Of a stretch of DNA of 64,000 nucleotides, positions 1 through 64,000 are shown piece by piece; position 1 is the first letter of the stretch; the number at the start of each line of letters is the position of its first letter. Source of the DNA: Shewanella oneidensis MR-1 (lineage in GTDB: Bacteria > Pseudomonadota > Gammaproteobacteria > Enterobacterales > Shewanellaceae); the NCBI RefSeq assembly GCF_000146165.2, contig NC_004347.2, positions 1,550,001-1,614,000 of the forward strand, read 5' to 3'. Below the pieces are notes generated by a model. It was not told the origin of the DNA, did not search any database, and was given only the letters and a program-made list of their open reading frames with translations. The position numbers and the translations under genes were made by a program.

Positions 1-1
1 A

Positions 2-928
2 GTGTTTGCTTTTGTTGAGGAAAGATTCTGTCTTCAAGCGGGTACTATCAAATGTACTTGCTTGATTGAGACGCTGCCTGCGGTGTTTGAAATGGATGAA
101 ATTCTTTATGAGTTGCGCTCCAACATTGTCGCACTCAACTGTGGCCGTTGGGATTATATCTTCAGCTATATCAAAACGTTAAAACGTCATGGCGATCGTG
201 TGTTACCGGACCGCCAAGCGGTGACTATGGATACGCCTTTTTTAAGTGCTTACTCCAGACTGTTGATCAAAACCTGCCATAAACGTGGCGCGTTAGCGAT
301 GGGCGGCATGGCTGCCTTTATTCCAGCAAAAGATCCTGCGCAGAACGAAGCTGTGTTGCAGCGGGTTCGAAAGGATAAAGAGCTCGAAGCCCGTAATGGC
401 CACGATGGTACTTGGGTTGCGCATCCCGGTCTGGCGGATACGGCCATGGGGATTTTTAACGAGTATATCGGCCAAGACCATCAAAACCAATTACACATTA
501 CCCGCGATGTAGACGCTCCGATTTTAGCCGCTGAGTTATTAAAAACCTGCGATGGCGAGCGCACCGAGCAAGGCATGCGCCTAAATATTCGCATCGCGCT
601 GCAATATCTGGAGGCATGGATCAGTGGCAACGGTTGTGTGCCGATTTACGGATTAATGGAAGATGCGGCAACCGCTGAAATCTCCCGCGCCTCGATTTGG
701 CAATGGATCCAACATGGTAAGTCACTCTCCAATGGCAAACTTGTTACTAAACAATTGTTTAAAGACATGCTGGTAGAAGAGTTGGCTAATGTGAAAAAAG
801 AAGTGGGCAGCGACAGATTTACCCACGGCAAATTTACCCAAGCAGCGGTATTGCTTGAGGATATTACCACTTCTGATGAGTTGGTCGACTTCTTAACCTT
901 ACCCGGTTACGAGATGCTAACTGCTTAA
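2..928 (+). CDS. aceB: malate synthase A, C-terminal part (5' end outside window)
   Basis: Catalyses acetyl-CoA + glyoxylate to malate, the second step of the glyoxylate shunt, in the cytoplasm. The frame is open from the first bases, so this is the last ~308 residues of a protein of roughly 530-550. Visible are the malate synthase signature-like NCGRWDYIFSYIKTLKRH (~residues 47-64 of the fragment), the conserved KDPAQNEAV region and the helical C-terminal domain with YLEAWISGNGCVPIYGLMED. It is followed 134 bp downstream by isocitrate lyase in the same direction, the usual aceB-aceA pairing. The internal ATGs are not starts. The assignment is confident; the N-terminal length cannot be judged. 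Confidence 0.95.
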   Translation: MFAFVEERFCLQAGTIKCTCLIETLPAVFEMDEILYELRSNIVALNCGRWDYIFSYIKTLKRHGDRVLPDRQAVTMDTPFLSAYSRLLIKTCHKRGALAMGGMAAFIPAKDPAQNEAVLQRVRKDKELEARNGHDGTWVAHPGLADTAMGIFNEYIGQDHQNQLHITRDVDAPILAAELLKTCDGERTEQGMRLNIRIALQYLEAWISGNGCVPIYGLMEDAATAEISRASIWQWIQHGKSLSNGKLVTKQLFKDMLVEELANVKKEVGSDRFTHGKFTQAAVLLEDITTSDELVDFLTLPGYEMLTA

Positions 929-1062
929 TTGTAAATGCGTTAACACTTAATGCGTCCTATGGAATGCGTTATGGCGGTGGAACCGTCAATTAAACCAATG
1001 GGCAGAGTGGCGCTGTGGGGCAGCGTCACTTGCTACAACACCACACAGAAAGGAGTGACACT

Positions 1063-2385
1063 ATGACTAAGGCAACACAGACTTCACGTCAGGCGCAGAT
1101 TGACGCGATCAAAAAAGATTGGGCAGAGAATCCACGTTGGAAAAACGTCCGTCGTCCATACACTGCAGAAGAAGTTGTGGCACTTCGTGGTTCAATCGTA
1201 CCCGAAAACACCATTGCCAAGCGTGGTGCAGCTAAATTGTGGGATCTCGTTAACGGTGGCTCGAAGAAAGGTTATGTGAACTCGTTAGGCGCGCTGACTG
1301 GCGGCCAAGCGGTACAGCAAGCTAAAGCGGGTATTGAAGCCATTTATCTGTCTGGTTGGCAAGTGGCGGCCGACGCTAACTTAGCTGGCACCATGTACCC
1401 AGATCAATCCTTATACCCAGCAAACTCAGTACCTGCTGTCGTATCACGTATTAATAACTCCTTCCGCCGCGCTGACCAAATCCAGTGGAGCAACGGTGTC
1501 AATCCTGAAGATGAAAACTTTGTCGATTATTTCCTGCCGATTATTGCCGATGCGGAAGCAGGTTTTGGTGGCGTACTGAATGCGTTCGAGTTAATGAAGT
1601 CGATGATCGACGCAGGCGCCGCTGGTGTGCACTTTGAGGACCAATTAGCCTCAGTGAAAAAGTGCGGTCATATGGGCGGTAAAGTATTAGTACCAACCCA
1701 AGAAGCGGTACAAAAATTGGTTGCAGCGCGCCTTGCTGCTGACGTGAGCGGTGTTGAAACCTTAGTGATTGCCCGTACCGATGCGAACGCGGCGGATCTG
1801 CTGACCTCTGATTGCGACCCATATGACCGTGATTTTGTCACTGGCGAGCGTACCAACGAAGGTTTCTATCGCGTTAACGCAGGTCTCGACCAAGCAATTT
1901 CTCGCGGTCTCGCTTACGCCCCTTATGCAGATTTAATTTGGTGTGAAACTGCTAAGCCAGATTTAGAAGAAGCGCGCCGTTTTGCGGAAGCTATCCATGC
2001 TCAGTACCCAGATCAATTACTGGCCTATAACTGCTCACCTTCGTTCAACTGGAAGAAAAACCTGGACGACGCCACGATTGCACGCTTCCAACAAGCGCTG
2101 TCAGACATGGGCTACAAGTACCAGTTCATCACTTTAGCGGGCATCCATAACATGTGGTACAACATGTTTGACCTGGCTTACGATTATGCTCGTGGTGAAG
2201 GTATGAAGCATTATGTTGAGAAAGTTCAAGAAGTTGAGTTTGCGGCAGCGAAGAAAGGTTACACCTTCGTGGCGCATCAACAGGAAGTGGGCACAGGTTA
2301 TTTCGACCAAGTGACTACGGTTATCCAAGGCGGCCATTCATCAGTGACTGCACTGACGGGCTCTACCGAAGAAGAGCAGTTTTAA
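1063..2385 (+). CDS. aceA: isocitrate lyase
   Basis: Splits isocitrate into glyoxylate and succinate, the first step of the glyoxylate shunt. The protein is 440 residues, close to the family norm (~434). The catalytic KKCGH motif lies at ~199-203 with Cys201, and the metal-binding region [26 protein letters not shown] has a conserved FEDQ. The ATG at 1063 is chosen because AGGAG sits 7 bases upstream; the frame stays open further upstream but that stretch is not family sequence. It lies 134 bp after aceB with no terminator between, so co-transcription is likely, and two hairpin terminators follow it. Confidence 0.96.
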
Positions 2386-2460
2386 GCCAACCATGTTGTT
2401 GTTTTACCCGTGAGATGTTGTACCTGTAAACCCTGTGTTTAGCTGCATTGCAGCTGTTGT

Positions 2461-2500
2461 CCCCGTGCAGTTCTCCTACATGTGCTGCACGGGTTTTTAA
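2461..2500 (+). terminator. Rho-independent terminator after aceA
   Basis: A nine-base GC-rich stem (CCCGTGCAG pairing with CTGCACGGG) with a 13-base loop is followed by TTTTT. It lies 75 bp after the aceA stop and fits termination of the aceBA transcript. Confidence 0.85.
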
Positions 2501-2556
2501 GTCAACTCTTGTGACTTAACTTCCTACCCAGTCAATACTTTGCTTGCCTGTGCTTG

Positions 2557-2582
2557 GCGACTCTCTGAGTCGCTATTTTTTT
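2557..2582 (+). terminator. second terminator-like hairpin downstream of aceA
   Basis: GCGACT pairs with AGTCGC over a short loop and is followed by TATTTTTTT. It is probably a backup terminator for aceBA, just before the MITE-like repeat. Confidence 0.6.
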
Positions 2583-2588
2583 ATCATT

Positions 2589-2867
2589 ATACCAATCACA
2601 TTAAATATCTAATCAGTTCAGAGCCTCACAGGCATTTCAATCCAAGGCGCATTGACGCAGAAATGGTTATTCCCTTTTAAGTCAATGCAACACCGGAGTG
2701 GGATGCCTGTGTGGCTCCCAAAGGGCGGCTGATGTTCACTGTATGGCAACGCGCTTTATACTGCGTTTAAGGCTTTCGACAGAACACCGCTATGCCTTCA
2801 AGCCTTCGCCTTGTCTAAAGCGCGTAGAATTCCCGCTGAATGAGCAGATATTTAATACGATTGGTAT
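2589..2867. repeat. MITE-like element, 279 bp, with 22-bp terminal inverted repeats
   Basis: The ends read ATACCAATCACATTAAATATCT and, as the reverse complement of the right end, ATACCAATCGTATTAAATATCT (20 of 22 identical). A shorter relative lies in the opposite orientation at 27958-28075, sharing both termini and an internal block around GCTTTAGACAAGGCGAAGGC. No coding capacity is credible; an 80-codon open frame starting at 2698 lies mostly inside the element. This looks like a dispersed non-autonomous repeat. Confidence 0.8.
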
Positions 2868-3034
2868 TATACCTTTGATGTTTGTGGTGCAACGCTGGCT
2901 CGAGTTGGTGCAAATTTTTAAAAGTTTTACAAAGACATAATGCTATCTGATTATTATTTAATGGTTATTTGTCTTGGCCTAAATAATGCTGTGAATTGGT
3001 TGTAAAACTTGGCATTCACAGTGAGGTTACCGTC

Positions 3035-3403
3035 ATGAAATATTACAGTCGTCGTTTAGTCAAACCTGAGCATTTAAATCCTGCAAATACCCTTTTTGGC
3101 GGCCAGTTACTGAGCTGGATTGACGAAGAAGCCGCTATTTTTGCCGCCTGCCAGATGAAGACTACGAGTCATGTGACTAAGTTGATTTCGGAAATCAATT
3201 TTATGACACCAGCGCGTCAAGGGGATGTATTGGAATTTGGCTTGGAGCTTGTCAGCCTAGGGCACAGTTCAATTACGGTCAGCTGCCAAGTGCGTAATAA
3301 AATGACGCAAGCGCCGGTGGTGAGTATCGATAAGATGGTGTTTGTAAACGTGAATGCACAAGGGTTACCAGTCCCCCATGGTATTTGCGCTAATGCGGCA
3401 TAA
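3035..3403 (+). CDS. hotdog-fold acyl-CoA thioesterase
   Basis: A predicted cytoplasmic acyl-CoA hydrolase of 122 residues with a single hotdog domain. The segment NPANTLFGGQLLSWIDEEAA (~residues 14-33) matches the N-terminal helix of the YciA/BACH-type family, with the Asn and the acidic Asp expected near the active site, and EINFMTPARQGDVLEF is the following strand region. The ATG at 3035 is preceded by GAGG at 8 bases. It is monocistronic between the MITE-like repeat and a hairpin at 3441. The substrate cannot be inferred from sequence; the fold call is firm, the exact subfamily is not. Confidence 0.8.
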   Translation: MKYYSRRLVKPEHLNPANTLFGGQLLSWIDEEAAIFAACQMKTTSHVTKLISEINFMTPARQGDVLEFGLELVSLGHSSITVSCQVRNKMTQAPVVSIDKMVFVNVNAQGLPVPHGICANAA

Positions 3404-3440
3404 TGCCTTGAGCTTGATAAGACCTTTAGCTTGTTAAGAC

Positions 3441-3464
3441 AGAGTGACGCACTGGCGTCACTCT
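3441..3464. terminator. perfect 10-bp hairpin between convergent genes
   Basis: AGAGTGACGC and GCGTCACTCT flank a 4-base loop. The stop codon of the minus-strand lipoprotein lies inside the right arm. There is no clear T tract on either side, so this is a possible bidirectional terminator or a transcript-end structure. Confidence 0.45.
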
Positions 3465-3670
3465 GAGTCCTTCGTCAAATCTTCTTTTACCGATTTAACT
3501 GCATCCCGCGAGGCATGGCCAATGGCTTTGGTGGTGTCACGGGTAGCGTGGCCAATTTCTTTGGTGACATCCTTAGTGGTTGTGCCGATGGCGCGTCCGG
3601 CATCTTTTAAATCAGCGCAGGCTGTTGTCGCAAGTAGCAGTGGCAGTATAAGGAGTGTGGTTTTTTTCAT
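3458..3670 (-). CDS. small predicted lipoprotein with amphipathic repeats
   Basis: A 70-residue exported protein. The N-terminus MKKTTLLILPLLLATTAC is a short signal sequence ending in a lipobox-like TTAC, so lipidation at Cys18 is plausible although the -3 residue is Thr rather than Leu. The mature part carries near-repeats of about 11 residues (IGTTTKDVTKE, IGHATRDTTKA, IGHASRDAVKS), a pattern suggesting one amphipathic helix. The ATG at 3670 is preferred over one nine bases upstream because AGGAT lies at the right spacing. The size and pattern are entericidin-like, but I do not claim that function. Confidence 0.65.
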   Translation of the reverse strand: MKKTTLLILPLLLATTACADLKDAGRAIGTTTKDVTKEIGHATRDTTKAIGHASRDAVKSVKEDLTKDSE

Positions 3671-3782
3671 TGTAATCATCCTGAAAACTAACTTGTGCCA
3701 CGCAAGATACCAAATAGTTGCGCACTGCGCCTTAAGAATCTTGCGAATGCTATTAACCTGAGCTCAGGATAAGTAGAGCCGC

Positions 3783-3886
3783 TGAATAGGCATCTTTTCG
3801 GGCCTCTCTGCGTTGCTCTGTCTAACCATAGCCCGCTATGGCGTACGACAGAGCGCCTTGATATGCGCAAAAATCTGCACATTCAG
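3783..3886. repeat. hairpin-forming short repeat, MITE-like, 104 bp
   Basis: The terminal arms CTGAATAGGCA and TGCACATTCAG are imperfect inverted repeats. The centre holds a nested hairpin: GCTCTGTC (3815-3822) pairs with GACAGAGC (3847-3854), and inside it CCATAGC pairs with GCTATGG over two bases. No gene fits here. It resembles the short palindromic dispersed elements of Shewanella intergenic regions, but only one copy is in this window. Confidence 0.55.
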
Positions 3887-4085
3887 TCAGGAAATAGATT
3901 TTCCCTTTTTAAAATAATCATTTATGGCATTGATTTAGTTTGTTAAATTTAGATTTTTCGACACTCGTTACTCCGAGTTCAGGTTTATTACTGATGTGAA
4001 TCAAGAATGCGTTTAGCAAATATTAGCGTTAATGAGTTGAGGGTCGATTTTGTTTTGGCACAACTTGTACTGCTTTAACAAATAA

Positions 4086-4120
4086 AAAATGCCAGAACTT
4101 TTGCACTGGCATTTTTTGGA
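4086..4120 (-). terminator. terminator for the 4160-4531 gene
   Basis: AAAATGCCAG and CTGGCATTTT flank a ten-base loop, with T-rich sequence on both sides. It lies 40 bp past the stop of the minus-strand gene. Confidence 0.8.
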
Positions 4121-4159
4121 TTCGATTTGCTCGCGTTAACCGCAATTTACCAATAACAA

Positions 4160-4531
4160 TTAAGCCTGTTCGAGCTTGGCTAAACGTTGCTGATAGTCTT
4201 GAATTAGGTGCTGCATAATTTCTTCTGGCGCAGCGTCGTCGCAGCAGGTATCGAGGAAGATTTTAAAGGTGACTAGCGCATGACCATCGTTTTTAAGTCT
4301 ATCGCTTTGCATTGAAAAATAGGCTTCTTCATTTTCTGCTTTGCGTACGACAAACTTGCTGGTTTCAAAGGATTTAGTGCCTGAGAGCTCATGCCATTTG
4401 GTGATACGGTTTAGTGCAATTTCACTCGATTGGTTTAATTCGATATGGTTTAACCAACTTGCGTTATGTTCAGGATCTTTATAATGCGGACATCTAACTG
4501 TGTAGTTGTATACATGAGTAATTGCTGTCAT
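4160..4531 (-). CDS. conserved hypothetical protein, 123 aa
   Basis: I do not recognise the family. The protein is acidic and soluble, without signal peptide or membrane segments, and starts MTAITHVYNYTVRCPHYKDP. It contains two adjacent cysteines in FLDTCCDDAAPEE and a helical C-terminus (QHLIQDYQQRLAKLEQA). The start at 4531 is preferred over an ATG 42 bases upstream because AGGTAGG lies just before it. The gene stands alone, with its own terminator at 4086-4120. The codon pattern is like that of its neighbours, so it is probably a real native gene. Confidence 0.65.
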   Translation of the reverse strand: MTAITHVYNYTVRCPHYKDPEHNASWLNHIELNQSSEIALNRITKWHELSGTKSFETSKFVVRKAENEEAYFSMQSDRLKNDGHALVTFKIFLDTCCDDAAPEEIMQHLIQDYQQRLAKLEQA

Positions 4532-5102
4532 AGCGTACCTACCTGTAGAGGATATTGCTGCCATCATAGGCATCGTTTTTGAATTCGGTCAATCATTAAT
4601 TACGCTGATATCGCCTGAGATAAATCACAGTTTTTACAAGTGTTTTTATATAAAAATGAGCCAGTTAATTGATTTCCCATAGGTCTTATTTAGCATGAGT
4701 TTTTAACGAATAACTTTGGGCTATCTCTCAGTTTTGAACTCAAATTCGTTTTTGCTTAACTACTGCGCAATAAAGCACCAATTACGAATGGGGCAAAATA
4801 TAAAAGATGCTCTACGAGTAAGCCATTTAACATTAGCAAAATATGGGGGAAGTACATGCTTGGTGTGGACTGGAATGGAAAGAGGCCCATTCCTTAGAAT
4901 GGGCCTCTCAGCTGGCTTCATCTTTTGCAGGGAAAAAGCGAACTAGAGCCAGTCTAGCGGATTTGTAACAACGTGTAACCAACCAAGATCACGTTTTTGC
5001 GCTGTTTGAAAAAATTTTCGATCTGTGCGATCCCAATTGCTGAAAATTAAGGCTTGGTGGCGGTTTTATGAACGATGTAATGACTGTTTGGCGGTCTTGG
5101 CA
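4532..5102. other. 571-bp intergenic stretch with a strong unassigned hairpin
   Basis: No convincing gene was seen. At 4881-4906 GAGGCCCATTC pairs with GAATGGGCCTC over a 4-base loop, an 11-bp perfect stem without a T run. A 76-codon frame across it (4716-4946) has no ribosome site and includes the hairpin, so I do not call it. A small RNA or remnant terminator is possible. Confidence 0.4.
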
Positions 5103-5143
5103 GATAAAAGAAAAGGCCCAAACAAGTTCCCTTGTTTGGGCCG
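5103..5143 (-). terminator. terminator downstream of adhB
   Basis: GGCCCAAACAA and TTGTTTGGGCC form an 11-bp perfect stem. On the minus strand it is followed by TTTTCTTTT. It lies about 105 bp past the adhB stop. Confidence 0.8.
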
Positions 5144-5249
5144 ATCCTTATGTCATTAGCTGGCGCTAGCCGAACAACATCCTGTCAATTGGTGCGCAAA
5201 TTAGCGGGCACTAATGCTTATGCTCTATAAAGCGTATGGGCTTATAACC

Positions 5250-6398
5250 TTATAACGCGTTAGTAAAGATCTGACAGATCTCTGCATGGGTTGCCTGTTT
5301 AGGGTTTGTGAAACCACAGGCATCCTTCAATGCGTTGTCAGCCAACGTTGGAATATCTTCTGCTTTCACGCCGAGTAATGTCAGATTTTCAGGGATATTC
5401 ACCGCAACGGATAAGGTTTTAATGGCGGTGATAGCTGCAGCTGCACCTTGCTCATCGGTCATCTTCGCCACATCTACACCCATCGCTTTGGCAATATCTT
5501 TTAGGCGATGTGGCACCACTTTAGCGTTGTATTCTTGAACATGGGGTAATAATAGGGCGTTACACACACCATGGGGTAGATCGTAGAAACCGCCTAATTG
5601 GTGCGCCATGGCGTGCACATAACCTAAGCTGGCGTTGTTAAAGGCCATACCCGCTAAGAATTGCGCATAAGCCATTTGCTCACGGGCTTCAATATCTTGG
5701 CCTTGTTTTACCGCATTCACTAAGTTGCCTTGAATGAGTTCAATCGCCTTAATTGCACAGGCATCAGTAATGGGATTCGCGGCAATAGACACATAGGCTT
5801 CAACCGCATGGGTGAGCGCATCCATGCCCGTTGCTGCTGTGAGACTTGCAGGCTTTTTCAGCATCAACTCTGGATCATTTACTGAAAGTATTGGCGTGGT
5901 GTGTTTATCGACAATTGCCATTTTGATATGGCGAGCTTCGTCGGTGATGATACAGAAACGTGTCATCTCACTGGCAGTACCAGCGGTCGTGTTGATTGCC
6001 ACTAACGGCAGTTGTGGCTTAGTGGATTTGTCTAAGCCTTCGTAGTCTTTAATGCTACCGCCGTTAGTTGCCACCAGGGCGATACCTTTAGCGCAATCGT
6101 GGGGCGAGCCACCACCTAATGAAATCACGAAATCACATTGATTGGCTTTTAACAGCGCAAGACCTGCTTCAACGTTACCAACCGTTGGGTTAGGTTGTAC
6201 GCCATCAAATACGGTTGATGTAATGCCATTCTGGCCGAGTTTTTCGGCCACTTCACCGACCAGACCAATATTGACTAAAGGTTTATCCGTTACGATAAGC
6301 GCGCGCTTAAAGCCTAAGGTTTTGATATCACCAATAGCATCATCTACAGCGCCTTTGCCTAGTACGTTGACGGAAGGAATAAAAAATTTAGCAGCCAT
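5250..6398 (-). CDS. adhB: iron-dependent alcohol dehydrogenase
   Basis: A group III (Fe-ADH) NAD(P)-dependent alcohol dehydrogenase of 382 residues, interconverting short-chain alcohols and aldehydes in the cytoplasm. The nucleotide-binding [11 protein letters not shown] is at 95-105. The metal ligands are all present at family spacing: Asp193 and His197 ([11 protein letters not shown]), His262 and His276 (LPHGVCNA), plus the catalytic-site His266. It resembles Zymomonas AdhB and FucO; ethanol is the likely but unproven substrate. The ATG has GGTGG a few bases upstream. A Crp/Fnr-like palindrome lies about 80 bp upstream (6474-6489). Confidence 0.92.
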
Positions 6399-6473
6399 AT
6401 GTCCACCTATTTGCTTGTATATTAAATTTGTTTCTTTCTAGTGACCAAACTACCAATTAAGGGGTAGCCAAGT

Positions 6474-6489
6474 TGTGATCTAGATCGGT
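6474..6489 (-). promoter_or_regulatory. candidate Crp/Fnr-type site upstream of adhB
   Basis: TGTGATCTAGATCGGT has a perfect inner palindrome GATCTAGATC and one good Crp half-site, TGTGA; the right half is poor. The same core TGATCTAGATC occurs upstream of lldP at 48900. The location about 80 bp before adhB fits regulation of a fermentative or anaerobic gene. Confidence 0.45.
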
Positions 6490-6757
6490 TTAGGTAGATT
6501 CCTGAGGTGAAATTCCCACTAAAGTTGGAACTAGATAACTAAATAATGAACTTTTATGACAGAGATTAAGGTTTGCATACGCTATGTTTTTGAAGGCTTT
6601 TTTCAGCTTTTGCTTGTTTAGCGATGCGAAGATAGATTGGCGATAATCTGGACATATTGCAGCTAATGATGGGCGCAGATGAAATGGATGCGGGGCCCAT
6701 GCCTTTAGTTGGTAACATCCAAGGAGGTGAATCATCCCTTCATACTATCACAGCACC
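6490..6757. other. intergenic stretch, nothing assigned
   Basis: Between the adhB promoter side and the cyclophilin terminator I see no credible gene. An 81-codon minus-strand frame lacks a ribosome site and family-like sequence. A short string GGTGAAATTCCC at 6506 recalls FMN riboswitches, but the rest of that fold is absent. Confidence 0.4.
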
Positions 6758-6790
6758 AAAAAGCACTGAATATCCAGTGCTTTTTAGCTT
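6758..6790 (-). terminator. terminator for the cyclophilin gene
   Basis: AAAAAGCACTG and CAGTGCTTTTT flank a 6-base loop just past the minus-strand stop at 6811. It is symmetrical and could act in both directions. Confidence 0.8.
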
Positions 6791-6810
6791 TTGTTCAGTT
6801 TGATTAAGCA

Positions 6811-7443
6811 CTAAGCAGCGGGGCAGGTGGTCTCCTTCACGCTATTAATCAAAATCTCTTTTACGGGGGTGTCGCTAAAGCCGTTGCTCGTTTTAGTCGG
6901 CACAATACTGATTTGGTCAGCGACATCCATGCCTTCAACCACTTTGCCAAACACGGCATAGCCATAGCTGCTCGCTGAAGCATCGAGCTGCGGATTATCT
7001 AACACATTGATAAAGAATTGCGATGTGGCGGAATCCGAAACTGGAGTGCGCGCCATGGCGATAGTGCCACGTTTATTACTGATACCGACAGATGCTTCAT
7101 TTTTAATAGGGGCGTTCGTAGGTTTGCTTTGTAATCCCGTGGTAAAGCCCCCGCCTTGGATCATAAAGTTATTGATGGTTCTGTGGAATAAGGTGCCGTT
7201 ATAAAAAGACTTATCGACATATTGTTTGAAGTTTTTACCAGTAATGGGGGTATTAGTGAGATCGATGGCAAGGGTGATATCTCCCTTCGTCGTGCTCATT
7301 AAGTAGCACACATCGGCGGCTAACGTGGGAGGCGTTGGATCAGGTGTGGGGATAGAAGGGGTTTGCTCATCGCCACTGCCATCGCAGGCACTGAGGGCTA
7401 AGCTCAAACTGCTGGCTAATATCAGTCCCGTCATGCTTTTCAT
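6811..7443 (-). CDS. cyclophilin-type peptidyl-prolyl isomerase, lipoprotein
   Basis: A predicted exported prolyl cis-trans isomerase of 210 residues. The N-terminus MKSMTGLILASSLSLALSAC is a lipoprotein signal with lipobox LSAC (Cys20), followed by a Pro/Thr-rich linker (~25-40). The cyclophilin domain covers ~45-205: FHRTINNFMIQGGGF, GTIAMARTPVSDSATSQFFI and YAVFGKVVEGMDV are the standard signature stretches, with the active-site Arg, Phe and Gln present. It is probably anchored to the outer membrane facing the periplasm. AAGGAA lies upstream of the ATG. It stands alone, divergent from the glycogen operon. Confidence 0.88.
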   Translation of the reverse strand: MKSMTGLILASSLSLALSACDGSGDEQTPSIPTPDPTPPTLAADVCYLMSTTKGDITLAIDLTNTPITGKNFKQYVDKSFYNGTLFHRTINNFMIQGGGFTTGLQSKPTNAPIKNEASVGISNKRGTIAMARTPVSDSATSQFFINVLDNPQLDASASSYGYAVFGKVVEGMDVADQISIVPTKTSNGFSDTPVKEILINSVKETTCPAA

Positions 7444-7845
7444 CTGAATTTCCTTATTGATTGCGCACCATCAGCCCAGCGACACACCTTGCTCGAATGT
7501 GTTGGGTAAGGTGATGGAATGTTGCTATTTGGTATTGTTTTTGTTTTGTGCGCGAATAGTGGCGAGGTGTGAAGAGAAGTTCAAGATGAAAAATGCTATT
7601 GATACAAAGTGTTGCAGCTAAACGATGATGACTTTCTCGCACTGCTAAGACAGGCCTAAGCCAAAAATTCGGGAGGTCGAGATAAAGCCTGCTCCTATAT
7701 TTGTTTGCGCCATTTAAGCGCGTTGCACCTTTTTTAACCATGTCCTGCTTCAATCTTGTGCATTTGGATTGAGCTATAGATGAGAAAGCATTGGCTTTTA
7801 CTTCGATGCTTTTTATTCAACATGCTGATTTATAAATTTTATTTG
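7444..7845. other. divergent intergenic region between cyclophilin and glycogen operon
   Basis: It must contain the promoters for both directions. The AT-rich segment 7800-7845 is the likely malQ promoter area. A 99-codon minus-strand frame (7454-7753) shows no family-like sequence and was not called. Confidence 0.4.
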
Positions 7846-7889
7846 TTGTCATCTGGCTGACATAAATCTGTCTTCAAGCTGTTATTTTG
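7846..7889 (+). promoter_or_regulatory. four tandem 11-bp repeats resembling PhoB boxes, upstream of malQ
   Basis: Consecutive 11-mers TTGTCATCTGG, CTGACATAAAT, CTGTCTTCAAG and CTGTTATTTTG start at 7846, 7857, 7868 and 7879 with exact 11-bp phasing. The PhoB box of enterics is two 11-bp units of the type CTGTCATAAAT, and the middle pair here (CTGACATAAATCTGTC) is close to that. The block ends 61 bp before the malQ start, a normal activator distance. Phosphate-starvation control of glycogen genes is inferred. Confidence 0.55.
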
Positions 7890-7950
7890 GGCTGGCATGG
7901 TTACTGCCTATCTTAGGCTATGGATGAGCGGTTGCGGGAGCGACAAAAAT

Positions 7951-10260
7951 ATGGGGCTGGAGAAGTTGCTGTATTTGCGGGGCGTAGGAGCAGACTTTAC
8001 CGACTGCTTCGGCCAGTACATTCGCATTCCCGAAGCTGACAGGCAAGGGATTTTGACCTGTATGTTACAGGATACTAATGAGCCGCATAACGAGGCTGAG
8101 TTGTCAGCGGTGAATCGGCTCACACAGAGTGCTATCGCAGCCCAAGTTTATCAATTAGACGCACAGCATTGGACCCAAGTATTACCGGCATTTCATTGGT
8201 GTTATGTCGATGAACCATGGGTGTGCTTATATTTACCTCAATCTTACCGTGGCGATCTGCTGCTGACGTTTAAATGTGAGCAAGGTGAGGTAATTGTCTT
8301 TAATGTGCCGTTTTCAGGCTTAAAGCCGATTGGGGATTATCGTATTGAGGAATCCGAGTTAGCGCGACATGGCGATAGCCCATTTGCCGACGAATGCCAG
8401 TTTATTCAATATCGTCTCGATCTTTTAGCGCATGAGTTTGATTGCTGCGATGTCTCTGAGCAAGACAAGCTCAGCGATGTGTCCTGCCTTGGGCTGGGTT
8501 ACCACAAGCTCAGCGTCAGCTTGGGTGATACGACTTCTACTTTAGGGGATTGTACTTCAGGGATTCATCATGCCGAGCTAACAGCAAGGAAGGCGAATGA
8601 GTTCTATGGCCACTTTATGCTGGCACCGCGGACGGCTTATCAAGGCGTGATGAACAGCGTGGCGCAAAGAAAACGCCATAAACCTTGGGGCGTGAGTGTT
8701 CAGCTTTACAGTGTACGCAGTGATAACCAATGGGGGATCGGCGACTTTGGCGATCTAGAGCAACTCATCACCTTAGTTGCCGAATATGGCGCTGATTTTA
8801 TTCAACTCAATCCATTACATGCCTTAGATATTGCCGTGCCGGAACAGCCTAGTCCTTATAGTCCCTGTGATCGGCGCCGGCTTAATCCTCTGTATATTCA
8901 CTTGTCGAGCGTGCCTGAGTTTGAGCTCTTGGCTGAGGAATTTGCCGCCAATGAATGGCAAGAAGCCATTGCACTACTCAATACTGAAAATTGGCTCGAT
9001 TATCCCAAGGTGAGTGAGCTTAAGTACCGCGCCTTTGCCCGTTTATACACAGTGTTTTGCGAAAGCCATTTACAGCAACGTACGCTAAGGGCGCAGCGTT
9101 TTCATGTTTTTGTCAAACAAGAGGGTGAGTCGCTACGGGAGTTTGCTCAGGCCGAATACTTACGTAGCCCTAGCGCCATTGCGCAGGATGAAAGTTTTTA
9201 TCTTTATCTGCAGTTTGTGGCCGAAGAGCAACTGCAACTGTGCCAGCTTAAGGCAAAAGAAGCGGGCATGGGCATCGGGCTAATTCGCGATCTTGCAGTG
9301 GGTGCAGCCTTACAAGGTGTTGAGGTGCAAGCCAATTCACAACTGTTTTGTCTAAACGCTAGCATAGGCGCGCCGCCGGATCCCTTTGCGCCCCAAGGCC
9401 AAAATTGGGGCTTAACCCCCCTCGATCCTATTAAGTTAAAGCAAGATCGCTATCGCCATTTTATTGCGTTAATCCGCGCCAATATGACGTACTGTGGCGC
9501 ACTGCGAATTGACCATGTGATGGGGCTGTTACGGCTCTGGTGGTGGCCTCTGGATAAACGTCTTGGGCAGGGCGCCTATGTCTATTACCCCGTTGAAACT
9601 TTGCTGGCGATACTCTGTCTTGAAAGTCAGCGCGCCCGCTGTGTGGTGATTGGCGAAGACTTAGGCCTAGTCCCGCCTGACATTATTCACCGCCTGTATC
9701 ACGCCGGCGTTTACTCCAACGAACTGTTCTACTTCTGCAAGGATCATCAAGGCTTTAAGCCGCCGAGCCAATATAAGTTCCAAAGTTTGATGATGCTGGC
9801 AAACCACGATGTGCCCACCTTGGTCGCTTGGTGGACGGGCAGTGACTTGCACCTGAGGCGTCAACTCGACTTACTCACAACCGACGAGCAATTAGGTGAG
9901 GCATTGGCTGGACGTGAGCAGGAAAAACACCAGCTTGTGCACAGTTTAATCTCCCAAGGTTTATTGCCTGAGACAGATATTCAACAGATTGATCTTGAAG
10001 ATTTATTAACCGCGTGGATGGCATTGGGTGCCTCAGGCAATAGTGCGCTTTACAGCGTGCAATGGTGCGATCTGCTGGCTGATCGCCATGCGGTCAATAT
10101 CCCTGGCACTTGGCTCGAGTACCCCAATTGGCAGCGACGATTGCCGATCACGTTAAGGGATGCCGCGACCCAAAGCACTGTCGCACTGCGCTTGCAACGC
10201 ATTGCTGCTGCGAGACATTTGCCGGAAATCGCTGCACAAACAGATAACACCTTTGACTAA
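7951..10260 (+). CDS. malQ: 4-alpha-glucanotransferase (amylomaltase)
   Basis: A GH77 disproportionating enzyme that transfers glucan segments between maltodextrins, recycling oligosaccharides released during glycogen breakdown. It is 769 residues, somewhat longer than E. coli MalQ (694), with an N-terminal extension domain of about 230 residues before the catalytic part starting at [12 protein letters not shown]. Catalytic landmarks: [10 protein letters not shown] (nucleophile Asp), [11 protein letters not shown] (acid/base Glu) and [12 protein letters not shown] (third Asp). I chose ATG 7951 ([13 protein letters not shown]); in-frame ATGs at 7924 and 7897 are possible. It is the first gene of the operon, 13 bp before glgB. 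Confidence 0.92.
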
Positions 10261-10273
10261 AAATGGAAGCCAA

Positions 10274-12514
10274 ATGATGACTCAAGCCCAGACTTACTTC
10301 TATGACGGTAGCGATGTCGCACTGCTTAATGGTCAATATACGGATGTGTTTTCCCTGCTTGGCATGCACAGCATCAACGAAGGTAAGGCCTTGGTGGTGC
10401 GCTGTTTTTTACGTAATGCCCAAAAGGTTGATGTGATAAGCCTTAAGGATGGCCGTAAAGTGGCGAGCCTTGAGCGCGTCAATGAGGCTGGACTCTTTGC
10501 GGGCACGCTTGGCAGGCGAATAAAGCCATTTTTGTATGCACTACGGGTGACTTACCCCCTTTGCGAGCTTGATATTATCGACCCCTATCAGTTTGGCTCC
10601 CTCCTTAATCGTGAGGATTTATACCTCTTCGGCGAGGGTAGTAGCGAGCAGGCCTATCGGTTTTTAGGCGCAAATTGGCGTCAAGTCGATAACGTTGAAG
10701 GCGTGCATTTTTGTGTTTGGGCCCCCAATGCTAAACGGGTTTCTGTGGTGGGTGATTTTAACCACTGGGACGATACTCGCCATGTGATGCGTCAACATGT
10801 TGCCAACGGTTTGTGGGAGATTTTTCTGCCAGGTGTCGTCGAAGGCTCGCACTATAAGTTTGATTTGGTTTATCAAAATGGCGAGCGTCACGCCAAATCC
10901 GATCCGATGGCGACTCAAATGGAATGCGCGCCGCACAATGCCTCCATAGTGCCGAAAAAACAGCAGCACCAGTGGGCTGATACGCAATGGATGGATAAAC
11001 GCGCGGCCACGGCTTGGCACCGTGCGCCCATGTCTATCTACGAAGTGCAGCTTGGCTCATGGCGGCGAAAAGGCGAGTTTGGTGAGCAATATTTTGATTA
11101 TCAAGACTTAATCGAGCAGTTGATTCCCTATGTTAAGGAACAAGGTTTTACCCATATTGAGTTGATGCCGGTGAGCGAATATCCCTTTGACGGTTCTTGG
11201 GGATATCAACCTGTTGGCTTGTATGCGCCGACCTATCGTTTTGGCGATGCTAATGGCTTTAAAGCATTTATCGATGCCTGCCATCAAGCTGAGATAGGTG
11301 TATTACTCGATTGGGTAGCGGCGCATTTCCCTAAGGATCCCCACGGTTTAGTGCGTTTTGATGGCACTTGTCTTTACGAGCATGAAGATCCACGTAAGGG
11401 GACGCATCCCGACTGGGACACGCTTATCTACAACTATGGCCGTGGTGAGGTGCGTAGTTTTCTGCTCAGTAATGCCTGCTATTGGTTGCGGGAGTTTCAC
11501 CTCGATGGCCTAAGGCTTGATGCGGTGTCATCTATGTTGTATCTCGATTACAGCCGCGAGCCTGGGCAATGGCTGCCCAATGCCTATGGCGGACGGGAGA
11601 ATTTAGAGGCGATAGATTTTTTGCAAATGCTGAATCAGCGTTTGTACCAAGCCATCCCCGGTATTTGCATGATTGCTGAAGAGTCCACCGCCTTTGCTGG
11701 GGTGACTAAACCGACGGACAGCTCTGGGCTTGGCTTTGGTTTTAAGTGGAATATGGGCTGGATGAACGACAGCCTAAGCTATTTGGGGCGCGATCCTATT
11801 TATCGGCAGTATCACCATAACCAGCTCACCTTTAGTTTGATGTATGCCTACTCCGAGCAATTTATGCTGTCGATAAGCCATGATGAAGTGGTGCACGGCA
11901 AGGGTTCTTTGCTGCATAAAATCCCCGGCGATGATTGGCAAAAGTTCGCTACGCTCAGAGCCTATTACGGCTTTATGTGGGGGCATCCGGGTAAAAAATT
12001 ATTGTTTATGGGCAGTGAGTTTGCTCAGCGCGATGAGTGGGATCACGACCACAGTCTCGATTGGCATTTACTCGCCTTCGAGCCTCACCAAGGCGTGCAG
12101 CGCTGGCTTAGGGATCTTAACCAGCTTTATCGACAATTCCCCGCCTTATCCGTACTCGACTATGAGCCACAGGGATTTCGCTGGCTCGATTGCGATAATG
12201 GCCGCGACAGTATTTTTAGCTTTGTACGCTATGGCGAAGGGAATGATGTACCGCTGGTGTTTGTGGTGAATATGACGCCGACCGTGCATCAAGGTTTTCG
12301 CATTGGCTTACCCCAAGGCGGAGATTTCTGCGAATACCTCAATAGCGACAGCTATCTCTACGGCGGCAGTAATCAGGGGAATGGCGGCAAAATTATCGCC
12401 CAAGCTTTACCCTGGCAGGGCATGGCATCGAGCGCGTTGATCACTGTGCCGCCCCTTGGCTGCTTAATTCTCGGGCCTGCGACTGAAAATATCCTAAGAG
12501 AATCAGCCCTATGA
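10274..12514 (+). CDS. glgB: 1,4-alpha-glucan branching enzyme
   Basis: Introduces alpha-1,6 branches into glycogen. It is 746 residues, close to the ~730 of the family. Order: N1 domain (~20-110), CBM48 domain starting near [20 protein letters not shown], then the GH13 barrel with [27 protein letters not shown] (nucleophile Asp), MIAEESTAF (acid/base Glu) and [13 protein letters not shown] (third acid), and a beta C-terminal domain. ATG 10274 or 10277 could be the start; GGAAG lies 4 or 7 bases before them. Its TGA overlaps the glgX ATG by four bases (ATGA), indicating translational coupling. Confidence 0.96.
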
Positions 12515-14763
12515 CGAGTGCTGCGCTTATCAATTCCGGCGGTTCACTGCCTTATTCCGTAAGCGCGGGTAAGGCTTTTCCGTTAGGGGCGACGGTCGAT
12601 GATGGCGGGGTTAATTTCGCGCTATTTTCGGCCCATGCCACAGGGGTGGAATTGTGTCTCTTCGACGCACAAGGTAAGGTCGAAATTCAGCGCATTGCTT
12701 TGACGGAGCAAACCCAGCAAATCTGGCATCTGTATGTACATGGGCTCTGTGCAGGCCAGCTTTATGGCTATCGTGTCTATGGTCCCTACGAGCCCCAATT
12801 AGGCCACAGATTTAATCCGCACAAATTGCTATTAGACCCCTACGCCCGCCAGCTCGTGGGGCGTTATCATCACCATATTGCCAACTTTGGCTATGAGTTA
12901 GATAACCCTAACGAAGACTTATCTTTTAGTACCTTAGATAACGCCGCTTATATGCCAAAATGCAAGGTCGTCGATATTCGACCACTGCTTGCTGCGGCCG
13001 AATCGCAGGCTATTCGGCCACTTTCACCCCATCGAAATCCACTACCGATTGAGCAGTGCATTATTTATGAGATGCACTTAAAAGGCTTTACCGCGCTGCA
13101 CCCTGAGATCGACGTGCCGCTACGTGGCACCTTTGCAGGATTGGCATCGAAGGCTGCGATAGATTACTTAGTCAAGCTTGGTGTGAATTGCGTTGAGCTG
13201 TTACCGATTCAGGCATTTTTCTCCGAACCCTTTTTACTTGAAAAACAGCTGTCTAACTATTGGGGCTACAACAGTATTGGCTTTTTCGCGCCAGAACCGA
13301 GTTATCTCTCGAGTGAGGATATTATTGAGTTTCGCACTATGGTGGATGCGCTACATGGCGCGGGCATTGAAGTGATTCTTGATGTGGTCTACAACCATAG
13401 CGCCGAAGGCAGCCGTCTCGGGCCAACTTTTAGCTTCCGTGGTATCGACAATCTGAGCTATTACCGTCTACATCCAAACGATAAACGCTTCTATATCAAT
13501 GATACTGGTTGTGGCAATACCTTAAACCTCAATCATCCCCGCATGTTGCAGTTGGTGTTGGACTCACTGCGTTATTGGGTGAAGGTCATGGGCGTTGATG
13601 GTTTTCGTTTCGATTTAGCAGCCAGTCTTGGCCGTGAAGCCTATGGGTTTGATCCCGGCTCCGGCTTTTTTGATGCGCTGCTGCAAGACCCCGTGCTTTG
13701 CCGTGTGAAGTTGATTGCCGAACCTTGGGATATAGGTCCTGGCGGTTATCAGCTCGGCAATTTCCCGGTGGCCTTTAGCGAGTGGAACGACAGATACCGC
13801 GATACGATGCGCCGATTCTGGCGCGGCGATCACGGCATGTTACCGGAATTTGCGCGGCGCTTTCATGGCTCAGGGGATTTTTTTGAGCATAGTGGCCGCC
13901 CGCCCGCTGCCAGTATCAATTTCTTGACCAGTCACGATGGTTTTACCCTGAAAGATTTGGTGAGTTACTGCGAGCGGCACAATTGGGCCAACGGTGAAGA
14001 GAATCGCGATGGCCACCATGCGAACTTCAGCTACCACTACGGAGTGGAAGGGGCGTCCAACGACGTTTCAGTGTTAGTGCTACGCGCCCGCCAGCAACGC
14101 AATTTACTGACCACCTTATTTTTGTCCCAAGGCGTGCCAATGCTGCTCAGCGGTGATGAAACGGGCCGCACTCAAGGCGGAAATAATAACGCCTATTGCC
14201 AAGATAACCCGATGAATTGGTTTGATTGGTCATCTGAGGGAATGGATAAACATCTGCTGAGTTTTACCCAACAACTTATCGCCTTGCGTAAGCGCTTTCC
14301 GCTCTTATGTGCAAAACGTTTTATCCATGAACAGCTGGTGGCTCGTTCTCTCGAATCGCCCTCAGAGTCGCCTTTAGGTGCTGCAAAGTTCTTAACTCAG
14401 CCAAGCGCGAGGTTAGATTGGTTTAGTCGACAAGGTAAGCCAATGACAAAAAGCCTGTGGAGCGAGTCTATGTGCCGCAGTCTCTGCGTGGTGTTATCCG
14501 GTGATTTAACCGCAGGCATTGATGTGGCTGGTGACAACAGCTTTCAAGCCTTGCTGTTAATGGTGAATGCCGATGAGCATCCGTTGGCATTTACCCCGCC
14601 TGTTTTTGAGCATTTAGGTCCGTGGCAATGCTTGCTACATACCCAAACCGAACCGCAATACCTTACTCCCACTGAGCCGCTGGATGCTCAGTCCTCACCA
14701 ACACGATACTTACTACAAGATCGCAGTCTTATGCTGTTTCATGCTGATTTTATAAGGAATTAA
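12511..14763 (+). CDS. glgX: glycogen debranching enzyme, isoamylase type
   Basis: Hydrolyses alpha-1,6 linkages of the short outer chains left by phosphorylase. It is 750 residues: an N-terminal CBM48 domain (~15-120, starting at [20 protein letters not shown]), then a GH13 barrel with [29 protein letters not shown] (nucleophile Asp), [13 protein letters not shown] (acid/base Glu) and [15 protein letters not shown] (third Asp), then a C-terminal beta domain. The start overlaps the glgB stop by 4 bp and the stop is 2 bp before glgP, so the genes are tightly coupled. Confidence 0.95.
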
Positions 14764-14765
14764 TT

Positions 14766-17279
14766 ATGAGTCACGACAGTGAGTTGAGCCCAAATACCAG
14801 CGGCGTTACCCCTAAAAAACGTGCAACGATAGCTGTTGAGAGTCTAAAAGCAGTTGCCCACGACCCCTGTGAACCCTGTGATGCTTTGCCAGCTTCTTTT
14901 ACTCGCCATGTGCGTTACGGATTAAGTCGTGGAGAAGGCGCCAGAGGAGAGTTATTTCAGGCACTTGCCCTCAGCGTTAAAGAGCAAATGCTGGACGATT
15001 GGCGTGAGACACGCATAAAAGATAGCCATTATGACAACAAGCAAGTTGCTTATTTGTCACTCGAATTTTTAATGGGCAGGACACTAGGTAATGCCTTGTT
15101 AAGCTTAGATTTAGAGCAAGATAGCCGTGAAGCTTTAAGTCATTACTCGGTTTCTCTTGAGGAGCTTGAAGAGGCCGAACATGATGCGGGGTTAGGCAAT
15201 GGTGGCTTAGGACGACTCGCGGCTTGCTTTCTCGACAGTTGCGCAAGCCTAGATTTATCCGTCACTGGCTATGGTATTCGTTACGAATACGGCATGTTTG
15301 CCCAGAAAATTGTTGATGGTTATCAGGTCGAGCGCCCAGATCGCTGGTTACGTGAGGGTAATCCTTGGGAGGTACGCGTTCCCCATCATAATGTGACAGT
15401 GCATTTTTTTGGCCACACCGAATCCTATGTAGATAAGCAAGGGCGCAGACACGTGATTTGGGTTGATACCCAAGATGTACTCGCCGTGGCCTACGATATG
15501 CCTGTGCCCGGTTATCGCAATGGTCGTATCAATACCCTAAGACTTTGGAAGGCTGAAGCCACCGATGACTTTGATTTAGCAGAGTTTAACCAAGGGGATT
15601 ATACCGAGGCTGTGGCGCGTAAAAACCTCGCCGAACAGATCACTATGGTGCTGTATCCCAATGATGCCAGTGAGAACGGTAAGGAACTGCGCCTTCGTCA
15701 GCAGTATTTTTTGTCCTCCGCCAGTTTGCAGGCGATTTTGAAACGTTGGGTGCATCACCACGGCCATGACTTCACTCAGTTTGCAGCAAAAAATGTGATG
15801 CAGTTGAATGACACTCACCCGAGCATCGCCGTACCTGAGTTAATGCGTTTACTGGTGGATGAATACGCCCTCGAGTGGGATGCCGCTTGGGCGATAACCC
15901 GTCAAACTATGGCTTACACCAATCATACGCTGTTACCCGAAGCATTAGAGCGTTGGCCTGTGCGCATGATGGCGCTGATGTTGCCGCGGATTTTAGAAAT
16001 CATCTATGAGATCAACGCAAGATATCTTGATTTAGTCGCCCACCACTGGCCAGGGGATGCTGACAAGCTTGCGAGCATGTCGATTATTCAAGAAGGCCCC
16101 GATCCACACGTTAGGATGGCTTACTTAGCCATAGTGGCAAGCTTTTCGGTGAACGGCGTTGCAGGACTGCATACTCAGTTATTAAAGTCGGGTCTGTTTA
16201 AGGATTTTTATAGCCTCTGGCCGCAGAAGTTTAACAATCGTACCAACGGAGTCACGCCAAGGCGTTGGTTAGCTCATTGCAATCCTGCGCTCGCCAAACT
16301 GTTAAGTAGCCATTTGGGTCAGAGTTGGGTAACGGATTTAAGCCAGCTTATGGCGCTCAATGCCCTAACCCAAGATGCCAGTTTTATTCAACAGTGGCGA
16401 GAGGTGAAGCAAGGCAACAAGGTATTGCTGGCAAATATGATCGCCAAGGAATGTGGCGTCGAGTTTGACCCTTCTATGCTGTTTGATGTGCAGGTGAAAC
16501 GGATCCACGAGTACAAACGTCAGCTACTCAATATTCTGCATGTGATCCATCTTTATCATCAAATTCAACAGGGGCATACAGAGCATCTGGTGCCACGCTG
16601 CGTGCTGATCGGGGGCAAAGCCGCGCCCGGTTACTTTATGGCGAAGTTGATTATCAAACTCGCCAGTAATGTCGCCCATATGGTCAATTCTGATCCTGTG
16701 GTGGCGCCTTACCTCAGATTTGCCTTTTTGCCTAATTACAATGTCAGTGCCATGGAAAAAATCTGTCCGGGCACCGATGTCTCCGAACAAATCTCCACCG
16801 CGGGTAAGGAGGCCTCTGGCACGGGCAATATGAAGTTTATGATGAACGGCGCGCTCACCATAGGCACCCTAGATGGCGCCAATATTGAGATGCTTGAAGA
16901 AGTGGGCGAAGAGAGTTTTTTCCTCTTTGGACTCAATGCTGAGCAAGTCGCTGCTATGCGCTCAAATTATCAACCGAAACGCATTATCGCGCAGTCCCAT
17001 GCCTTATCCGAGGTGATGGCGCTACTAAAAAGTGGCCACTTTAATCTGCTCGAACCGGGGATTTTCGATCCCATTATCACTTCGATTGAAAGCTCGGATG
17101 ATCAATGGATGACGGCGGCGGATTTCGATAGTTATCGCCTCGCCCAGGAGGCTGTCGCTAACACCTACAAAGATCAGCAAAAGTGGACGCAAATGAGCAT
17201 TCGCAACACGGCGGCCAGCGGCCGCTTCTCCAGCGATGTGACGATTGCTGGCTATCGAGATGAAATTTGGAAGTTATAA
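14766..17279 (+). CDS. glgP: glycogen phosphorylase
   Basis: Releases glucose-1-phosphate from non-reducing ends by phosphorolysis, using pyridoxal phosphate. It is 837 residues (E. coli GlgP 815). GT35 landmarks: QVAYLSLEFLMGRTLGNAL, GLGNGGLGRLAACFLDS, QLNDTHPSIAVPELMRLL, RIHEYKRQLLN and the PLP segment EASGTGNMKFMMNGALTIG with the Schiff-base Lys at ~690. A non-conserved N-terminal stretch of ~45 residues precedes the family start. AAGGA lies before the ATG. It is the fourth gene of the operon, with a short possible ORF and glgC following. Confidence 0.97.
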   Translation: MSHDSELSPNTSGVTPKKRATIAVESLKAVAHDPCEPCDALPASFTRHVRYGLSRGEGARGELFQALALSVKEQMLDDWRETRIKDSHYDNKQVAYLSLEFLMGRTLGNALLSLDLEQDSREALSHYSVSLEELEEAEHDAGLGNGGLGRLAACFLDSCASLDLSVTGYGIRYEYGMFAQKIVDGYQVERPDRWLREGNPWEVRVPHHNVTVHFFGHTESYVDKQGRRHVIWVDTQDVLAVAYDMPVPGYRNGRINTLRLWKAEATDDFDLAEFNQGDYTEAVARKNLAEQITMVLYPNDASENGKELRLRQQYFLSSASLQAILKRWVHHHGHDFTQFAAKNVMQLNDTHPSIAVPELMRLLVDEYALEWDAAWAITRQTMAYTNHTLLPEALERWPVRMMALMLPRILEIIYEINARYLDLVAHHWPGDADKLASMSIIQEGPDPHVRMAYLAIVASFSVNGVAGLHTQLLKSGLFKDFYSLWPQKFNNRTNGVTPRRWLAHCNPALAKLLSSHLGQSWVTDLSQLMALNALTQDASFIQQWREVKQGNKVLLANMIAKECGVEFDPSMLFDVQVKRIHEYKRQLLNILHVIHLYHQIQQGHTEHLVPRCVLIGGKAAPGYFMAKLIIKLASNVAHMVNSDPVVAPYLRFAFLPNYNVSAMEKICPGTDVSEQISTAGKEASGTGNMKFMMNGALTIGTLDGANIEMLEEVGEESFFLFGLNAEQVAAMRSNYQPKRIIAQSHALSEVMALLKSGHFNLLEPGIFDPIITSIESSDDQWMTAADFDSYRLAQEAVANTYKDQQKWTQMSIRNTAASGRFSSDVTIAGYRDEIWKL

Positions 17280-17291
17280 GGGAGTAGGAAT

Positions 17292-17393
17292 ATGAGCAAA
17301 GGAACACGCAGGAAAACGCCGCGATGTGGCCTATTAGGTCCTGAAATGAGTGGTGTAAAAGTCATCGGCACTAATGTGCTATTTGGGGAGTAG
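17292..17393 (+). CDS. possible 33-aa small ORF between glgP and glgC
   Basis: It starts ATG-AGC-AAA with GGGAGTAGG five bases or so upstream, a better ribosome site than several neighbours have, and encodes a basic peptide ([20 protein letters not shown]...) ending GTNVLFGE. Its stop overlaps the glgC ribosome-binding region GGGGAG and lies 6 bp before the glgC ATG. It could be a real small protein, a leader whose translation opens the glgC start, or chance. No family is recognised. Confidence 0.35.
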
Positions 17394-17398
17394 AGCCT

Positions 17399-18661
17399 AT
17401 GTCTAATGTACGTTATATCAGTAATTTAACTCGTGAAACCTATGCATTGATTCTGGCTGGTGGCCGAGGCTCGCGTTTACATGAACTCACTGATTGGCGT
17501 GCTAAACCCGCGCTGTATTTCGGGGGCAAGTTTAGGATTATTGATTTTCCGCTATCAAATTGCATCAACTCGGGGATCCGCCGCGTTGGGGTGGTGACCC
17601 AATATAAGTCGCACTCGTTAATCCGCCATGTGATGCGCGGTTGGGGCCATTTCAAAAAAGAGTTGGGCGAGTCGGTAGAGATTTTGCCTGCCTCACAACG
17701 CTACTCTGAAAATTGGTATCAAGGCACCGCGGATGCGGTGTTTCAAAATATCGACATCATTCGCCATGAACTGCCCAAGTATGTCATGGTGCTGTCGGGA
17801 GATCATGTGTATCGCATGGATTACGCCGGTTTACTCGCCGCCCACGCCGAATCTGGCGCCGATATGACGGTCTCCTGCCTTGAAGTGCCAGTGGCTGAAG
17901 CTGCAGGGGCATTTGGGGTAATGGAGGTCGATGATGATATGCGTATCTTAGGTTTTGAAGAAAAACCTCAGCTACCAAAACATTGCCCCGGTAATCCGGA
18001 AAAGTGCCTCGCTTCGATGGGCAACTATGTGTTTAACACTGAATTTTTATTCGAACAGTTGAAAAAGGACGCCCAAAACGCCGAATCTGACCGTGATTTT
18101 GGCAAAGATATTATTCCCTCGATCATCGAAAAACATAAAGTGTTTGCCTATCCCTTTAAGAGTGCCTTCCCGAACGAGCAAGCCTATTGGCGCGATGTGG
18201 GCACCTTGGACTCTTTTTGGCTGGCCAATATGGAATTGTTGTCGCCTACGCCCGCATTAAACCTTTACGATGCGAAATGGCCTATTTGGACCTATCAAGA
18301 GCAATTACCGCCCGCTAAGTTTGTATTCGACGATGATGATCGGCGCGGCATGGCGGTGGATTCTATTATTTCCGGTGGCTGTATTATCTCGGGCGCAACC
18401 GTGCGTCGCAGCGTATTGTTTAACGAGGTACGTGTCTGTTCTTACTCTGTGGTTGAGGATTCCGTGGTACTGCCAGATGTAGTAGTACTGCGCCACTGTA
18501 AGATCAAAAACGCCATTATCGATAGGGGTTGTATTATCCCCGAAGGTACTGTGATTGGTTATAACCACGACCACGACAGAGCAAAAGGCTTTAGGGTGTC
18601 CGAAAAAGGCATCACCTTAGTTACCCGCGATATGTTAGGACTGCCAGTGGGCTACGAGTAA
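17399..18661 (+). CDS. glgC: glucose-1-phosphate adenylyltransferase (ADP-glucose pyrophosphorylase)
   Basis: Makes ADP-glucose from ATP and glucose-1-phosphate, the committed step of bacterial glycogen synthesis; the E. coli type is allosterically controlled. It is 420 residues. The N-terminal nucleotidyltransferase domain has [20 protein letters not shown] (residues ~18-37), [12 protein letters not shown] and [13 protein letters not shown], and the substrate-binding FEEKP segment. The C-terminal left-handed beta-helix carries hexapeptide repeats around [22 protein letters not shown] lies 7 bases before the ATG. Confidence 0.97.
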
Positions 18662-18713
18662 GGCCAATCCGGTAATAAGCTTGAGTATTAACCCGTTAGG
18701 AGTATGAAGTTAG

Positions 18714-20318
18714 GTGAAACGCATATTAATGGTTGCAGCCGAAAATGGGGCACTCAAAGGGGCAAAAGTGGGGGGGATGGCGGATGTGATCCGCGATTTA
18801 CCCCAAGCTCTCGCGGGCGTTGGGATCCAAGCCGATGTCATTATGCCAAGCTACGGCTTTTTAACCGCCCAAGGTGCTAAGCAAATTGGTGAGTTTGATG
18901 TGAGCTTTGCCGGGCGACATGAGCTTATAAAGCTATATTGGCTGGCGCATCCTCTGGTACCAGGCGCCAATATTTACTTGCTCGAGCATGGGCTTTGGCA
19001 ATCGATCCCCGGGCAAATTTACAGCCAAGGCACTAAGGATCGCCCCTTTGCCGATGATGCGACTAAGTTTGCCTTCCTGTGTGTAAGCGTTGCCAAAGCT
19101 TTAGTGACTGGGCTTGTGCCCATGCCGCAGCTGCTGCATCTGCATGACTGGCATACGGGATGTTTAGCCATGCTGCGGGCATTAGCGCCTGAATATCAGG
19201 CATTGCAAGCCATTGAATGTGTGTTTTCAATTCACAATCTGGCGTTACAGGGGATTAGGCCGCTCGGCCATGATGCATCCTCTTTCGCGGCTTGGTTTCC
19301 TAGCCTGTTTGCCCACTTGGATGTGACTCAACTCGCGGACATTATTGATCCCCGTTATCCCCATTGTATTAACCCGATGCGGATGGGTATTCGACTCGCC
19401 GATAGGGTGCATTTAGTCTCACCCACTTATGCCAAGGAAGTGCTATTACCCTCGCAACCCGAGCGAGGTTTTTTCGGTGGCGAAGGGCTTGAGGCCGATT
19501 TGCAACATAAAGCTGACCAAGGTCGGGTGTTGGGGATTTTAAATGGTTGTGATTATCCCCAAGCGTTGACGAAAAAGTCTTTCAAGCGAATGGGATTAGC
19601 TGAGTTTACGGCCTTACTGAGTGATATTGAGTCGGCTTTAGTACAGTGGCAGGCGACTCAAAGTCAGGTTCGTGGCGTCGATATGATCGCTTTTACTCGG
19701 CTGCAAGCGCTTTGGCGTCAAGCATCATTGGAGGCGTTTCCAGCCTTTTTGCTGACCTCCGTTGGGCGTCTTACTGACCAAAAGGTGTTGATCTTACGCC
19801 ATATTCTACCTTCAGGGTTATCTGTGTTGGAGACGCTGCTGTTACAGTTACAGCAAACGCAGCCTAACGCGCTGTTTGTGCTGCTTGGCAGTGGTGACCC
19901 AGAGATAGGACAATTTTTTCAAACCCTTGCGGCTAAGTATGCTCATTTTGTATTTTTACAGGGCTACCACGAAGCACTCTCGCAATGTCTTTACCAATAT
20001 GGGGACTTATTGCTTATGCCGAGTTCCTTTGAGCCCTGCGGTATCAGCCAAATGCTCGCCATGCGTAGCGGTCAACCCTGCCTAGTGCATGGCGTTGGCG
20101 GATTACAGGATACGGTCGAGGATGGTGTCGATGGCTTTGTCTTTTATGGCGAAGATATCAAAAGTCAGGGCGAGGCTTTGCTGGCGAAGCTGGCCGAAGC
20201 ACTAGAGAAATTTGACAGTAGTGATTGGACGCAACTAAAGCGTAAGGCAAAAGCACGGCGTTTTGATTGGCGTAGCATCGCCCTTGATTACAAGAAACAA
20301 CTTTATAACATTTTGTGA
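18714..20318 (+). CDS. glgA: glycogen synthase (GT5), divergent
   Basis: Adds glucose from ADP-glucose to the growing alpha-1,4 chain. It is 534 residues, longer than E. coli GlgA (477). The N-terminal KVGGMADVIRDLP (Lys18) is the ADP-glucose binding motif, where most homologues have KVGGLADV. HLHDWHTG (~140-147) and the C-terminal PSSFEPCGISQMLAMRSGQP (Glu nucleophile region) are present. The start is a GTG with AGGAG 11 bases upstream. It lies 52 bp after glgC. The extra length comes from inserted segments in the second half, such as the stretch near residues 300-350. Confidence 0.93.
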   Translation: MKRILMVAAENGALKGAKVGGMADVIRDLPQALAGVGIQADVIMPSYGFLTAQGAKQIGEFDVSFAGRHELIKLYWLAHPLVPGANIYLLEHGLWQSIPGQIYSQGTKDRPFADDATKFAFLCVSVAKALVTGLVPMPQLLHLHDWHTGCLAMLRALAPEYQALQAIECVFSIHNLALQGIRPLGHDASSFAAWFPSLFAHLDVTQLADIIDPRYPHCINPMRMGIRLADRVHLVSPTYAKEVLLPSQPERGFFGGEGLEADLQHKADQGRVLGILNGCDYPQALTKKSFKRMGLAEFTALLSDIESALVQWQATQSQVRGVDMIAFTRLQALWRQASLEAFPAFLLTSVGRLTDQKVLILRHILPSGLSVLETLLLQLQQTQPNALFVLLGSGDPEIGQFFQTLAAKYAHFVFLQGYHEALSQCLYQYGDLLLMPSSFEPCGISQMLAMRSGQPCLVHGVGGLQDTVEDGVDGFVFYGEDIKSQGEALLAKLAEALEKFDSSDWTQLKRKAKARRFDWRSIALDYKKQLYNIL

Positions 20319-20427
20319 GTTGGCCCTTGTAATTAGATCATGATTTGTAAGCAATTCTGCTACACTTGTGGGAAAAAGTTATCGTAAGATAATTCTCTCT
20401 CTCATTTCTGGAGTTGCTTCCACATTC

Positions 20428-23400
20428 ATGGATAAAAGCATTTTCTTACCTTTAGTGCAAAATGCGGCTTTATTGCTGGCGCTGGTATTTTTGTATGATG
20501 CGATTCCTAAAAAGCATCAGCGGCAGTATTTTTTACTCTGGCGGCTGGGAATTGGCGTACTCATAGGTGGCATTGGTGTCGCGATTATGAGTACACCATG
20601 GATGTATGAACCTGGGATTATTTTCGATACCCGCTCAGTGCTTTTATGTGTTTCAGGTTTATTTTTTGGCGGTTTGCCAACGGCAATCGCCGTGGTTATC
20701 ACTGCGCTTTATCGGCTGAGTATTGGTGGTGTTGCCATGTGGGTTGGGGTTGGAGTGATTATTACCTCTGGCCTTATTGGCGTGATATGGCGGCATTATC
20801 GTAAGGCCCACCTCGCGAGTATTTCGGGCACAGAAGTGATTAGTTTTGCTTTCTTAGTGCATTTAGTCATGTTGTCATGGTTTTTTCTATTGCCTGGCCA
20901 ACATGTAGTACCTGTTCTGTCTAAAATCACCTTACCTATATTATTGATTTATCCCCTCGCAACATGGTTGTTGAGTCGTTTACTGTCCCGCCGCTTTGAA
21001 TTGGAGCGAGATGAACAAATCCGTTTGCAAGATGATTTCTTGTTCCGTAGCCAATTTAACATCGGCAATATTGGGATTGCGATAACGGGTATTGATCAAA
21101 AGTGGATTAAAGTGAATCCAAGGCTTTGCCAGATGCTGAAGTACTCAGAAGATGAGTTGTTGCATATGACCTGGAAGCAGCTCACTCACCCAGATGATCT
21201 CGACGCTGATGTTGCCAAATTTGAGCAGATGCTTGCCGGTAATATTGATAATTATGAATTGGATAAACGCTTTATCGCGAAGAATGGCTCACTGGTTTAC
21301 ACCCATATGACGGTGGCCTGTAAGCGTACGAATCATCAGGTATTACTGGTGATTTCGGGGTATTTGGATGTAACAGCCCAAACCCTTGCCGATAGAGAAG
21401 TGCTTGCCAGTCGTGAACAGCTCGAATTGGTATTAAGCAGCAGCGATCTCGGGGTATGGGACTGGGACATTCGTAATGATCATATTGAGCGCAATACCCG
21501 CAGCGCCGATATTTTAGGGTGCGATATCGACATGCTTAATGCCAATAGTCGGCAGTGGATGGACTCGATCGTTGCTGAAGATCGACCTCAAGTGCTGCAA
21601 TCAATTGAAGCCCACATCCGCGGAGAAACGCCGCAGCATAAGATGGAATACCGCTTAAAAACCCTCAACCGTGATATTCGCTGGATATTAGATACGGGCA
21701 AGGTAGTGAGTCGCGATGCCAACAATAATGCCCTAAGAATGTGCGGTACTTATACCGATATCACCGAAGCTAAGTTGATTGAAGAGTCCTTAAAACTCTC
21801 GGCATTGGTGTATGACAATAGCTCAGAAGCCATGAGCGTGCTCGATGAAAATGGTGTGATTATTACCGTAAACGCCGCCTTTACTGATATTACCGGTTAT
21901 AGCGAGTCTGAAATCCGTGGGCAGCATATTCGTATGATGTATTGCGACCTCAATGGCCATGAGTTTTATCAGCAGATGAATGATGATATCCGCAATAAAG
22001 GCGAGTGGCAGGGTGAGATGCGCCAACGGCGCAGAAACAATGAAGAATATGTGATTTGGTTAACCATCAACACCATCAAAGATAAAGATGGTTTACCGCA
22101 CCGCCGTGTTGCACTCTTTTCCGATATTACCGATAAAAAACAAAGTGAACATTTAATCTGGAAGCAGGCAAACTACGATACCTTAACCGGCTTACCTAAC
22201 AGGCGCATGTTGCTCGAATATTTAAGTGCCGAAATCAAGACGGCCGACCGCAACCGTAATCACTTTGCGTTGATGTTTCTCGACCTCGATTACTTTAAAG
22301 AGGTTAACGATACCCTAGGTCATGCCATGGGGGATTTATTACTGATTGAAACCGCAAGCCGCTTAAAATCCTGTGTACGGGACGCTGATGTGGTAGCGCG
22401 ACTTGGCGGTGATGAATTTACCGTGGTGCTCAGTTCAATGGCGGATCATAAGGGGATTGAGCGAGTTGCTGAGCATATTTTAAGGCGTATTGCCGAGCCC
22501 TATTACTTAGGTGAAGAAACCACCCATATCAGCGCGAGTATTGGGATCACGCTTTATCCGGACGATTCGCCCAGCATTGAGGGCTTGCTAAAACATGCGG
22601 ATCAAGCCATGTATGCGGCAAAAGATCAGGGGCGCAACCGGTTTAACTACTTTACGCCTTCGATGCAGGAATACGCAAAATATCGCATGCGATTAATCCA
22701 CGATCTCCGTCAAGCGGTGCTTAATAAAGAATTTGAGCTGCACTATCAACCGATAGTGACCATGGCGACTGGTGAAGTGCTTAAAGCTGAAGCCTTGTTA
22801 CGCTGGTTCCATCCGGAGCGGGGCTCGGTGTCGCCGGCGGAGTTTATTCCCGTCGCTGAAGATACTGGGCTAATTGTTGAGATTGGTAATTGGGTATTTG
22901 AACAGGCCGCGCGCCAAAGTGCCCAGTGGCGCAAGACACTCGGCGTTGAAATTCAGATCAGTGTTAACAAATCGCCCATTCAGTTCCGTGATGAGGGGGC
23001 ATTGTTACACAATTGGCTCGAGTTACTGCAACAGCTTGATGTCACGGGGGCGGGCGTTTGTGTGGAAATTACCGAGGGGCTATTGCTTGATGCCAGCATG
23101 GGGGTGACCGAAAAACTGTTAGCCTACAGGGATGCGGGCGTACAAGTATCTTTAGATGATTTTGGTACCGGCTATTCATCACTGGCGTATTTGAAGAAAT
23201 TCGATATCGACTATTTAAAAATAGATCAATCTTTTACTCGCAATATTGATACGGATGAAAACGATCACACCTTGTGTGAAGCCATTATTGTGATGGCCCA
23301 TAAATTGGGCATGAAAGTCATCGCCGAAGGGGTTGAGACTGAGGCGCAGCGGCAGGTATTGCTCAGGGCTGGCTGTGATTATGGCCAAGGCTATTTATTC

Positions 23401-23451
23401 TCTAAACCGGTGAGTGCCAGTGAGTTTGCCAGCAAGTATTTGCTGACCTAA
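20428..23451 (+). CDS. membrane PAS-GGDEF-EAL cyclic-di-GMP protein
   Basis: Predicted bifunctional c-di-GMP synthase/phosphodiesterase of 1007 residues. The N-terminal ~190 residues form about six membrane helices with a 5TMR-LYT-like segment (GIIFDTRSVLLCVSGLFFGG). Three PAS/PAC domains follow (~205-315, 325-440, 450-560). The GGDEF domain has an intact LGGDEF at ~659-664, and the EAL domain an intact EALLRW (788) plus DDFGTGYSSL, so both activities may be retained. Start: ATG 20428; an in-frame GTG at 20368 is possible. It lies 109 bp after glgA without a terminator, so it may be co-transcribed with the glycogen genes. Confidence 0.9.
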   Translation: MDKSIFLPLVQNAALLLALVFLYDAIPKKHQRQYFLLWRLGIGVLIGGIGVAIMSTPWMYEPGIIFDTRSVLLCVSGLFFGGLPTAIAVVITALYRLSIGGVAMWVGVGVIITSGLIGVIWRHYRKAHLASISGTEVISFAFLVHLVMLSWFFLLPGQHVVPVLSKITLPILLIYPLATWLLSRLLSRRFELERDEQIRLQDDFLFRSQFNIGNIGIAITGIDQKWIKVNPRLCQMLKYSEDELLHMTWKQLTHPDDLDADVAKFEQMLAGNIDNYELDKRFIAKNGSLVYTHMTVACKRTNHQVLLVISGYLDVTAQTLADREVLASREQLELVLSSSDLGVWDWDIRNDHIERNTRSADILGCDIDMLNANSRQWMDSIVAEDRPQVLQSIEAHIRGETPQHKMEYRLKTLNRDIRWILDTGKVVSRDANNNALRMCGTYTDITEAKLIEESLKLSALVYDNSSEAMSVLDENGVIITVNAAFTDITGYSESEIRGQHIRMMYCDLNGHEFYQQMNDDIRNKGEWQGEMRQRRRNNEEYVIWLTINTIKDKDGLPHRRVALFSDITDKKQSEHLIWKQANYDTLTGLPNRRMLLEYLSAEIKTADRNRNHFALMFLDLDYFKEVNDTLGHAMGDLLLIETASRLKSCVRDADVVARLGGDEFTVVLSSMADHKGIERVAEHILRRIAEPYYLGEETTHISASIGITLYPDDSPSIEGLLKHADQAMYAAKDQGRNRFNYFTPSMQEYAKYRMRLIHDLRQAVLNKEFELHYQPIVTMATGEVLKAEALLRWFHPERGSVSPAEFIPVAEDTGLIVEIGNWVFEQAARQSAQWRKTLGVEIQISVNKSPIQFRDEGALLHNWLELLQQLDVTGAGVCVEITEGLLLDASMGVTEKLLAYRDAGVQVSLDDFGTGYSSLAYLKKFDIDYLKIDQSFTRNIDTDENDHTLCEAIIVMAHKLGMKVIAEGVETEAQRQVLLRAGCDYGQGYLFSKPVSASEFASKYLLT

Positions 23452-23653
23452 ACACCTAGGCGAGAACGGTTTATCAAGCGCGCAGCGTTTTTGCCTATAA
23501 ATCGGCCGCGAATTTTGCTAGACTCCGCGGCCCCATTTAAGGGCATGATGCAGAAAATTAATAATGTTGAAGAGTACAATAAGTCATCTCTTCGATTCGT
23601 CTCTTGTTTACTGCGCATTTAGCAATTCTACCGACTAACACCTAAGAGTTCCT
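23452..23653 (+). promoter_or_regulatory. promoter and possible long leader of the helicase gene
   Basis: About 200 bp between the GGDEF-EAL stop and the DEAD-box start. TAGACT at ~23519 is a candidate -10, which would leave a 5' leader of about 125 bases. Long leaders are known for cold-induced helicase genes, but no structure is proven here. Confidence 0.3.
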
Positions 23654-25024
23654 ATGAAATTTGACACACTCGGCTTATCTTCACCTCTTTTGAATGCGAT
23701 AACTGAGTGTGGCTATCAGCAGCTCACTCAAGTGCAACAACAGGTTATTCCCCTCGCGTTAGTGGGTAAGGATATTATGGCCTGTGCTCAAACGGGAACC
23801 GGTAAAACCGCTGCCTTTGCTTTACCCGTGCTAGAGCAATTAGCTGCCAAGCCTGCCGATAAACCGTTGCTGCGTGCCTTAGTGATGACGCCAACCCGAG
23901 AATTAGCGATTCAAGTTTGTGCGAATATTCAAAAATATAGCCAATTTTTGCCCCTCAAAACCTTAGCGGTTTATGGCGGTGCGAATATGAATCCCCAGCG
24001 CAAAGGGGTCGAGCAGGGCGTGGATATCCTCGTCGCCACTCCAGGGAGACTATTTGATATTATTGGCCAGTTCAATTTAGATCTGTCCAGTGTAACCACC
24101 TTAGTGATTGACGAAGCGGATCGTATGCTCGATTTAGGCTTTGTACGCGACATTGAAAAGGTGAAGCGCCTTATCGCGCCAGTACATCAAACCATGCTGT
24201 TTTCTGCTACCTATAGCGATGCGGTGAAGCAGCTCTCCCATAAGATGCTTAATCAACCCCAGTGGGTTAATGTTGCAGAAAATACCACGGCATCGACTGT
24301 AGAACAGTTAGTGTATCGGGTCGATAAACGTCGCAAAGCAGAGTTATTATCTGAGCTGGTGGGGCGTAATAATTGGCGCCAAGTGTTGGTGTTCGCCAGT
24401 ACTAAGGAATGCGCTGAGCATTTATTGCAGGAGTTAACGCTCGACGGCATTAGCGCAGGCGTCTTCCATGGGGATAAAACTCAAGGGGCTCGTAATCGTG
24501 TGCTCGATGATTTTAAAGCTGGAAAACTGCGCGTGTTGGTGGCGACCGATGTTGCTGCCCGCGGGCTTGATATTCAGGCGCTGCCCTTAGTGATAAACCT
24601 AGAGTTGCCTTTTTTGGCGGAAGATTATGTCCATCGTATTGGCCGTACCGGCCGAGCAGGACTGTCAGGTCGAGCCATTTCATTTGTCAGTCCCGCGGAT
24701 GATGAAATGCTCGCTGAGATTGAAGCTTTAATTGGCGAAAAACTCCCCGTCACCGTCCAGCCAGGTTACGAAGAAGGCACACCACTTCCGGCGCGTTACC
24801 GCGATCTGCCCGTGGTAACCACCAAGACAAAATGGAGCTATAAAGCGCCAAAGGATCGCACTATTGGCAAATCAAGTGCTGGTGGAAAGTCGAGTGAGAG
24901 CCAAGCCCGAGCGAGAAAATCCCCTTCCCGTGAAGGTAAATATTCAAAAGATAAAGCTAAAGTTAGTCCATCTCAGCCTCAGCGTTCTGGTGGCAAGCCC
25001 CATAGCGGCCACAAACTAAAGTAG
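23654..25024 (+). CDS. DEAD-box RNA helicase, RhlE-like
   Basis: An ATP-dependent RNA helicase of 456 residues, likely acting in ribosome assembly or RNA decay. Motifs in order: Q motif (GYQQLTQVQQQ), I (AQTGTGKT), Ia (PTRELAIQ), GG, Ib (TPGR), II (DEADRMLD), III (SAT), then in the second lobe VFASTKECAEHL, VATDVAARGLDIQ and HRIGRTGRAG (motif VI). A basic, Ser/Lys-rich tail of ~75 residues follows, as in RhlE. The ~200-bp upstream gap has no gene and may hold a long 5' leader. It ends before a terminator at 25100. Confidence 0.92.
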   Translation: MKFDTLGLSSPLLNAITECGYQQLTQVQQQVIPLALVGKDIMACAQTGTGKTAAFALPVLEQLAAKPADKPLLRALVMTPTRELAIQVCANIQKYSQFLPLKTLAVYGGANMNPQRKGVEQGVDILVATPGRLFDIIGQFNLDLSSVTTLVIDEADRMLDLGFVRDIEKVKRLIAPVHQTMLFSATYSDAVKQLSHKMLNQPQWVNVAENTTASTVEQLVYRVDKRRKAELLSELVGRNNWRQVLVFASTKECAEHLLQELTLDGISAGVFHGDKTQGARNRVLDDFKAGKLRVLVATDVAARGLDIQALPLVINLELPFLAEDYVHRIGRTGRAGLSGRAISFVSPADDEMLAEIEALIGEKLPVTVQPGYEEGTPLPARYRDLPVVTTKTKWSYKAPKDRTIGKSSAGGKSSESQARARKSPSREGKYSKDKAKVSPSQPQRSGGKPHSGHKLK

Positions 25025-25099
25025 TGACTGCCAATTCCCAATCGACCTGAATATAGGTGTTTCAATCCTTGTCAGGTTTTGTGGGGATATTCCTTTATC

Positions 25100-25122
25100 A
25101 GCGCGCCCAAGGCGCGCTTTTT
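25100..25122 (+). terminator. terminator after the DEAD-box helicase gene
   Basis: AGCGCGCC and GGCGCGCT flank a 3-base loop and are followed by TTTT. It lies 75 bp after the helicase stop and before the GTPase gene. Confidence 0.88.
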
Positions 25123-25195
25123 GTTGAGCTTTACGTTGAATATCCCTACACTCGAATGCCCCTAAACGTTGCCAGTTCCCCCGCGAGTGTTGCCC

Positions 25196-26293
25196 ATGAT
25201 AGTCAAAGCCATTCCCACCAATATCATCACAGGTTTTTTAGGTGTCGGTAAAACATCTTTAATTAAACAGCTACTTAAAACCAAACCCGAGGGGGAGACT
25301 TGGGCCGTATTGGTGAATGAATTTGGTGAAGTAGGCATTGATGCGTGTCTTTTAGCTGCAAACAACAGTGGGGTGCAAATTCGTGAAGTCGCAGGTGGCT
25401 GTATGTGCTGTGCTGCGGGCGTACCGACCCAAGTGGCTATCAATCAACTGATCGCCCGAGCTAAGCCTGATAGATTGCTGATTGAACCTACGGGATTGGG
25501 GCATCCTAATGAAATCATCAAGGTACTCAGCGCCCCCCATTATCAACATGTTATCCGCCTTCAAAGTACCTTGTGCCTTATCGATGCCCGTAAATTAATG
25601 GATGAACGCTACCGCGGGCATGATAATTTTATCCAGCAGTTGCAAGTGGCCGATGTGATTATCACAACCAAAACTGATTTATACCCTGAGTTTGAAGCGC
25701 TACATGACCAACAATTGGACTTGGAATTAGCTCAGTATCTCAATGCGTTACAACTCGTTGATACGCCAGTTGTGGAGCATAGTGCATCGCAAGGCTTATC
25801 AACTCGTTTACTTGAATACCTTAAGCAGCCACGGCGTGATATACCGAGGGCGCCGAGCTACAAAGCCGCTAGCGTGGTGAGCCAACCTCAGAGTTTACTG
25901 CTTAATAGCGCCGAAACATTGGGATTACAGGGCGTATTTGCAAAGAGCGTTAGCGAGGATGGTGATTACATTGAACCGCAAGAGAGGGTACGTAAGCAAA
26001 ATCAAGGTGAGGGCTGTTTTAGCTGTGGATGGGTATTTAATCCTTTACAAGAATTTGATTTTGATAAGTTAATGCAATTTATCTCCGAACAGACTCAAGT
26101 GAATCCTACTTTGCTGCGTGTGAAGGCTGTGATGATTACGAGCGATGGCATAGCTGGGATCAATTGGAGCGATGGGGATATGGCTGTCACTGAACTTGAT
26201 GATAGCCTAGATTCTCGGCTGGAGATGATTGCAACCCAAGATTTGGATTGGGATCGCATCGAGCAGGCTTTGGTTGAGTGTTTAGTTGGTTAA
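25196..26293 (+). CDS. yeiR: CobW/COG0523 GTPase, YeiR-like metal chaperone
   Basis: A G3E-family P-loop GTPase of 365 residues, probably a zinc-handling protein. Walker A is GFLGVGKTS (13-21), the metal-binding GGCMCC motif is at 67-72, the Walker B region is LLIEPTGLGHP, and TKTD is the guanine-specificity motif (NKxD in most G proteins). The C-terminal CobW_C domain has QGEGCFSCGWVFNPLQEFDF. Overall pattern matches E. coli YeiR from memory. The ATG at 25196 (MIVKAIPTNI) starts the conserved strand; the frame is open 27 bases upstream without family sequence. It is convergent with the binding protein gene, 13 bp apart. Confidence 0.87.
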   Translation: MIVKAIPTNIITGFLGVGKTSLIKQLLKTKPEGETWAVLVNEFGEVGIDACLLAANNSGVQIREVAGGCMCCAAGVPTQVAINQLIARAKPDRLLIEPTGLGHPNEIIKVLSAPHYQHVIRLQSTLCLIDARKLMDERYRGHDNFIQQLQVADVIITTKTDLYPEFEALHDQQLDLELAQYLNALQLVDTPVVEHSASQGLSTRLLEYLKQPRRDIPRAPSYKAASVVSQPQSLLLNSAETLGLQGVFAKSVSEDGDYIEPQERVRKQNQGEGCFSCGWVFNPLQEFDFDKLMQFISEQTQVNPTLLRVKAVMITSDGIAGINWSDGDMAVTELDDSLDSRLEMIATQDLDWDRIEQALVECLVG

Positions 26294-26306
26294 TGGAAGA
26301 CGTTGA

Positions 26307-27083
26307 TTAATCGGTGAGTGTTGAATTAGGAATGGTGACACCTCGCTCTTTTGCCAGTGTAGCCAGTTCCCCACTTTGAATCATATGTTGCATAAAGTGG
26401 TCAAAATTTTGCTTAAGTGCTTGAAATTGTGTTGATTTAGGGAAAGCCATAAACCCATCTTGGATATCAATTGTTGGTAGAATCGGTGTTATTGCTTGTG
26501 GGATCTTGATTTGCGCGAGCACGGCTTGAGTATTGCGTACATTGGTTGCAAGCAAATCAAGATCGCCGCGGGATAAGCGTTCAATACCGCTTTTTAGATC
26601 GGTAAATTCATTGATCGTCAGCTCCTTAGTTCGTTCGGTAAATAAATAGCCGTAACTCCAGCCTTGCATCTTACCTATTCTTAATCTGTTGATGCTGGCA
26701 TAGCTGCCATCCCAAGATGTGGGACTATTGACTCTGGCATAAAAAACAATTTCATCGCGGTAAAAGGGCTGAGCTGAAAAGGCTAAGCGCTTTTGCCGCT
26801 CTTCAGAAACATAGGGACCAATTAAAATATCTGCTTGGCCACGCTCGACCATAGATTGAGCTCGGCGCCAAGGGGTTATTTGATAGTGAATAGTCACTTG
26901 TTGTTGCTTGGCAAACCGATTGAGAATATCCACCCCTAAGCCAGTGTATTCACCATTCGATTGTTGTTCAAAAATTTGGCTAAAATGAGTGCCAACGGCA
27001 AGTAATTCCTGTGCTTTTACGGGAAAACCTAAGCAAACGAGTGTCAGCAAAATTAACCTTATTAAGGTGTTATTTGATGCCAT
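26307..27083 (-). CDS. periplasmic amino-acid-type solute-binding protein
   Basis: A 258-residue SBP_bac_3 family protein with a signal peptide (TLIRLILLTLVCLGFPVKA, cut after ~residue 24). Landmarks are NGEYTGLGVDILNRFAKQQ, PWRRAQSMVERGQADILIGP and FSAQPFYRDEIVFYARV. No permease or ATPase gene is adjacent, so it is an orphan; Shewanella genomes often hold such stand-alone binding proteins. The start at 27083 has AAAGGAA 5 bases upstream; an ATG 45 bases earlier would place polar sequence before the signal peptide and is rejected. Ligand unknown. Confidence 0.82.
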   Translation of the reverse strand: MASNNTLIRLILLTLVCLGFPVKAQELLAVGTHFSQIFEQQSNGEYTGLGVDILNRFAKQQQVTIHYQITPWRRAQSMVERGQADILIGPYVSEERQKRLAFSAQPFYRDEIVFYARVNSPTSWDGSYASINRLRIGKMQGWSYGYLFTERTKELTINEFTDLKSGIERLSRGDLDLLATNVRNTQAVLAQIKIPQAITPILPTIDIQDGFMAFPKSTQFQALKQNFDHFMQHMIQSGELATLAKERGVTIPNSTLTD

Positions 27084-27427
27084 GGCATTCCTTTGATGGT
27101 TGTTAATCCCTATAGGAATATAGCGCAAGTATGGGGAGTGTGTTAATCGAATGGCCGCTCACTCTGGATATTGGCAAATTGTACATTGTTACGTATTCCT
27201 ATCTGCGCGTACCAGTCCTTCACTTAAGAGCAACTAATCCCGATAATAAAAATATAACTAAATAAATTTATTGATAATTTGCCCATTTGTAAACGCAAGT
27301 TTATTGGTTTAAATTTGTATCATTGCCCTCTTTTCTTAATGTGGAGAGGCTTTTATTGTTCAGGCAAGTTCAAGCAAACTGGGTTATGCTGCGCCGCAAA
27401 CGCATATTTTTGGAAAATAGTGAGTCC
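27084..27427. other. divergent intergenic region, 344 bp
   Basis: AT-rich, between the binding-protein gene and the DUF3087-like gene. It should hold both promoters, but no operator or RNA structure stands out. Confidence 0.35.
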
Positions 27428-27949
27428 ATGAAGTTACAGCACATTGATAAAGCCCTTTACCGCAGCAATATGAACCTGTTTATGATGGTCTTAGTCTTGG
27501 CCTTAATTATCTGCTCCCTTGGCTTTGGGGCGGGGTTGATTGCACTTTTTGGCGTTGAGGCTGTGCCTGGAGAACCTACGGGGAATTTCCATTGGAATTT
27601 ACTTGGGGTGATATTGGCGGCATTGCTTTGTAGCGCCATCGTGTATCAGCTAAAAACTCAGCCTTTTTTGAAGGAAATTTATTATGTATGGCAGTTAAAG
27701 CAACTGCAAAATCGCATTTACCGTAAGCTGAATAAAATCAAAGCCGCAGCCACGAGCAATGATATAAATGCATTGATTACACTACTGTTTTACTTCACCA
27801 GTTTACGACAGGTGTATTTGCTGGATGATAATACGCTGACTTTATCAGCCGTTGATAAGGAGCTAACGCAGGTACAGGAACAGTGTGAAGCTTTAGGATT
27901 AACGCTATCGGCTGAGCAATTTGAGGTCGAACTGTTAGCGGGGTTTTAA
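27428..27949 (+). CDS. DUF3087-like inner-membrane protein
   Basis: A 173-residue protein of unknown function. Two membrane helices (MNLFMMVLVLALIICSLGFGAGLIALF at ~15-41 and a second at ~58-75) are followed by a mostly helical cytoplasmic part with basic QLKQLQNRIYRKLNKIKAA and an acidic C-terminus. The pattern matches DUF3087 proteins of Vibrio and Shewanella as I remember them. I chose ATG 27428 (MKLQHIDKALYRSN); an in-frame ATG at 27386 has no better support. A MITE-like repeat begins 8 bp after the stop. Confidence 0.7.
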   Translation: MKLQHIDKALYRSNMNLFMMVLVLALIICSLGFGAGLIALFGVEAVPGEPTGNFHWNLLGVILAALLCSAIVYQLKTQPFLKEIYYVWQLKQLQNRIYRKLNKIKAAATSNDINALITLLFYFTSLRQVYLLDDNTLTLSAVDKELTQVQEQCEALGLTLSAEQFEVELLAGF

Positions 27950-27957
27950 CCTATCTA

Positions 27958-28075
27958 ATACCAATCGTATTAAATATCTGTTCATTCAGCGGGAGTTAAA
28001 CGGGCTTTAGACAAGGCGAAGGCTTGAAGGCATAGTGGTGCTCTGAACTGATTAGATATTTAATGTGATTGATAT
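27958..28075. repeat. short MITE-like element, 118 bp, relative of 2589-2867
   Basis: The left 22 bp (ATACCAATCGTATTAAATATCT) are identical to the reverse complement of the right end of the 2589-2867 element, and its right end differs from that element's left end by one base. The internal block CTTTAGACAAGGCGAAGGCT is also shared. It is inverted and internally deleted compared with the larger copy. Confidence 0.8.
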
Positions 28076-28107
28076 AATCATTGAACGATTAAATAACTTA
28101 TTGAGCT

Positions 28108-28142
28108 TTAAAAAAGTGAGTGCCTACACACTCACTTTTTTA
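28108..28142. terminator. bidirectional terminator between DUF3087-like and POT genes
   Basis: AAAAAGTGAGTG and CACTCACTTTTT flank a 6-base loop, with T-rich tails on both strands, between convergent genes. Confidence 0.85.
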
Positions 28143-28181
28143 TTGGGATCAGTTAAAGGCGTGCATAACGCGGTTAATCCA

Positions 28182-29726
28182 TTAGTGTGCTGCTTGCTGC
28201 GCTCTTTGCAGCGTCAGTAACCACTTACCATAGAAATAAATACCCACCGCTGAAATGGTACCAATCGCCGCAATAATATACCAAGCCATACCGATATTAT
28301 GGCTGTTGTACAGGAGTTGAGTGAGGTCATGGGCATTTTCGCCAGTAAAGCTCACTAGAGTGGTAAAAGCTTCCCCCTGCGGAATGGCGCTTACATCTGT
28401 AGGGCTCATGCCGCGCTCAAGTAATAAGTCGCGTGAAAACAGCTCTTTTGATGCGTAAATTTCATAGAGCTTAGGGCCAAAATAGCCTTCTAGGCCCCAA
28501 CCAATCCCTTGAGGAAGCATTACAAAGCCAAGGTACATGGCTTTTTTACCTTCGGGGGCAATGTTGCCCATAAACTCGTTTTTCTTCGGGCTAATCATCA
28601 TCTCGCCAATAGAGAACATGGCAATGGCGAACACAATAAACCAAGCAGCATGGAAGGCGCCGATAAACACAAAGGCTAAAATACTAAGTAAGCAGCCAAT
28701 TAACATGACGGTAGTAATACGATATTTGGCGGTCAGAGCGGCAACTAAAAAGCAGCTGGTCATAATTAGGCCGGCGTTGAGGTTAAGCATGCCTTCGGGC
28801 ATGACCTTAGTACCTTCATTATTTAACCCGAGCCAGAATTGTAAAATACCGTTGCTAGTGCCTTCGCTACCAAACAGGCTGGTGACAATCACACTGGTGT
28901 CGACCCATTCAGAAATATGGATGGGCAACACATCAAACAGGGAATTGAACAAAAACCAAAAGCCTGAAAACACCAGCATGTAATAAATCACAATCGGCTT
29001 TTTCAGCTCATGCCAAGCATCGCGCCACAGGGTTTCTTGCTTTATGTCACCGGATTTAATTTGTTGATTACGGGCGAGGCGTTCGGCTTTACCCGGTTCG
29101 GTATAGGTTAATAAAAACAGGAAGTTTAGCGAGATAATCGCGGCGCAAGCATAAAACACATTATCCCAAGAAAGCTGGCGCATATGCACGGCAACCAATG
29201 GGCCCAAAAAGCCACCGATATTCACCACTTGGTAAAAAATCCCCCAGGCCATCGAGGTGTTATTGCGGTTGGTGGAGAGCACTAAAGTGCCTTGGATGCC
29301 GGGTTTAAATATCCCAGTACCGATGGCGAGTAGTAATGAACCCGATAAAAAGCCCCAAAAGGTGGGGAAAAATGCCATGGTCAAATAGCCCATGATTTTA
29401 ATGATGGTGGAGCCAAAAATGGTTTCCTTATAGCCGACCCTATCGGATATCCCACCGGTAAAAACGGGCACAAAGGTCTGCATAATGGCCCAAAGAGAAA
29501 TAATGATGCCATAGTCACTCAGACTAATACCCAAACCACCCGCCGATTCAGGCGCTTTTGCGTATAGGCCCGCACTGGCTTTAACGCCGTAATAAGCAAT
29601 CCGTTCGACCAGCTCCATGCCGCCCACTAACCAAAAAATATAACTTAGGCTAGTGATGGAGGCCCACATGCCTAACTGCTTGACTTCGCGCAGATCATTC
29701 TCTGCATTTGGACTATTGTGACTCAT
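28182..29726 (-). CDS. POT/PTR-family proton-coupled transporter
   Basis: A 514-residue major-facilitator protein with about 12-14 membrane helices, predicted to import peptides or related solutes with protons. The POT proton-coupling motif ExxERFxYYG appears as ELVERIAYYG, with Phe replaced by Ile, and the second signature as GTGIFKPGIQGTLV (usually GTGGIKP). These differences place it in a divergent subgroup, so peptide transport should not be assumed. The ATG follows a purine-rich AAGGAAAGGAC. It is a single gene, convergent with the DUF3087-like gene. Confidence 0.8.
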   Translation of the reverse strand: MSHNSPNAENDLREVKQLGMWASITSLSYIFWLVGGMELVERIAYYGVKASAGLYAKAPESAGGLGISLSDYGIIISLWAIMQTFVPVFTGGISDRVGYKETIFGSTIIKIMGYLTMAFFPTFWGFLSGSLLLAIGTGIFKPGIQGTLVLSTNRNNTSMAWGIFYQVVNIGGFLGPLVAVHMRQLSWDNVFYACAAIISLNFLFLLTYTEPGKAERLARNQQIKSGDIKQETLWRDAWHELKKPIVIYYMLVFSGFWFLFNSLFDVLPIHISEWVDTSVIVTSLFGSEGTSNGILQFWLGLNNEGTKVMPEGMLNLNAGLIMTSCFLVAALTAKYRITTVMLIGCLLSILAFVFIGAFHAAWFIVFAIAMFSIGEMMISPKKNEFMGNIAPEGKKAMYLGFVMLPQGIGWGLEGYFGPKLYEIYASKELFSRDLLLERGMSPTDVSAIPQGEAFTTLVSFTGENAHDLTQLLYNSHNIGMAWYIIAAIGTISAVGIYFYGKWLLTLQRAQQAAH

Positions 29727-30020
29727 GTCCTTTCCTTTATTATTGTTATTGAATTTAATTGTACTAATTGATTATTAATTAGATAGTTAACTCAATTGTA
29801 TAGGCAAATAATACCACGATAACTAACCGCTATGGGGTCATTTAAGCCTACACTTTACCTAATTAAGGGTTAAATACCAAAAAGTAGTTAAAAATGATTA
29901 GTTTTGCCACAGCTGTTATTTAGTGGTTGCTAAATTGTCGCGGCGGATTGGTAAAAGTGTATTGTCAGTAAGATATTGTGCAGATTCGTTTTTGTGACAA
30001 CGCAATCGTGCTAATCGGGT
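29727..30020. other. AT-rich divergent intergenic region
   Basis: Between the POT and MATE genes. It contains TAATTAGATAGTTAACTCAA-type AT-rich sequence that could hold operators, but nothing specific is supported. Confidence 0.35.
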
Positions 30021-30049
30021 TTGGTATTAAGGTAAAATTTAGGTACAAT
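30021..30049 (+). promoter_or_regulatory. sigma-70-type promoter for the MATE gene
   Basis: TTGGTA, a 17-base spacer, then TACAAT. It lies 97 bp before the MATE start. Confidence 0.55.
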
Positions 30050-30145
30050 CCTCTGCCGCATTTTTGTTCATCCCTTATTGATTTGTGTAAATATCATCAG
30101 AACAAAGCCTGTGCGCCCTGCCTTTCTTTTTTGTGAGACTTGGTT

Positions 30146-31492
30146 ATGACTGCAATTTCCCATAGCGCAACGGATCAACGCCTGCTGCAAGAGCCGATCG
30201 CTAAGCTTTTCTGGCGCTATACCATACCGACAATCGCCTCCATGCTGGTGACAGGGGTGTATGTCACAATCGATGGGATCTTCGTGGGTCACTATCTGGG
30301 TGAAACGGGGCTTGCGGGCATGATGTTAGCCTATCCCGTCGGCGCGATTTTATATGCCATCGGCGCCATGATTGGCATGGGCAGCGCGGCCTTAGTCTCA
30401 ATCAACCTTGGGCAAGGCAATGTTGCCAAGGCACGTAAATTACTCGGTAATGCCTTTAGTTTATGTTTATTAGCGGGGGCATTTTTTGCTTTAGTGGGTG
30501 GGGTCTTCTCTCGGGATATTTTAATTGCCCTTGGCGCTGAAGGAGAGATTCTCGAAAACGCCAACGAATACTTATTCTGGTATTTTGCGCTATGCCATTT
30601 CCCCATCATTTCAATGGCATTTACCACCTTGTTGCGTAATGACGGTCGCCCGTCCATGGTCACCTTCGTACTGATCTTAGGCGGTGTGCTTAACACCTTT
30701 TTAGATTGGCTGTTTATTGTGGTGTTTCCCTTTGGATTAGCGGGCGCGGCGATTGCGACCATGCTGTCACAGGCGGTCACCGGACTGCTATGTTTGCAGC
30801 ATTTTTTTGGCGCGCGTACTCAGCTCAAAATCAACCTCGAGCAGATGAAGCTTAAGCTTGATAACTGCATCAATATCGCCCGTGTTGGATTACCAAGCTT
30901 CTTGATGAACTTGTATCTGTCGATTGTGTTAACCTTGCACAACACGGCTTTTTTGTGGGTTGGCGGTCCATTGCACGTGGCGGCATACGGGGTGGTTAGT
31001 TATACCGAAGCGTTTTTCTATTTGATTTTTGAAGGTATTGCCCTCGGCACCCAACCCATTTATAGCTTTAATGCAGGAGCAGGGCGGTTTGATCGGGTAA
31101 AGCAAGCACGTAATATTGCCTTTAGCATGACCCTACTCACCGCCGCGCTTGGCTTAGTGTTAATTTACTCGCGCCCTGAGTGGTTGGTGTATTTGTTCGC
31201 TGGCGATAATCCAAGTCTTACGCCGGTTGCGATTGAAGGGATGCGTTGGTATTTTTGGGGCTTGCCGATGGAAGGCTTGATCTTAGTTGGCGCGAGTTTC
31301 TTCCAAGCGATTAATTGTTCAAAACAGGCATCGATTTTAACTGGCGCAAAACTCATACTGATTGCTGCAATTATCTATTGTTTTGCTTGGGCTTTTGGCG
31401 TGATTGGCGTTTGGGTGTCGCTCGCGACCTGTAGCACTATGCTGGTGATTTGGATGTTTATCGCCATGCAGCGGCTTAAGGTTAACGCCTAA
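30146..31492 (+). CDS. MATE-family multidrug/toxin efflux transporter
   Basis: A 448-residue inner-membrane antiporter with 12 predicted helices in two homologous MatE halves: the first begins IAKLFWRYTIPTIASMLVTG and the second near NIARVGLPSFLMNLYLSIVL. IDGIFVGHYLGETGLAG and the internal GxxTxPxx-like segments are usual for the DinF/NorM-like group. ATG 30146 is chosen over GTG 30140, with GTGAG upstream. Substrate unknown; many MATE proteins export cationic drugs with H+ or Na+. Monocistronic. Confidence 0.88.
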   Translation: MTAISHSATDQRLLQEPIAKLFWRYTIPTIASMLVTGVYVTIDGIFVGHYLGETGLAGMMLAYPVGAILYAIGAMIGMGSAALVSINLGQGNVAKARKLLGNAFSLCLLAGAFFALVGGVFSRDILIALGAEGEILENANEYLFWYFALCHFPIISMAFTTLLRNDGRPSMVTFVLILGGVLNTFLDWLFIVVFPFGLAGAAIATMLSQAVTGLLCLQHFFGARTQLKINLEQMKLKLDNCINIARVGLPSFLMNLYLSIVLTLHNTAFLWVGGPLHVAAYGVVSYTEAFFYLIFEGIALGTQPIYSFNAGAGRFDRVKQARNIAFSMTLLTAALGLVLIYSRPEWLVYLFAGDNPSLTPVAIEGMRWYFWGLPMEGLILVGASFFQAINCSKQASILTGAKLILIAAIIYCFAWAFGVIGVWVSLATCSTMLVIWMFIAMQRLKVNA

Positions 31493-31711
31493 CGATATCT
31501 TTATGAGCGAAACCGAGTTAGTACTAGCGTGTCGGCATGCGCTCTGATACATTTCGCTGGTTTAATCCCAGCTTAAAATTAGCTCAGTTTTTAGCGTGTG
31601 TTTTATCGATAAAATACCGCTAGCGACTGACGGTAAAAGCCGGTGGATAGGGTAAAATTCTGGGCCGTTCTTTGAGCTCTTCGTATGTTATTTATGTTTT
31701 ATGAGGCTTTT

Positions 31712-33223
31712 ATGCGCACCGCTGCAGTCATCTCAATGCTGTTGTTTGGCGTGTTAACCAGTGTTAATGCCAGCGCCAAAGATAATGAGTTAGTGTTTGC
31801 TAGCGATTTTGAGGGTAACCGCTTATCCCAACCTTGGTCTTGGATCATGGGTTGCCAATTTGATGGGGCAGAGCCCCACAGTGGCGAGAGCGCGTTGCTA
31901 TGTGCCGAAGGCAATAGCAGTATTGTCAGTAAATACCCCGTGTCCGAAGCGGGGCTGTTGGAGTTTTGGGTGAAAACTCAAAATATCCAAACTCAATACC
32001 GGATTAATGTACTCACATCGCCCGTATTAAAACTGGATGCTCAGTGGCAGAATGTGGCGCTTATCGATGTTACTCCTGGCACAAATGAATATTTGGCCCA
32101 CAGGGTATCGATTGACGATCCGAGCCGCCAATATATTCGCCTCGATATCGAAGCCATTAATGGCCCTATCAGTTTGGATGACTTAACCCTAGATAAAATT
32201 CGCTTGGATATTGCCCTGCAAAAAAACGAGCAAAAAATCATTGGCGGCATTTTAGATAAGCTTAAAGAAGACAAAAACTACGAGGTTCAGGCTGAATCTT
32301 TTAGAACCCTAGGCAAAAACTACGCCGCCCAGCTCGAAAGCCAAAGACAGTACCTTGAGTATTCTAATGCGATTTATTCCAGTATCACCTTTGTATTGGC
32401 GACCTCTGAGCGCAACAAGATGTCTAACCCTTTGGGTTATAACACCTTTCGGTCGGTATTAACTGATGCTAAGCGGATTGCGTCGCCCATTCAGCAGGCG
32501 CGTTTAGGCTCTATGGTCAAACCCTTTGGTGATTTAGCCACAGCGACCCTAAATGTGGTGAGTGCTGGTGCCTATTCAGCCTTTGCTGAACCCTTTAAAT
32601 CCTTCCTTGCTGCCACCTTTGACCGCTCAAACTACGACAACAGCGATTTAAGTCGCAGTGATAAAAAGTTTGCCGAGGAAAACGGCCTTAAGATTTACCA
32701 GCAGGCCGAACGCTTTATGGCCGAAATCGAGAAAGAGCTGCAACAAGTAACGGCTCTCGATAATGATTTAGTCAGTATGCAGAAGAACTTAGACAATTTC
32801 CGTAAGGATTTGGACAAGCATCTGCGCAGCTACCTGCAACATGCCAGCATTGCCCGCACACCCGAAAATTACAGCAAGGTGATGAGCAAAGATGAGCAGA
32901 CACGCTCGGAAATAATGGCCGATGTGAATACCAATATCAGCGCCAAAGCAGAAGCCTTACTTGCCTCTAATAGTAATGCTGAGCTGGTGCAATACATGAT
33001 TAAAACGACTGAAAAAATGGATGAGTTTCAGGAGTTTAAAGAGCGTTTTAATCAAATCACCTCAGCGATGTTAACCTTTTACGACCGCTTTGAACGCTCG
33101 ATTGCCGCCGAGCAAAATCCCTTTACCGACCCAAGTGATAGGGCGGTATGGGAGCAACATGCTCAAAGTGCACGCAATTATATTCGTCAATCGAAGGAAG
33201 CCTTTACTAAAGCCTTTATGTAG
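31712..33223 (+). CDS. exported protein of unknown function, 503 aa
   Basis: I do not recognise the family. A signal peptide (MRTAAVISMLLFGVLTSVNASA, cut before KDNE) precedes an N-terminal region of ~25-160 with beta-rich, jelly-roll-like character (FASDFEGNRLSQPWSW, GLLEFWVKTQ, ISLDDLTLDKI), which recalls carbohydrate-binding or family-specific lectin folds. From ~170 to the end it is almost all helix, with long heptad-like stretches (EIEKELQQVTALDNDLVSMQ, NLDNFRKDLDKHLRSYL) suggesting coiled coils. GAGG is 5 bases before the ATG. A strong terminator follows. The gene borders the cassette island but its base composition looks native. Confidence 0.7.
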   Translation: MRTAAVISMLLFGVLTSVNASAKDNELVFASDFEGNRLSQPWSWIMGCQFDGAEPHSGESALLCAEGNSSIVSKYPVSEAGLLEFWVKTQNIQTQYRINVLTSPVLKLDAQWQNVALIDVTPGTNEYLAHRVSIDDPSRQYIRLDIEAINGPISLDDLTLDKIRLDIALQKNEQKIIGGILDKLKEDKNYEVQAESFRTLGKNYAAQLESQRQYLEYSNAIYSSITFVLATSERNKMSNPLGYNTFRSVLTDAKRIASPIQQARLGSMVKPFGDLATATLNVVSAGAYSAFAEPFKSFLAATFDRSNYDNSDLSRSDKKFAEENGLKIYQQAERFMAEIEKELQQVTALDNDLVSMQKNLDNFRKDLDKHLRSYLQHASIARTPENYSKVMSKDEQTRSEIMADVNTNISAKAEALLASNSNAELVQYMIKTTEKMDEFQEFKERFNQITSAMLTFYDRFERSIAAEQNPFTDPSDRAVWEQHAQSARNYIRQSKEAFTKAFM

Positions 33224-33262
33224 CGACTTGTTATAGAAAGGTTTACTGGGCTTGTTCATCAC

Positions 33263-33296
33263 AATGGCAGCGAAGTTTTTTCGCTGCCATTTTTAA
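33263..33296 (+). terminator. terminator of the exported-protein gene
   Basis: ATGGCAGCGAA and TTCGCTGCCAT flank a short T-rich loop, with TTTTTAAT following. It marks the left limit of core sequence before the cassette island. Confidence 0.88.
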
Positions 33297-33334
33297 TATG
33301 CGCAATATTACCAAAGCGATCGTTTAATAAGCCA

Positions 33335-33392
33335 TTTTAATCTGAGCGTGTTGTAGGCAAACCGAAAGTACATTATGTTGTTGATTTAGAAT
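33335..33392 (+). repeat. 58-bp imperfect direct repeat, copy A
   Basis: It aligns without gaps to 35828-35885 with roughly 46 of 58 identical bases; the 3' two thirds are best conserved (CATTATGTTGTTGAT shared exactly). It lies just upstream of the first cassette gene. The origin is unknown. Confidence 0.75.
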
Positions 33393-33431
33393 AGCGAGTT
33401 GTTTGGTTTTATTAGTGATGGAGTCGTTGAC

Positions 33432-33797
33432 ATGGAGTTTCAGGCAATCCCAATTATGCGGATTTTTGATGAAGACAAAGCCAAAGAGTTTTATCTTGGC
33501 TTTCTTGGCATGGAGTTAGATTGGGAACATCGTTTTGAAGAGGGTTACCCCATTTATATGCAAGTTTCGCTTGGCGATTTTGTTTTACACCTAAGTGAAC
33601 ATTCCGGTGACTGCACGCCTGGCAGTAAGGTTTTTGTTAATGTCAGCAACCTAGATAAGCTTTTTACACAAATTACTGCAATACCATACAAATATAATAA
33701 GCCAAGCATTGAAGAGGCAACTTGGGGAGCAAGGTGTTTCACTGTGACAGATCCATTTTCAAACAAGATATTGTTTAATGAATCATCAGAGACATAA
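33432..33797 (+). CDS. VOC-family (glyoxalase/bleomycin-resistance fold) protein, cassette gene
   Basis: A 121-residue single vicinal-oxygen-chelate domain: AIPIMRIFDEDKAKEFYLGF begins the first beta-alpha-beta unit, FEEGYPIYMQVSLGDFVLHLSEH holds a His/Glu-rich strand, and FTVTDPFSNKILFNE is the typical VOC C-terminal strand with a likely Glu ligand. This is the type of protein often annotated as bleomycin-resistance-like and often found in integron cassettes; actual resistance is not shown. ATG 33432 has GGAG 8 bases upstream. An attC-like site begins at its stop codon, which makes it the first recognisable cassette gene. Confidence 0.82.
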   Translation: MEFQAIPIMRIFDEDKAKEFYLGFLGMELDWEHRFEEGYPIYMQVSLGDFVLHLSEHSGDCTPGSKVFVNVSNLDKLFTQITAIPYKYNKPSIEEATWGARCFTVTDPFSNKILFNESSET

Positions 33798-33882
33798 CAA
33801 AAATATGTTATTTCCAGCAAACAGTGCTGGCTGTGACGTCAAACCGCCGCGTAACTTTTCGCGTTCAATCTGGGCGTTAATG
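33792..33882 (+). other. attC-like site 1 (degenerate)
   Basis: A right core GTTAATG (33876-33882) directly precedes the next gene, and the left core ACATAAC overlaps the stop of the VOC gene. The inner arms pair less well than in the other sites, and the left part also forms its own hairpin (ATAACA with TGTTAT). This is the weakest attC of the six. Confidence 0.5.
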
Positions 33883-33884
33883 AT

Positions 33885-34394
33885 ATGAATATCGAACGCA
33901 CATTTTTCTATTACGAAAAAATTAGAAAACAACAAGCTAAAATGATCGCATTTAATATGCTATTTTTGCCCGTTATCCTCTGGCTTATTTTGATATTGAT
34001 TCCAAAAAATAATCCTTTTTATAACCAATTTTTGTTTTACGTAAAATATATTGCTGTGACTTCTGAGCTTGTAATGTTGTCGCTAGCAGCATGGTTGCTT
34101 ACTCATCCTGCGAAATTTTATATCAAGCTTACAAACTCCGAGTTCAGCTCATTTCATCCGACTTTTAAAGAGTGCACGTTCAGCGTAAATCCACAAGACA
34201 TTATTGAAATTAAGCAAAGCACAGATATAGGTGCAGACGCTAGCCTCATTTCTGTGAAAATTAATAATGGTTCATCAGTTTTATTGAGTCCTAACTATCC
34301 ATATAAGCGAAGTGAACTATACGATGCATTGCGATTAGTTAATCCAAATATAAAAACGCCCAAGAACACTTGGTTGTTCCCATATAAAAAGTAA
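33885..34394 (+). CDS. small membrane protein with C-terminal beta domain, cassette gene
   Basis: A 169-residue protein of unknown function. Two membrane helices (MIAFNMLFLPVILWLILILI at ~20-39 and YIAVTSELVMLSLAAWLL at ~54-71) are followed by a short cytoplasmic domain of alternating strands (KFYIKLTNSEF, CTFSVNPQDIIEIKQ, ASLISVKINNGSSVLL) and a final helix, resembling a PH-like/bPH fold. The ATG is 3 bp after the attC core with no clear ribosome site, as is common in cassettes. It is more AT-rich than core genes. The architecture is the same as that of the IS3-split cassette gene at 38693-40401. Confidence 0.65.
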   Translation: MNIERTFFYYEKIRKQQAKMIAFNMLFLPVILWLILILIPKNNPFYNQFLFYVKYIAVTSELVMLSLAAWLLTHPAKFYIKLTNSEFSSFHPTFKECTFSVNPQDIIEIKQSTDIGADASLISVKINNGSSVLLSPNYPYKRSELYDALRLVNPNIKTPKNTWLFPYKK

Positions 34395-34509
34395 AAAATC
34401 AATTTTTGACAGGCTTATCTTAAAAATGGGATGTCATGTCCTGCAACTCACTGTAATCCTGCTTATCTAAACCAATCACTGCCCATTTGTTCTATTGGGT
34501 GGATTAGCA

Positions 34510-35760
34510 CGTCTTAAATACACCATTTTTAAGGCAAAACTGGATAAGGCAAAACTGGACATATATGGACGTTCCCGGTGAGTCAAGACAATACTCTGCT
34601 CACCGAAAAGGCAAAACTGGACACCCATCTTTAATAGCGCTGCGGTTAACCTCCGACTATGCTTTGGTTAAGCATTAAACAAGGAGGTTTGTATGCCGCG
34701 CCCTCGCAGAACCCAGATAAGTCTTGAAGACACGCCTTATTACCATTGTTGTAGCCGCGTTGTTCGCCGTGCATTTTTATGTGGCGATGATGCCTATTCT
34801 GGTAAAAACTATGACCATCGTCGTGGTTGGGTAGAATCGCTACTGTTTGAACTTGAAGCGGTTTTTGCTATTGATGTGGCAGCGTTTGCGGTGATGTCGA
34901 ATCATCTGCATCTGGTGCTGCGAGTCGATATCGACAGTGCCAATCGTTGGACTGACCGCGAAGTACTTGAGCAGTGGCATAAGTTGTTTAAAGGCGATGA
35001 ATTAACGCAAAAATTCGCCAAAGGTGAGTTAGTTGAAGCCTATGAGGTCAGCAGATTAAAGCATTCCATCGCTCTTTATCGCAGTCGTTTGTGTGATATT
35101 TCATGGTTTATGCGCTGTTTGAATGAACCTATCGCAAGGCAAGCAAATCAAGAAGATAACTGCACAGGTCGCTTCTGGGAGGGGCGGTTCAAATCCCAAG
35201 CCCTACTCGATGACGCCGCTGTATTAGCTTGTATGACTTACGTCGATTTGAATCCCATTAGAGCGCAACTCGCTGATACACCAAAACAATCCGACCATAC
35301 CAGCATTCAGCTACGTATTCGGGCCGCATTAAAAGGCGAGCAGCCGAGCAATCTACTGCCTTTTATTGGTAACGAGTGCGACAACCAACCCAATGGCATT
35401 GCGTGTGCCTTAACGGATTACCTTCAATTAGTGGATGATACTGGCCGAATTATTCGCAACGATAAACGTGGATACATCAGTGAAAATAGCGCCAAAATAC
35501 TGACAAGATTAAATATCCCCCATGACAATTGGCTCAAGCTGACCACCGAGTTTGGCAAGCTATTTCATGGTCCGGTGGGTACACTGCAAGAACTCACTGA
35601 TTACTGCGAGCATCTAGAAAAGCGACGACGGCACTTTGCGTCAAGCTGCCAGCACTTGCGCTGCAACTGACAACGACTTATATAACTTCGAAAATAACCC
35701 TTGCTGAGTATCTCCTAAGAACTGGGATGATTTACCTCGTCTGAAATACACCATTTTTTA
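34510..35760 (+). mobile_element. TnpA-REP type unit bounded by 23-bp direct repeats
   Basis: CGTCTTAAATACACCATTTTT (34510) recurs as CGTCTGAAATACACCATTTTT (35738) on either side of the Y1-type transposase gene. Between the left repeat and the gene are three copies of GGCAAAACTGGA (34533, 34548, 34610) and a hairpin (CGGTGAG 34576 with CTCACCG 34599). These may be the cis sequences recognised by the enzyme. The element limits are inferred. Confidence 0.5.
34693..35670 (+). CDS. REP-associated tyrosine transposase-like protein (Y1, HUH)
   Basis: A single-strand HUH nuclease/transposase of the IS200/IS605-related TnpA-REP group, 325 residues, longer than IS200 TnpA because of a C-terminal extension. 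The HUH motif is HLHLVLR (His71, His73), and MTYVDLNPIRAQ carries the probable catalytic Tyr183; GRFWEGRFKSQALLDD is the usual preceding block. A perfect AAGGAGG lies 8 bases before the ATG. These proteins act on palindromic repeats rather than forming classical ISs; here a hairpin and triplicated 12-mers lie directly upstream. It appears intact. Confidence 0.85.
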   Translation: MPRPRRTQISLEDTPYYHCCSRVVRRAFLCGDDAYSGKNYDHRRGWVESLLFELEAVFAIDVAAFAVMSNHLHLVLRVDIDSANRWTDREVLEQWHKLFKGDELTQKFAKGELVEAYEVSRLKHSIALYRSRLCDISWFMRCLNEPIARQANQEDNCTGRFWEGRFKSQALLDDAAVLACMTYVDLNPIRAQLADTPKQSDHTSIQLRIRAALKGEQPSNLLPFIGNECDNQPNGIACALTDYLQLVDDTGRIIRNDKRGYISENSAKILTRLNIPHDNWLKLTTEFGKLFHGPVGTLQELTDYCEHLEKRRRHFASSCQHLRCN

Positions 35761-35827
35761 ATGAATTAGTGCTATTTTTTGCCTCAGAAGCTGCCCCTAC
35801 GGCTTTTGATGACTCTCATTTAAGCAA

Positions 35828-35885
35828 TTTTAACTCGTACAAGTTGTAGACAAATCGAAAGTGCATTATGTTGTTGATCTAAAAT
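35828..35885 (+). repeat. 58-bp imperfect direct repeat, copy B
   Basis: Partner of 33335-33392. It ends immediately before the IS91-family element. The two copies enclose the VOC gene, the membrane-protein cassette and the TnpA-REP unit. Confidence 0.75.
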
Positions 35886-37320
35886 GGATGGCCGGATTTT
35901 TCTCCGGAATTAGGTCATCAAGGCTGTGACTTGCTAGCAAGTCTTGGGGGAATGCCATGGCAACCTCCTACCATTTAAGCGATATCCTTCAGCAGCACTT
36001 AGCCCACTATCAACAGCAGCATAAACTGACCGAGCAGCAAGCTTTGGTCTGCCAGCATATTCAACAGTGTCGCACGCAAACCTTAGGGATGCAGCACTGG
36101 CGTTGTGATACTTGCCAGTATGAGCAGCAGGTGTGTTGCTCCTGTGGTGACCGGCATTGCCCTCGTTGTCAGGGAAGGCAGACGCAAGCGTGGATTGCTA
36201 CGCAGCAGGCGCAAGTCTTGCCTTGCCGCTATTTCCATTTGGTTTTTACCTTACCCCACGAGTTGAACATCTTGGCGCACTATGCTGCCAAGCCGCTCTA
36301 TAGCGCGTTGTTTGAATCGGTGTGGCAGACGCTGGCGCAGTTTGGCATGAAACGGAAACACCTTCAGGGTCAATTGGGTTGCACTATGGTGCTGCACACG
36401 TGGGGGCAGACCTTGAGTCAACATATCCACTTGCATTGCTTAATCCCTGGTGGGGTGGTGACGTCAGCGGGAGATTGGCATGGCGTGAAAACGGATTATC
36501 TGTTTCCGGTTAAAGCCTTGTCCACCGTGTATCGGGCTAAGCTATTACGGGCACTGCGACAACATGAGCTGGCTATTCCAGCGGCTGAAACCTTAATGGC
36601 AAAGCCGTGGTGTGTTTACAGCAAAGCGTGTCTAAGCCGCGCCGAAACCGTGGTGGAATACCTTGGGCGTTATACCCGTAAAGGCATGTTGCATGAATCA
36701 AGAATTGCAGAAGTGACCGCAGACCATGTCCGTTTTAACTACAAAGACTATCGTGACGGTCAGCAGCATAAGCAAATGTGGCTAAGCTGTGATGAGTTTA
36801 TCCGCCGTTATTTACTGCATGTGTTGCCCAAAGGGCTGATGCGAGTGAGACATTTTGGTTTTCTTGCCAATGCTTGCCGCCGCAAAAAGCTGGCGCTCAT
36901 CCTGCGGCAACTACGTAAGCCGCAGGTGGTATTGGCGAGTCCTTTGGTTAAGAAGGACTGTTTGTGGTCATGTCCGCAATGCCAGTTAGGTCATTTGCAG
37001 TTTATTGGGTTGATAAGACCGCAGTCGGTAGTGATGATAAACAGCCAAGGTCAGCCAGTACGTATGTCAGGATAACCACGCCCTCAAGACGTAGCGTAAC
37101 CGACAGCGAAAAGCAGCCAGCCTTATGGGGTTAAGCCGATGAGGGGATAGGGTATGAGTGTCAGCCTGAATCTGGGGCCAAAATGCTGTCAACCAAGGTC
37201 AACAATCAGTCAGAAGTGAGTGTAAAAGAATGAGAAAGCAAAAACGATATCAAGTGATTACCCTCCAAACTGTATAAAAAACCGCTACCGCAAAAAAACA
37301 AATTCCTATAGCATCATTTA
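35886..37320 (+). mobile_element. IS91-family insertion sequence (ends approximate)
   Basis: It carries one transposase gene and about 245 bp of 3' non-coding DNA. The left end contains a small hairpin (CCGGA/TCCGG at ~35892-35907). IS91 elements lack inverted repeats and target duplications, so the right end (somewhere between ~37200 and 37345) cannot be fixed by eye. Confidence 0.55.
35957..37075 (+). CDS. IS91-family rolling-circle transposase
   Basis: A 372-residue HUH transposase for rolling-circle transposition. The N-terminal zinc-binding region has Cys pairs WRCDTCQYEQQVCCSCGDRH then CPRC (50-71). The HUH motif is HLHCLIPGG (His158, His160), and the catalytic tyrosines are in EYLGRYTRKG (Tyr235, Tyr239). 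GGGGGA precedes the ATG at good spacing. Length and motifs are complete, so it may be active. It sits between the 58-bp repeat B and an attC site, consistent with insertion into the cassette array. Confidence 0.88.
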   Translation: MATSYHLSDILQQHLAHYQQQHKLTEQQALVCQHIQQCRTQTLGMQHWRCDTCQYEQQVCCSCGDRHCPRCQGRQTQAWIATQQAQVLPCRYFHLVFTLPHELNILAHYAAKPLYSALFESVWQTLAQFGMKRKHLQGQLGCTMVLHTWGQTLSQHIHLHCLIPGGVVTSAGDWHGVKTDYLFPVKALSTVYRAKLLRALRQHELAIPAAETLMAKPWCVYSKACLSRAETVVEYLGRYTRKGMLHESRIAEVTADHVRFNYKDYRDGQQHKQMWLSCDEFIRRYLLHVLPKGLMRVRHFGFLANACRRKKLALILRQLRKPQVVLASPLVKKDCLWSCPQCQLGHLQFIGLIRPQSVVMINSQGQPVRMSG

Positions 37321-37351
37321 TACCAATTGACATGGATGTGGCAGCGGCCAA
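37076..37351 (+). other. non-coding 3' part of the IS91 element and its junction with the cassette array
   Basis: No gene is credible. Most of this is probably the right end of the IS91-family element, which normally ends with a short replication terminus, then cassette DNA resumes before attC2. Confidence 0.45.
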
Positions 37352-37411
37352 GTCCAACAAGCGATTTATGCCCTGCAAACAGCGCTGCGCATAAATACTA
37401 AGACGTTAGGT
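37352..37411 (+). other. attC site 2, 60 bp
   Basis: The left core GTCCAAC and right core GTTAGGT fit the RYYYAAC/GTTRRRY consensus. Inside, ATTTATG and CATAAAT are exact complements and CTGC/GCTGCGC-type sequence forms the centre. It lies 6 bp before the next cassette gene. It is probably the attC of the 33885-34394 cassette, separated from it by the inserted TnpA-REP and IS91 units. Confidence 0.82.
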
Positions 37412-37417
37412 GTTTTA

Positions 37418-38065
37418 ATGAAGCAATCTGAGTCTGACAAACTTTTGAATAAGATATTAAAAGAAAAATCAAATCGTTTTGGTTGGAAATTCAGCCGCGG
37501 CTTCGTCTTCAAGAAAGATAAGGCTTTATTTTTCACGATCTTAATTACGGGCCAGCCGAAGACAAAAAGGCTATCTTGGTCTATGAGCTTTAAGCACTAT
37601 GATTTTGATGAAGTATTTTGGGATGTCGTTAAGCTGCCGGAGAACAAAAAACAACCGCTTAGTTTCCGGGCTTGTGGAGCTTGGGTGGCACCCAGTATGG
37701 AAATTCAAAGTGGCAATGTAACACTGAACAAATGGGAAGAAGAAACCATATCAGAAGAAGTAACTAATATTTTTGAGCTGCTTTCTCCCATAAGTGTTGA
37801 AGTGGCAAATACCAGTACCACTTACAAAAGCAACCTTCTAGTCTTGGAGAATTTCTTTTCGCAGTTAATAAGTAAACACCCAAATGCAATCCGAACTGTA
37901 TGGGTCGAGAAACTCTTAACTTGCTTACTCGAATCCCAGCTTGATGAAGCTAAAAAAATAGCTAATGCAAGAATAGAATCAGGTGATTCAGGTGGTTTCA
38001 ATTATGCGGGCAGCTCGTTTTATCAATTGGCAAGCGAATACATTGATGCAGCCGAAAAAACCTAA
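37418..38065 (+). CDS. hypothetical protein, 215 aa, cassette gene
   Basis: A soluble protein of unknown function, starting MKQSESDKLLNKILKEKSNRFGW. The N-terminal half looks alpha+beta (RGFVFKKDKALFFTILITG, LSWSMSFKHYDFDEVFW) and the C-terminal ~70 residues are helical. No catalytic motif or signal peptide is apparent. Similar WKFSRGFVFKK-type proteins are, as far as I recall, known from integron cassettes, with no assigned role. It begins 6 bp after attC2, and its stop codon lies inside attC3, the standard cassette arrangement. No strong ribosome site. Confidence 0.7.
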   Translation: MKQSESDKLLNKILKEKSNRFGWKFSRGFVFKKDKALFFTILITGQPKTKRLSWSMSFKHYDFDEVFWDVVKLPENKKQPLSFRACGAWVAPSMEIQSGNVTLNKWEEETISEEVTNIFELLSPISVEVANTSTTYKSNLLVLENFFSQLISKHPNAIRTVWVEKLLTCLLESQLDEAKKIANARIESGDSGGFNYAGSSFYQLASEYIDAAEKT

Positions 38066-38119
38066 CAATTCGTTCAAGTGGACCGCGCTAAGCGCGGCCA
38101 ATTAACTCCAGCGTTAGTT
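38060..38119 (+). other. attC site 3, 60 bp
   Basis: The cores ACCTAAC and GTTAGTT match the consensus. L-arms TTCAAG and the TTAACTCC region are followed inward by a strong CCGCGC-TAA-GCGCGG hairpin. The preceding gene's TAA is inside the left core. This is the most typical attC in the array. Confidence 0.9.
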
Positions 38120-38142
38120 GTCGTAGAGATGGAGCGTTGTAC

Positions 38143-38607
38143 ATGTTTAAGAAGTTTATTTTTTCGTTAGTTATGATTGCGTCTCTTACTGGTTGTAGTG
38201 CAACAGGCCCCAAATTTACTCAAACGGAAGCGCCCGAGGTAAATAAAGCTAAAGTGTACTTTTATCGTCCTTGGGCCATGCTAGATGGCGCCGCAGCTCC
38301 TACGGTACAGATAAATGGGGTAGATAGTTTTGAAATCAGTAATGGCGGCTTCCATGTATTGGACCTTAATCCAGGTAACACTATAATCGCAGTCAAAGAG
38401 GGCGGCATTATGTCCAACTGGCGTGCCGGATCATTGCAAATCTCCTTCGATGTTCAAGCCAATAACATTTATTTTGTTCGCCTAACTGCCGAGCTTGCTA
38501 ACGCAGCTTATCTTGGAGGCGTGGCCAGTATTTCTGGTAATTATTCGCTTGGGTTAGTTAACCCAGAAACTGCAGCTAAAGAATTGAGTGAAACCAAGAA
38601 AAACTAA
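38143..38607 (+). CDS. DUF2846-like lipoprotein, cassette gene
   Basis: A predicted lipoprotein of 154 residues: signal MFKKFIFSLVMIASLTGC with a classical lipobox LTGC (Cys18). The mature domain starting KAKVYFYRPWAMLDGAAAPTV matches the DUF2846 pattern, a small beta-rich periplasmic domain of unknown role common in gammaproteobacteria. GGAG lies 8 bases upstream of ATG 38143; an in-frame TTG 6 bases earlier is less likely. Its stop lies in attC4. Exported proteins are common among cassette products. Confidence 0.8.
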   Translation: MFKKFIFSLVMIASLTGCSATGPKFTQTEAPEVNKAKVYFYRPWAMLDGAAAPTVQINGVDSFEISNGGFHVLDLNPGNTIIAVKEGGIMSNWRAGSLQISFDVQANNIYFVRLTAELANAAYLGGVASISGNYSLGLVNPETAAKELSETKKN

Positions 38608-38676
38608 CAAGGCAAGTCAGCATCGCACCTTCGGTGCTGGACTCGCTAACGCTCGCAGTTGCTTGCGGCGTTATGC
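38602..38676 (+). other. attC site 4, 75 bp
   Basis: The left core AACTAAC overlaps the stop of the lipoprotein gene; the right core is GTTATGC. GCAAG near the left end pairs with CTTGC near the right end, and an inner stem (CAGCATCGCACC region with GGTGCTGG) forms a second arm. Confidence 0.82.
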
Positions 38677-38692
38677 AAAGAAGAGGAAACTA

Positions 38693-38917
38693 ATGACCTA
38701 TAAAGTTCTATGGAAAGAATTGTGGCTGAGCCTATCAAAATACATGGCTATCGCAATCACCATCCCAGTTCTAATTGTTTTTGCAATTCGTTATGTAAAG
38801 TATGGCTTTGACTTTGGTGCAGCATTTCCTCATTTGAACCTGATCAACTCCTTAAAAATAGGTTCTGGAATTGTCTTATTTTGTATTGTCTTCGCATGGC
38901 TTATTGTTCTGGTCTAA
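38693..38917 (+). pseudogene. 5' part of a cassette gene split by the IS3 element
   Basis: ATG 38693 follows AGAGGAAAC and an attC core. It encodes 74 residues with two membrane helices (YMAIAITIPVLIVFAIRYV and IGSGIVLFCIVFAWLIV); the stop codon is supplied by the IS end at 38915. The 3' part is at 40135-40401. Removing 38910-40138 (the IS and one target repeat) joins the frames exactly: 217 + 263 = 480 bases, 159 residues plus stop. The rebuilt protein has two helices then a small beta domain, like the cassette product of 33885-34394. Confidence 0.72.
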
Positions 38918-38971
38918 TCCCATCGGACACTTAATTTTGAGACAGTATGGTCAATAAATTAAGAGGTCTAT

Positions 38972-39262
38972 ATGAGTCTGAAAAAATCACATAAGAGTTA
39001 TCCGCAGGCATTTAAAGATGAAGCCGTCTTGATGGTGCTGGAGCAAGGTTATAGCGTTGCCGATGCGGCAAAGTCTCTTGGAGTTAGCACGAGCCTGCTT
39101 TACAACTGGAAGGAAAAACACGAAGCCCTGCAACAAGGCATCACCTTAGAAGAGTCTGAGCGTGATGAGTTGAAGCGATTGCGTAGAGAAAACAAAGAAT
39201 TACGCATGGAGAAAGAAATTCTAAAAAAGGCAAGCGCCTTCTTTGCGAGAGAAATGAAGTAA
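38972..39262 (+). CDS. IS3-family transposase OrfA
   Basis: A 96-residue DNA-binding subunit: an N-terminal helix-turn-helix (YPQAFKDEAVLMVLEQGYSV, AAKSLGVSTSLLYNWKEKHE) and a C-terminal leucine-zipper-like stretch (LKRLRRENKELRMEKEILKKA). Near its end a slippery A AAA AAG (39223-39229) lies in the correct phase (CTA AAA AAG) for -1 programmed frameshifting, which would join it to OrfB to make the active OrfAB transposase. Confidence 0.92.
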   Translation: MSLKKSHKSYPQAFKDEAVLMVLEQGYSVADAAKSLGVSTSLLYNWKEKHEALQQGITLEESERDELKRLRRENKELRMEKEILKKASAFFAREMK

Positions 39263-40131
39263 GATTTCGTTTCATCAAACTGCAATCTCACCTGTTTCCC
39301 ATAACACTGTTATGTCGAGTAATGAGTGTCAGTAAGTCAGGCTATTACGATTGGCATAAACGCCCTGCAAACGTGATAAGCGTTGAAACACTGAAGCTTT
39401 ATCGCCTTGTTCGACAGCTATTTAAGCAAAGTCGAGGCAGCTTAGGGAATCGTGAAATGGTGAAGAAATTGCGCAAGGAAGGCTACCAGGTTGGTCGCTA
39501 TCTCGTTCGTAAAATTATGCACCGCCTTCGACTCAAAGCAACCCAGCGATGTGCTTACAAGGTGACGACACAGCGAAAACACTCAGATGCAGTGGCTGAT
39601 AACCTGTTAAACATGAACTTTAATCCAGTATCGGCTAATCAGGTCTGGGCGGGTGACGTGACCTATTTAAAGACGGGTGAAGGCTGGATGTACTTAGCTG
39701 TGGTGATGGATTTATATTCACGCCGGATTGTGGGATGGCGCATAGACAAACGCATGACCACAGATTTGATATCCAAGGCATTAATAAAAGCCTACAACCT
39801 GCGACAACCAGCGCGAGGGCTGGTATTTCACAGTGACCGAGGCTCGCAATATACCAGTAAACAATTCGGTAGGCTGCTATCGAGCTATGGTATCCGAGCC
39901 AGCATGGGTGATGTGGGTGCGTGTTGGGATAATGCCGTTGTTGAGCGATTCTTTGGTAGCTTGAAACACGATTGGATTTTTAAAGTTGCTCAACCAACAA
40001 GGGAGTTTATGAAGCAAGATGTGACGGCTTACATCAAATATTACAACTTGGAGCGACTTCATTCTGCTAATAACGATCTGTCACCTGTAGAGTTTGAGAA
40101 TTCTCAAGTAAAAGTGTCCAGTTTGGGTTGA
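39223..40131 (+). CDS. IS3-family transposase OrfB (read by -1 frameshift)
   Basis: A DDE integrase-core subunit. The -1 frame is open from the slippery site at 39223 to 40131; an internal ATG at 39322 (MSVSKSGYYDWHKRP) would give 269 residues by itself. The catalytic triad is intact: Asp in WAGDVTYLKTGEGWMYLAV, Asp in FHSDRGSQYTS and Glu in WDNAVVERFFGSLKHD. An HTH_21-type region precedes the core. With OrfA intact, the element may still be able to transpose. Confidence 0.92.
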   Translation, partial: KKGKRLLCERNEVRFRFIKLQSHLFPITLLCRVMSVSKSGYYDWHKRPANVISVETLKLYRLVRQLFKQSRGSLGNREMVKKLRKEGYQVGRYLVRKIMHRLRLKATQRCAYKVTTQRKHSDAVADNLLNMNFNPVSANQVWAGDVTYLKTGEGWMYLAVVMDLYSRRIVGWRIDKRMTTDLISKALIKAYNLRQPARGLVFHSDRGSQYTSKQFGRLLSSYGIRASMGDVGACWDNAVVERFFGSLKHDWIFKVAQPTREFMKQDVTAYIKYYNLERLHSANNDLSPVEFENSQVKVSSLG

Positions 40132-40134
40132 CCA

Positions 40135-40401
40135 GTACACACAGCCTTGTGGGTTGGAATGGCCAAAATCACTATTAGCAATGGCACAATTCAGGGGAGA
40201 AACTATTGGGGCTTTAAAAATAGCTTCCCATTAGCCGAATCAGTTTCATCATATAACTTTAGCAATAATGGAATTAATGCCATTGTTCTTGTTAGTAGAA
40301 ACAGTGGGAAAATTTACATCTCAGTTCATACTGAGAAATTGAATGAGCTACTTGAATTAATTGAACCATTTATACTTAAAAACAATGAAACAAATGCATA
40401 A
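40135..40401 (+). pseudogene. 3' part of the cassette gene split by IS3
   Basis: It continues the frame of 38693-38909 after removal of the IS. It encodes the end of a membrane segment (HTALWVGMAK) and a beta domain (ITISNGTIQGRNYWGFKNSF, INAIVLVSRNSGKIYISVHT) with a final helix ELLELIEPF. An ATG at 40159 could restart translation as an 80-residue soluble fragment. The stop codon lies in attC5, as expected for a cassette gene. Confidence 0.72.
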
Positions 40402-40527
40402 CAAAGTGCTGCAACTCGCGCACTGCGTGCGCTGGACAGTTTGTAAGTTGCGGCTTTGTGGTTTTGCTGCGCAAAAGTATTCCACAAAACCACAACTTAC
40501 AAACTGCCGTTGAGCACGGCGTTAGCC
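40396..40527 (+). other. attC site 5, 132 bp, long VCR-like type
   Basis: Cores GCATAAC and GTTAGCC. GTGCT near the left pairs with AGCAC near the right. The centre is a very long imperfect palindrome whose arms CAGTTTGTAAGTTG and CAACTTACAAACTG are exact 14-bp complements. Long attC sites of this kind are typical of chromosomal integrons of marine Vibrio and Shewanella. Confidence 0.88.
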
Positions 40528-40797
40528 GTTAATCGGGTTTTATAGTTTTTGGCAGGTTTAGCAGCCAACACACCAGGGAGGTGGCTTTGTTCGGGCAGTT
40601 CGTTGCTCGGGTAAAGTGCAAACGGAAATTGCGTTCTTCGTTTCCCTTCTGGTAGTTTGGTGTTCACCAATTATTTACAGGTTCTGCTCAGCGCTTTATG
40701 GCAGCCAAGCTGCAAAAGTCAGCTGTTTGCGGGGTAAGTTTTAAATTTGCACATGCGGCGTTGTTGGTGTTTTCGCGTTGCCCTTATCCGGGCTCTC
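40528..40797 (+). other. apparently ORF-less gene cassette
   Basis: The 270 bp between attC5 and attC6 has no convincing reading frame on either strand. The only plus-strand frame of note (40698-40880) runs into attC6 and has no ribosome site. The segment begins GGTTTTATAGTTTTTGGCAG and resembles cassettes without genes that I associate with Vibrio integrons. It could carry a promoter or a small RNA. Confidence 0.6.
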
Positions 40798-40882
40798 GGC
40801 TAACAAATCGCGGCACTTGCGGCCTTCGGCCGCAGCGACGTCAACTGCGATGCAGTTGCCGCGCGTGCGCTCAGCGTTAATC
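40798..40882 (+). other. attC site 6, 85 bp, end of array
   Basis: Cores GGCTAAC and GTTAATC. CGCGGCA and TGCCGCG are exact complements, with inner stems TGCGGCC/GGCCGCA and CAACTGC/GCAGTTG. After this site the sequence returns to intergenic DNA before lldG. Confidence 0.87.
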
Positions 40883-40994
40883 CATAGAAATTTTTATCCG
40901 AAATTCACCTGATACAACCGATGACCTGACACGCATTTGTCCATTAGCTTTTTACGTACATATAGCAAATGGATAGTTAAAATTGGCATTGGGG

Positions 40995-41066
40995 CTCCAG
41001 TGACCGTCGGCGACATGGAGGTCGCCGTCGAGCCTATAAGGACATATTCACGGCGAGTCACTGGAG
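40995..41066. repeat. 72-bp palindromic element with nested hairpin
   Basis: The outer arms CTCCAGTGAC (40995-41004) and GTCACTGGAG (41057-41066) are exact complements. Inside, GGCGAC and GTCGCC (41009-41026) form a second hairpin over 6 bases. It lies between the array end and the lldG terminator. It looks like a dispersed intergenic palindrome of Shewanella. Confidence 0.65.
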
Positions 41067-41151
41067 AAACAATGACAATAAACTTGTTGAGCAGATAAAA
41101 TGACTATTTAGCTTTTGAACCAAAGCGTTTTATCTACACATTCATCCCAAC

Positions 41152-41180
41152 AAAAAGCCGCCCATTAAAGACGGCTTTTG
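41152..41180 (-). terminator. terminator of the lldEFG operon
   Basis: On the minus strand AAAAGCCG and CGGCTTTT flank an 11-base loop and are followed by T. It lies 20 bp past the lldG stop. Confidence 0.85.
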
Positions 41181-41200
41181 TAGGTTTAACCTCTTAGCAA

Positions 41201-41770
41201 TTAAACCAGATACACATTTAAGCTGCAGGCACCGTGGGCGCCGACGACGAGGGCTTGCTCGATATCGGCGGTTTTTGAAGGGCCTGCGATAAACACGCCA
41301 AACTCGCCTGCATCTAAGGTCACTTCTTTCGCGGCCTGATGCATATTTGGCACAATTTTATGGATGGGTAAGGCTAAGATCAGGTTTTCACAGATAAAAG
41401 GTGTCACTCTGTGGCCGAGATTCTTATTGTTTACCCAAATGGCACCATTTTCGGCAACACCTACATCCCCAGGAATAACCGCATAATCGATATCCCTGAG
41501 CTCGTGAGCCGTTGGTGGCACATCACGGTTTGCCGTGACGCCCTCAACGAGGGAGATAACTTGTAAGCCTTGGGCAATCAGCTCATCCACTTTGGCTTGC
41601 AGTGCCGCAAGGCCGCCTTCGCGGTGCAGTGTGCCCGCCACGGTTTTAAGATTGGTTTCAAACTGGCCAACCAGATCTTCAACCCTCGGGGCGACATCGA
41701 TGCTTGGCATAGGATGGTTTGTTAAAGCCGACAGTTTGAGCGCATTGAGAATTTCGTGCTTACTAGACAT
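41201..41770 (-). CDS. lldG: L-lactate dehydrogenase complex subunit LldG (LUD domain)
   Basis: The LUD-domain subunit of the three-part LldEFG L-lactate oxidation complex, known from S. oneidensis and as LutC in Bacillus. It is 189 residues. The LUD core is visible at VSLVEGVTANRDVPP, DYAVIPGDVGVAENGAIWV and FGVFIAGPSKTADIEQALVVGAHGA. The start at 41770 (MSSKHEIL) has AGGAG upstream and lies 1 bp after the lldF stop. It is the last gene of lldEFG. No redox cofactor motif is seen, as usual for this subunit. Confidence 0.93.
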   Translation of the reverse strand: MSSKHEILNALKLSALTNHPMPSIDVAPRVEDLVGQFETNLKTVAGTLHREGGLAALQAKVDELIAQGLQVISLVEGVTANRDVPPTAHELRDIDYAVIPGDVGVAENGAIWVNNKNLGHRVTPFICENLILALPIHKIVPNMHQAAKEVTLDAGEFGVFIAGPSKTADIEQALVVGAHGACSLNVYLV

Positions 41771-41771
41771 C

Positions 41772-43166
41772 TTATAGGCTCCTGTGTTTCTTAAACCAAG
41801 CTTCGAAGCTGGAGTTGGGGGCGACGGGCAGCTCACGGTATTTACCCCAAGCTCCGCTAAAGGGTTTGAGCAGACTGCCGGGCAGAATGCGCAGTGCGGT
41901 GCGGGCCGCGCCCATAGAGCAATTGAGCAGAGTCGTGCTAGCCATAAATTTACCCACTAATGGCATATAAGCATTTTTGCCATAAGGGAGTTTTCCTGCT
42001 TCGGCCTTAAGGCGTCGATGGTGGTGAATAATCTTATCGAGCGGCACCTTAGTCGGGCAGACATAGGTGCAGCTGCCACACAGAGTACAAGCCCAAGCGA
42101 TGGAGTTGGTATTATCATGGGTGGCACCCACGGCAATCCCAATCGGACCGGGAATGGTGTAGTTATAGCTGTAACCACCGGAGCGGCGATATACCGGACA
42201 AGTGTTAAGGCAGCCACCACAGCGAATACATTTTAATGATTCGGCAAGGATTTTATCCTTCATCATCTCGGTGCGGCCATTATCGACGATAATCACGTGC
42301 ATCTCACCATCGACCTGTGGGCCACGGTAGAAGGCGCTGTAGGTCGTCACCGGTTGGCCGGTCGCATTGCGCGCGAGGGTACGCAGCAATACCGCTGCGC
42401 TGTCGATATCGGGGACAACTTTGTCGATCCCCATCGAATGCAACTGTAATTTGGGCAGGTTAGCGCCCATATCGGCGTTACCTTCGTTGGTACAAACGAC
42501 CACGGCGCCCTTATCGGCAATCGCCATGTTTACCCCTGTCATGGCGGCATCGGCGCTGAGGAATTGCTCACGCAAATGGGCACGGGCGGCACGGGTTAAA
42601 TACAAGGGATCGGACTCGCCAGCCTTAGTGCCTAATTTGTCATGAAACAGATCGCCCACTTCCTCTTTTTTCATGTGGATAGCGGGGACCACAATGTGCG
42701 ATGGCGGCATTTTCGCGAGCTGAATAATCCGTTCACCTAAGTCGGTATCAATCACTTCAATCCCACGTTGCTCCAAGTAAGGGTTGAGGTGACATTCTTC
42801 GGTGAGCATGGATTTAGATTTAACTAATTTTTTGACCTTATGGCTGGCTAAGATCTCGTGCACGATGCGGTTGTGCTCGGCGCCATCTTTTGCCCAATGC
42901 ACTTTGATGCCGTTGGCAAGGCAATTTTGCTCAAAGGTTTCAAGGTATTGTGCAAGATTGGTTAAGGTATGCAGTTTGATTTCAGAGCCCAACTGACGCA
43001 GTTGCTCCCACTCGGGTAAGCTGCCAGCGGCGCGATCGCGTTTTTCCCTCAATAGCCAAAGGGCTTTCGAGTGCCAGTCAACTCGGGTTTCATCGCGGCA
43101 GAAAATATCGGCCTTATAGGCGTGAACCTGTGAACCCATTGCCTCGTGATTATGCTGATATGCCAT
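41772..43166 (-). CDS. lldF: L-lactate dehydrogenase iron-sulfur subunit LldF
   Basis: A 464-residue iron-sulfur protein of the LldEFG complex. An N-terminal LUD-like domain (~65-290, with NEGNADMGANLPKLQLHSM) is followed by two ferredoxin-type clusters: CIRCGGCLNTCP (~309-320) and CTLCGSCTYVCP (~357-368), each with the CxxCxxCxxxCP spacing of 4Fe-4S sites. A C-terminal DUF3390-like tail follows. It is expected to pass electrons from lactate oxidation to the quinone pool at the inner membrane. It lies between lldE (10 bp) and lldG (1 bp). Confidence 0.94.
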   Translation of the reverse strand: MAYQHNHEAMGSQVHAYKADIFCRDETRVDWHSKALWLLREKRDRAAGSLPEWEQLRQLGSEIKLHTLTNLAQYLETFEQNCLANGIKVHWAKDGAEHNRIVHEILASHKVKKLVKSKSMLTEECHLNPYLEQRGIEVIDTDLGERIIQLAKMPPSHIVVPAIHMKKEEVGDLFHDKLGTKAGESDPLYLTRAARAHLREQFLSADAAMTGVNMAIADKGAVVVCTNEGNADMGANLPKLQLHSMGIDKVVPDIDSAAVLLRTLARNATGQPVTTYSAFYRGPQVDGEMHVIIVDNGRTEMMKDKILAESLKCIRCGGCLNTCPVYRRSGGYSYNYTIPGPIGIAVGATHDNTNSIAWACTLCGSCTYVCPTKVPLDKIIHHHRRLKAEAGKLPYGKNAYMPLVGKFMASTTLLNCSMGAARTALRILPGSLLKPFSGAWGKYRELPVAPNSSFEAWFKKHRSL

Positions 43167-43176
43167 AGTGGGTCTC

Positions 43177-43920
43177 CTAGAGCGCGGCGTTAAGCACTTG
43201 CGCTATGTGACGAATTTCAATCGGCAGTTGCTGTCTGCGGATCAAGCCGTCGAGGTGTAATAGGCAGGAAGGATCGAAGCCGACCACATATTGTGCGCCT
43301 GTTGCCGCATGGGCTTGGGCTTTATCTTTGCCCATCTTAGCGGAAACGGCTCCTTCATCGACGGCAAAAGTACCACCAAAGCCACAGCATTCATCGCGAC
43401 GGTCTGGATAGACAATGTCGATTCCGGCGATATTGGCGAGCACAGCTTCAACTTTGTTGAATCGTGGACCCATTTGTTCGCTTGGCGTAGCAAGGCTGAG
43501 CATACGAATGCCGTGGCAGCTGAGTTGCAGACTGATCTTATGGGCAAAAGGCTTGTTAAAGGCTGGAATGGGGGCGATATCGTGAAGGAATTCGGTCAGT
43601 TCATAGAGTTTGTTGATAACGGCTTGGGCTTCTGGGCTGTTATCAAACTCATGGAAGTTTTCTTTGGCGGCCACTAAACAAGAAGCGGCAGGGCAAACTA
43701 TGGCATCACATTCCACACCTTTGAAGGCATTGAGTAATTTCAGGGTGGTACTGCGTGCTGCATCGAAGCAACCCGAGTTGGTCATCGGTTGGCCACAGCA
43801 AGTTTGGCCTGCGGGTAGAATCACTTGGTGTCCGAGTTTTTCCAGTAATTCCAACGTGGCAATGGCCACATCTGGCATCATTTGGTTAACGAGACACGGG
43901 ATGAAAAGGGCGATTTTCAT
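43177..43920 (-). CDS. lldE: L-lactate dehydrogenase complex subunit LldE (CCG domains)
   Basis: A 247-residue subunit with two cysteine-rich CCG domains: PAGQTCCGQPMTNSGCF (~35-51) and RRDECCGFGGTFAV (~180-193), plus CPAASCLVAAK. These bind an iron-sulfur cluster or flavin in related heterodisulfide reductase and glycolate oxidase subunits. The start at 43920 (MKIALFIPCLVNQMMPDVA) follows GAGAAAG and fits the family; the frame extends 60 bases upstream without homology. It is the first gene of lldEFG, separated from dld by a 301-bp gap. Confidence 0.93.
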   Translation of the reverse strand: MKIALFIPCLVNQMMPDVAIATLELLEKLGHQVILPAGQTCCGQPMTNSGCFDAARSTTLKLLNAFKGVECDAIVCPAASCLVAAKENFHEFDNSPEAQAVINKLYELTEFLHDIAPIPAFNKPFAHKISLQLSCHGIRMLSLATPSEQMGPRFNKVEAVLANIAGIDIVYPDRRDECCGFGGTFAVDEGAVSAKMGKDKAQAHAATGAQYVVGFDPSCLLHLDGLIRRQQLPIEIRHIAQVLNAAL

Positions 43921-44183
43921 TGTGCTTTCTCTTTCTTGTGAGTGAACGACATTGCCTTGCAGTGTGAGCCCAAAGTCCACACTAATGCTAAGGTAGTTGA
44001 TCCAATATAGGCTTATCCGAAGTAAATAAGTAGCCCTAATTTAGTAAATGAGCTAGTAGATTTTTGCAAAAATGAGAAGAATTTAACAATATGATTTTAA
44101 ATAGTTAATTTTGATTTTATTTTGAGATTTATTTCTTTAACTTTGCAAACTTGTCGATAAATGAGAATAGTTGTCTTCTAAAG
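43921..44183. other. promoter region of lldEFG
   Basis: AT-rich gap between the dld terminator and lldE. It probably gives lldEFG its own promoter, but I see no clear -35/-10 pair or operator. Confidence 0.4.
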
Positions 44184-44212
44184 AAAAACGGGGCTATCTT
44201 TAGCCCCGTTTG
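44184..44212 (-). terminator. terminator after dld
   Basis: AACGGGGCTA and TAGCCCCGTT flank a 4-base loop; on the minus strand TTTTTCTTT follows. This separates dld transcription from lldEFG. Confidence 0.88.
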
Positions 44213-44221
44213 GTCAGTGTT

Positions 44222-47026
44222 TTAGCGGCTGCACTCTTCGAGCAAATACGCTAAGTGGCGGTAGGAAATACCACTGTGCTGAGTCAAACCGACCTCGCAC
44301 ATCCGGTTAGCATAATAGCCTTCCTTAACCTCAACTGGGATTAACTTTTTAATATTACGCAGAGCACTGGCATTGATTTCAGGCTTGTATAAGCCTTTTT
44401 CGCCGGCGTAGCCACAGCACTCTATGCCAGCAGGTTTGAGTACTTGTGCAGAGCAAGCATTGGCAATCGCTTGCATCTTGGGCTCTAACTTCATCTTGCG
44501 AGCGCTACAACCTAAGTGCAGAGCCACATTGACCTTTTTGTTGATGCTCAACTTATCCAGCAGTTTGTCGTGCATAAACTCAACAAGGTCAGTAATTTGT
44601 ACCTGTGGGTTACCCGTGAGGGTGCGATAGGTACAAGACAGGGCATCGACTAATACTGGGATCTTGCCGCCATTGCTCATCTTGCTGAGCACATCGATAA
44701 GCTCTTGGCGTTTTGCGTCGGCATTTTTAAAGTCGCCTTTCGATTCCCACATTTGGCCGCAGCATAAATCGCGGGTCTTTTCTGGGGTGATCACATTGTA
44801 ACCTGCGCGTTCAAGCAGCGTCACGACGACTTCTGGCAAAGTACGATTATCAGGATCTTTCGGGGTTGGACCAAAGGTACGGCCACCACAGGCAGGGAAG
44901 TAAACCACAGTTTCTTGGCCTGCTTTGGCTGGGGATGGCTTAGGTAACTTGCCGCCTTTGGGGAAGTCTGGATTCCAATAGGGCACTTCTTTAGAAATCA
45001 AACGGCCCGTTTTCATCAGTGCGTTAGTAATGCCATCGCCAGTGATTTTATGGATAACGCCAAGTACATCAAAGCCCGTACTGATCACTTGGTTGACGGC
45101 ACCAAAATGCTTGGCTTGGAAATCCAATACTTTTTGCTCAGTGGTGCTGATATAAGGCGTGCGTAGTTTACGCACCAACTGACCCATGCTGTTATCGACT
45201 GGGCAGGCGATAGTACAAAGCTGACAGGCGGCGCAGGTATCAATCACATCGTACTTGGCATCGGCGCGCATTTTGGCTGCCGCGGCTTTGTCACCGGACT
45301 GCTCTAAACGCTCAATTTCACGCAGAGTCGCAATCCGCTGCCGTGGTGAGAAGTTGAGTGCCGATGTTGGGCAGGTTTTTTCACAGAAGCCACATTCAAT
45401 ACACTTATCGACAAAATCATCAACTACAGGACAGGGCTTGATATTTTTAACGTGGATATTGCTATCGTCATTAAGAATAACACCTGGGTTTAGAATGCCC
45501 TGAGGGTCAAATACTTGTTTGATGTTTTTCATCAAAGTGTAAGCATCTTGTCCCCATTCTTTTTCAACGAATGGCGCCACCGCACGACCAGTACCGTGCT
45601 CAGCTTTCATCGAGCCGTTGTACTTGTTAATCACCATATCGGCAATATCGTCCATAAAGGCATGGAAACGATCGATATCGGCCTGAGTGGTGAAGGCGGG
45701 GGTAATGATAAAGTGGAAGTTACCCGCCAGCGCATGGCCATAAATACAGCCTTCTGGGTAGCCATGTTTATGGAAAAGCTCAGTGATATCGTGCGCAGCC
45801 GCGGCCAGATGTTCAAGTTCAAAGGCTACGTCTTCGATAATGACCGAGGTTCCCTTTGGACGTTCACCACCGACAATCGGGAAAAGCCCTTTACGCATCG
45901 CCCAATATTTGTCATAAACCGCGGGATTGGTACTGAATTCCATTGGACGGATGAAGTCAAAACCAGCCAGTTTTGCAGTAACATCTTGGGTATAATGTTC
46001 GAGCGTTTGAGCATCATCTGCACGGGATTCAATCAGTAGAATCGCTGATAGGGCAGGTAGTTCTGACAACCAATCGGGCATGCCAGGCTTGCCCGTTACG
46101 GCTTTAATGGATGGCCAGTCGAGGAGTTCTGCCGCAGAAACACTTTCACCATTAATCAGTGGAATGGCACGTGCCGCATCTTCCATATTATGGAAGACGG
46201 CCATGGCCGAGGCTTTAAATTTAGCTTCATTTACAGTGTGATAAGTGACTTCGTTAATGAAAGCTAACGTACCTTCCATCCCGACCATTAAGTGGTTAAT
46301 GATGTCAAATGGGTCGGTAAAATCGATTAATGAGTTAATACCGTAGCCAGTGGTATTTTTGATGGAATACTTTTTACGAATGCGCTCGGCCAATGCGCTG
46401 TTATGGCGAGTCAGATGGGAGAGTTCACTCAGGTCTTGGAGTAGTTTTCCGTGGGTCTTGGCAAACTCAGCTTTAGATTTTTCACAGCCAGTATCAAGTT
46501 CAGTGCCATCGGCAAACAAAAGTTTTGCCGATGCGATGGTTTGGTAACTGTTTTGCGCCGTACCACAACACATGCCTGAAGCGTTATTGGCAACAATCCC
46601 GCCAATTTTTGCCGAAGCAATAGTCGCAGGATCGGGGCCAATTTTGCGATTCAGTGGCGCAAGTACCGCATTGGCGTCTGAACCAATAACGGCCGCGCCT
46701 AAGGTGATTTGTTTCGCATCGCTACTGACTTCAATCTTTCTAAAACCATCATGGCCAAGGATAAGCAAAATACCCTCACCAATTGCTTGGCCTGATAAAC
46801 TGGTTCCTGCCGCCCTAAATGTGACGGGCGCATTATGCTTGCGGGCAACGGTTAAGGTGAGTTTTACCTGTTCTAAGGTTTCGGCATGGACAACAACTTC
46901 AGGCACGATTCTGAAGTAGCTGGCATCGGTAGACCAAGCAAAACGGCGGACGGGATCATCCGTCACTGGACGATCACCTAATTGCGTTCTGAGATCATTG
47001 ATGACCTCTTTGTAGTTAATCGACAT
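44222..47026 (-). CDS. dld: D-lactate dehydrogenase, FAD and iron-sulfur, Dld-II type
   Basis: A large respiratory D-lactate dehydrogenase of 934 residues, fusing a glycolate-oxidase-like flavoprotein to an iron-sulfur module. The FAD_binding_4 domain (~35-200) has APVTFRAAGTSLSGQAIGEG, then the FAD-oxidase C domain follows to ~490 (MKAEHGTGRAVAPFVE). Two 4Fe-4S motifs, CIECGFCEKTCP and CAACQLCTIACP, precede two CCG domains (LCCGQMWESKGD, ECCGYAGEKGLY). This matches Dld-II of S. oneidensis. The start at 47026 (MSINYKEV) has GAGAGTGA upstream. It lies 66 bp after lldP, so it is probably co-transcribed. Confidence 0.93.
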   Translation of the reverse strand: MSINYKEVINDLRTQLGDRPVTDDPVRRFAWSTDASYFRIVPEVVVHAETLEQVKLTLTVARKHNAPVTFRAAGTSLSGQAIGEGILLILGHDGFRKIEVSSDAKQITLGAAVIGSDANAVLAPLNRKIGPDPATIASAKIGGIVANNASGMCCGTAQNSYQTIASAKLLFADGTELDTGCEKSKAEFAKTHGKLLQDLSELSHLTRHNSALAERIRKKYSIKNTTGYGINSLIDFTDPFDIINHLMVGMEGTLAFINEVTYHTVNEAKFKASAMAVFHNMEDAARAIPLINGESVSAAELLDWPSIKAVTGKPGMPDWLSELPALSAILLIESRADDAQTLEHYTQDVTAKLAGFDFIRPMEFSTNPAVYDKYWAMRKGLFPIVGGERPKGTSVIIEDVAFELEHLAAAAHDITELFHKHGYPEGCIYGHALAGNFHFIITPAFTTQADIDRFHAFMDDIADMVINKYNGSMKAEHGTGRAVAPFVEKEWGQDAYTLMKNIKQVFDPQGILNPGVILNDDSNIHVKNIKPCPVVDDFVDKCIECGFCEKTCPTSALNFSPRQRIATLREIERLEQSGDKAAAAKMRADAKYDVIDTCAACQLCTIACPVDNSMGQLVRKLRTPYISTTEQKVLDFQAKHFGAVNQVISTGFDVLGVIHKITGDGITNALMKTGRLISKEVPYWNPDFPKGGKLPKPSPAKAGQETVVYFPACGGRTFGPTPKDPDNRTLPEVVVTLLERAGYNVITPEKTRDLCCGQMWESKGDFKNADAKRQELIDVLSKMSNGGKIPVLVDALSCTYRTLTGNPQVQITDLVEFMHDKLLDKLSINKKVNVALHLGCSARKMKLEPKMQAIANACSAQVLKPAGIECCGYAGEKGLYKPEINASALRNIKKLIPVEVKEGYYANRMCEVGLTQHSGISYRHLAYLLEECSR

Positions 47027-47092
47027 AACATCACTCTCTTTATCATATAGAAGAAAGTCGAAGTCACCCGGCGTGACTTCGAACAAGATGGT

Positions 47093-48736
47093 TTAGAATC
47101 CACCCCAAAGTGTTGCGATTGTGCCCGCTAATAGGGCATAGCCAATGGCAACTGGCATGGTTTTACGAATAATTTCAGATTCTCTACCTGCCATACCCAC
47201 TACCGTTGCAGCGGCAACCACGTTCATTACGCACATCATATTACCAGCGTTTGCACCGATACCTTGTAGTGCCAATACCAGCGTGTGGTTCATGCCAATA
47301 TTGTCGGCCACACTGTATTGTAGACTGGAGAACATCATGTTTGAGAACGTGGCCGAACCTGATAAGAAGGCACCAAAAATCCCCACAATAGGCGCCATCC
47401 AAGCCCACACAGCGCCCATAGAACTTGCCAACATATCTGCTAAGGCTACTGGCATCGACGCAAGACCTGCACCATTCGCGCCTGAGTTTAAGAAGATTTT
47501 CACCATAGGCACTGATGCACCTAATGAAATAATGGTAGGTAACATAGACTTGCATGAAACGCCGATGGATTGCTTAATCGCAGGGCTTTTCATTTTGAAC
47601 AGGAAGAAACCTAGAATACACACGGCAACAAAGAAGGCGCCTGGTGCATATAGCGTTGCGAAGCTTGCTTTAAGCTCAGTGCCCAATAAACCTGTCCAGT
47701 TAATGTTAAAACCAGATAGCCAAGCTTTGAGTGGCGCAACAGTACGTGATAACACTAACAGCGCCGCCATGATGATGTAGGGAGTCCAGGCGGCAATTTG
47801 TGAAAACTTAGCCGTGGTTTCGAGTTTTACACCATCTTGATTATCATTTTCGGCAAAGTCATTCCAAGGTGTTTTAGGCAGCAAATATCCCTTACGCGCA
47901 ACAGGGATCACCATTGCCATACCGATTAATGCACCGATAACCGATGGAAATTCTGGGCCTGCAAGGTAGTTAATGATCCAAGCGGGGACAGTAAAGGCAA
48001 GACCGGAGAAAATCGCAAATTTCCAAATGGCTAACCCTTCCTTAAAGGACTTATTGCGACCAAAGAACCCTGTCAGCATGGTCACCATGACAAGTGGAAT
48101 TAATGTTCCTGTGATTAAGTCGATAGTGATCATATGCATTACGATATATCGCGCGTAACCAGCATAGGTACCGCCATGGGCTGCAAACTGCTCCGCCGCC
48201 ATGCTTACGCCACCTTGAATTAGCCCCTGTTCCATTCCAAAAAGTACGGGTAGACCAATAGCACCGAAGGATACGCAGGCTGAGTCGGCAATCAACGCCA
48301 CAACTGCAGCTGCAACAGGTGGGACGCCGAGCAAGACCAGCAGAGGTGCACCAATGGCTGCGGGAGTACCAAAGCCAGCACTACCTTCGATAAAGGCACC
48401 GAATAACCAGCAGATAATGATCACCTGAACGCGGGCATCGGCACTGATATTCGTAAAACCTGCGCGGATAGTATCCATCGCACCTGAATATTTTAGGGTA
48501 TTTAGCAGGAATACAGCGCCGAAGATGATGGTTAAGGGGGTGATCGCTGACAGCAGTCCTTCAACAACGGATGCGGCCAATAGAGTGGTATCCATTTGCC
48601 AAATAAACACGGCGGCGATAGCCGTAACTACCATAGAAATAGGCATAGCTTTTGACGCTGGCATTCTCAGTAATACAAGAAAGATCATTACACTGAGCAC
48701 TGGCGTTAAGCTGGCGAAAAGTTGGAGTATTGTCAT
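47093..48736 (-). CDS. lldP: lactate permease
   Basis: A 547-residue inner-membrane lactate:proton symporter of the LctP family, with roughly 13-14 predicted helices. Landmarks: WLFGAFIEGSAGFGTPAAIG (the conserved family block), LIADSACVSFGAIGLPVLFG and the C-terminal LQGIGANAGNMMCVMNVVAA. It brings D- and L-lactate to the two oxidation systems downstream. It is the first gene of lldP-dld, with a 733-bp upstream region containing several Crp-type palindromes. AGGCAAG lies before the ATG. Confidence 0.95.
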   Translation of the reverse strand: MTILQLFASLTPVLSVMIFLVLLRMPASKAMPISMVVTAIAAVFIWQMDTTLLAASVVEGLLSAITPLTIIFGAVFLLNTLKYSGAMDTIRAGFTNISADARVQVIIICWLFGAFIEGSAGFGTPAAIGAPLLVLLGVPPVAAAVVALIADSACVSFGAIGLPVLFGMEQGLIQGGVSMAAEQFAAHGGTYAGYARYIVMHMITIDLITGTLIPLVMVTMLTGFFGRNKSFKEGLAIWKFAIFSGLAFTVPAWIINYLAGPEFPSVIGALIGMAMVIPVARKGYLLPKTPWNDFAENDNQDGVKLETTAKFSQIAAWTPYIIMAALLVLSRTVAPLKAWLSGFNINWTGLLGTELKASFATLYAPGAFFVAVCILGFFLFKMKSPAIKQSIGVSCKSMLPTIISLGASVPMVKIFLNSGANGAGLASMPVALADMLASSMGAVWAWMAPIVGIFGAFLSGSATFSNMMFSSLQYSVADNIGMNHTLVLALQGIGANAGNMMCVMNVVAAATVVGMAGRESEIIRKTMPVAIGYALLAGTIATLWGGF

Positions 48737-48899
48737 GCTTGCCTCTACATAAAGTGGTCTGTCTTATTTTTTTATAGGAATCTAATTAGTGTTTCTATGT
48801 CGGAACTTATGGCGGATAAACCAGCTGTATTCACTACTCTTTACCGCTGTAACGACATTCTGTAGTGTGTACTAGACGCTATTCGGGGGCGAACTTATA

Positions 48900-48911
48900 T
48901 GATCTAGATCA
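48900..48911 (-). promoter_or_regulatory. Fnr/Crp-like palindrome upstream of lldP
   Basis: TGATCTAGATCA is a perfect 12-bp palindrome, 164 bp before the lldP start. The core matches the Fnr-type half-site GAT-N4-ATC and repeats the motif found upstream of adhB. Confidence 0.5.
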
Positions 48912-48979
48912 TTTTGGCTGCTGTATGAAATGCTAATTTACAGTGCTGCGGGAGGCTTCTCTCATGGGATTTTCTTAAC

Positions 48980-48995
48980 TGTGATCGGTGTCACT
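48980..48995 (-). promoter_or_regulatory. Crp-type site 1 upstream of lldP
   Basis: TGTGATCGGTGTCACT contains TGTGA-N6-TCACT, one base from the TGTGA-N6-TCACA consensus. It lies 244 bp upstream of lldP. Confidence 0.65.
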
Positions 48996-49159
48996 TAAAG
49001 AGTGGGGTATATATAACTCCATTCAAATATTTTTTTAAAAAACATGTCAGATAGTTATAAAAAAGGAAATTTTCATTAAATTAGCTATCAGTATTGCAAT
49101 TAACTGATCCATTTATTTCATTAATGAGTGTTTGATGATTTTTTAAGACAATTTTAAGC

Positions 49160-49175
49160 TGTGATTCATATCACT
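49160..49175 (-). promoter_or_regulatory. Crp-type site 2 upstream of lldP
   Basis: TGTGATTCATATCACT contains TGTGA-N6-TCACT, embedded in AT-rich sequence. Confidence 0.65.
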
Positions 49176-49267
49176 CACATTGTATTTGTTGAGCGGAGTG
49201 ATTTTAAGGGGTAAGTATAAATTTTTGATAATTAAGGGTATTTTTGTTTTTTAGCTGCAGGCTTGAG

Positions 49268-49283
49268 CGTGATTCTGGTCACG
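49268..49283 (-). promoter_or_regulatory. Crp-type site 3 upstream of lldP
   Basis: CGTGATTCTGGTCACG, within the perfect 7+7 palindrome AGCGTGA-N6-TCACGCT. The half-sites have CGTGA in place of TGTGA. Confidence 0.6.
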
Positions 49284-49305
49284 CTTTGTTGTTTGGGGAA
49301 ATTGG

Positions 49306-49321
49306 TGTGATCGATATCACT
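49306..49321 (-). promoter_or_regulatory. Crp-type site 4 upstream of lldP
   Basis: TGTGATCGATATCACT contains TGTGA-N6-TCACT; the spacer contains GATATC. It is 38 bp from site 3, centre to centre. Confidence 0.65.
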
Positions 49322-49469
49322 TAATGAAATTTGAGTTAATCTGAAATTTAATAACGGTTAATAAAAATATTTACAGCTGATTCGCACATTGATGTTTTGT
49401 TTTTAACAAAACCTTGAACTGGTTAAACATTTGTTTCATATGTGCAAAGGGCTTTTGCTGCGATACGGC

Positions 49470-50348
49470 TCAAAATAACTTACTGCCCCAGCCAAGTTTG
49501 CTACGTAACACATGGAAGTAGTTATGGCCTTTGGGGTGGATAAGTCTGAGTTGTTCAGAGCTACGACGCACGATGATCTCATCACCGGGTAATACTGCTA
49601 AATGCACATGGCCATCGCAGCTAACCTCGAGGTTTTCGCCATTTTCAGGTGAAACGACCATTTTTATGGTGCTACAAGCATCCACCACGATTGGGCGGCA
49701 TGATAAGGTGTGCGGAAACATAGGGACTAAAATTAATGCTTGTAAATTGGGGGTGAGAATCGCCCCTCCCGCTGACAGGGCATAGGCAGTAGAGCCTGTA
49801 GGTGTTGAAACTATCATGCCATCGGCGCGCTGGCTGTACATGAATTGGTTGTCAATATAGACTTCAAATTCAATCATATGGGCGATTTTTCCCGGATGCA
49901 GAACGGCCTCATTGACCGCGGTATTACTGGCTTTTAGCTGACCATGACGATAAACCTCTGCCTCGAGTAAAAAACGGTGCTCGGTATCGAATTCACCGTC
50001 GAGCACTTTAGCTAAGGCTTCTTCAAAGGCATCAGGTGGTAAATCCGTTAAAAAACCGAGGTTACCGCGGTTTACGCCAATCACACCGACCTCAAAGCGT
50101 GCAAGCACCCTAGCTGCGCCGAGCATATTGCCATCGCCGCCAACGACTATGGCTAAATCACAGCGCTCGCCAATCTCTAATAAATCGACCGCCACAATAT
50201 GTGGCCCTAACTCAGTCGCTACCCGTTCTTCTACAAGGACTTCATAGCCTTGCATCGTCAGCCAATGGTGCAGACGTTTGAGGGTTTGATTTGTCCCTGG
50301 GTGGTGCGGCTTGCCAATTAGGCCAATGGTGTGGAACTTTGTGGTCAT
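49470..50348 (-). CDS. nadK: NAD kinase
   Basis: Phosphorylates NAD to NADP in the cytoplasm. It is 292 residues from [20 protein letters not shown], the same length as E. coli NadK, so the start at 50348 is preferred although no clear ribosome site is seen; the frame extends 51 bases upstream. Motifs: [18 protein letters not shown] (the GGDG active-site loop), [13 protein letters not shown] and the C-terminal [20 protein letters not shown]. It is divergent from grpE, an arrangement conserved in gammaproteobacteria. Confidence 0.95.
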
Positions 50349-50447
50349 ATTTATGTTAGATCTGGCCTTAGGCCTTGAAACGTCAAAATTGATCCCCATA
50401 ATATGCCCAGAGTATTTAGAAACAAAGCATTTTTAGCTGGAGTGAAA

Positions 50448-51068
50448 ATGAGCAACGAGTCGATTAAAGCAGAACAGGATCTGATCCATGAGGGTGTAGA
50501 GTCTGAAGTTTCTACTGAAGAAGCGAGTCTGATTGATGAGCTTACCCAAGCCAATTTCCGTATTGAAGAGCTGGAACAGTTACTCGCTGACGCTTTGGCG
50601 AAAGTTGATGAGCAAAAAGATTCAGTTATACGTGCTGCTGCCGAAGTGGATAACATTCGTCGTCGCGCGGCAATGGATGTGGAGAAGGCCAATAAGTTTG
50701 CGCTGGAAAAATTCGCCAATGAATTGCTGCCAGTGTTAGACAATATGGAGCGAGCGCTGCAAGGGACTAATCCACAGGATGAAACCACTAAAGCGATCTA
50801 CGAAGGTGTTGAGTTAACACAAAAGAGCTTGTTGACCGCTGTGGCAAAATTTGGTGTAAAACAAATTGATCCGCAGGGACAAGCCTTTAACCCTGATCAA
50901 CATCAAGCGATTGGTATGCAGCCAAGTGCTGAATTCCCCACTAATACTGTGATGTTAGTGATGCAAAAAGGCTATGAACTGAATAGCCGTTTATTGCGCC
51001 CTGCCATGGTGATGGTGTCTCAAGGTGGCCCTAGCCAAGAATCTGCGTCGATTGATATTGAAGCCTAA
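50448..51068 (+). CDS. grpE: GrpE nucleotide exchange factor
   Basis: Co-chaperone that releases ADP from DnaK. It is 206 residues: an acidic, helical N-terminus with a long coiled-coil ([40 protein letters not shown]) and the C-terminal beta domain with [20 protein letters not shown] and [19 protein letters not shown], the family signature. ATG 50448 has GGAG 7 bases upstream; 45 bases of open frame before it are non-coding. A heat-shock promoter might be expected in the 100-bp gap, but I could not identify one. Confidence 0.96.
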
Positions 51069-51090
51069 GTGTTAAAGCGTTAAACCAATA

Positions 51091-51118
51091 AAAAGGACTG
51101 CCGATGCAGTCCTTTTTA
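51091..51118. terminator. bidirectional terminator between grpE and dxs
   Basis: AAAAAGGACTGC and GCAGTCCTTTTT flank a 4-base loop between convergent genes. Confidence 0.9.
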
Positions 51119-51185
51119 GTTTGCGATTTTTATTGGTTAATCAGAGGCTTATTTCGTCATTATCCGAGAGTAAACGCTCTTCACC

Positions 51186-53054
51186 TTAATTGGCGAGATA
51201 GGCATTAATCTGCGCTAACATGCCTTCGGCATCGAGTTGTAAGTCATGGATCACTTCATCTGGCGAGCCATGTTTAATAAACTCATCGGGCAGGCCAATT
51301 TGCAGTACAGGTTTAGGCATTTTAAGCTGTTGTAACAGCTCTAATACGCCAGAGCCTGCGCCGCCCATAATAGCGTTTTCTTCCACTGTGACTAGCACAT
51401 CATGGGTTTGCGCCATCTCTTTGACTAAATCCACATCCAGCGGCTTCACAAAGCGCATGTCAACCACTGTCGCATCTAAACTCTCTGCTGCAGTGAGGGC
51501 TGCGGCCAAGGTGGTACCGAAGTTAAGCAGTGCGATGCGTTTGCCTAAACGCTTAATCACCCCTTTACCAATCGGCAGCGCCGTCATGGCTTCTACCTGA
51601 GTCGCGCCAGTGGCGCTGCCCCTTGGGTAACGCACCGCGCTTGGGCCTGCATCATAGCAATAACCAGTATACAGCATCTGACGACATTCATTTTCATCCG
51701 ATGGCGCCATTATCACCATATTTGGAATACAGCGCATAAAGCTTAAATCGAACGCCCCTTGGTGGGTAGGGCCGTCGGCACCGACGATACCGCCACGATC
51801 AATCGCAAATAGTACGGGTAAACGCTGCAATGCCACATCGTGGATCAGCTGATCATAGCCGCGTTGCAAGAAGGTCGAATAGATTGCGACCACAGGTTTA
51901 TAGCCTTCACAGGCAAACCCTGCGCCTAAGGTCACCGCATGTTGCTCGGCAATGGCGGCATCGAAATACTGTTTCGGAAAACGCTGTGAAAACTCCACCA
52001 TGCCTGAACCTTCACGCATGGCAGGCGTAATCCCTAAGACTTTTTCATCCTGCTCGGCAATATCACATAACCATTTACCAAATACCTGTGAGAAGGTTGG
52101 TAGGCCAGGTTTAGTTGCTGGCTTTTTAAACAGTGATGGGTCAAATTTAGGGACGGCGTGCCAACCGATAGGATCTTTTTCAGCTGGCTCATAACCGCGA
52201 CCTTTTTTGGTCATGATATGCAGTACTTGTGGGCCCTTGAGATTACGCATATTGCGCAGGGTTTCCACTAAGGCATCGACATCGTGGCCATCGATTGGGC
52301 CGATATAGTTAAAGCCTAATTCTTCAAACAGGGTGCCAGGGACCACCATGCCTTTGAGATGCTCTTCGGTGCGCTTGGCCATTTCTTTGATGACTGGCAT
52401 ACCTTTGAGCACTTTTTTGCTGCTTTCTCGAATGGTGGTGTAGAAGCGGCCTGACATCAGTTGTGCTAAGTGATTGTTGAGCGCGCCAACATTTTCTGAA
52501 ATTGACATTTCATTATCGTTTAGCACCATTAGCATGTCGTTGTGCAAATCACCCGCGTGGTTCATTGCCTCAAACACCATCCCGCCTGTCATCGCGCCAT
52601 CGCCAATTACGGCAACGACTTTACGCCCTGCCTGTTCTTTTTCGGCAGCAACGGCCATCGCTAACGCTGCGCTAATGGAAGTGCCAGAGTGACCCACGCT
52701 AAAGGTGTCGTATTCACTCTCTTCCCGCCAAGGGAAGGGGTGTAATCCATTCTTTTGCCTAATGGTGTGCATTCTATCACGGCGACCAGTGAGGATTTTA
52801 TGGGGATAGGCCTGGTGGCCAACATCCCAAATCAAACGGTCAAACGGGGTGTTGTAAACATAATGCAGGGCGACAGTCAGTTCGACTGTGCCTAATCCAG
52901 AGGCAAAATGTCCGCTGGACATGCCAACGGACTTAAGAAGAAACTCCCGCAACTCGTCGGCCAATTGGGGTAATAGGGCCTGTGGAAGCTGGCGGAGTTC
53001 ATTAGGTGTGTTGGCCTGTGCCAACACTGGAAACTGAGAAATGTCCAAACTCAT
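51186..53054 (-). CDS. dxs: 1-deoxy-D-xylulose-5-phosphate synthase
   Basis: A thiamine-diphosphate enzyme condensing pyruvate and glyceraldehyde-3-phosphate, the first step of the non-mevalonate isoprenoid pathway. It is 622 residues (E. coli 620). TPP/Mg site: [20 protein letters not shown] with LNDNEMSIS. The transketolase-like central region has [20 protein letters not shown] (catalytic Glu), and the C-terminal domain ends with [14 protein letters not shown]. It is third in xseB-ispA-dxs, 21 bp after ispA, the classical order. Confidence 0.97.
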
Positions 53055-53075
53055 AGCGAGATACTTCGTCTCTTT

Positions 53076-53957
53076 TTATATTCTTCGCTCAATAATATAG
53101 CGGGCGAAGTCTGCAATTAACTGGCTATTGTATGGCAATTTAGCCAGCGCTGATAGTGCCTCTTGGATCAGTTGCGTGGCGGTATCTTTGGCGCCTTGCA
53201 GTCCAAGTAGTTGCGGAAAAGTACTCTTATTTGACTCGGCATCGGAGCCTTGGGGTTTGCCGAGTTCTTCTGTGGTGGCAATAATGTCCAGAATATCGTC
53301 TTGCACTTGGAAGGCAAGTCCTACCGCGTGGGCAAATTCCATCATAGTCTGATATTGATCTTTTGGCGCATTCGCGGCAATCAACGCTAACTCAACGGCG
53401 CAGCTGATAAGCGCCCCTGTTTTCATATTATGTAGTTGAGTTAATGCTTTAAGATCAATGTGCTTATCGGTAGAAGCTAAGTCGATAGCTTGACCGCCAC
53501 ACATCCCCCGATAACCCGAGGCTTTTGCCAATGCCCTGACCATAGCGATATGTTGCTCGCTCGTAATCCCAGGGACTGCTTCAGTCACAATTTCAAAGGC
53601 TAAGGTTTGCAGTGCATCGCCAGCAAGTATGGCGGTGGCTTCATCGAAAGCGATATGTACAGTGGGTTGACCCCGGCGAAGCGCATCATCATCCATGGCG
53701 GGTAAATCGTCATGGATTAACGAATAGGCATGGATACATTCAATGGCGGCGGCGCAGGCATCGAGTTTTTCAAGTGGTACGCCAAACATTTGCCCCACAC
53801 TGTAAACCAAGAAGGGACGAATGCGTTTTCCCCCTAAAAGGGCGCCATGGGTCATCGCGGCTTTTAACTGAGGAGCTGTATCTTCGAGTGTACTAAAACG
53901 TTGTTTTAATTGGTCATCAACCCGCAGTTGATATTCTTTTATTGCATTGACTAACAC
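53076..53957 (-). CDS. ispA: farnesyl diphosphate synthase
   Basis: Condenses isopentenyl diphosphate with dimethylallyl and geranyl diphosphates to form farnesyl diphosphate. It is 293 residues. The first Asp-rich motif is HDDLPAMDDDALRRG and the second is FQVQDDILDIIATTEELGKP; GGKRIRPFLVYSVGQ is the substrate-binding block near residues 43-57. Its start overlaps the xseB stop by 7 bp and dxs follows at 21 bp, so the three genes form one operon supplying isoprenoids. Confidence 0.96.
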   Translation of the reverse strand: MLVNAIKEYQLRVDDQLKQRFSTLEDTAPQLKAAMTHGALLGGKRIRPFLVYSVGQMFGVPLEKLDACAAAIECIHAYSLIHDDLPAMDDDALRRGQPTVHIAFDEATAILAGDALQTLAFEIVTEAVPGITSEQHIAMVRALAKASGYRGMCGGQAIDLASTDKHIDLKALTQLHNMKTGALISCAVELALIAANAPKDQYQTMMEFAHAVGLAFQVQDDILDIIATTEELGKPQGSDAESNKSTFPQLLGLQGAKDTATQLIQEALSALAKLPYNSQLIADFARYIIERRI

Positions 53958-54199
53958 GCTGATTCGCCCTCAACGGCATAGGGAGAGAGGGGCACATTTT
54001 CATCTTGTTTAAGCAAAATGGCCACTTTTTGCTGAGCTTGTTCGAGTTTAGCTTGGCTGTTACGCACTAAATTGATGCCACGTTCAAATTGTTTTAACGC
54101 ATCATCGAGAGAGACATCGCCCTGCTCTAACTCAGCAACGATGCGCTCGAGTTCACCAAGGGATTCTTCAAAACTGAGGTTTTCGGGTTTCTTCGCCAC
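53951..54199 (-). CDS. xseB: exodeoxyribonuclease VII small subunit
   Basis: The small regulatory subunit of exonuclease VII, which degrades single-stranded DNA. It is 82 residues, as expected (~80), with the family core LSFEESLGELERIVAELEQG and SLDDALKQFERGINLVRNSQ. The start is a GTG at 54199 with AAGGAA eight or nine bases upstream; the frame continues upstream without homology. It leads the xseB-ispA-dxs operon and is divergent from pomAB. Confidence 0.94.
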   Translation of the reverse strand: MAKKPENLSFEESLGELERIVAELEQGDVSLDDALKQFERGINLVRNSQAKLEQAQQKVAILLKQDENVPLSPYAVEGESAC

Positions 54200-54329
54200 G
54201 TTAATAATTCCTTTGAAAGAGCGGACACAAGGTATATCAGGGCGGCTCAAGGGTCAAATTCAGACGACGGATATTTGCTCGATAGCACGCTTTGTTGCTG
54301 AATTTTTTTCAGAAAATAGAAATAGTCGC
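54200..54329. other. divergent region between xseB and pomA, xseB side
   Basis: It holds the start of the xseB operon and AT-rich sequence. No specific operator was identified; the sigma-28 promoter is listed separately. Confidence 0.35.
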
Positions 54330-54356
54330 TAAACTTGCTGAGTGCTTGTCCGATAA
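54330..54356 (+). promoter_or_regulatory. sigma-28 (FliA) promoter for pomAB
   Basis: TAAA, exactly 15 bases, then TCCGATAA; the consensus is TAAA-N15-GCCGATAA. It lies about 158 bp before the pomA start and matches a late flagellar class gene. Confidence 0.75.
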
Positions 54357-54513
54357 ATGACAATAATAGCATTATGCTTATAATCATCGTAAGACAACTT
54401 AAAATAAGGCTCGGGTTAAGACCAAAGTGTTAACCCTAGGTGGATGACATTTAGTGTTATTTTACCAATAGAGTCAGTATTATGTCGGTTAAACCGAACA
54501 TTGAGGAGCCGTT

Positions 54514-55281
54514 GTGGATTTAGCTACAATAATAGGACTAGTCGGGAGCTTTGGTTTCATCATTTGGTCGATGGTGATCAGTGGTGGTGTAATGATGTTC
54601 TATGACCTAGCCTCGGTAGTAATTGTATTCGGTGGGTCTTTTTTCGTCGTGATGATGAAGTTTAATCTAAAGCAATTTTTGGGTGCGGTCAAAATTGCTG
54701 CTAAAGCTTTTATTTTCAAAATTGATAGGCCTGAAGATCTTATCGAGCAATCTGTGACTATGGCCGATGCCGCTCGTAAAGGGGGATTCCTTGCCCTTGA
54801 GGAAGCACAAATCTCCAACAGTTTTATGCAAAAAGCAGTTGATATGCTCGTCGACGGCCATGATGGTGAAGTAGTACGTGCTGCATTGGAAAAGGATATT
54901 ACGCTTACAGAGGATCGCCATCGAATAGGTATCGCAATTTTTAGGGCTTTCGCTGATGTGGGTCCCGCCATGGGAATGATTGGTACTTTGGTCGGTTTAG
55001 TGGCGATGTTAGCAAATATGTCGGATCCTAAATCAATTGGCCCATCCATGGCAGTTGCACTTTTAACTACTCTTTATGGTGCGGTGCTTGCCAACATGGT
55101 TTGTATTCCTATCGCCGATAAACTAAGCCTTCGAATGGGTGAAGAAATGCTTAACCGTAATCTAATTATGGATGCGGTATTGGCGATTCAAGATGGCCAA
55201 AATCCTAGGGTGATAGAAGGCTTTTTGAAAAACTATCTTGCTGAAAAACAGCGTAAAATCGATACAACGGACGGGGAGTAG
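54514..55281 (+). CDS. pomA: sodium-type flagellar motor stator protein PomA
   Basis: The MotA/PomA half of the stator that uses ion flow to turn the polar flagellum. It is 255 residues with four membrane helices (~5-25, 30-50, ~150-172 and ~182-203) and a long cytoplasmic loop carrying the charged residues that contact FliG. GPAMGMIGTLVGLVAML is the family signature. The start is a GTG with TGAGGAG upstream. It resembles PomA of Vibrio more than E. coli MotA, so sodium coupling is likely. pomB follows at 3 bp. Confidence 0.93.
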   Translation: MDLATIIGLVGSFGFIIWSMVISGGVMMFYDLASVVIVFGGSFFVVMMKFNLKQFLGAVKIAAKAFIFKIDRPEDLIEQSVTMADAARKGGFLALEEAQISNSFMQKAVDMLVDGHDGEVVRAALEKDITLTEDRHRIGIAIFRAFADVGPAMGMIGTLVGLVAMLANMSDPKSIGPSMAVALLTTLYGAVLANMVCIPIADKLSLRMGEEMLNRNLIMDAVLAIQDGQNPRVIEGFLKNYLAEKQRKIDTTDGE

Positions 55282-55284
55282 CCC

Positions 55285-56211
55285 ATGGCTAAGTGCAACT
55301 GTCCACCGCCCGGAGCGCCACTCTGGTTGGCTACATTTGCCGATTTGATGTCCCTTTTGATGTGTTTCTTCGTGTTGCTGCTGTCATTCTCTGAAATGGA
55401 TGTAATGAAGTATAAACAGATCGCAGGTTCGATGAAGTATGCGTTTGGGGTGCAAAACAAAGTCGAAGTCAAAGATATTCCTAAGGGAACCTCGGTGATT
55501 GCCCTTGAGTTTCGTCCTGGCCGTCCCGATCCCACGCCGATTGAGATCATCAACCAACAAACGAATGAAATGACTGAGCCTGTGCTCGACCTCCAAGCGG
55601 GGGAAGATGACAGTTCGGGTGGGACTCAGCAGCAAAATGGTTCGCAGCGGGGCGGCGAAGCCTCGGCAACCGCCCAAGAAACTGAGGATGCGGTTAAAGC
55701 TGAAGCTGCTGCGGCTCAGGATAAGATCAATCAGCAAGTAAAGAAAATGGCGCAGGAACTCAATCAAGAGATCGCCGATGGTGCGATTGAAATTGAGTCA
55801 CTTGGGCAGCAAATTATTATCCGCATTCGTGAAAAAGGTTCATTTGCATCTGGTTCGGGGTTCTTGCAACCGAGATTTAAGCCCGTTGTGCGCTCTGTTG
55901 GTGAGTTGCTCAAAGATGTGCCGGGAATTATTACTGTGTCTGGTTATACAGACGATATGCAGATAAGCGATGAGCTCTATAGTTCGAATTGGGATCTCTC
56001 CAGTAAGCGTGCTGTGGCGGTGGCGGATGTATTGCTTCAGGTCAAGGGCTTTGATCCTAAACGGATGAAAGTGGTGGGTATGGCCTCAAATAATCCAATC
56101 GTCCCTAATGATTCACCCGATAATCGAGCCAGAAATCGCCGCGTTGAAATTGCGATTGAGCAAGGTAAAGCGAAAGAGTCGGAAGAGATTCAAGTGGATA
56201 AACCAAATTAA
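55285..56211 (+). CDS. pomB: sodium-type flagellar motor stator protein PomB
   Basis: The stator partner that anchors PomA to peptidoglycan. It is 308 residues with one N-terminal helix containing the ion-binding aspartate (WLATFADLMSLLMCFFVLLL, Asp20). A Gln/Glu-rich linker (~100-150, with plug region just after the helix) leads to a C-terminal OmpA-like domain with VSGYTDDMQISDELYSSNWD and NRARNRRVEIAIEQ. It lies 3 bp after pomA, in the same operon, with a terminator-like hairpin following. Confidence 0.93.
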   Translation: MAKCNCPPPGAPLWLATFADLMSLLMCFFVLLLSFSEMDVMKYKQIAGSMKYAFGVQNKVEVKDIPKGTSVIALEFRPGRPDPTPIEIINQQTNEMTEPVLDLQAGEDDSSGGTQQQNGSQRGGEASATAQETEDAVKAEAAAAQDKINQQVKKMAQELNQEIADGAIEIESLGQQIIIRIREKGSFASGSGFLQPRFKPVVRSVGELLKDVPGIITVSGYTDDMQISDELYSSNWDLSSKRAVAVADVLLQVKGFDPKRMKVVGMASNNPIVPNDSPDNRARNRRVEIAIEQGKAKESEEIQVDKPN

Positions 56212-56225
56212 CACGTCCTCATATT

Positions 56226-56256
56226 CAGCCGTGATGATATTGTCGCGGCTGTTTTC
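56226..56256 (+). terminator. terminator after pomB
   Basis: AGCCGTGA pairs with TCGCGGCT (one G-T pair) over ~8 bases and is followed by GTTTTCT, 15 bp past the pomB stop. Confidence 0.65.
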
Positions 56257-56344
56257 TGCGTTATTGTAGATTTTTTCTCCTGTGCGCTAACGCACGCCCT
56301 AAGCAGCTTGAATGTGGAAACAGGTGCGCCAATCACCGTGAGTT

Positions 56345-56353
56345 TGTTATAAT
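56345..56353 (+). promoter_or_regulatory. extended -10 promoter for thiI
   Basis: TGTTATAAT (TGn-TATAAT) 58 bp before the thiI start. No good -35 is visible, which fits an extended -10 promoter. Confidence 0.5.
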
Positions 56354-56410
56354 CCGGCGATTATTATTTTATCCAATTTTGCTATTTACAAAATTGCCCG
56401 CGGAAATCCC

Positions 56411-57865
56411 ATGAAGTTTATTGTAAAGCTGTACCCAGAAATCATGATGAAGAGCAAGCCTGTGCGTATGCGCTTCACCAAAATGCTTGAAACCAACATC
56501 CGTAACGTGCTTAAAAAAGTCGACGACGACGCCAAAGTGCAGCGTCAATGGGACCGGATTATGGTGATGGTGCCAAAGAATAAACCTGAACTAGCGCAGG
56601 CCTTTGGCGAGCGTTTAGCTTGCATTCCTGGGATCGCCCACGTAGTACAAGTGGATGAATACAGCTTTACCTCTGTGGACGATATTTATCAGCAAGTCTT
56701 GCCAGTTTATCGTGACCAAATAGCGGGTAAAACCTTTTGTGTGCGCGTCAAACGCACTGGCTCCCACGACTTTAACTCCATCGAAGTGGAGCGTTATGTT
56801 GGTGGTGGGTTAAACCAGTTTACCGATGCGATTGGCGTGCGTTTAAAGAATCCTGAAGTCACGGTCAACCTCGAAATCGAGGGTGATAAACTGTATATGG
56901 TGACTAAGCGTATCGAAGGTTTAGGTGGCTTCCCAATGGCCACTCAAGAAGATGTGTTGTCGCTAATTTCCGGTGGTTTCGACTCGGGCGTATCGAGCTA
57001 TCAATTTATCAAAAAGGGTGCTCGTACTCACTACTGCTTCTTTAATTTAGGTGGCGCGCAACACGAGATTGGTGTGAAACAAGTCGCTTACCACTTGTGG
57101 AAAACCTTCGGCGAATCCCACAAGGTGAAATTTGTGTCTGTACCATTCGAGCCTGTGGTTGCCGAGATTTTAGAGAAAATCGACAACGGCCAAATGGGTG
57201 TGGTCCTAAAACGAATGATGATGCGCACAGCGGCACGTATTGCTGAACGTATGGGGATTCAGGCCATTGTGACCGGTGAGAGCTTAGGCCAAGTGTCGAG
57301 CCAAACCTTAACCAACTTAAACGTGATTGACCGTTGCACTGACATGTTGATTTTGCGTCCACTGATCACCATGGATAAGCAGGATATTATCAACGAATGT
57401 CGACGCATTGGTACTGAGGATTTTGCCAAGTCTATGCCTGAATATTGTGGGGTGATTTCACAAAAGCCGACTGTTAAAGCGGTACTGGCTAAGGTGGAAG
57501 CGGAAGAAACGAAATTCTCTGAGGATTTGATTGACCGTATCGTAGAGCAAGCCGTTGCAATTGATATCCGGGAGATAGCAGAACAAATGAATACCCGTAT
57601 CACTGAAACTGAAACCGTTGTTGCTATCGACACCAATGAAGTGGTGATTGATATTCGTGCCCCAGAGGAAGAAGAAAATAAACCGCTTGAGATTGAAGGC
57701 GTGGAAATCAAGCGTATTCCTTTCTTCAAGTTAGCGACTCAGTTTGCCGATCTCGATAAGCAAAAGACTTACCTGCTGTACTGTGAGCGAGGTGTAATGA
57801 GCAAGTTGCAGGCGCTATACCTGATTGAACAAGGTTATCACAATGTTAAGGTCTACCGACCTTAA
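56411..57865 (+). CDS. thiI: tRNA 4-thiouridine synthetase ThiI with rhodanese domain
   Basis: Makes 4-thiouridine at tRNA position 8 and supplies sulfur for thiamine thiazole synthesis. It is 484 residues: an N-terminal ferredoxin-like and THUMP region (~1-165), the ATP PP-loop [14 protein letters not shown] (~182-195) and the catalytic Cys in [10 protein letters not shown]. The C-terminal rhodanese domain (~404-484) has the persulfide Cys458 in [10 protein letters not shown]. Having both domains, it resembles the enterobacterial form. It is monocistronic. Confidence 0.96.
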
Positions 57866-57948
57866 TCGATTGCCTTTGGGTTGAATGTAAAGGCCAAACT
57901 TAAGTTGTGGCCTTTACATCTGCACCAATATGCAAGTGAGAGGATATA

Positions 57949-57975
57949 AAAAAGCCGCATGATGATGCGGCTTTG
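57949..57975 (-). terminator. terminator for the small exported protein gene
   Basis: AAGCCGCAT and ATGCGGCTT flank a 4-base loop; on the minus strand a TTTTTT run follows. It may also stop thiI transcripts. Confidence 0.82.
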
Positions 57976-57997
57976 TTGTTGATAAATCGGCTTAGGT

Positions 57998-58231
57998 TTA
58001 TTCCGACTTGACCACTTGCTGAGTGGGTAACACCTCATCTGCAATTAATAAAGTGGGTTCTTGCAGCGCTTCTTGGTGCATTTTGTCCATTGTTGCCGTC
58101 AGTTCGGCATTGATGCTTGTCTGTAAATCACTAGTGTCGATAATTATTTCAGCATTGATCACGTTTGCGCAGACGTTGGCACTGAGTGCACTGATAAATA
58201 CTAACGCAAAAGCAGATTTTAAATTGAACAT
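57998..58231 (-). CDS. small exported protein of unknown function
   Basis: A 77-residue protein with a signal peptide (MFNLKSAFALVFISALSANVCA, cut before NVINAE) and a mature part of about 55 residues that is mostly acidic helix (SINAELTATMDKMHQEALQE). A perfect GGAGG lies 7 bases before the ATG, and a terminator follows, so it is a real gene. No family is recognised and no cysteine remains after cleavage. It is divergent from gcvA. Confidence 0.68.
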   Translation of the reverse strand: MFNLKSAFALVFISALSANVCANVINAEIIIDTSDLQTSINAELTATMDKMHQEALQEPTLLIADEVLPTQQVVKSE

Positions 58232-58407
58232 AGTCGCCTCCGGGCTGACAAAGTATTGCTGTCAGACATTCCCATCACCCGTTCGAGATTGTCCAACTCA
58301 TGTGTTTCGTTGGCGCAAAATTTAATCAAAAATGCTGGCCTTTACAAACGATTAAATGTAACAATACGGATTAGAAAAACTAATTAAAAATTGAGATAGA
58401 GATCACT

Positions 58408-59319
58408 ATGTCAAGACGTTTACCACCATTGAATGCGGTTAAAGCATTTGAGGCTGCCGCACGGCATTTGAGCTTTACTCGCGCGGCTGAAGAATTGTTT
58501 GTGACTCAGGCTGCGGTGAGTCATCAAATTAAAGCATTGGAAGATTTTCTCGGATTAAAATTATTTCGCCGAAAGAATCGTTCACTGTTGCTGACCGAGG
58601 AAGGCCAGAGCTATTTTCTCGATATTAAGGATATCTTCATTCAATTGGCGGATGCGACCGACAGACTTTTGGCTCGCAGTGCCATTGGTTCGTTGACGGT
58701 AAGCATGTCGCCCAGCTTTGCAATTCAGTGGCTGGTGCCGCGTCTGTCTAAATTTAGTGAAAAAAATCCCGAGATTGACGTACGGATCAAAGCGGTAGAC
58801 ACCGAGGCTAGCTCATTAACCGACGACGTGGACGTCGCGATTTATTATGGTTTAGGCAATTGGCCAGGGCTGCGCGCCGATAAACTCCGTAATGAAGTAT
58901 TGATCCCCGTGTGTTCGCCAATGTTACTCAATGGTCCTAAGCCGCTTTCAAAGCCAGAAGATTTAAAACACCACACCCTGCTGCATGATATGAGTCGCCA
59001 TGATTGGCAAGCCTGGTTTAGGCAATGTGGTATTACCGATATCAATGTGAACCAAGGGCCTATTTTTAGTCATTCCTCCCTGGTATTGCAGGCGGCGGCC
59101 CATGGTCAAGGTGTGGCGCTGGGCTATAGTGTGCTCGCTCGCCCTGATATCAAGGCGGGGCGACTTGTGTGCCCGTTCCAAGAGGTGTTAGTGAGTAAAG
59201 ATGCTTACTATCTCGTCTGTCAGCAAAATCATGCCGAGCTGGGTAAAGTGGTTGCGTTTCGTGAGTGGATGTTAGATATGTTTGCCGAGGAGTCCCGCAG
59301 TGAGTTGTTACCCGGATAA
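58408..59319 (+). CDS. gcvA: LysR-family regulator, GcvA-like
   Basis: A 303-residue DNA-binding regulator; GcvA controls the glycine cleavage operon gcvTHP in E. coli. The N-terminal winged helix-turn-helix covers ~1-65 (LPPLNAVKAFEAAARHLSFT, AAVSHQIKALEDFLGLKLF), followed by a LysR substrate-binding domain (~95-295). The family-specific MSRRLPPLNAVKAFEAAARH start supports GcvA. The neighbours ygdD and rlmM follow in the order of E. coli, which strengthens the call, with one hydrolase gene inserted between. Confidence 0.87.
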   Translation: MSRRLPPLNAVKAFEAAARHLSFTRAAEELFVTQAAVSHQIKALEDFLGLKLFRRKNRSLLLTEEGQSYFLDIKDIFIQLADATDRLLARSAIGSLTVSMSPSFAIQWLVPRLSKFSEKNPEIDVRIKAVDTEASSLTDDVDVAIYYGLGNWPGLRADKLRNEVLIPVCSPMLLNGPKPLSKPEDLKHHTLLHDMSRHDWQAWFRQCGITDINVNQGPIFSHSSLVLQAAAHGQGVALGYSVLARPDIKAGRLVCPFQEVLVSKDAYYLVCQQNHAELGKVVAFREWMLDMFAEESRSELLPG

Positions 59320-59971
59320 ATCCTTGGTTAACGAGGATGTTGCGTCAAGTGCTTATGTGTTAGAAGGGAAGCCCTCAGAGACTTTGATTTTATTTGCCCA
59401 TGGCGCAGGTGCGAATCGAGACTCAGCGTTTATGCAGCAGATGACTTTAGGTCTGGCGGCTAAAGGCTATCAAGTAATGCGCTTTAACTTTCCTTATATG
59501 CAGGCCAATGCACTGGATGGTAAAAAGCGTCCTCCCGACAGAGCGCCTAAACTGCTCGCTTGTTTTAGCGACATGCTGGAATTAGCACATAAACAGCCAG
59601 AGGTTAAACGCGTGGTCCTGATGGGCAAATCCATGGGTGGACGTATGGCGGCGTTACTGGCCTGCGACAGCACGCAAGTCAGTCGTATCGATAGGGTTAT
59701 TTGCTTGGGTTATCCCTTTATTCCGCTTAAGGGCGGTGAGCCTAGGTTAGCACCCCTGAACGACAGCCAAGTGCCCGTGTTAGTGCTGCAAGGGGAGCGG
59801 GATAAGTTTGGCGGCAAAATGCAAATACCTAGCTGGTCGCTTAAGTGTGACGTCCAAATTGATTACTTAGCCGATGGGGATCATAGTTTTGTCCCAAGAA
59901 AGTCGTCAGGCACCACCGAAGCGGCTAACTTTACACTGGCTGTTGATTTATCAGCAAAATTTATTGGCTAA
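59300..59971 (+). CDS. alpha/beta hydrolase, KANL3/Tex30-like
   Basis: A 223-residue predicted esterase-like protein. LILFAHGAGANRDSAFMQQM is the oxyanion-hole strand, VVLMGKSMGGRMAALLACD carries the nucleophile elbow GKSMGG with Ser, VLVLQGERDKFGG gives the acidic residue and DGDHSFVPRK the catalytic His, so the triad is intact. The start is probably GTG 59300, with GAGGAG 9 bases upstream, overlapping the gcvA end by 20 bases; an in-frame TTG at 59282 is less likely. Coupled to gcvA. Substrate unknown. Confidence 0.82.
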   Translation: MSCYPDKSLVNEDVASSAYVLEGKPSETLILFAHGAGANRDSAFMQQMTLGLAAKGYQVMRFNFPYMQANALDGKKRPPDRAPKLLACFSDMLELAHKQPEVKRVVLMGKSMGGRMAALLACDSTQVSRIDRVICLGYPFIPLKGGEPRLAPLNDSQVPVLVLQGERDKFGGKMQIPSWSLKCDVQIDYLADGDHSFVPRKSSGTTEAANFTLAVDLSAKFIG

Positions 59972-60066
59972 TGGTTATTCCTGATGGGGGATAAAACGCT
60001 CGAGATGTGGAATTAACGACTTGAGCATTCACCCGTTATTAAGCCTACTTGTTTTTGGAGGTTAAA

Positions 60067-60459
60067 ATGCGTAAAGGATTGTTGTTACTCGCCGCAGTAA
60101 GCGGTTTTTTGGCGGTCGCGCTGGGCGCGTTTGGTGCCCATGGGCTAAAAGCTGTGGCACCACCTGAACTGATTGAAGTATTTAATCTTGGGGTGCAATA
60201 CCACTTCTACCATACCTTTGCTCTGATTGCGGTCGCCTTTGCGGGGCAGTGGTTAACCTCACGTTTACTAGATTGGGCCGCGTATCTGTTTATCGCGGGC
60301 ATAGTGCTATTTTCGGGCTCGCTCTACGGCTTGGCACTGGTCGGCAGTAAGTGGTTTGGCCCTATTACGCCGATGGGCGGAGGCTGTTTTTTACTCGGTT
60401 GGTTATTGCTGGCCGCCGCGGTATGGCGTCATAAAGTCGTGGATGGCAACGAGTCATAA
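60067..60459 (+). CDS. ygdD: DUF423 inner-membrane protein YgdD
   Basis: A 130-residue membrane protein with about four helices. FLAVALGAFGAHGLKA near the N-terminus and NLGVQYHFYHTFALIAVAF are the DUF423 signature stretches, and MGGGCFLLGWLLLAAAVWRH ends the protein. Function unknown. ATG 60067 has a strong GGAGG 8 bases upstream; 18 bases of open frame before it are ignored. The gcvA-(hydrolase)-ygdD-rlmM order resembles E. coli. Confidence 0.88.
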   Translation: MRKGLLLLAAVSGFLAVALGAFGAHGLKAVAPPELIEVFNLGVQYHFYHTFALIAVAFAGQWLTSRLLDWAAYLFIAGIVLFSGSLYGLALVGSKWFGPITPMGGGCFLLGWLLLAAAVWRHKVVDGNES

Positions 60460-60504
60460 ACCGCCTTAAGCGTAAAGTATTGTGCCAATCCATGGCGCTA
60501 ATGA

Positions 60505-60538
60505 CACAAAAGCCCGATAGCAAATCGGGCTTTTGTGT
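60505..60538 (+). terminator. terminator between ygdD and rlmM
   Basis: ACAAAAGCCCGAT and ATCGGGCTTTTGT form a long near-perfect stem over a 4-base loop. rlmM therefore probably has its own promoter. Confidence 0.87.
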
Positions 60539-60610
60539 ATTGAAATTGCTATACTGGCGCCCAAATTGTTAGTCGGCCATGTTTATGGCTTGGATTTCTT
60601 AAGGATCTCC

Positions 60611-61696
60611 ATGAAAAACCTATTTTTATTTTGCCGTGCAGGCTACGAGAAAGAATGCGCAGCAGAAATCCAACAGCGAGCCGCCGAGCTCAATGTGGGT
60701 GGCTTTGTTAAGACCAATAATAACGACGCCTATGTGGTATACCAATGTTTTGAAGACGATGGTGCCGATACGTTAGTTAAGCAACTGCCGTTAGATTCGC
60801 TGATTTTTGCCCGTCAAATGTTCGCTGCGAGCGAGTTATTGGCTGATTTACCGGAGTCTGACCGCGTTAGCCCAATTGTGGCCGCGCTCAGCGAAGTGAG
60901 CAAAGCGGGTGAGCTTAGGGTTGAAACTCCTGATACCAACGAAGCGAAAGAACTCTCGGCATTTTGCCGCAAGTTTACTGTGCCTTTGCGCCAGCATTTG
61001 AAAAAGTCGGGCAGTTTACTCGCGCAGGAAAATCCTAAACGGCCGATTATTCATGTGTGTTTTATTGGCCCAGGACGCGCCTACGCTGGTTATTCGCTCA
61101 GCAACAATAGCTCACCCAATTTTATGGGGATCCCGCGTCTTAAAATGGCCGCCGATGCACCGAGCCGTTCTAGCCTGAAGCTCGATGAAGCGTTCGCGCA
61201 GTTTGTGCCTAAAGAAGAACAGGAAGAACGTGTTCGCAGCGGTATGAATGCGGTGGATTTAGGCGCGTGTCCTGGCGGCTGGACCTACCAACTGGTGCGT
61301 CGTGGCATGTTTGTGTCGGCGGTGGATAACGGCCCTATGAATGAAAAGCTGATGGAAACCGGCCAAGTAAAACATTTCCGCGAAGATGGTTTTCGCTTCG
61401 AGCCACAGCGCAAAAACATTTATTGGTTAGTGTGTGATATGGTGGAAAAACCAGCGCGTGTGGCTGAGCTGATTGAGGCATGGGCAATTAATGGTTGGTT
61501 TAAGGAAGCGATTTTTAACCTCAAGTTGCCGATGAAGAGTCGTTATAAAGAAGTGATGGCGATTTTAAACACCATGCAAGACATCCTCAAGGAAAACGGC
61601 ATCACTGAATTTAAACTCCAGTGCAAGCATTTATACCATGACCGTGACGAAGTGACGGTGCACTTATGGCTTAAACCAAGCCAGCCTTGGAACTAA
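60611..61696 (+). CDS. rlmM: 23S rRNA 2'-O-ribose C2498 methyltransferase
   Basis: Methylates C2498 of 23S rRNA with S-adenosylmethionine. It is 361 residues (E. coli YgdE/RlmM 366). The N-terminal THUMP-like domain (~1-170) starts [20 protein letters not shown]. The FtsJ-type Rossmann domain has [20 protein letters not shown] (SAM site, ~216-235), and the catalytic K-D-K-E-type residues are in the second half ([24 protein letters not shown]). The start at 60611 matches the family N-terminus; the frame is open 78 bases upstream through the terminator and is ignored. Confidence 0.95.
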
Positions 61697-61785
61697 TGAC
61701 GCTTATCATCACTTGGTTAGGGATCGGTGATTGTTTAGCTCTGAATTATCGAGCCCAGAATTAAGTCAATAGCGGTTTTCATTTT

Positions 61786-61816
61786 AAAAGCCCCAATTCA
61801 TTGTTGGGGCTTTTTC
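61786..61816 (+). terminator. terminator after rlmM
   Basis: AAAAGCCCCAA and TTGGGGCTTTTT flank a short loop, about 90 bp past the stop. Confidence 0.87.
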
Positions 61817-61885
61817 TATTTGGTGCTTAATACCAATCTCAATTGTGTTAACCAGCCTCAACTCGGGTTAATTATTTTCGCGGCA

Positions 61886-61912
61886 ATAAAAACGCACCCG
61901 AAGGTGCGTTTG
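61886..61912 (-). terminator. terminator after isocitrate dehydrogenase
   Basis: AAACGCACC and GGTGCGTTT flank a 4-base loop; on the minus strand TTTATTG follows. It lies 20 bp past the minus-strand stop at 61932. Confidence 0.82.
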
Positions 61913-61931
61913 GCTGACAGCAAAGCGATGA

Positions 61932-62939
61932 TCACAGACGGTCAAGCACCGCTTGTGTGAAGTCAGTTGTGCCGTGGGTGCCGCCTAAATCGCGAGTCGT
62001 ACGGTCGCCTTCTTCAATCACAGCAGATACCGCTTTACGGATCGGAGCCGCTTTATCGGCCATACCTAAGTATTCCAGCATTTGGATAGAGGCCAAGATC
62101 ACTGAGGTTGGGTTCGCGAGGTTTTTACCTGCGATATCTGGCGCGCTGCCGTGAACCGCTTCGAAAATCGCTGCATCACGGCCAATGTTGGCGCCTGGTG
62201 CCATACCTAAACCACCGACTAAACCCGCACACAGATCCGACAGAATGTCACCAAACAGGTTAGTGGTCACGATCACATCAAAGTTTTCTGGGTTCATTAC
62301 TAACTTCATGCAAGTCGCATCGACGATCATTTCTTCGGTTTTGATATCTGGATAGCGTAGGCTTACTTCACGAGCTACTTTCAGGAACAGACCTGAAGTT
62401 GACTTCATGATGTTTGCCTTGTGCACGATAGTGACTTTCTTGCGGCTTTCTTTACGGGCCAGTTCGTAGGCAAAGGTCGCGATTTGTTCGGCACCTTGGC
62501 GAGTGACAATACTGGTGGCTTCAGCTGTGCTACCGTCTTCTGACACTTTTTGACCGTGGCCTGAATACATACCTTCGGTGTTTTCACGCACTGTGATGAT
62601 ATCAATGTTTTCATAACGGGCTTGGGTGCCTTTGAAAGACAACACTGGGCGCACGTTCGCGTACAGGCCGAATTTTTTACGTAATGTCACGTTGATAGAG
62701 GTAAAGCCTTCACCCACTGGTGTAGTCAGCGGGCCTTTCAGAGTGATGCGGTTTTTTTCAATCAGTTCTAAAGTACGCTGCGGAAGTAACTCGCCTTGTT
62801 TTTCGAGTGCTGCTAAACCAGCATCGGCAAATTCATATTCAAAATCACAACCTGCTTTATCAAGAATTTTTAAGGCTGAATCAATAATACTTGGGCCAAT
62901 TCCATCACCTGGAATTACGGTTATCGTTCTTTTTGACAT
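61932..62939 (-). CDS. NAD-dependent isocitrate dehydrogenase
   Basis: Oxidatively decarboxylates isocitrate to 2-oxoglutarate. It is 335 residues, the short IDH/IMDH type. Landmarks: TVIPGDGIGPSIIDSALKIL at the N-terminus, VRENTEGMYSGHG, KANIMKSTSGLFLKV (catalytic Lys), MKLVMNPENFDVIVTTNLFG and NLFGDILSDLCAGLVGGLG. The C-terminal HGSAPDIAGKNLANPTSVIL region has the DIAGK...NP pattern typical of NAD-preferring members, not the NADP-specific Lys/Tyr pair. It competes with isocitrate lyase (1063) for substrate. A 3-isopropylmalate dehydrogenase role is less likely. Confidence 0.88.
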   Translation of the reverse strand: MSKRTITVIPGDGIGPSIIDSALKILDKAGCDFEYEFADAGLAALEKQGELLPQRTLELIEKNRITLKGPLTTPVGEGFTSINVTLRKKFGLYANVRPVLSFKGTQARYENIDIITVRENTEGMYSGHGQKVSEDGSTAEATSIVTRQGAEQIATFAYELARKESRKKVTIVHKANIMKSTSGLFLKVAREVSLRYPDIKTEEMIVDATCMKLVMNPENFDVIVTTNLFGDILSDLCAGLVGGLGMAPGANIGRDAAIFEAVHGSAPDIAGKNLANPTSVILASIQMLEYLGMADKAAPIRKAVSAVIEEGDRTTRDLGGTHGTTDFTQAVLDRL

Positions 62940-63193
62940 GGAGAAGTCCTTCCACGGTTCGTCGTTACTGCAATTGTCCGACCCGGGATCAGCCGGGTAA
63001 CATGACTATGAATTTGGTGTTTTTTCTCACTATTATTTTAACCGTCTTTGGTCAAACTTCACAGGAAATAGTGAGCAATATCACGAATTTTTATTGGGTA
63101 AAACTTGTAAAAATACTGGGTTATAACGATGATGGAGAGTCAATGGTTTAAAAAGTCTACTTTAGTCTAACAACTACATAAAAGAGGAAGACA

Positions 63194-64000
63194 TTGAAGT
63201 TATTACCTATCACATCTCTGGTGCTGTTATCCCTTGGAATACTGCCAGCCGTACAAGCTGAAACCAGTACTAAACCCCTTACCCTTACTGACATAATGCA
63301 TTTTGAGTCCCTCGAAAAGCCTGTTATCGCTGACAATGGTCAAGTGCTGGCTGTCGAGGTGGCACCAGATCGTGGCGATAGCCACGGCTTGATTAAACAT
63401 CTGCAAACAGGAAAAGACTTTCAGATTGAAGGCGGCTCAGACCCTATCGTGAGTAAAACTGGCCGCTATGTCGCGATGGCCGTTAAACCTAGTTTGCTAA
63501 AAGTTGAAACTAGCGATGCTAAGGCAAAGAAAAAACTCAAAGCCGATATGGTGCTGCTTGATACCCAAACTGGCACGCAAACTAAATTTGAACGGGTGAA
63601 AGAATTTGTCTTTAGCGACGATGGCGCGCATTTAGCCATTTGGTTTGAAGCCGACGAAGAGGCCAAGAAAGACGCAAAAGAGAAGAGCGAAGGCGCCGAA
63701 GATAAGCCCAAAGCCGAAAAGGTGAAGGTCGATAAGTTCGATCAAGGTCGTCGTTTTAGTTTAGTGAATTTGTCTTCACCCTCGCAGCGTGTAGATGTGG
63801 AGCATGTGACCGCCTATCACTTCGATAAAGACAGCCGCCGCTTAGCAATTGCAGTCAATGATATCGAGGCAAAGCAACATCAATTGCAGCTGATTGATTT
63901 GAAAAGCTACAAAAAATCAACGGCATTTGAATCCCAAAATCAACAAATTGGTGCGCTAGCACTTTCAAAAAATGGCCGCTGGCTGGCCTTTACTCAAGGT
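63194..64000 (+). CDS. S9-family peptidase (prolyl oligopeptidase type), N-terminal part, runs off the window
   Basis: An exported protein, 269 codons visible and no stop before the window end. The start is a TTG with AGAGGAAG about four bases upstream. The signal peptide MKLLPITSLVLLSLGILPAV ends before QAETST. The following sequence has the beta-propeller-like repeats of S9 peptidases (GQVLAVEVAPDRGDSHGL, GRYVAMAVKP, GAHLAIWFEAD, SRRLAIAVND, GRWLAFTQG). A Lys/Glu-rich insertion lies at ~155-175. The catalytic alpha/beta-hydrolase domain would be beyond the window, so activity cannot be judged. Probably periplasmic. Confidence 0.82.
   Translation, partial: MKLLPITSLVLLSLGILPAVQAETSTKPLTLTDIMHFESLEKPVIADNGQVLAVEVAPDRGDSHGLIKHLQTGKDFQIEGGSDPIVSKTGRYVAMAVKPSLLKVETSDAKAKKKLKADMVLLDTQTGTQTKFERVKEFVFSDDGAHLAIWFEADEEAKKDAKEKSEGAEDKPKAEKVKVDKFDQGRRFSLVNLSSPSQRVDVEHVTAYHFDKDSRRLAIAVNDIEAKQHQLQLIDLKSYKKSTAFESQNQQIGALALSKNGRWLAFTQG

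Follow-up and report, generated by a model that had tools for sequence, protein, structure and literature searches.

An integrase-less cassette array at the lactate locus of Shewanella oneidensis MR-1, a probable eroded copy of a dispersed mini-integron

Within the 64 kb of Shewanella oneidensis DNA that was analysed as a whole (the window, C1:1550001-1614000) lies a real array of four integron cassettes, with no integrase gene in the window (Table 1). A covariance model, built on 35 attC taken from the intI-linked arrays that other Shewanella carry and run unfiltered over both strands of the whole 64 kb, places four matches at E ≤ 5.1e-4, at exactly the starts (38060, 38602, 40396 and 40798) that a preliminary description had read from the sequence; beyond these, nothing in the 64 kb scores at E < 1, the next match standing at E 1.5. 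That description had counted six attC-like sites, and the other two fail the model. Site 33792 gives 10.3 bits over a 22-nt match (E 2.1), below significance, and site 37352-37411 gives 9.0 bits (E 4.8), yet its match limits are the exact R''-R' and its boundary is real on other grounds, as the point where a recurrent cassette has its 3' end. For these two reasons the array proper is 37406-40876 rather than the 33432-40882 first proposed: the right part holds as a cassette array, whereas the left part (33226-35900) finds no support as cassettes. That the attC point one way and that ORFs stop in the left core of the attC that follows is borne out by both ORFs and covariance matches, and the island does contain three transposase units, namely a REP-associated-tyrosine-transposase-like (RAYT-like) gene, an IS91 transposase and an IS3 element. 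Comparison of repeat copies shows the first cassette to be cut off at 35901 by the RAYT-like gene and a repeat at 35680-35900. A simple attC scanner was set aside for the covariance model because attC are palindromic and the scanner could not tell the strands apart; Rfam at gathering thresholds gave no match within the window.

Table 1. Features of the array and its surroundings, in window positions; attC scores are from the covariance model (64 kb, both strands).
Feature	Position	Strand	Content and evidence
Left accessory stretch	33226-34442	+	Repeat 33328-33392; glyoxalase-family ORF 33432-33797; 169-aa ORF 33885-34394; attC-like 33792 below significance
REP-associated-tyrosine-transposase-like gene	34693-35670	+	NF047646, 39.5 bits, under its cut-off of 80
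LU cassette, 5'-truncated	35901-37405	+	IS91 transposase 35957-37075; NF033538, 397 bits
LU, divergent attC-like site	37352-37411	+	Core G37405^TTA, putative docking edge for next cassette; 9.0 bits
Cassette 1	37406-38113	+	ORF 37418-38065 (215 aa), protein relatives found; attC 38060-38119, 25.5 bits, E 1.4e-4
Cassette 2	38114-38670	+	DUF2846 protein 38143-38607 (Pfam); attC 38602-38676, 30.6 bits, E 5.6e-6
Cassette 3	38671-40521	+	ORF pieces 38693-38917 and 40147-40401 flanking IS3; attC 40396-40527, 37.1 bits, E 8.7e-8
IS3 element	38972-40131 (ORFs)		Splits cassette 3
Cassette 4	40522-40876	+	Clear ORFs only those overlapping attC; attC 40798-40882, 23.4 bits, E 5.1e-4
RU, conserved distal end of platform	40877-40943	+	Repeat comparison across loci
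Arm repeat	40976-41079		Found as reverse complement to the left of several platforms and, in G074, of attI

The absence of an integrase from the window, also claimed beforehand, was upheld: TIGR02249 has no match there at E ≤ 10, and tblastn with the resident IntI finds nothing at 1e-2. The genome does carry an open intI, and the nearest TIGR02249 match above cut-off lies ~543 kb away, with none near the array; nor is an attI among the matches listed in the window, as a complete integron would require. The S. oneidensis integrase reportedly works and accepts atypical attC (PMC3053210). With at least two attC and no intI nearby, the array answers to the working definition of a CALIN, a class reported from most Shewanella (PMC9229058), but the distinct accessory island of the preliminary description is no one-off, for its right end and the end of its first cassette recur at many loci and relatives carry attI-type sites at the same place.

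At the lactate locus, four of the seven relatives fetched have, without an IntI, either an attI or a hybrid of attI and LU, and in three of those four attC follow behind it; no cassette DNA is common to the window and any of the relatives. A relative lacking the island, which the preliminary description had named as support, does exist: in G002 the corresponding flanking genes are ~2.9 kb apart, and no feature that was searched for turns up between them. Synteny with three relatives stops at 33222-33225, and with others it reaches 33293. The attI side is lost in the window copy, whose membership among the proposed attI-bearing mini-integrons is by descent, since attI stands at the same locus in those four relatives.

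Across the genus, 70 of the 97 Shewanella genomes carry at least one match to the attI query, and many of these attI copies stand apart from any integrase. Eleven genomes hold at least eight attI matches without an intI at E ≤ 1e-60, where 'matches' (for attI as for LU) may be pieces of one copy and some genomes are drafts; five genomes (G039, G045, G069, G074 and G093) have eight separate attI places each among the matches listed, again without intI. Such copy numbers are lower bounds, as the genus searches with LU and attI scored no more than 8 or 9 places in any genome. At the best 30 loci an adjacent intI piece occurs once, a proportion to be read knowing that the query was itself an intI-less copy and so favours intI-less best hits. 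An attC lies within 1.5 kb downstream at 20 of the 30 and none does at the other 10; of the attC matches, 28/30 are downstream and on the same strand as attI. Of the same 30 loci, 20 have a left-end motif near -380, against 71 of 1500 random windows. The window array seems to be one member of a family of small integron docking platforms in Shewanella, many of whose copies lie away from intI.

The most serious alternative is that this is an ordinary CALIN, each array being the local remnant of a complete integron that lost its own intI, with no dispersed platform. Degradation of integrons has been put forward as the origin of CALINs (PMC9024848); at two intI-less loci attI is retained together with sequence resembling the intI promoter, and B-type LU copies retain the intI 3' flank. 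That flank, however, is common to B-type copies at different loci, just as one left-end motif is shared among intI-less copies, and with eight attI places in each of five intI-less genomes an independent loss would be needed at every one of them. We therefore regard local loss as unlikely. As for A-type LU copies, their reading as intI-deleted integrons was rejected: two (L022, L043) do not rise above shuffles, and in a third (L025) the match is confined to the arm.

The LU site that ends the first cassette is a divergent attC-like sequence: its cores fit R''/R' and its L''/L' stem covaries, but the attC model gives it 9.0 bits (E 4.8). Four other places in the genome have the LU cassette complete, each time at exactly 2377 bp and bounded on both sides by cassette cores, and at three of the four it lies directly behind attI. 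An IS91-like element beside an attC, as in the LU cassette, is known from the ISShvi3 cassette of Shewanella sp. Choline-02u, where the source speaks of a new cassette structure in one array (PMC9229058); the LU cassette differs in its recurrence at those four places and in that another species has a copy of it with 93.7% identity. Orthologous flanks are collinear as far as the LU core, with unrelated genes beyond, and no attC occurs within 1.5 kb downstream at 15 of 29 LU loci. In 41 of the 43 copies listed, the start of an ORF of 40 aa or more lies no further than ~150 nt from the LU core, a count without a chance control; a role of LU as regulatory RNA was discarded, position at cassette cores being the better explanation of both the ORF starts and the covarying hairpin. 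LU is also poorly fitted by the attC model, is infrequently followed by RU (6 of 15 LU copies in the S. oneidensis genome, 2 of 20 in a wider sample) and is independent of intI (28/45 versus 29/52 genomes, counted by hand), observations that weigh against the explanation preferred below, as do the 15 of 29 LU loci and the 10 of 30 attI loci with no attC downstream.

It could instead be supposed that LU forms the hairpin terminus of an element of the IS91 family that targets GTTA, and lies near cassettes through target choice. An IS91 transposase precedes LU in five copies in the S. oneidensis genome, with homology stopping at GTTA, and at 2323k the LU core adjoins no recognised cassette but a long ORF, which we take to be alpha-amylase-like. 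Most LU copies nevertheless lack IS91, and two loci (L054, L063) have a similar 5' end and LU without it. An IS91 terminus at 37352 was dropped because the supposed left end of the element aligns with the attI region upstream of intI and the limits of the unit are cassette cores, the left one being G|TTGAAC, which at three places follows attI directly. This origin of LU is improbable.

At the other end of the array, the conserved RU lies at the core of the last attC, as proposed for a mini-integron; an attC ends at RU in 16 of 20 RU loci, and RU also closes an intI-linked array (L181). Candidate ends of the platform as a transposable unit are the shared left-end motif (20/30) and the inverted arms, and by eye the left end, TGCCCCAAAGTGAGTTA, resembles the reverse complement of the RU end. 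Short terminal inverted repeats are nevertheless no more than putative, as several RU copies continue past that point with a similar direct repeat. An empty platform, attI|RU or LU|RU, was not found among the matches listed; this too, with the absence of a demonstrated target-site duplication, counts against the reading preferred below. Least credible, to the point of being very improbable, is that cassettes landed by IntI in trans at unrelated genomic sites of attG type and that the repeats common to the loci are a coincidence: cassette insertions at genomic sites of a non-classical kind have been described, likewise away from the integron and presumably by IntI in trans, but attG as characterised there diverge from classical att (Loot et al. 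2024), whereas the sites here are related, each copying either attI or a single cassette end, cassettes are bounded by attI, LU or RU with core junctions, and attI and LU copies are non-random with respect to attC.

The reading we favour, and consider likely, is that the array in the window is what erosion has left of one copy of a dispersed mini-integron, which had an attI but no integrase gene and received its cassettes through an IntI acting in trans. The cassette junctions, as far as sequence can tell, fit recombination at G^TTA by IntI, and from junctions we infer both docking, with cassettes placed by an IntI from another locus or by one since lost, and dispersal, the platforms having spread as units. 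The starting unit would have been a small platform with an attI-type site and no integrase gene, to which an integron integrase would have added cassettes successively at G^TTRRRY cores. At the window copy the attI side would then have been lost, and the IS91-bearing first cassette, which ends in LU, cut by the RAYT/repeat block; the four canonical-attC cassettes would follow, and the distal end RU would close the array.

An integron is conceived of as a single array next to a single integrase, and a CALIN as the remains of one. We tentatively propose, with a confidence a shade short of even, a distributed integron in Shewanella, in which one integrase (or none now) would serve many mobile integrase-less attI platforms over the chromosome, capturing cassettes at many loci at once, and in which some species would keep the docking network after loss of intI. 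If true, intI-less attI platforms would explain the origin of many CALINs and single cassettes and would put cassettes into many genomic contexts, IntI action in trans would become testable in a laboratory bacterium that does no harm, and the platforms would have escaped description by searches for intI and attC alone.

Among known systems, CALINs share with the window array their small ORFs and two or more attC in one orientation away from intI, but they are defined by attC alone, whereas here both ends of the platform, attI or LU to the left and RU to the right, show conservation and turn up again at many loci. In MITE-flanked integrons and the integron mobilization units of clinical bacteria, integron parts of resistance integrons lie between inverted repeats, which the arms of the Shewanella platforms recall, though the latter are integrase-less and no resistance gene was seen in the window. 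With the chromosomal integron of SonIntIA type the platforms have the attI region, the cassette cores and the distal end in common; they differ from it in having no integrase gene and in occurring in several to many copies per genome rather than one.

The array in the window probably belongs to a proposed class of integrase-less mini-integron, hereafter platform, with the integron site attI or the divergent attC-like site LU at its left and a distal end, RU, at its right. A covariance model trained on 35 attC, chosen by a core rule from intI-linked arrays of other Shewanella genomes, was run unfiltered over both strands of the window, where it found four significant attC on a single strand and no further significant match, the next best having an E of 1.5. 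Of the six attC put forward in the preliminary description these four stand, and those at 33792 and 37352, the latter being LU, fall short of significance. Its statement that the window contains no integron integrase (IntI) is borne out by the TIGR02249 profile and by tblastn; one intI lies elsewhere in the genome (two contigs, 5,131,424 bases in all), about 543 kb from the array, as the sole match above the profile's cut-off (396 bits vs 265) and without stops. At E<=1e-60, intI occurs in 57 of 97 Shewanella genomes, with 0-2 matches per genome. The S. oneidensis integrase is described in PMC3053210 as active and accepting of unusual attC. Clusters of attC without integrase are already published for Shewanella, possibly with the window array among them (PMC9229058), and in the open-access literature, most subscription papers lying outside the search, no account of integrase-less attI platforms came to light, for Shewanella or otherwise.

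Features of the island and related coordinates (window positions unless a contig or locus is named)
Feature	Position	Strand	Remark
Left flanking gene	end 33223		512 aa
Repeat	33328-33392, 35680-35900		up to about 220 bp
attC-like site	33792		E 2.1
LU	37290-37412		E 4.8 (site 37352)
Cassettes 1-4	37406-40876		
attC	38060, 38602, 40396, 40798	+	significant
IS3 element	38972-40131		269-aa ORF
RU	40877-40943		
Arm repeat, right of RU	40976-41079		
Right flanking ORF	41201-41836	-	211 aa; presumably lldG
intI	C1:2134131-2135069		
Tyrosine recombinase	L009:7867-8730	-	287 aa

Some 25 further matches to the repeat, often clustered, are spread over the genome, and in the window it adjoins a gene resembling REP-associated transposases; the ORF of the IS3 element reappears unchanged, by eye, beside other cassette loci (L009, L011). 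Among the plasmid matches listed, four covering attC 38060 show 86.4% identity to it over 59 nt (2692 records match the query somewhere along its length); we take this site to resemble the aadA attC. A search at E<=0.001 gave 28 relatives of the cassette-1 protein; once an identical 160-aa entry is set aside, the closest comes from a metagenome (87%), and Methylobacter (76%) and Deefgea (69%) also have one, which fits lateral spread.

LU forms the attC-like terminus of a cassette that the window carries in 5'-truncated form. A unit running from G|TTGAAC to LU measures exactly 2377 bp at four S. oneidensis places, at three directly behind attI and at one behind another G; a 93.7% identical copy in G036 lies behind attI about 500 kb from that genome's intI, and the intI-linked array of G044 has two occurrences of the unit's 5' end, one of them immediately following an attC-like terminus. 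Limits of this kind mark LU as a cassette end. The unit encodes a tyrosine recombinase immediately preceding an IS91 transposase (one copy read, the others by DNA identity); the recombinase is XerA-like (187 bits vs a cut-off of 220) and scores 161.5 bits vs 265 with the integron-integrase model. Two LU cassettes lacking IS91 (L054, L063) carry a possible small ORF ending ..KKSKFL, whose DNA is retained in LU copies with a broken frame (both by eye).

Over 42 LU copies 95.4% of cells are paired, and six pairs have changes on both sides, every one within the attC-like hairpin; against 500 shuffles, four of five measures were reached by none and the fifth, further pair types, by 140. The core GTTA limits homology in nearly all printed copies. 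By blastn at E<=0.001, LU occurs in 45 of 97 Shewanella genomes, S. oneidensis included (its scored places comprise at least 15 copies plus two fragments), in 15 of 197 genomes sampled from the order (3 of 79 genera), and in Pseudoalteromonas plasmids at 71-75% identity (one inspected). The left side of B-type copies (L020, L021, L041, L047 and the 1122k place) aligns with the sequence flanking the MR-1 intI on its 3' side over 35-125 nt (scores 40-83 vs shuffle maxima of 25-26), and so these copies look like integrons stripped of intI and attI by internal deletion. Scores with the intI flanks of G072 and G013 were weaker, one pair equalling its shuffle maximum, and A-type copies L022 and L043 gave no match to the intI 3' flank.

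Many attI copies in the genus stand without intI. Alignment upstream of intI at 16 loci shows the attI region to end AAATG^TTA, and a supposed IS end was dropped on recognition as this region. A 211-nt attI query from the intI-less 2323k place, which biases the best matches towards intI-less copies, matched 70 of 97 genomes up to 16 times each (some possibly pieces). With at most eight places scored per genome, eight separate ones were found in each of G015, G024, G039, G045, G051, G069, G074 and G093. Eleven genomes, several of them drafts, have at least eight matches yet no intI at E<=1e-60 (G002, G030, G039, G041, G045, G046, G064, G069, G074, G081, G093). In the 30 genomes with the best scores, tblastn with the resident IntI around the top attI locus (up to 1.5 kb per side) found one upstream IntI piece (L252) and two downstream matches, which are consistent with the recombinase that the IS91 cassette encodes. 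On the attI strand lay 30 attC at E<=0.1, 28 downstream (at 20 of the 30 loci; binomial 3.5e-15 at p=0.25, hits taken as independent) and two upstream, with none on the opposite strand. A left-end motif, TGCC(C/T)CA, stands 369-409 nt left of the core, once 453, at 20 of 30 attI loci vs 71 of 1500 random windows. Around LU, 29 loci gave 19 attC at E<0.05, a cut set after viewing the list: 18 were downstream on the LU strand, at 14 loci, and one was upstream. Another 20 loci, overlapping these in genomes and followed for up to about 6 kb, gave 16 at E<=0.1 (10 loci), of which 15 were downstream on the LU strand and the last on the opposite strand. In four attI/LU hybrids (L098, L249, L251, L253) the last 32 nt of the attI copy are those of LU, suggesting that the two cores may be exchangeable.

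RU starts at the last attC's core, and an attC (E<=1) ends at RU in 16 of 20 RU loci (exceptions L147, L155, L160, L162); the intI-linked array of G072 also closes with RU (L181; attC judged by eye). In S. oneidensis six of the 15 LU copies, together with one fragment, have RU on their strand no more than 4.2 kb away, and in a wider sample it accompanies only two of 20 LU loci. An empty platform was not seen with a joined attI and RU query, the matches listed covering one half and at most about 17 nt across the junction.

The lactate genes flanking the island were searched in eight relatives and fetched from seven (all save G006), none sharing cassette DNA with the window. One relative of the kind that the preliminary description had asked for, G002, lacks the island: its 2.9-kb locus has none of the features. 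G074 has attI and one attC, G039 attI and no attC at E<=0.5, G036 an attI/LU hybrid, four attC (one at RU) and RU, G042 a hybrid attI/LU and three attC, G015 RU alone, and G082 one weak attC (E 0.18); the sole IntI-like match, in G036, is to a recombinase of 26% identity. Elsewhere, collinearity between L095 (S. oneidensis) and L096 (G074) extends as far as the LU core, beyond which unrelated genes follow before synteny resumes. Inverted arms flank several platforms, left arms matching the window's right arm once this is reverse-complemented (scores 45-146 vs shuffle maxima of 25-31; same-strand control 21); since similar pieces occur at other genome places, the arms may be a repeat in their own right.

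Behind ten LU-type cores of S. oneidensis, six first ORFs have Pfam matches (DUF6988; AbiJ_NTD4 + DUF7014; DUF2971; AbiTii; BLUF; DUF4062) and four have none, and PADLOC matches four of the ten clearly (PDC-S52, PDC-S32, PDC-S31, AbiTii) and one weakly; a role in defence may be proposed from these matches. An attC was detected behind only some of the ten, so the others are candidate cassettes. The phage-defence-model proteins PDC-S32, PDC-S31, AbiTii and PDC-S52 lie behind LU at C1:1984k, 3926k, 4532k and 3780k, and the copy at C1:3788k (L166) is followed by a gene for a BLUF blue-light sensor as its first ORF.
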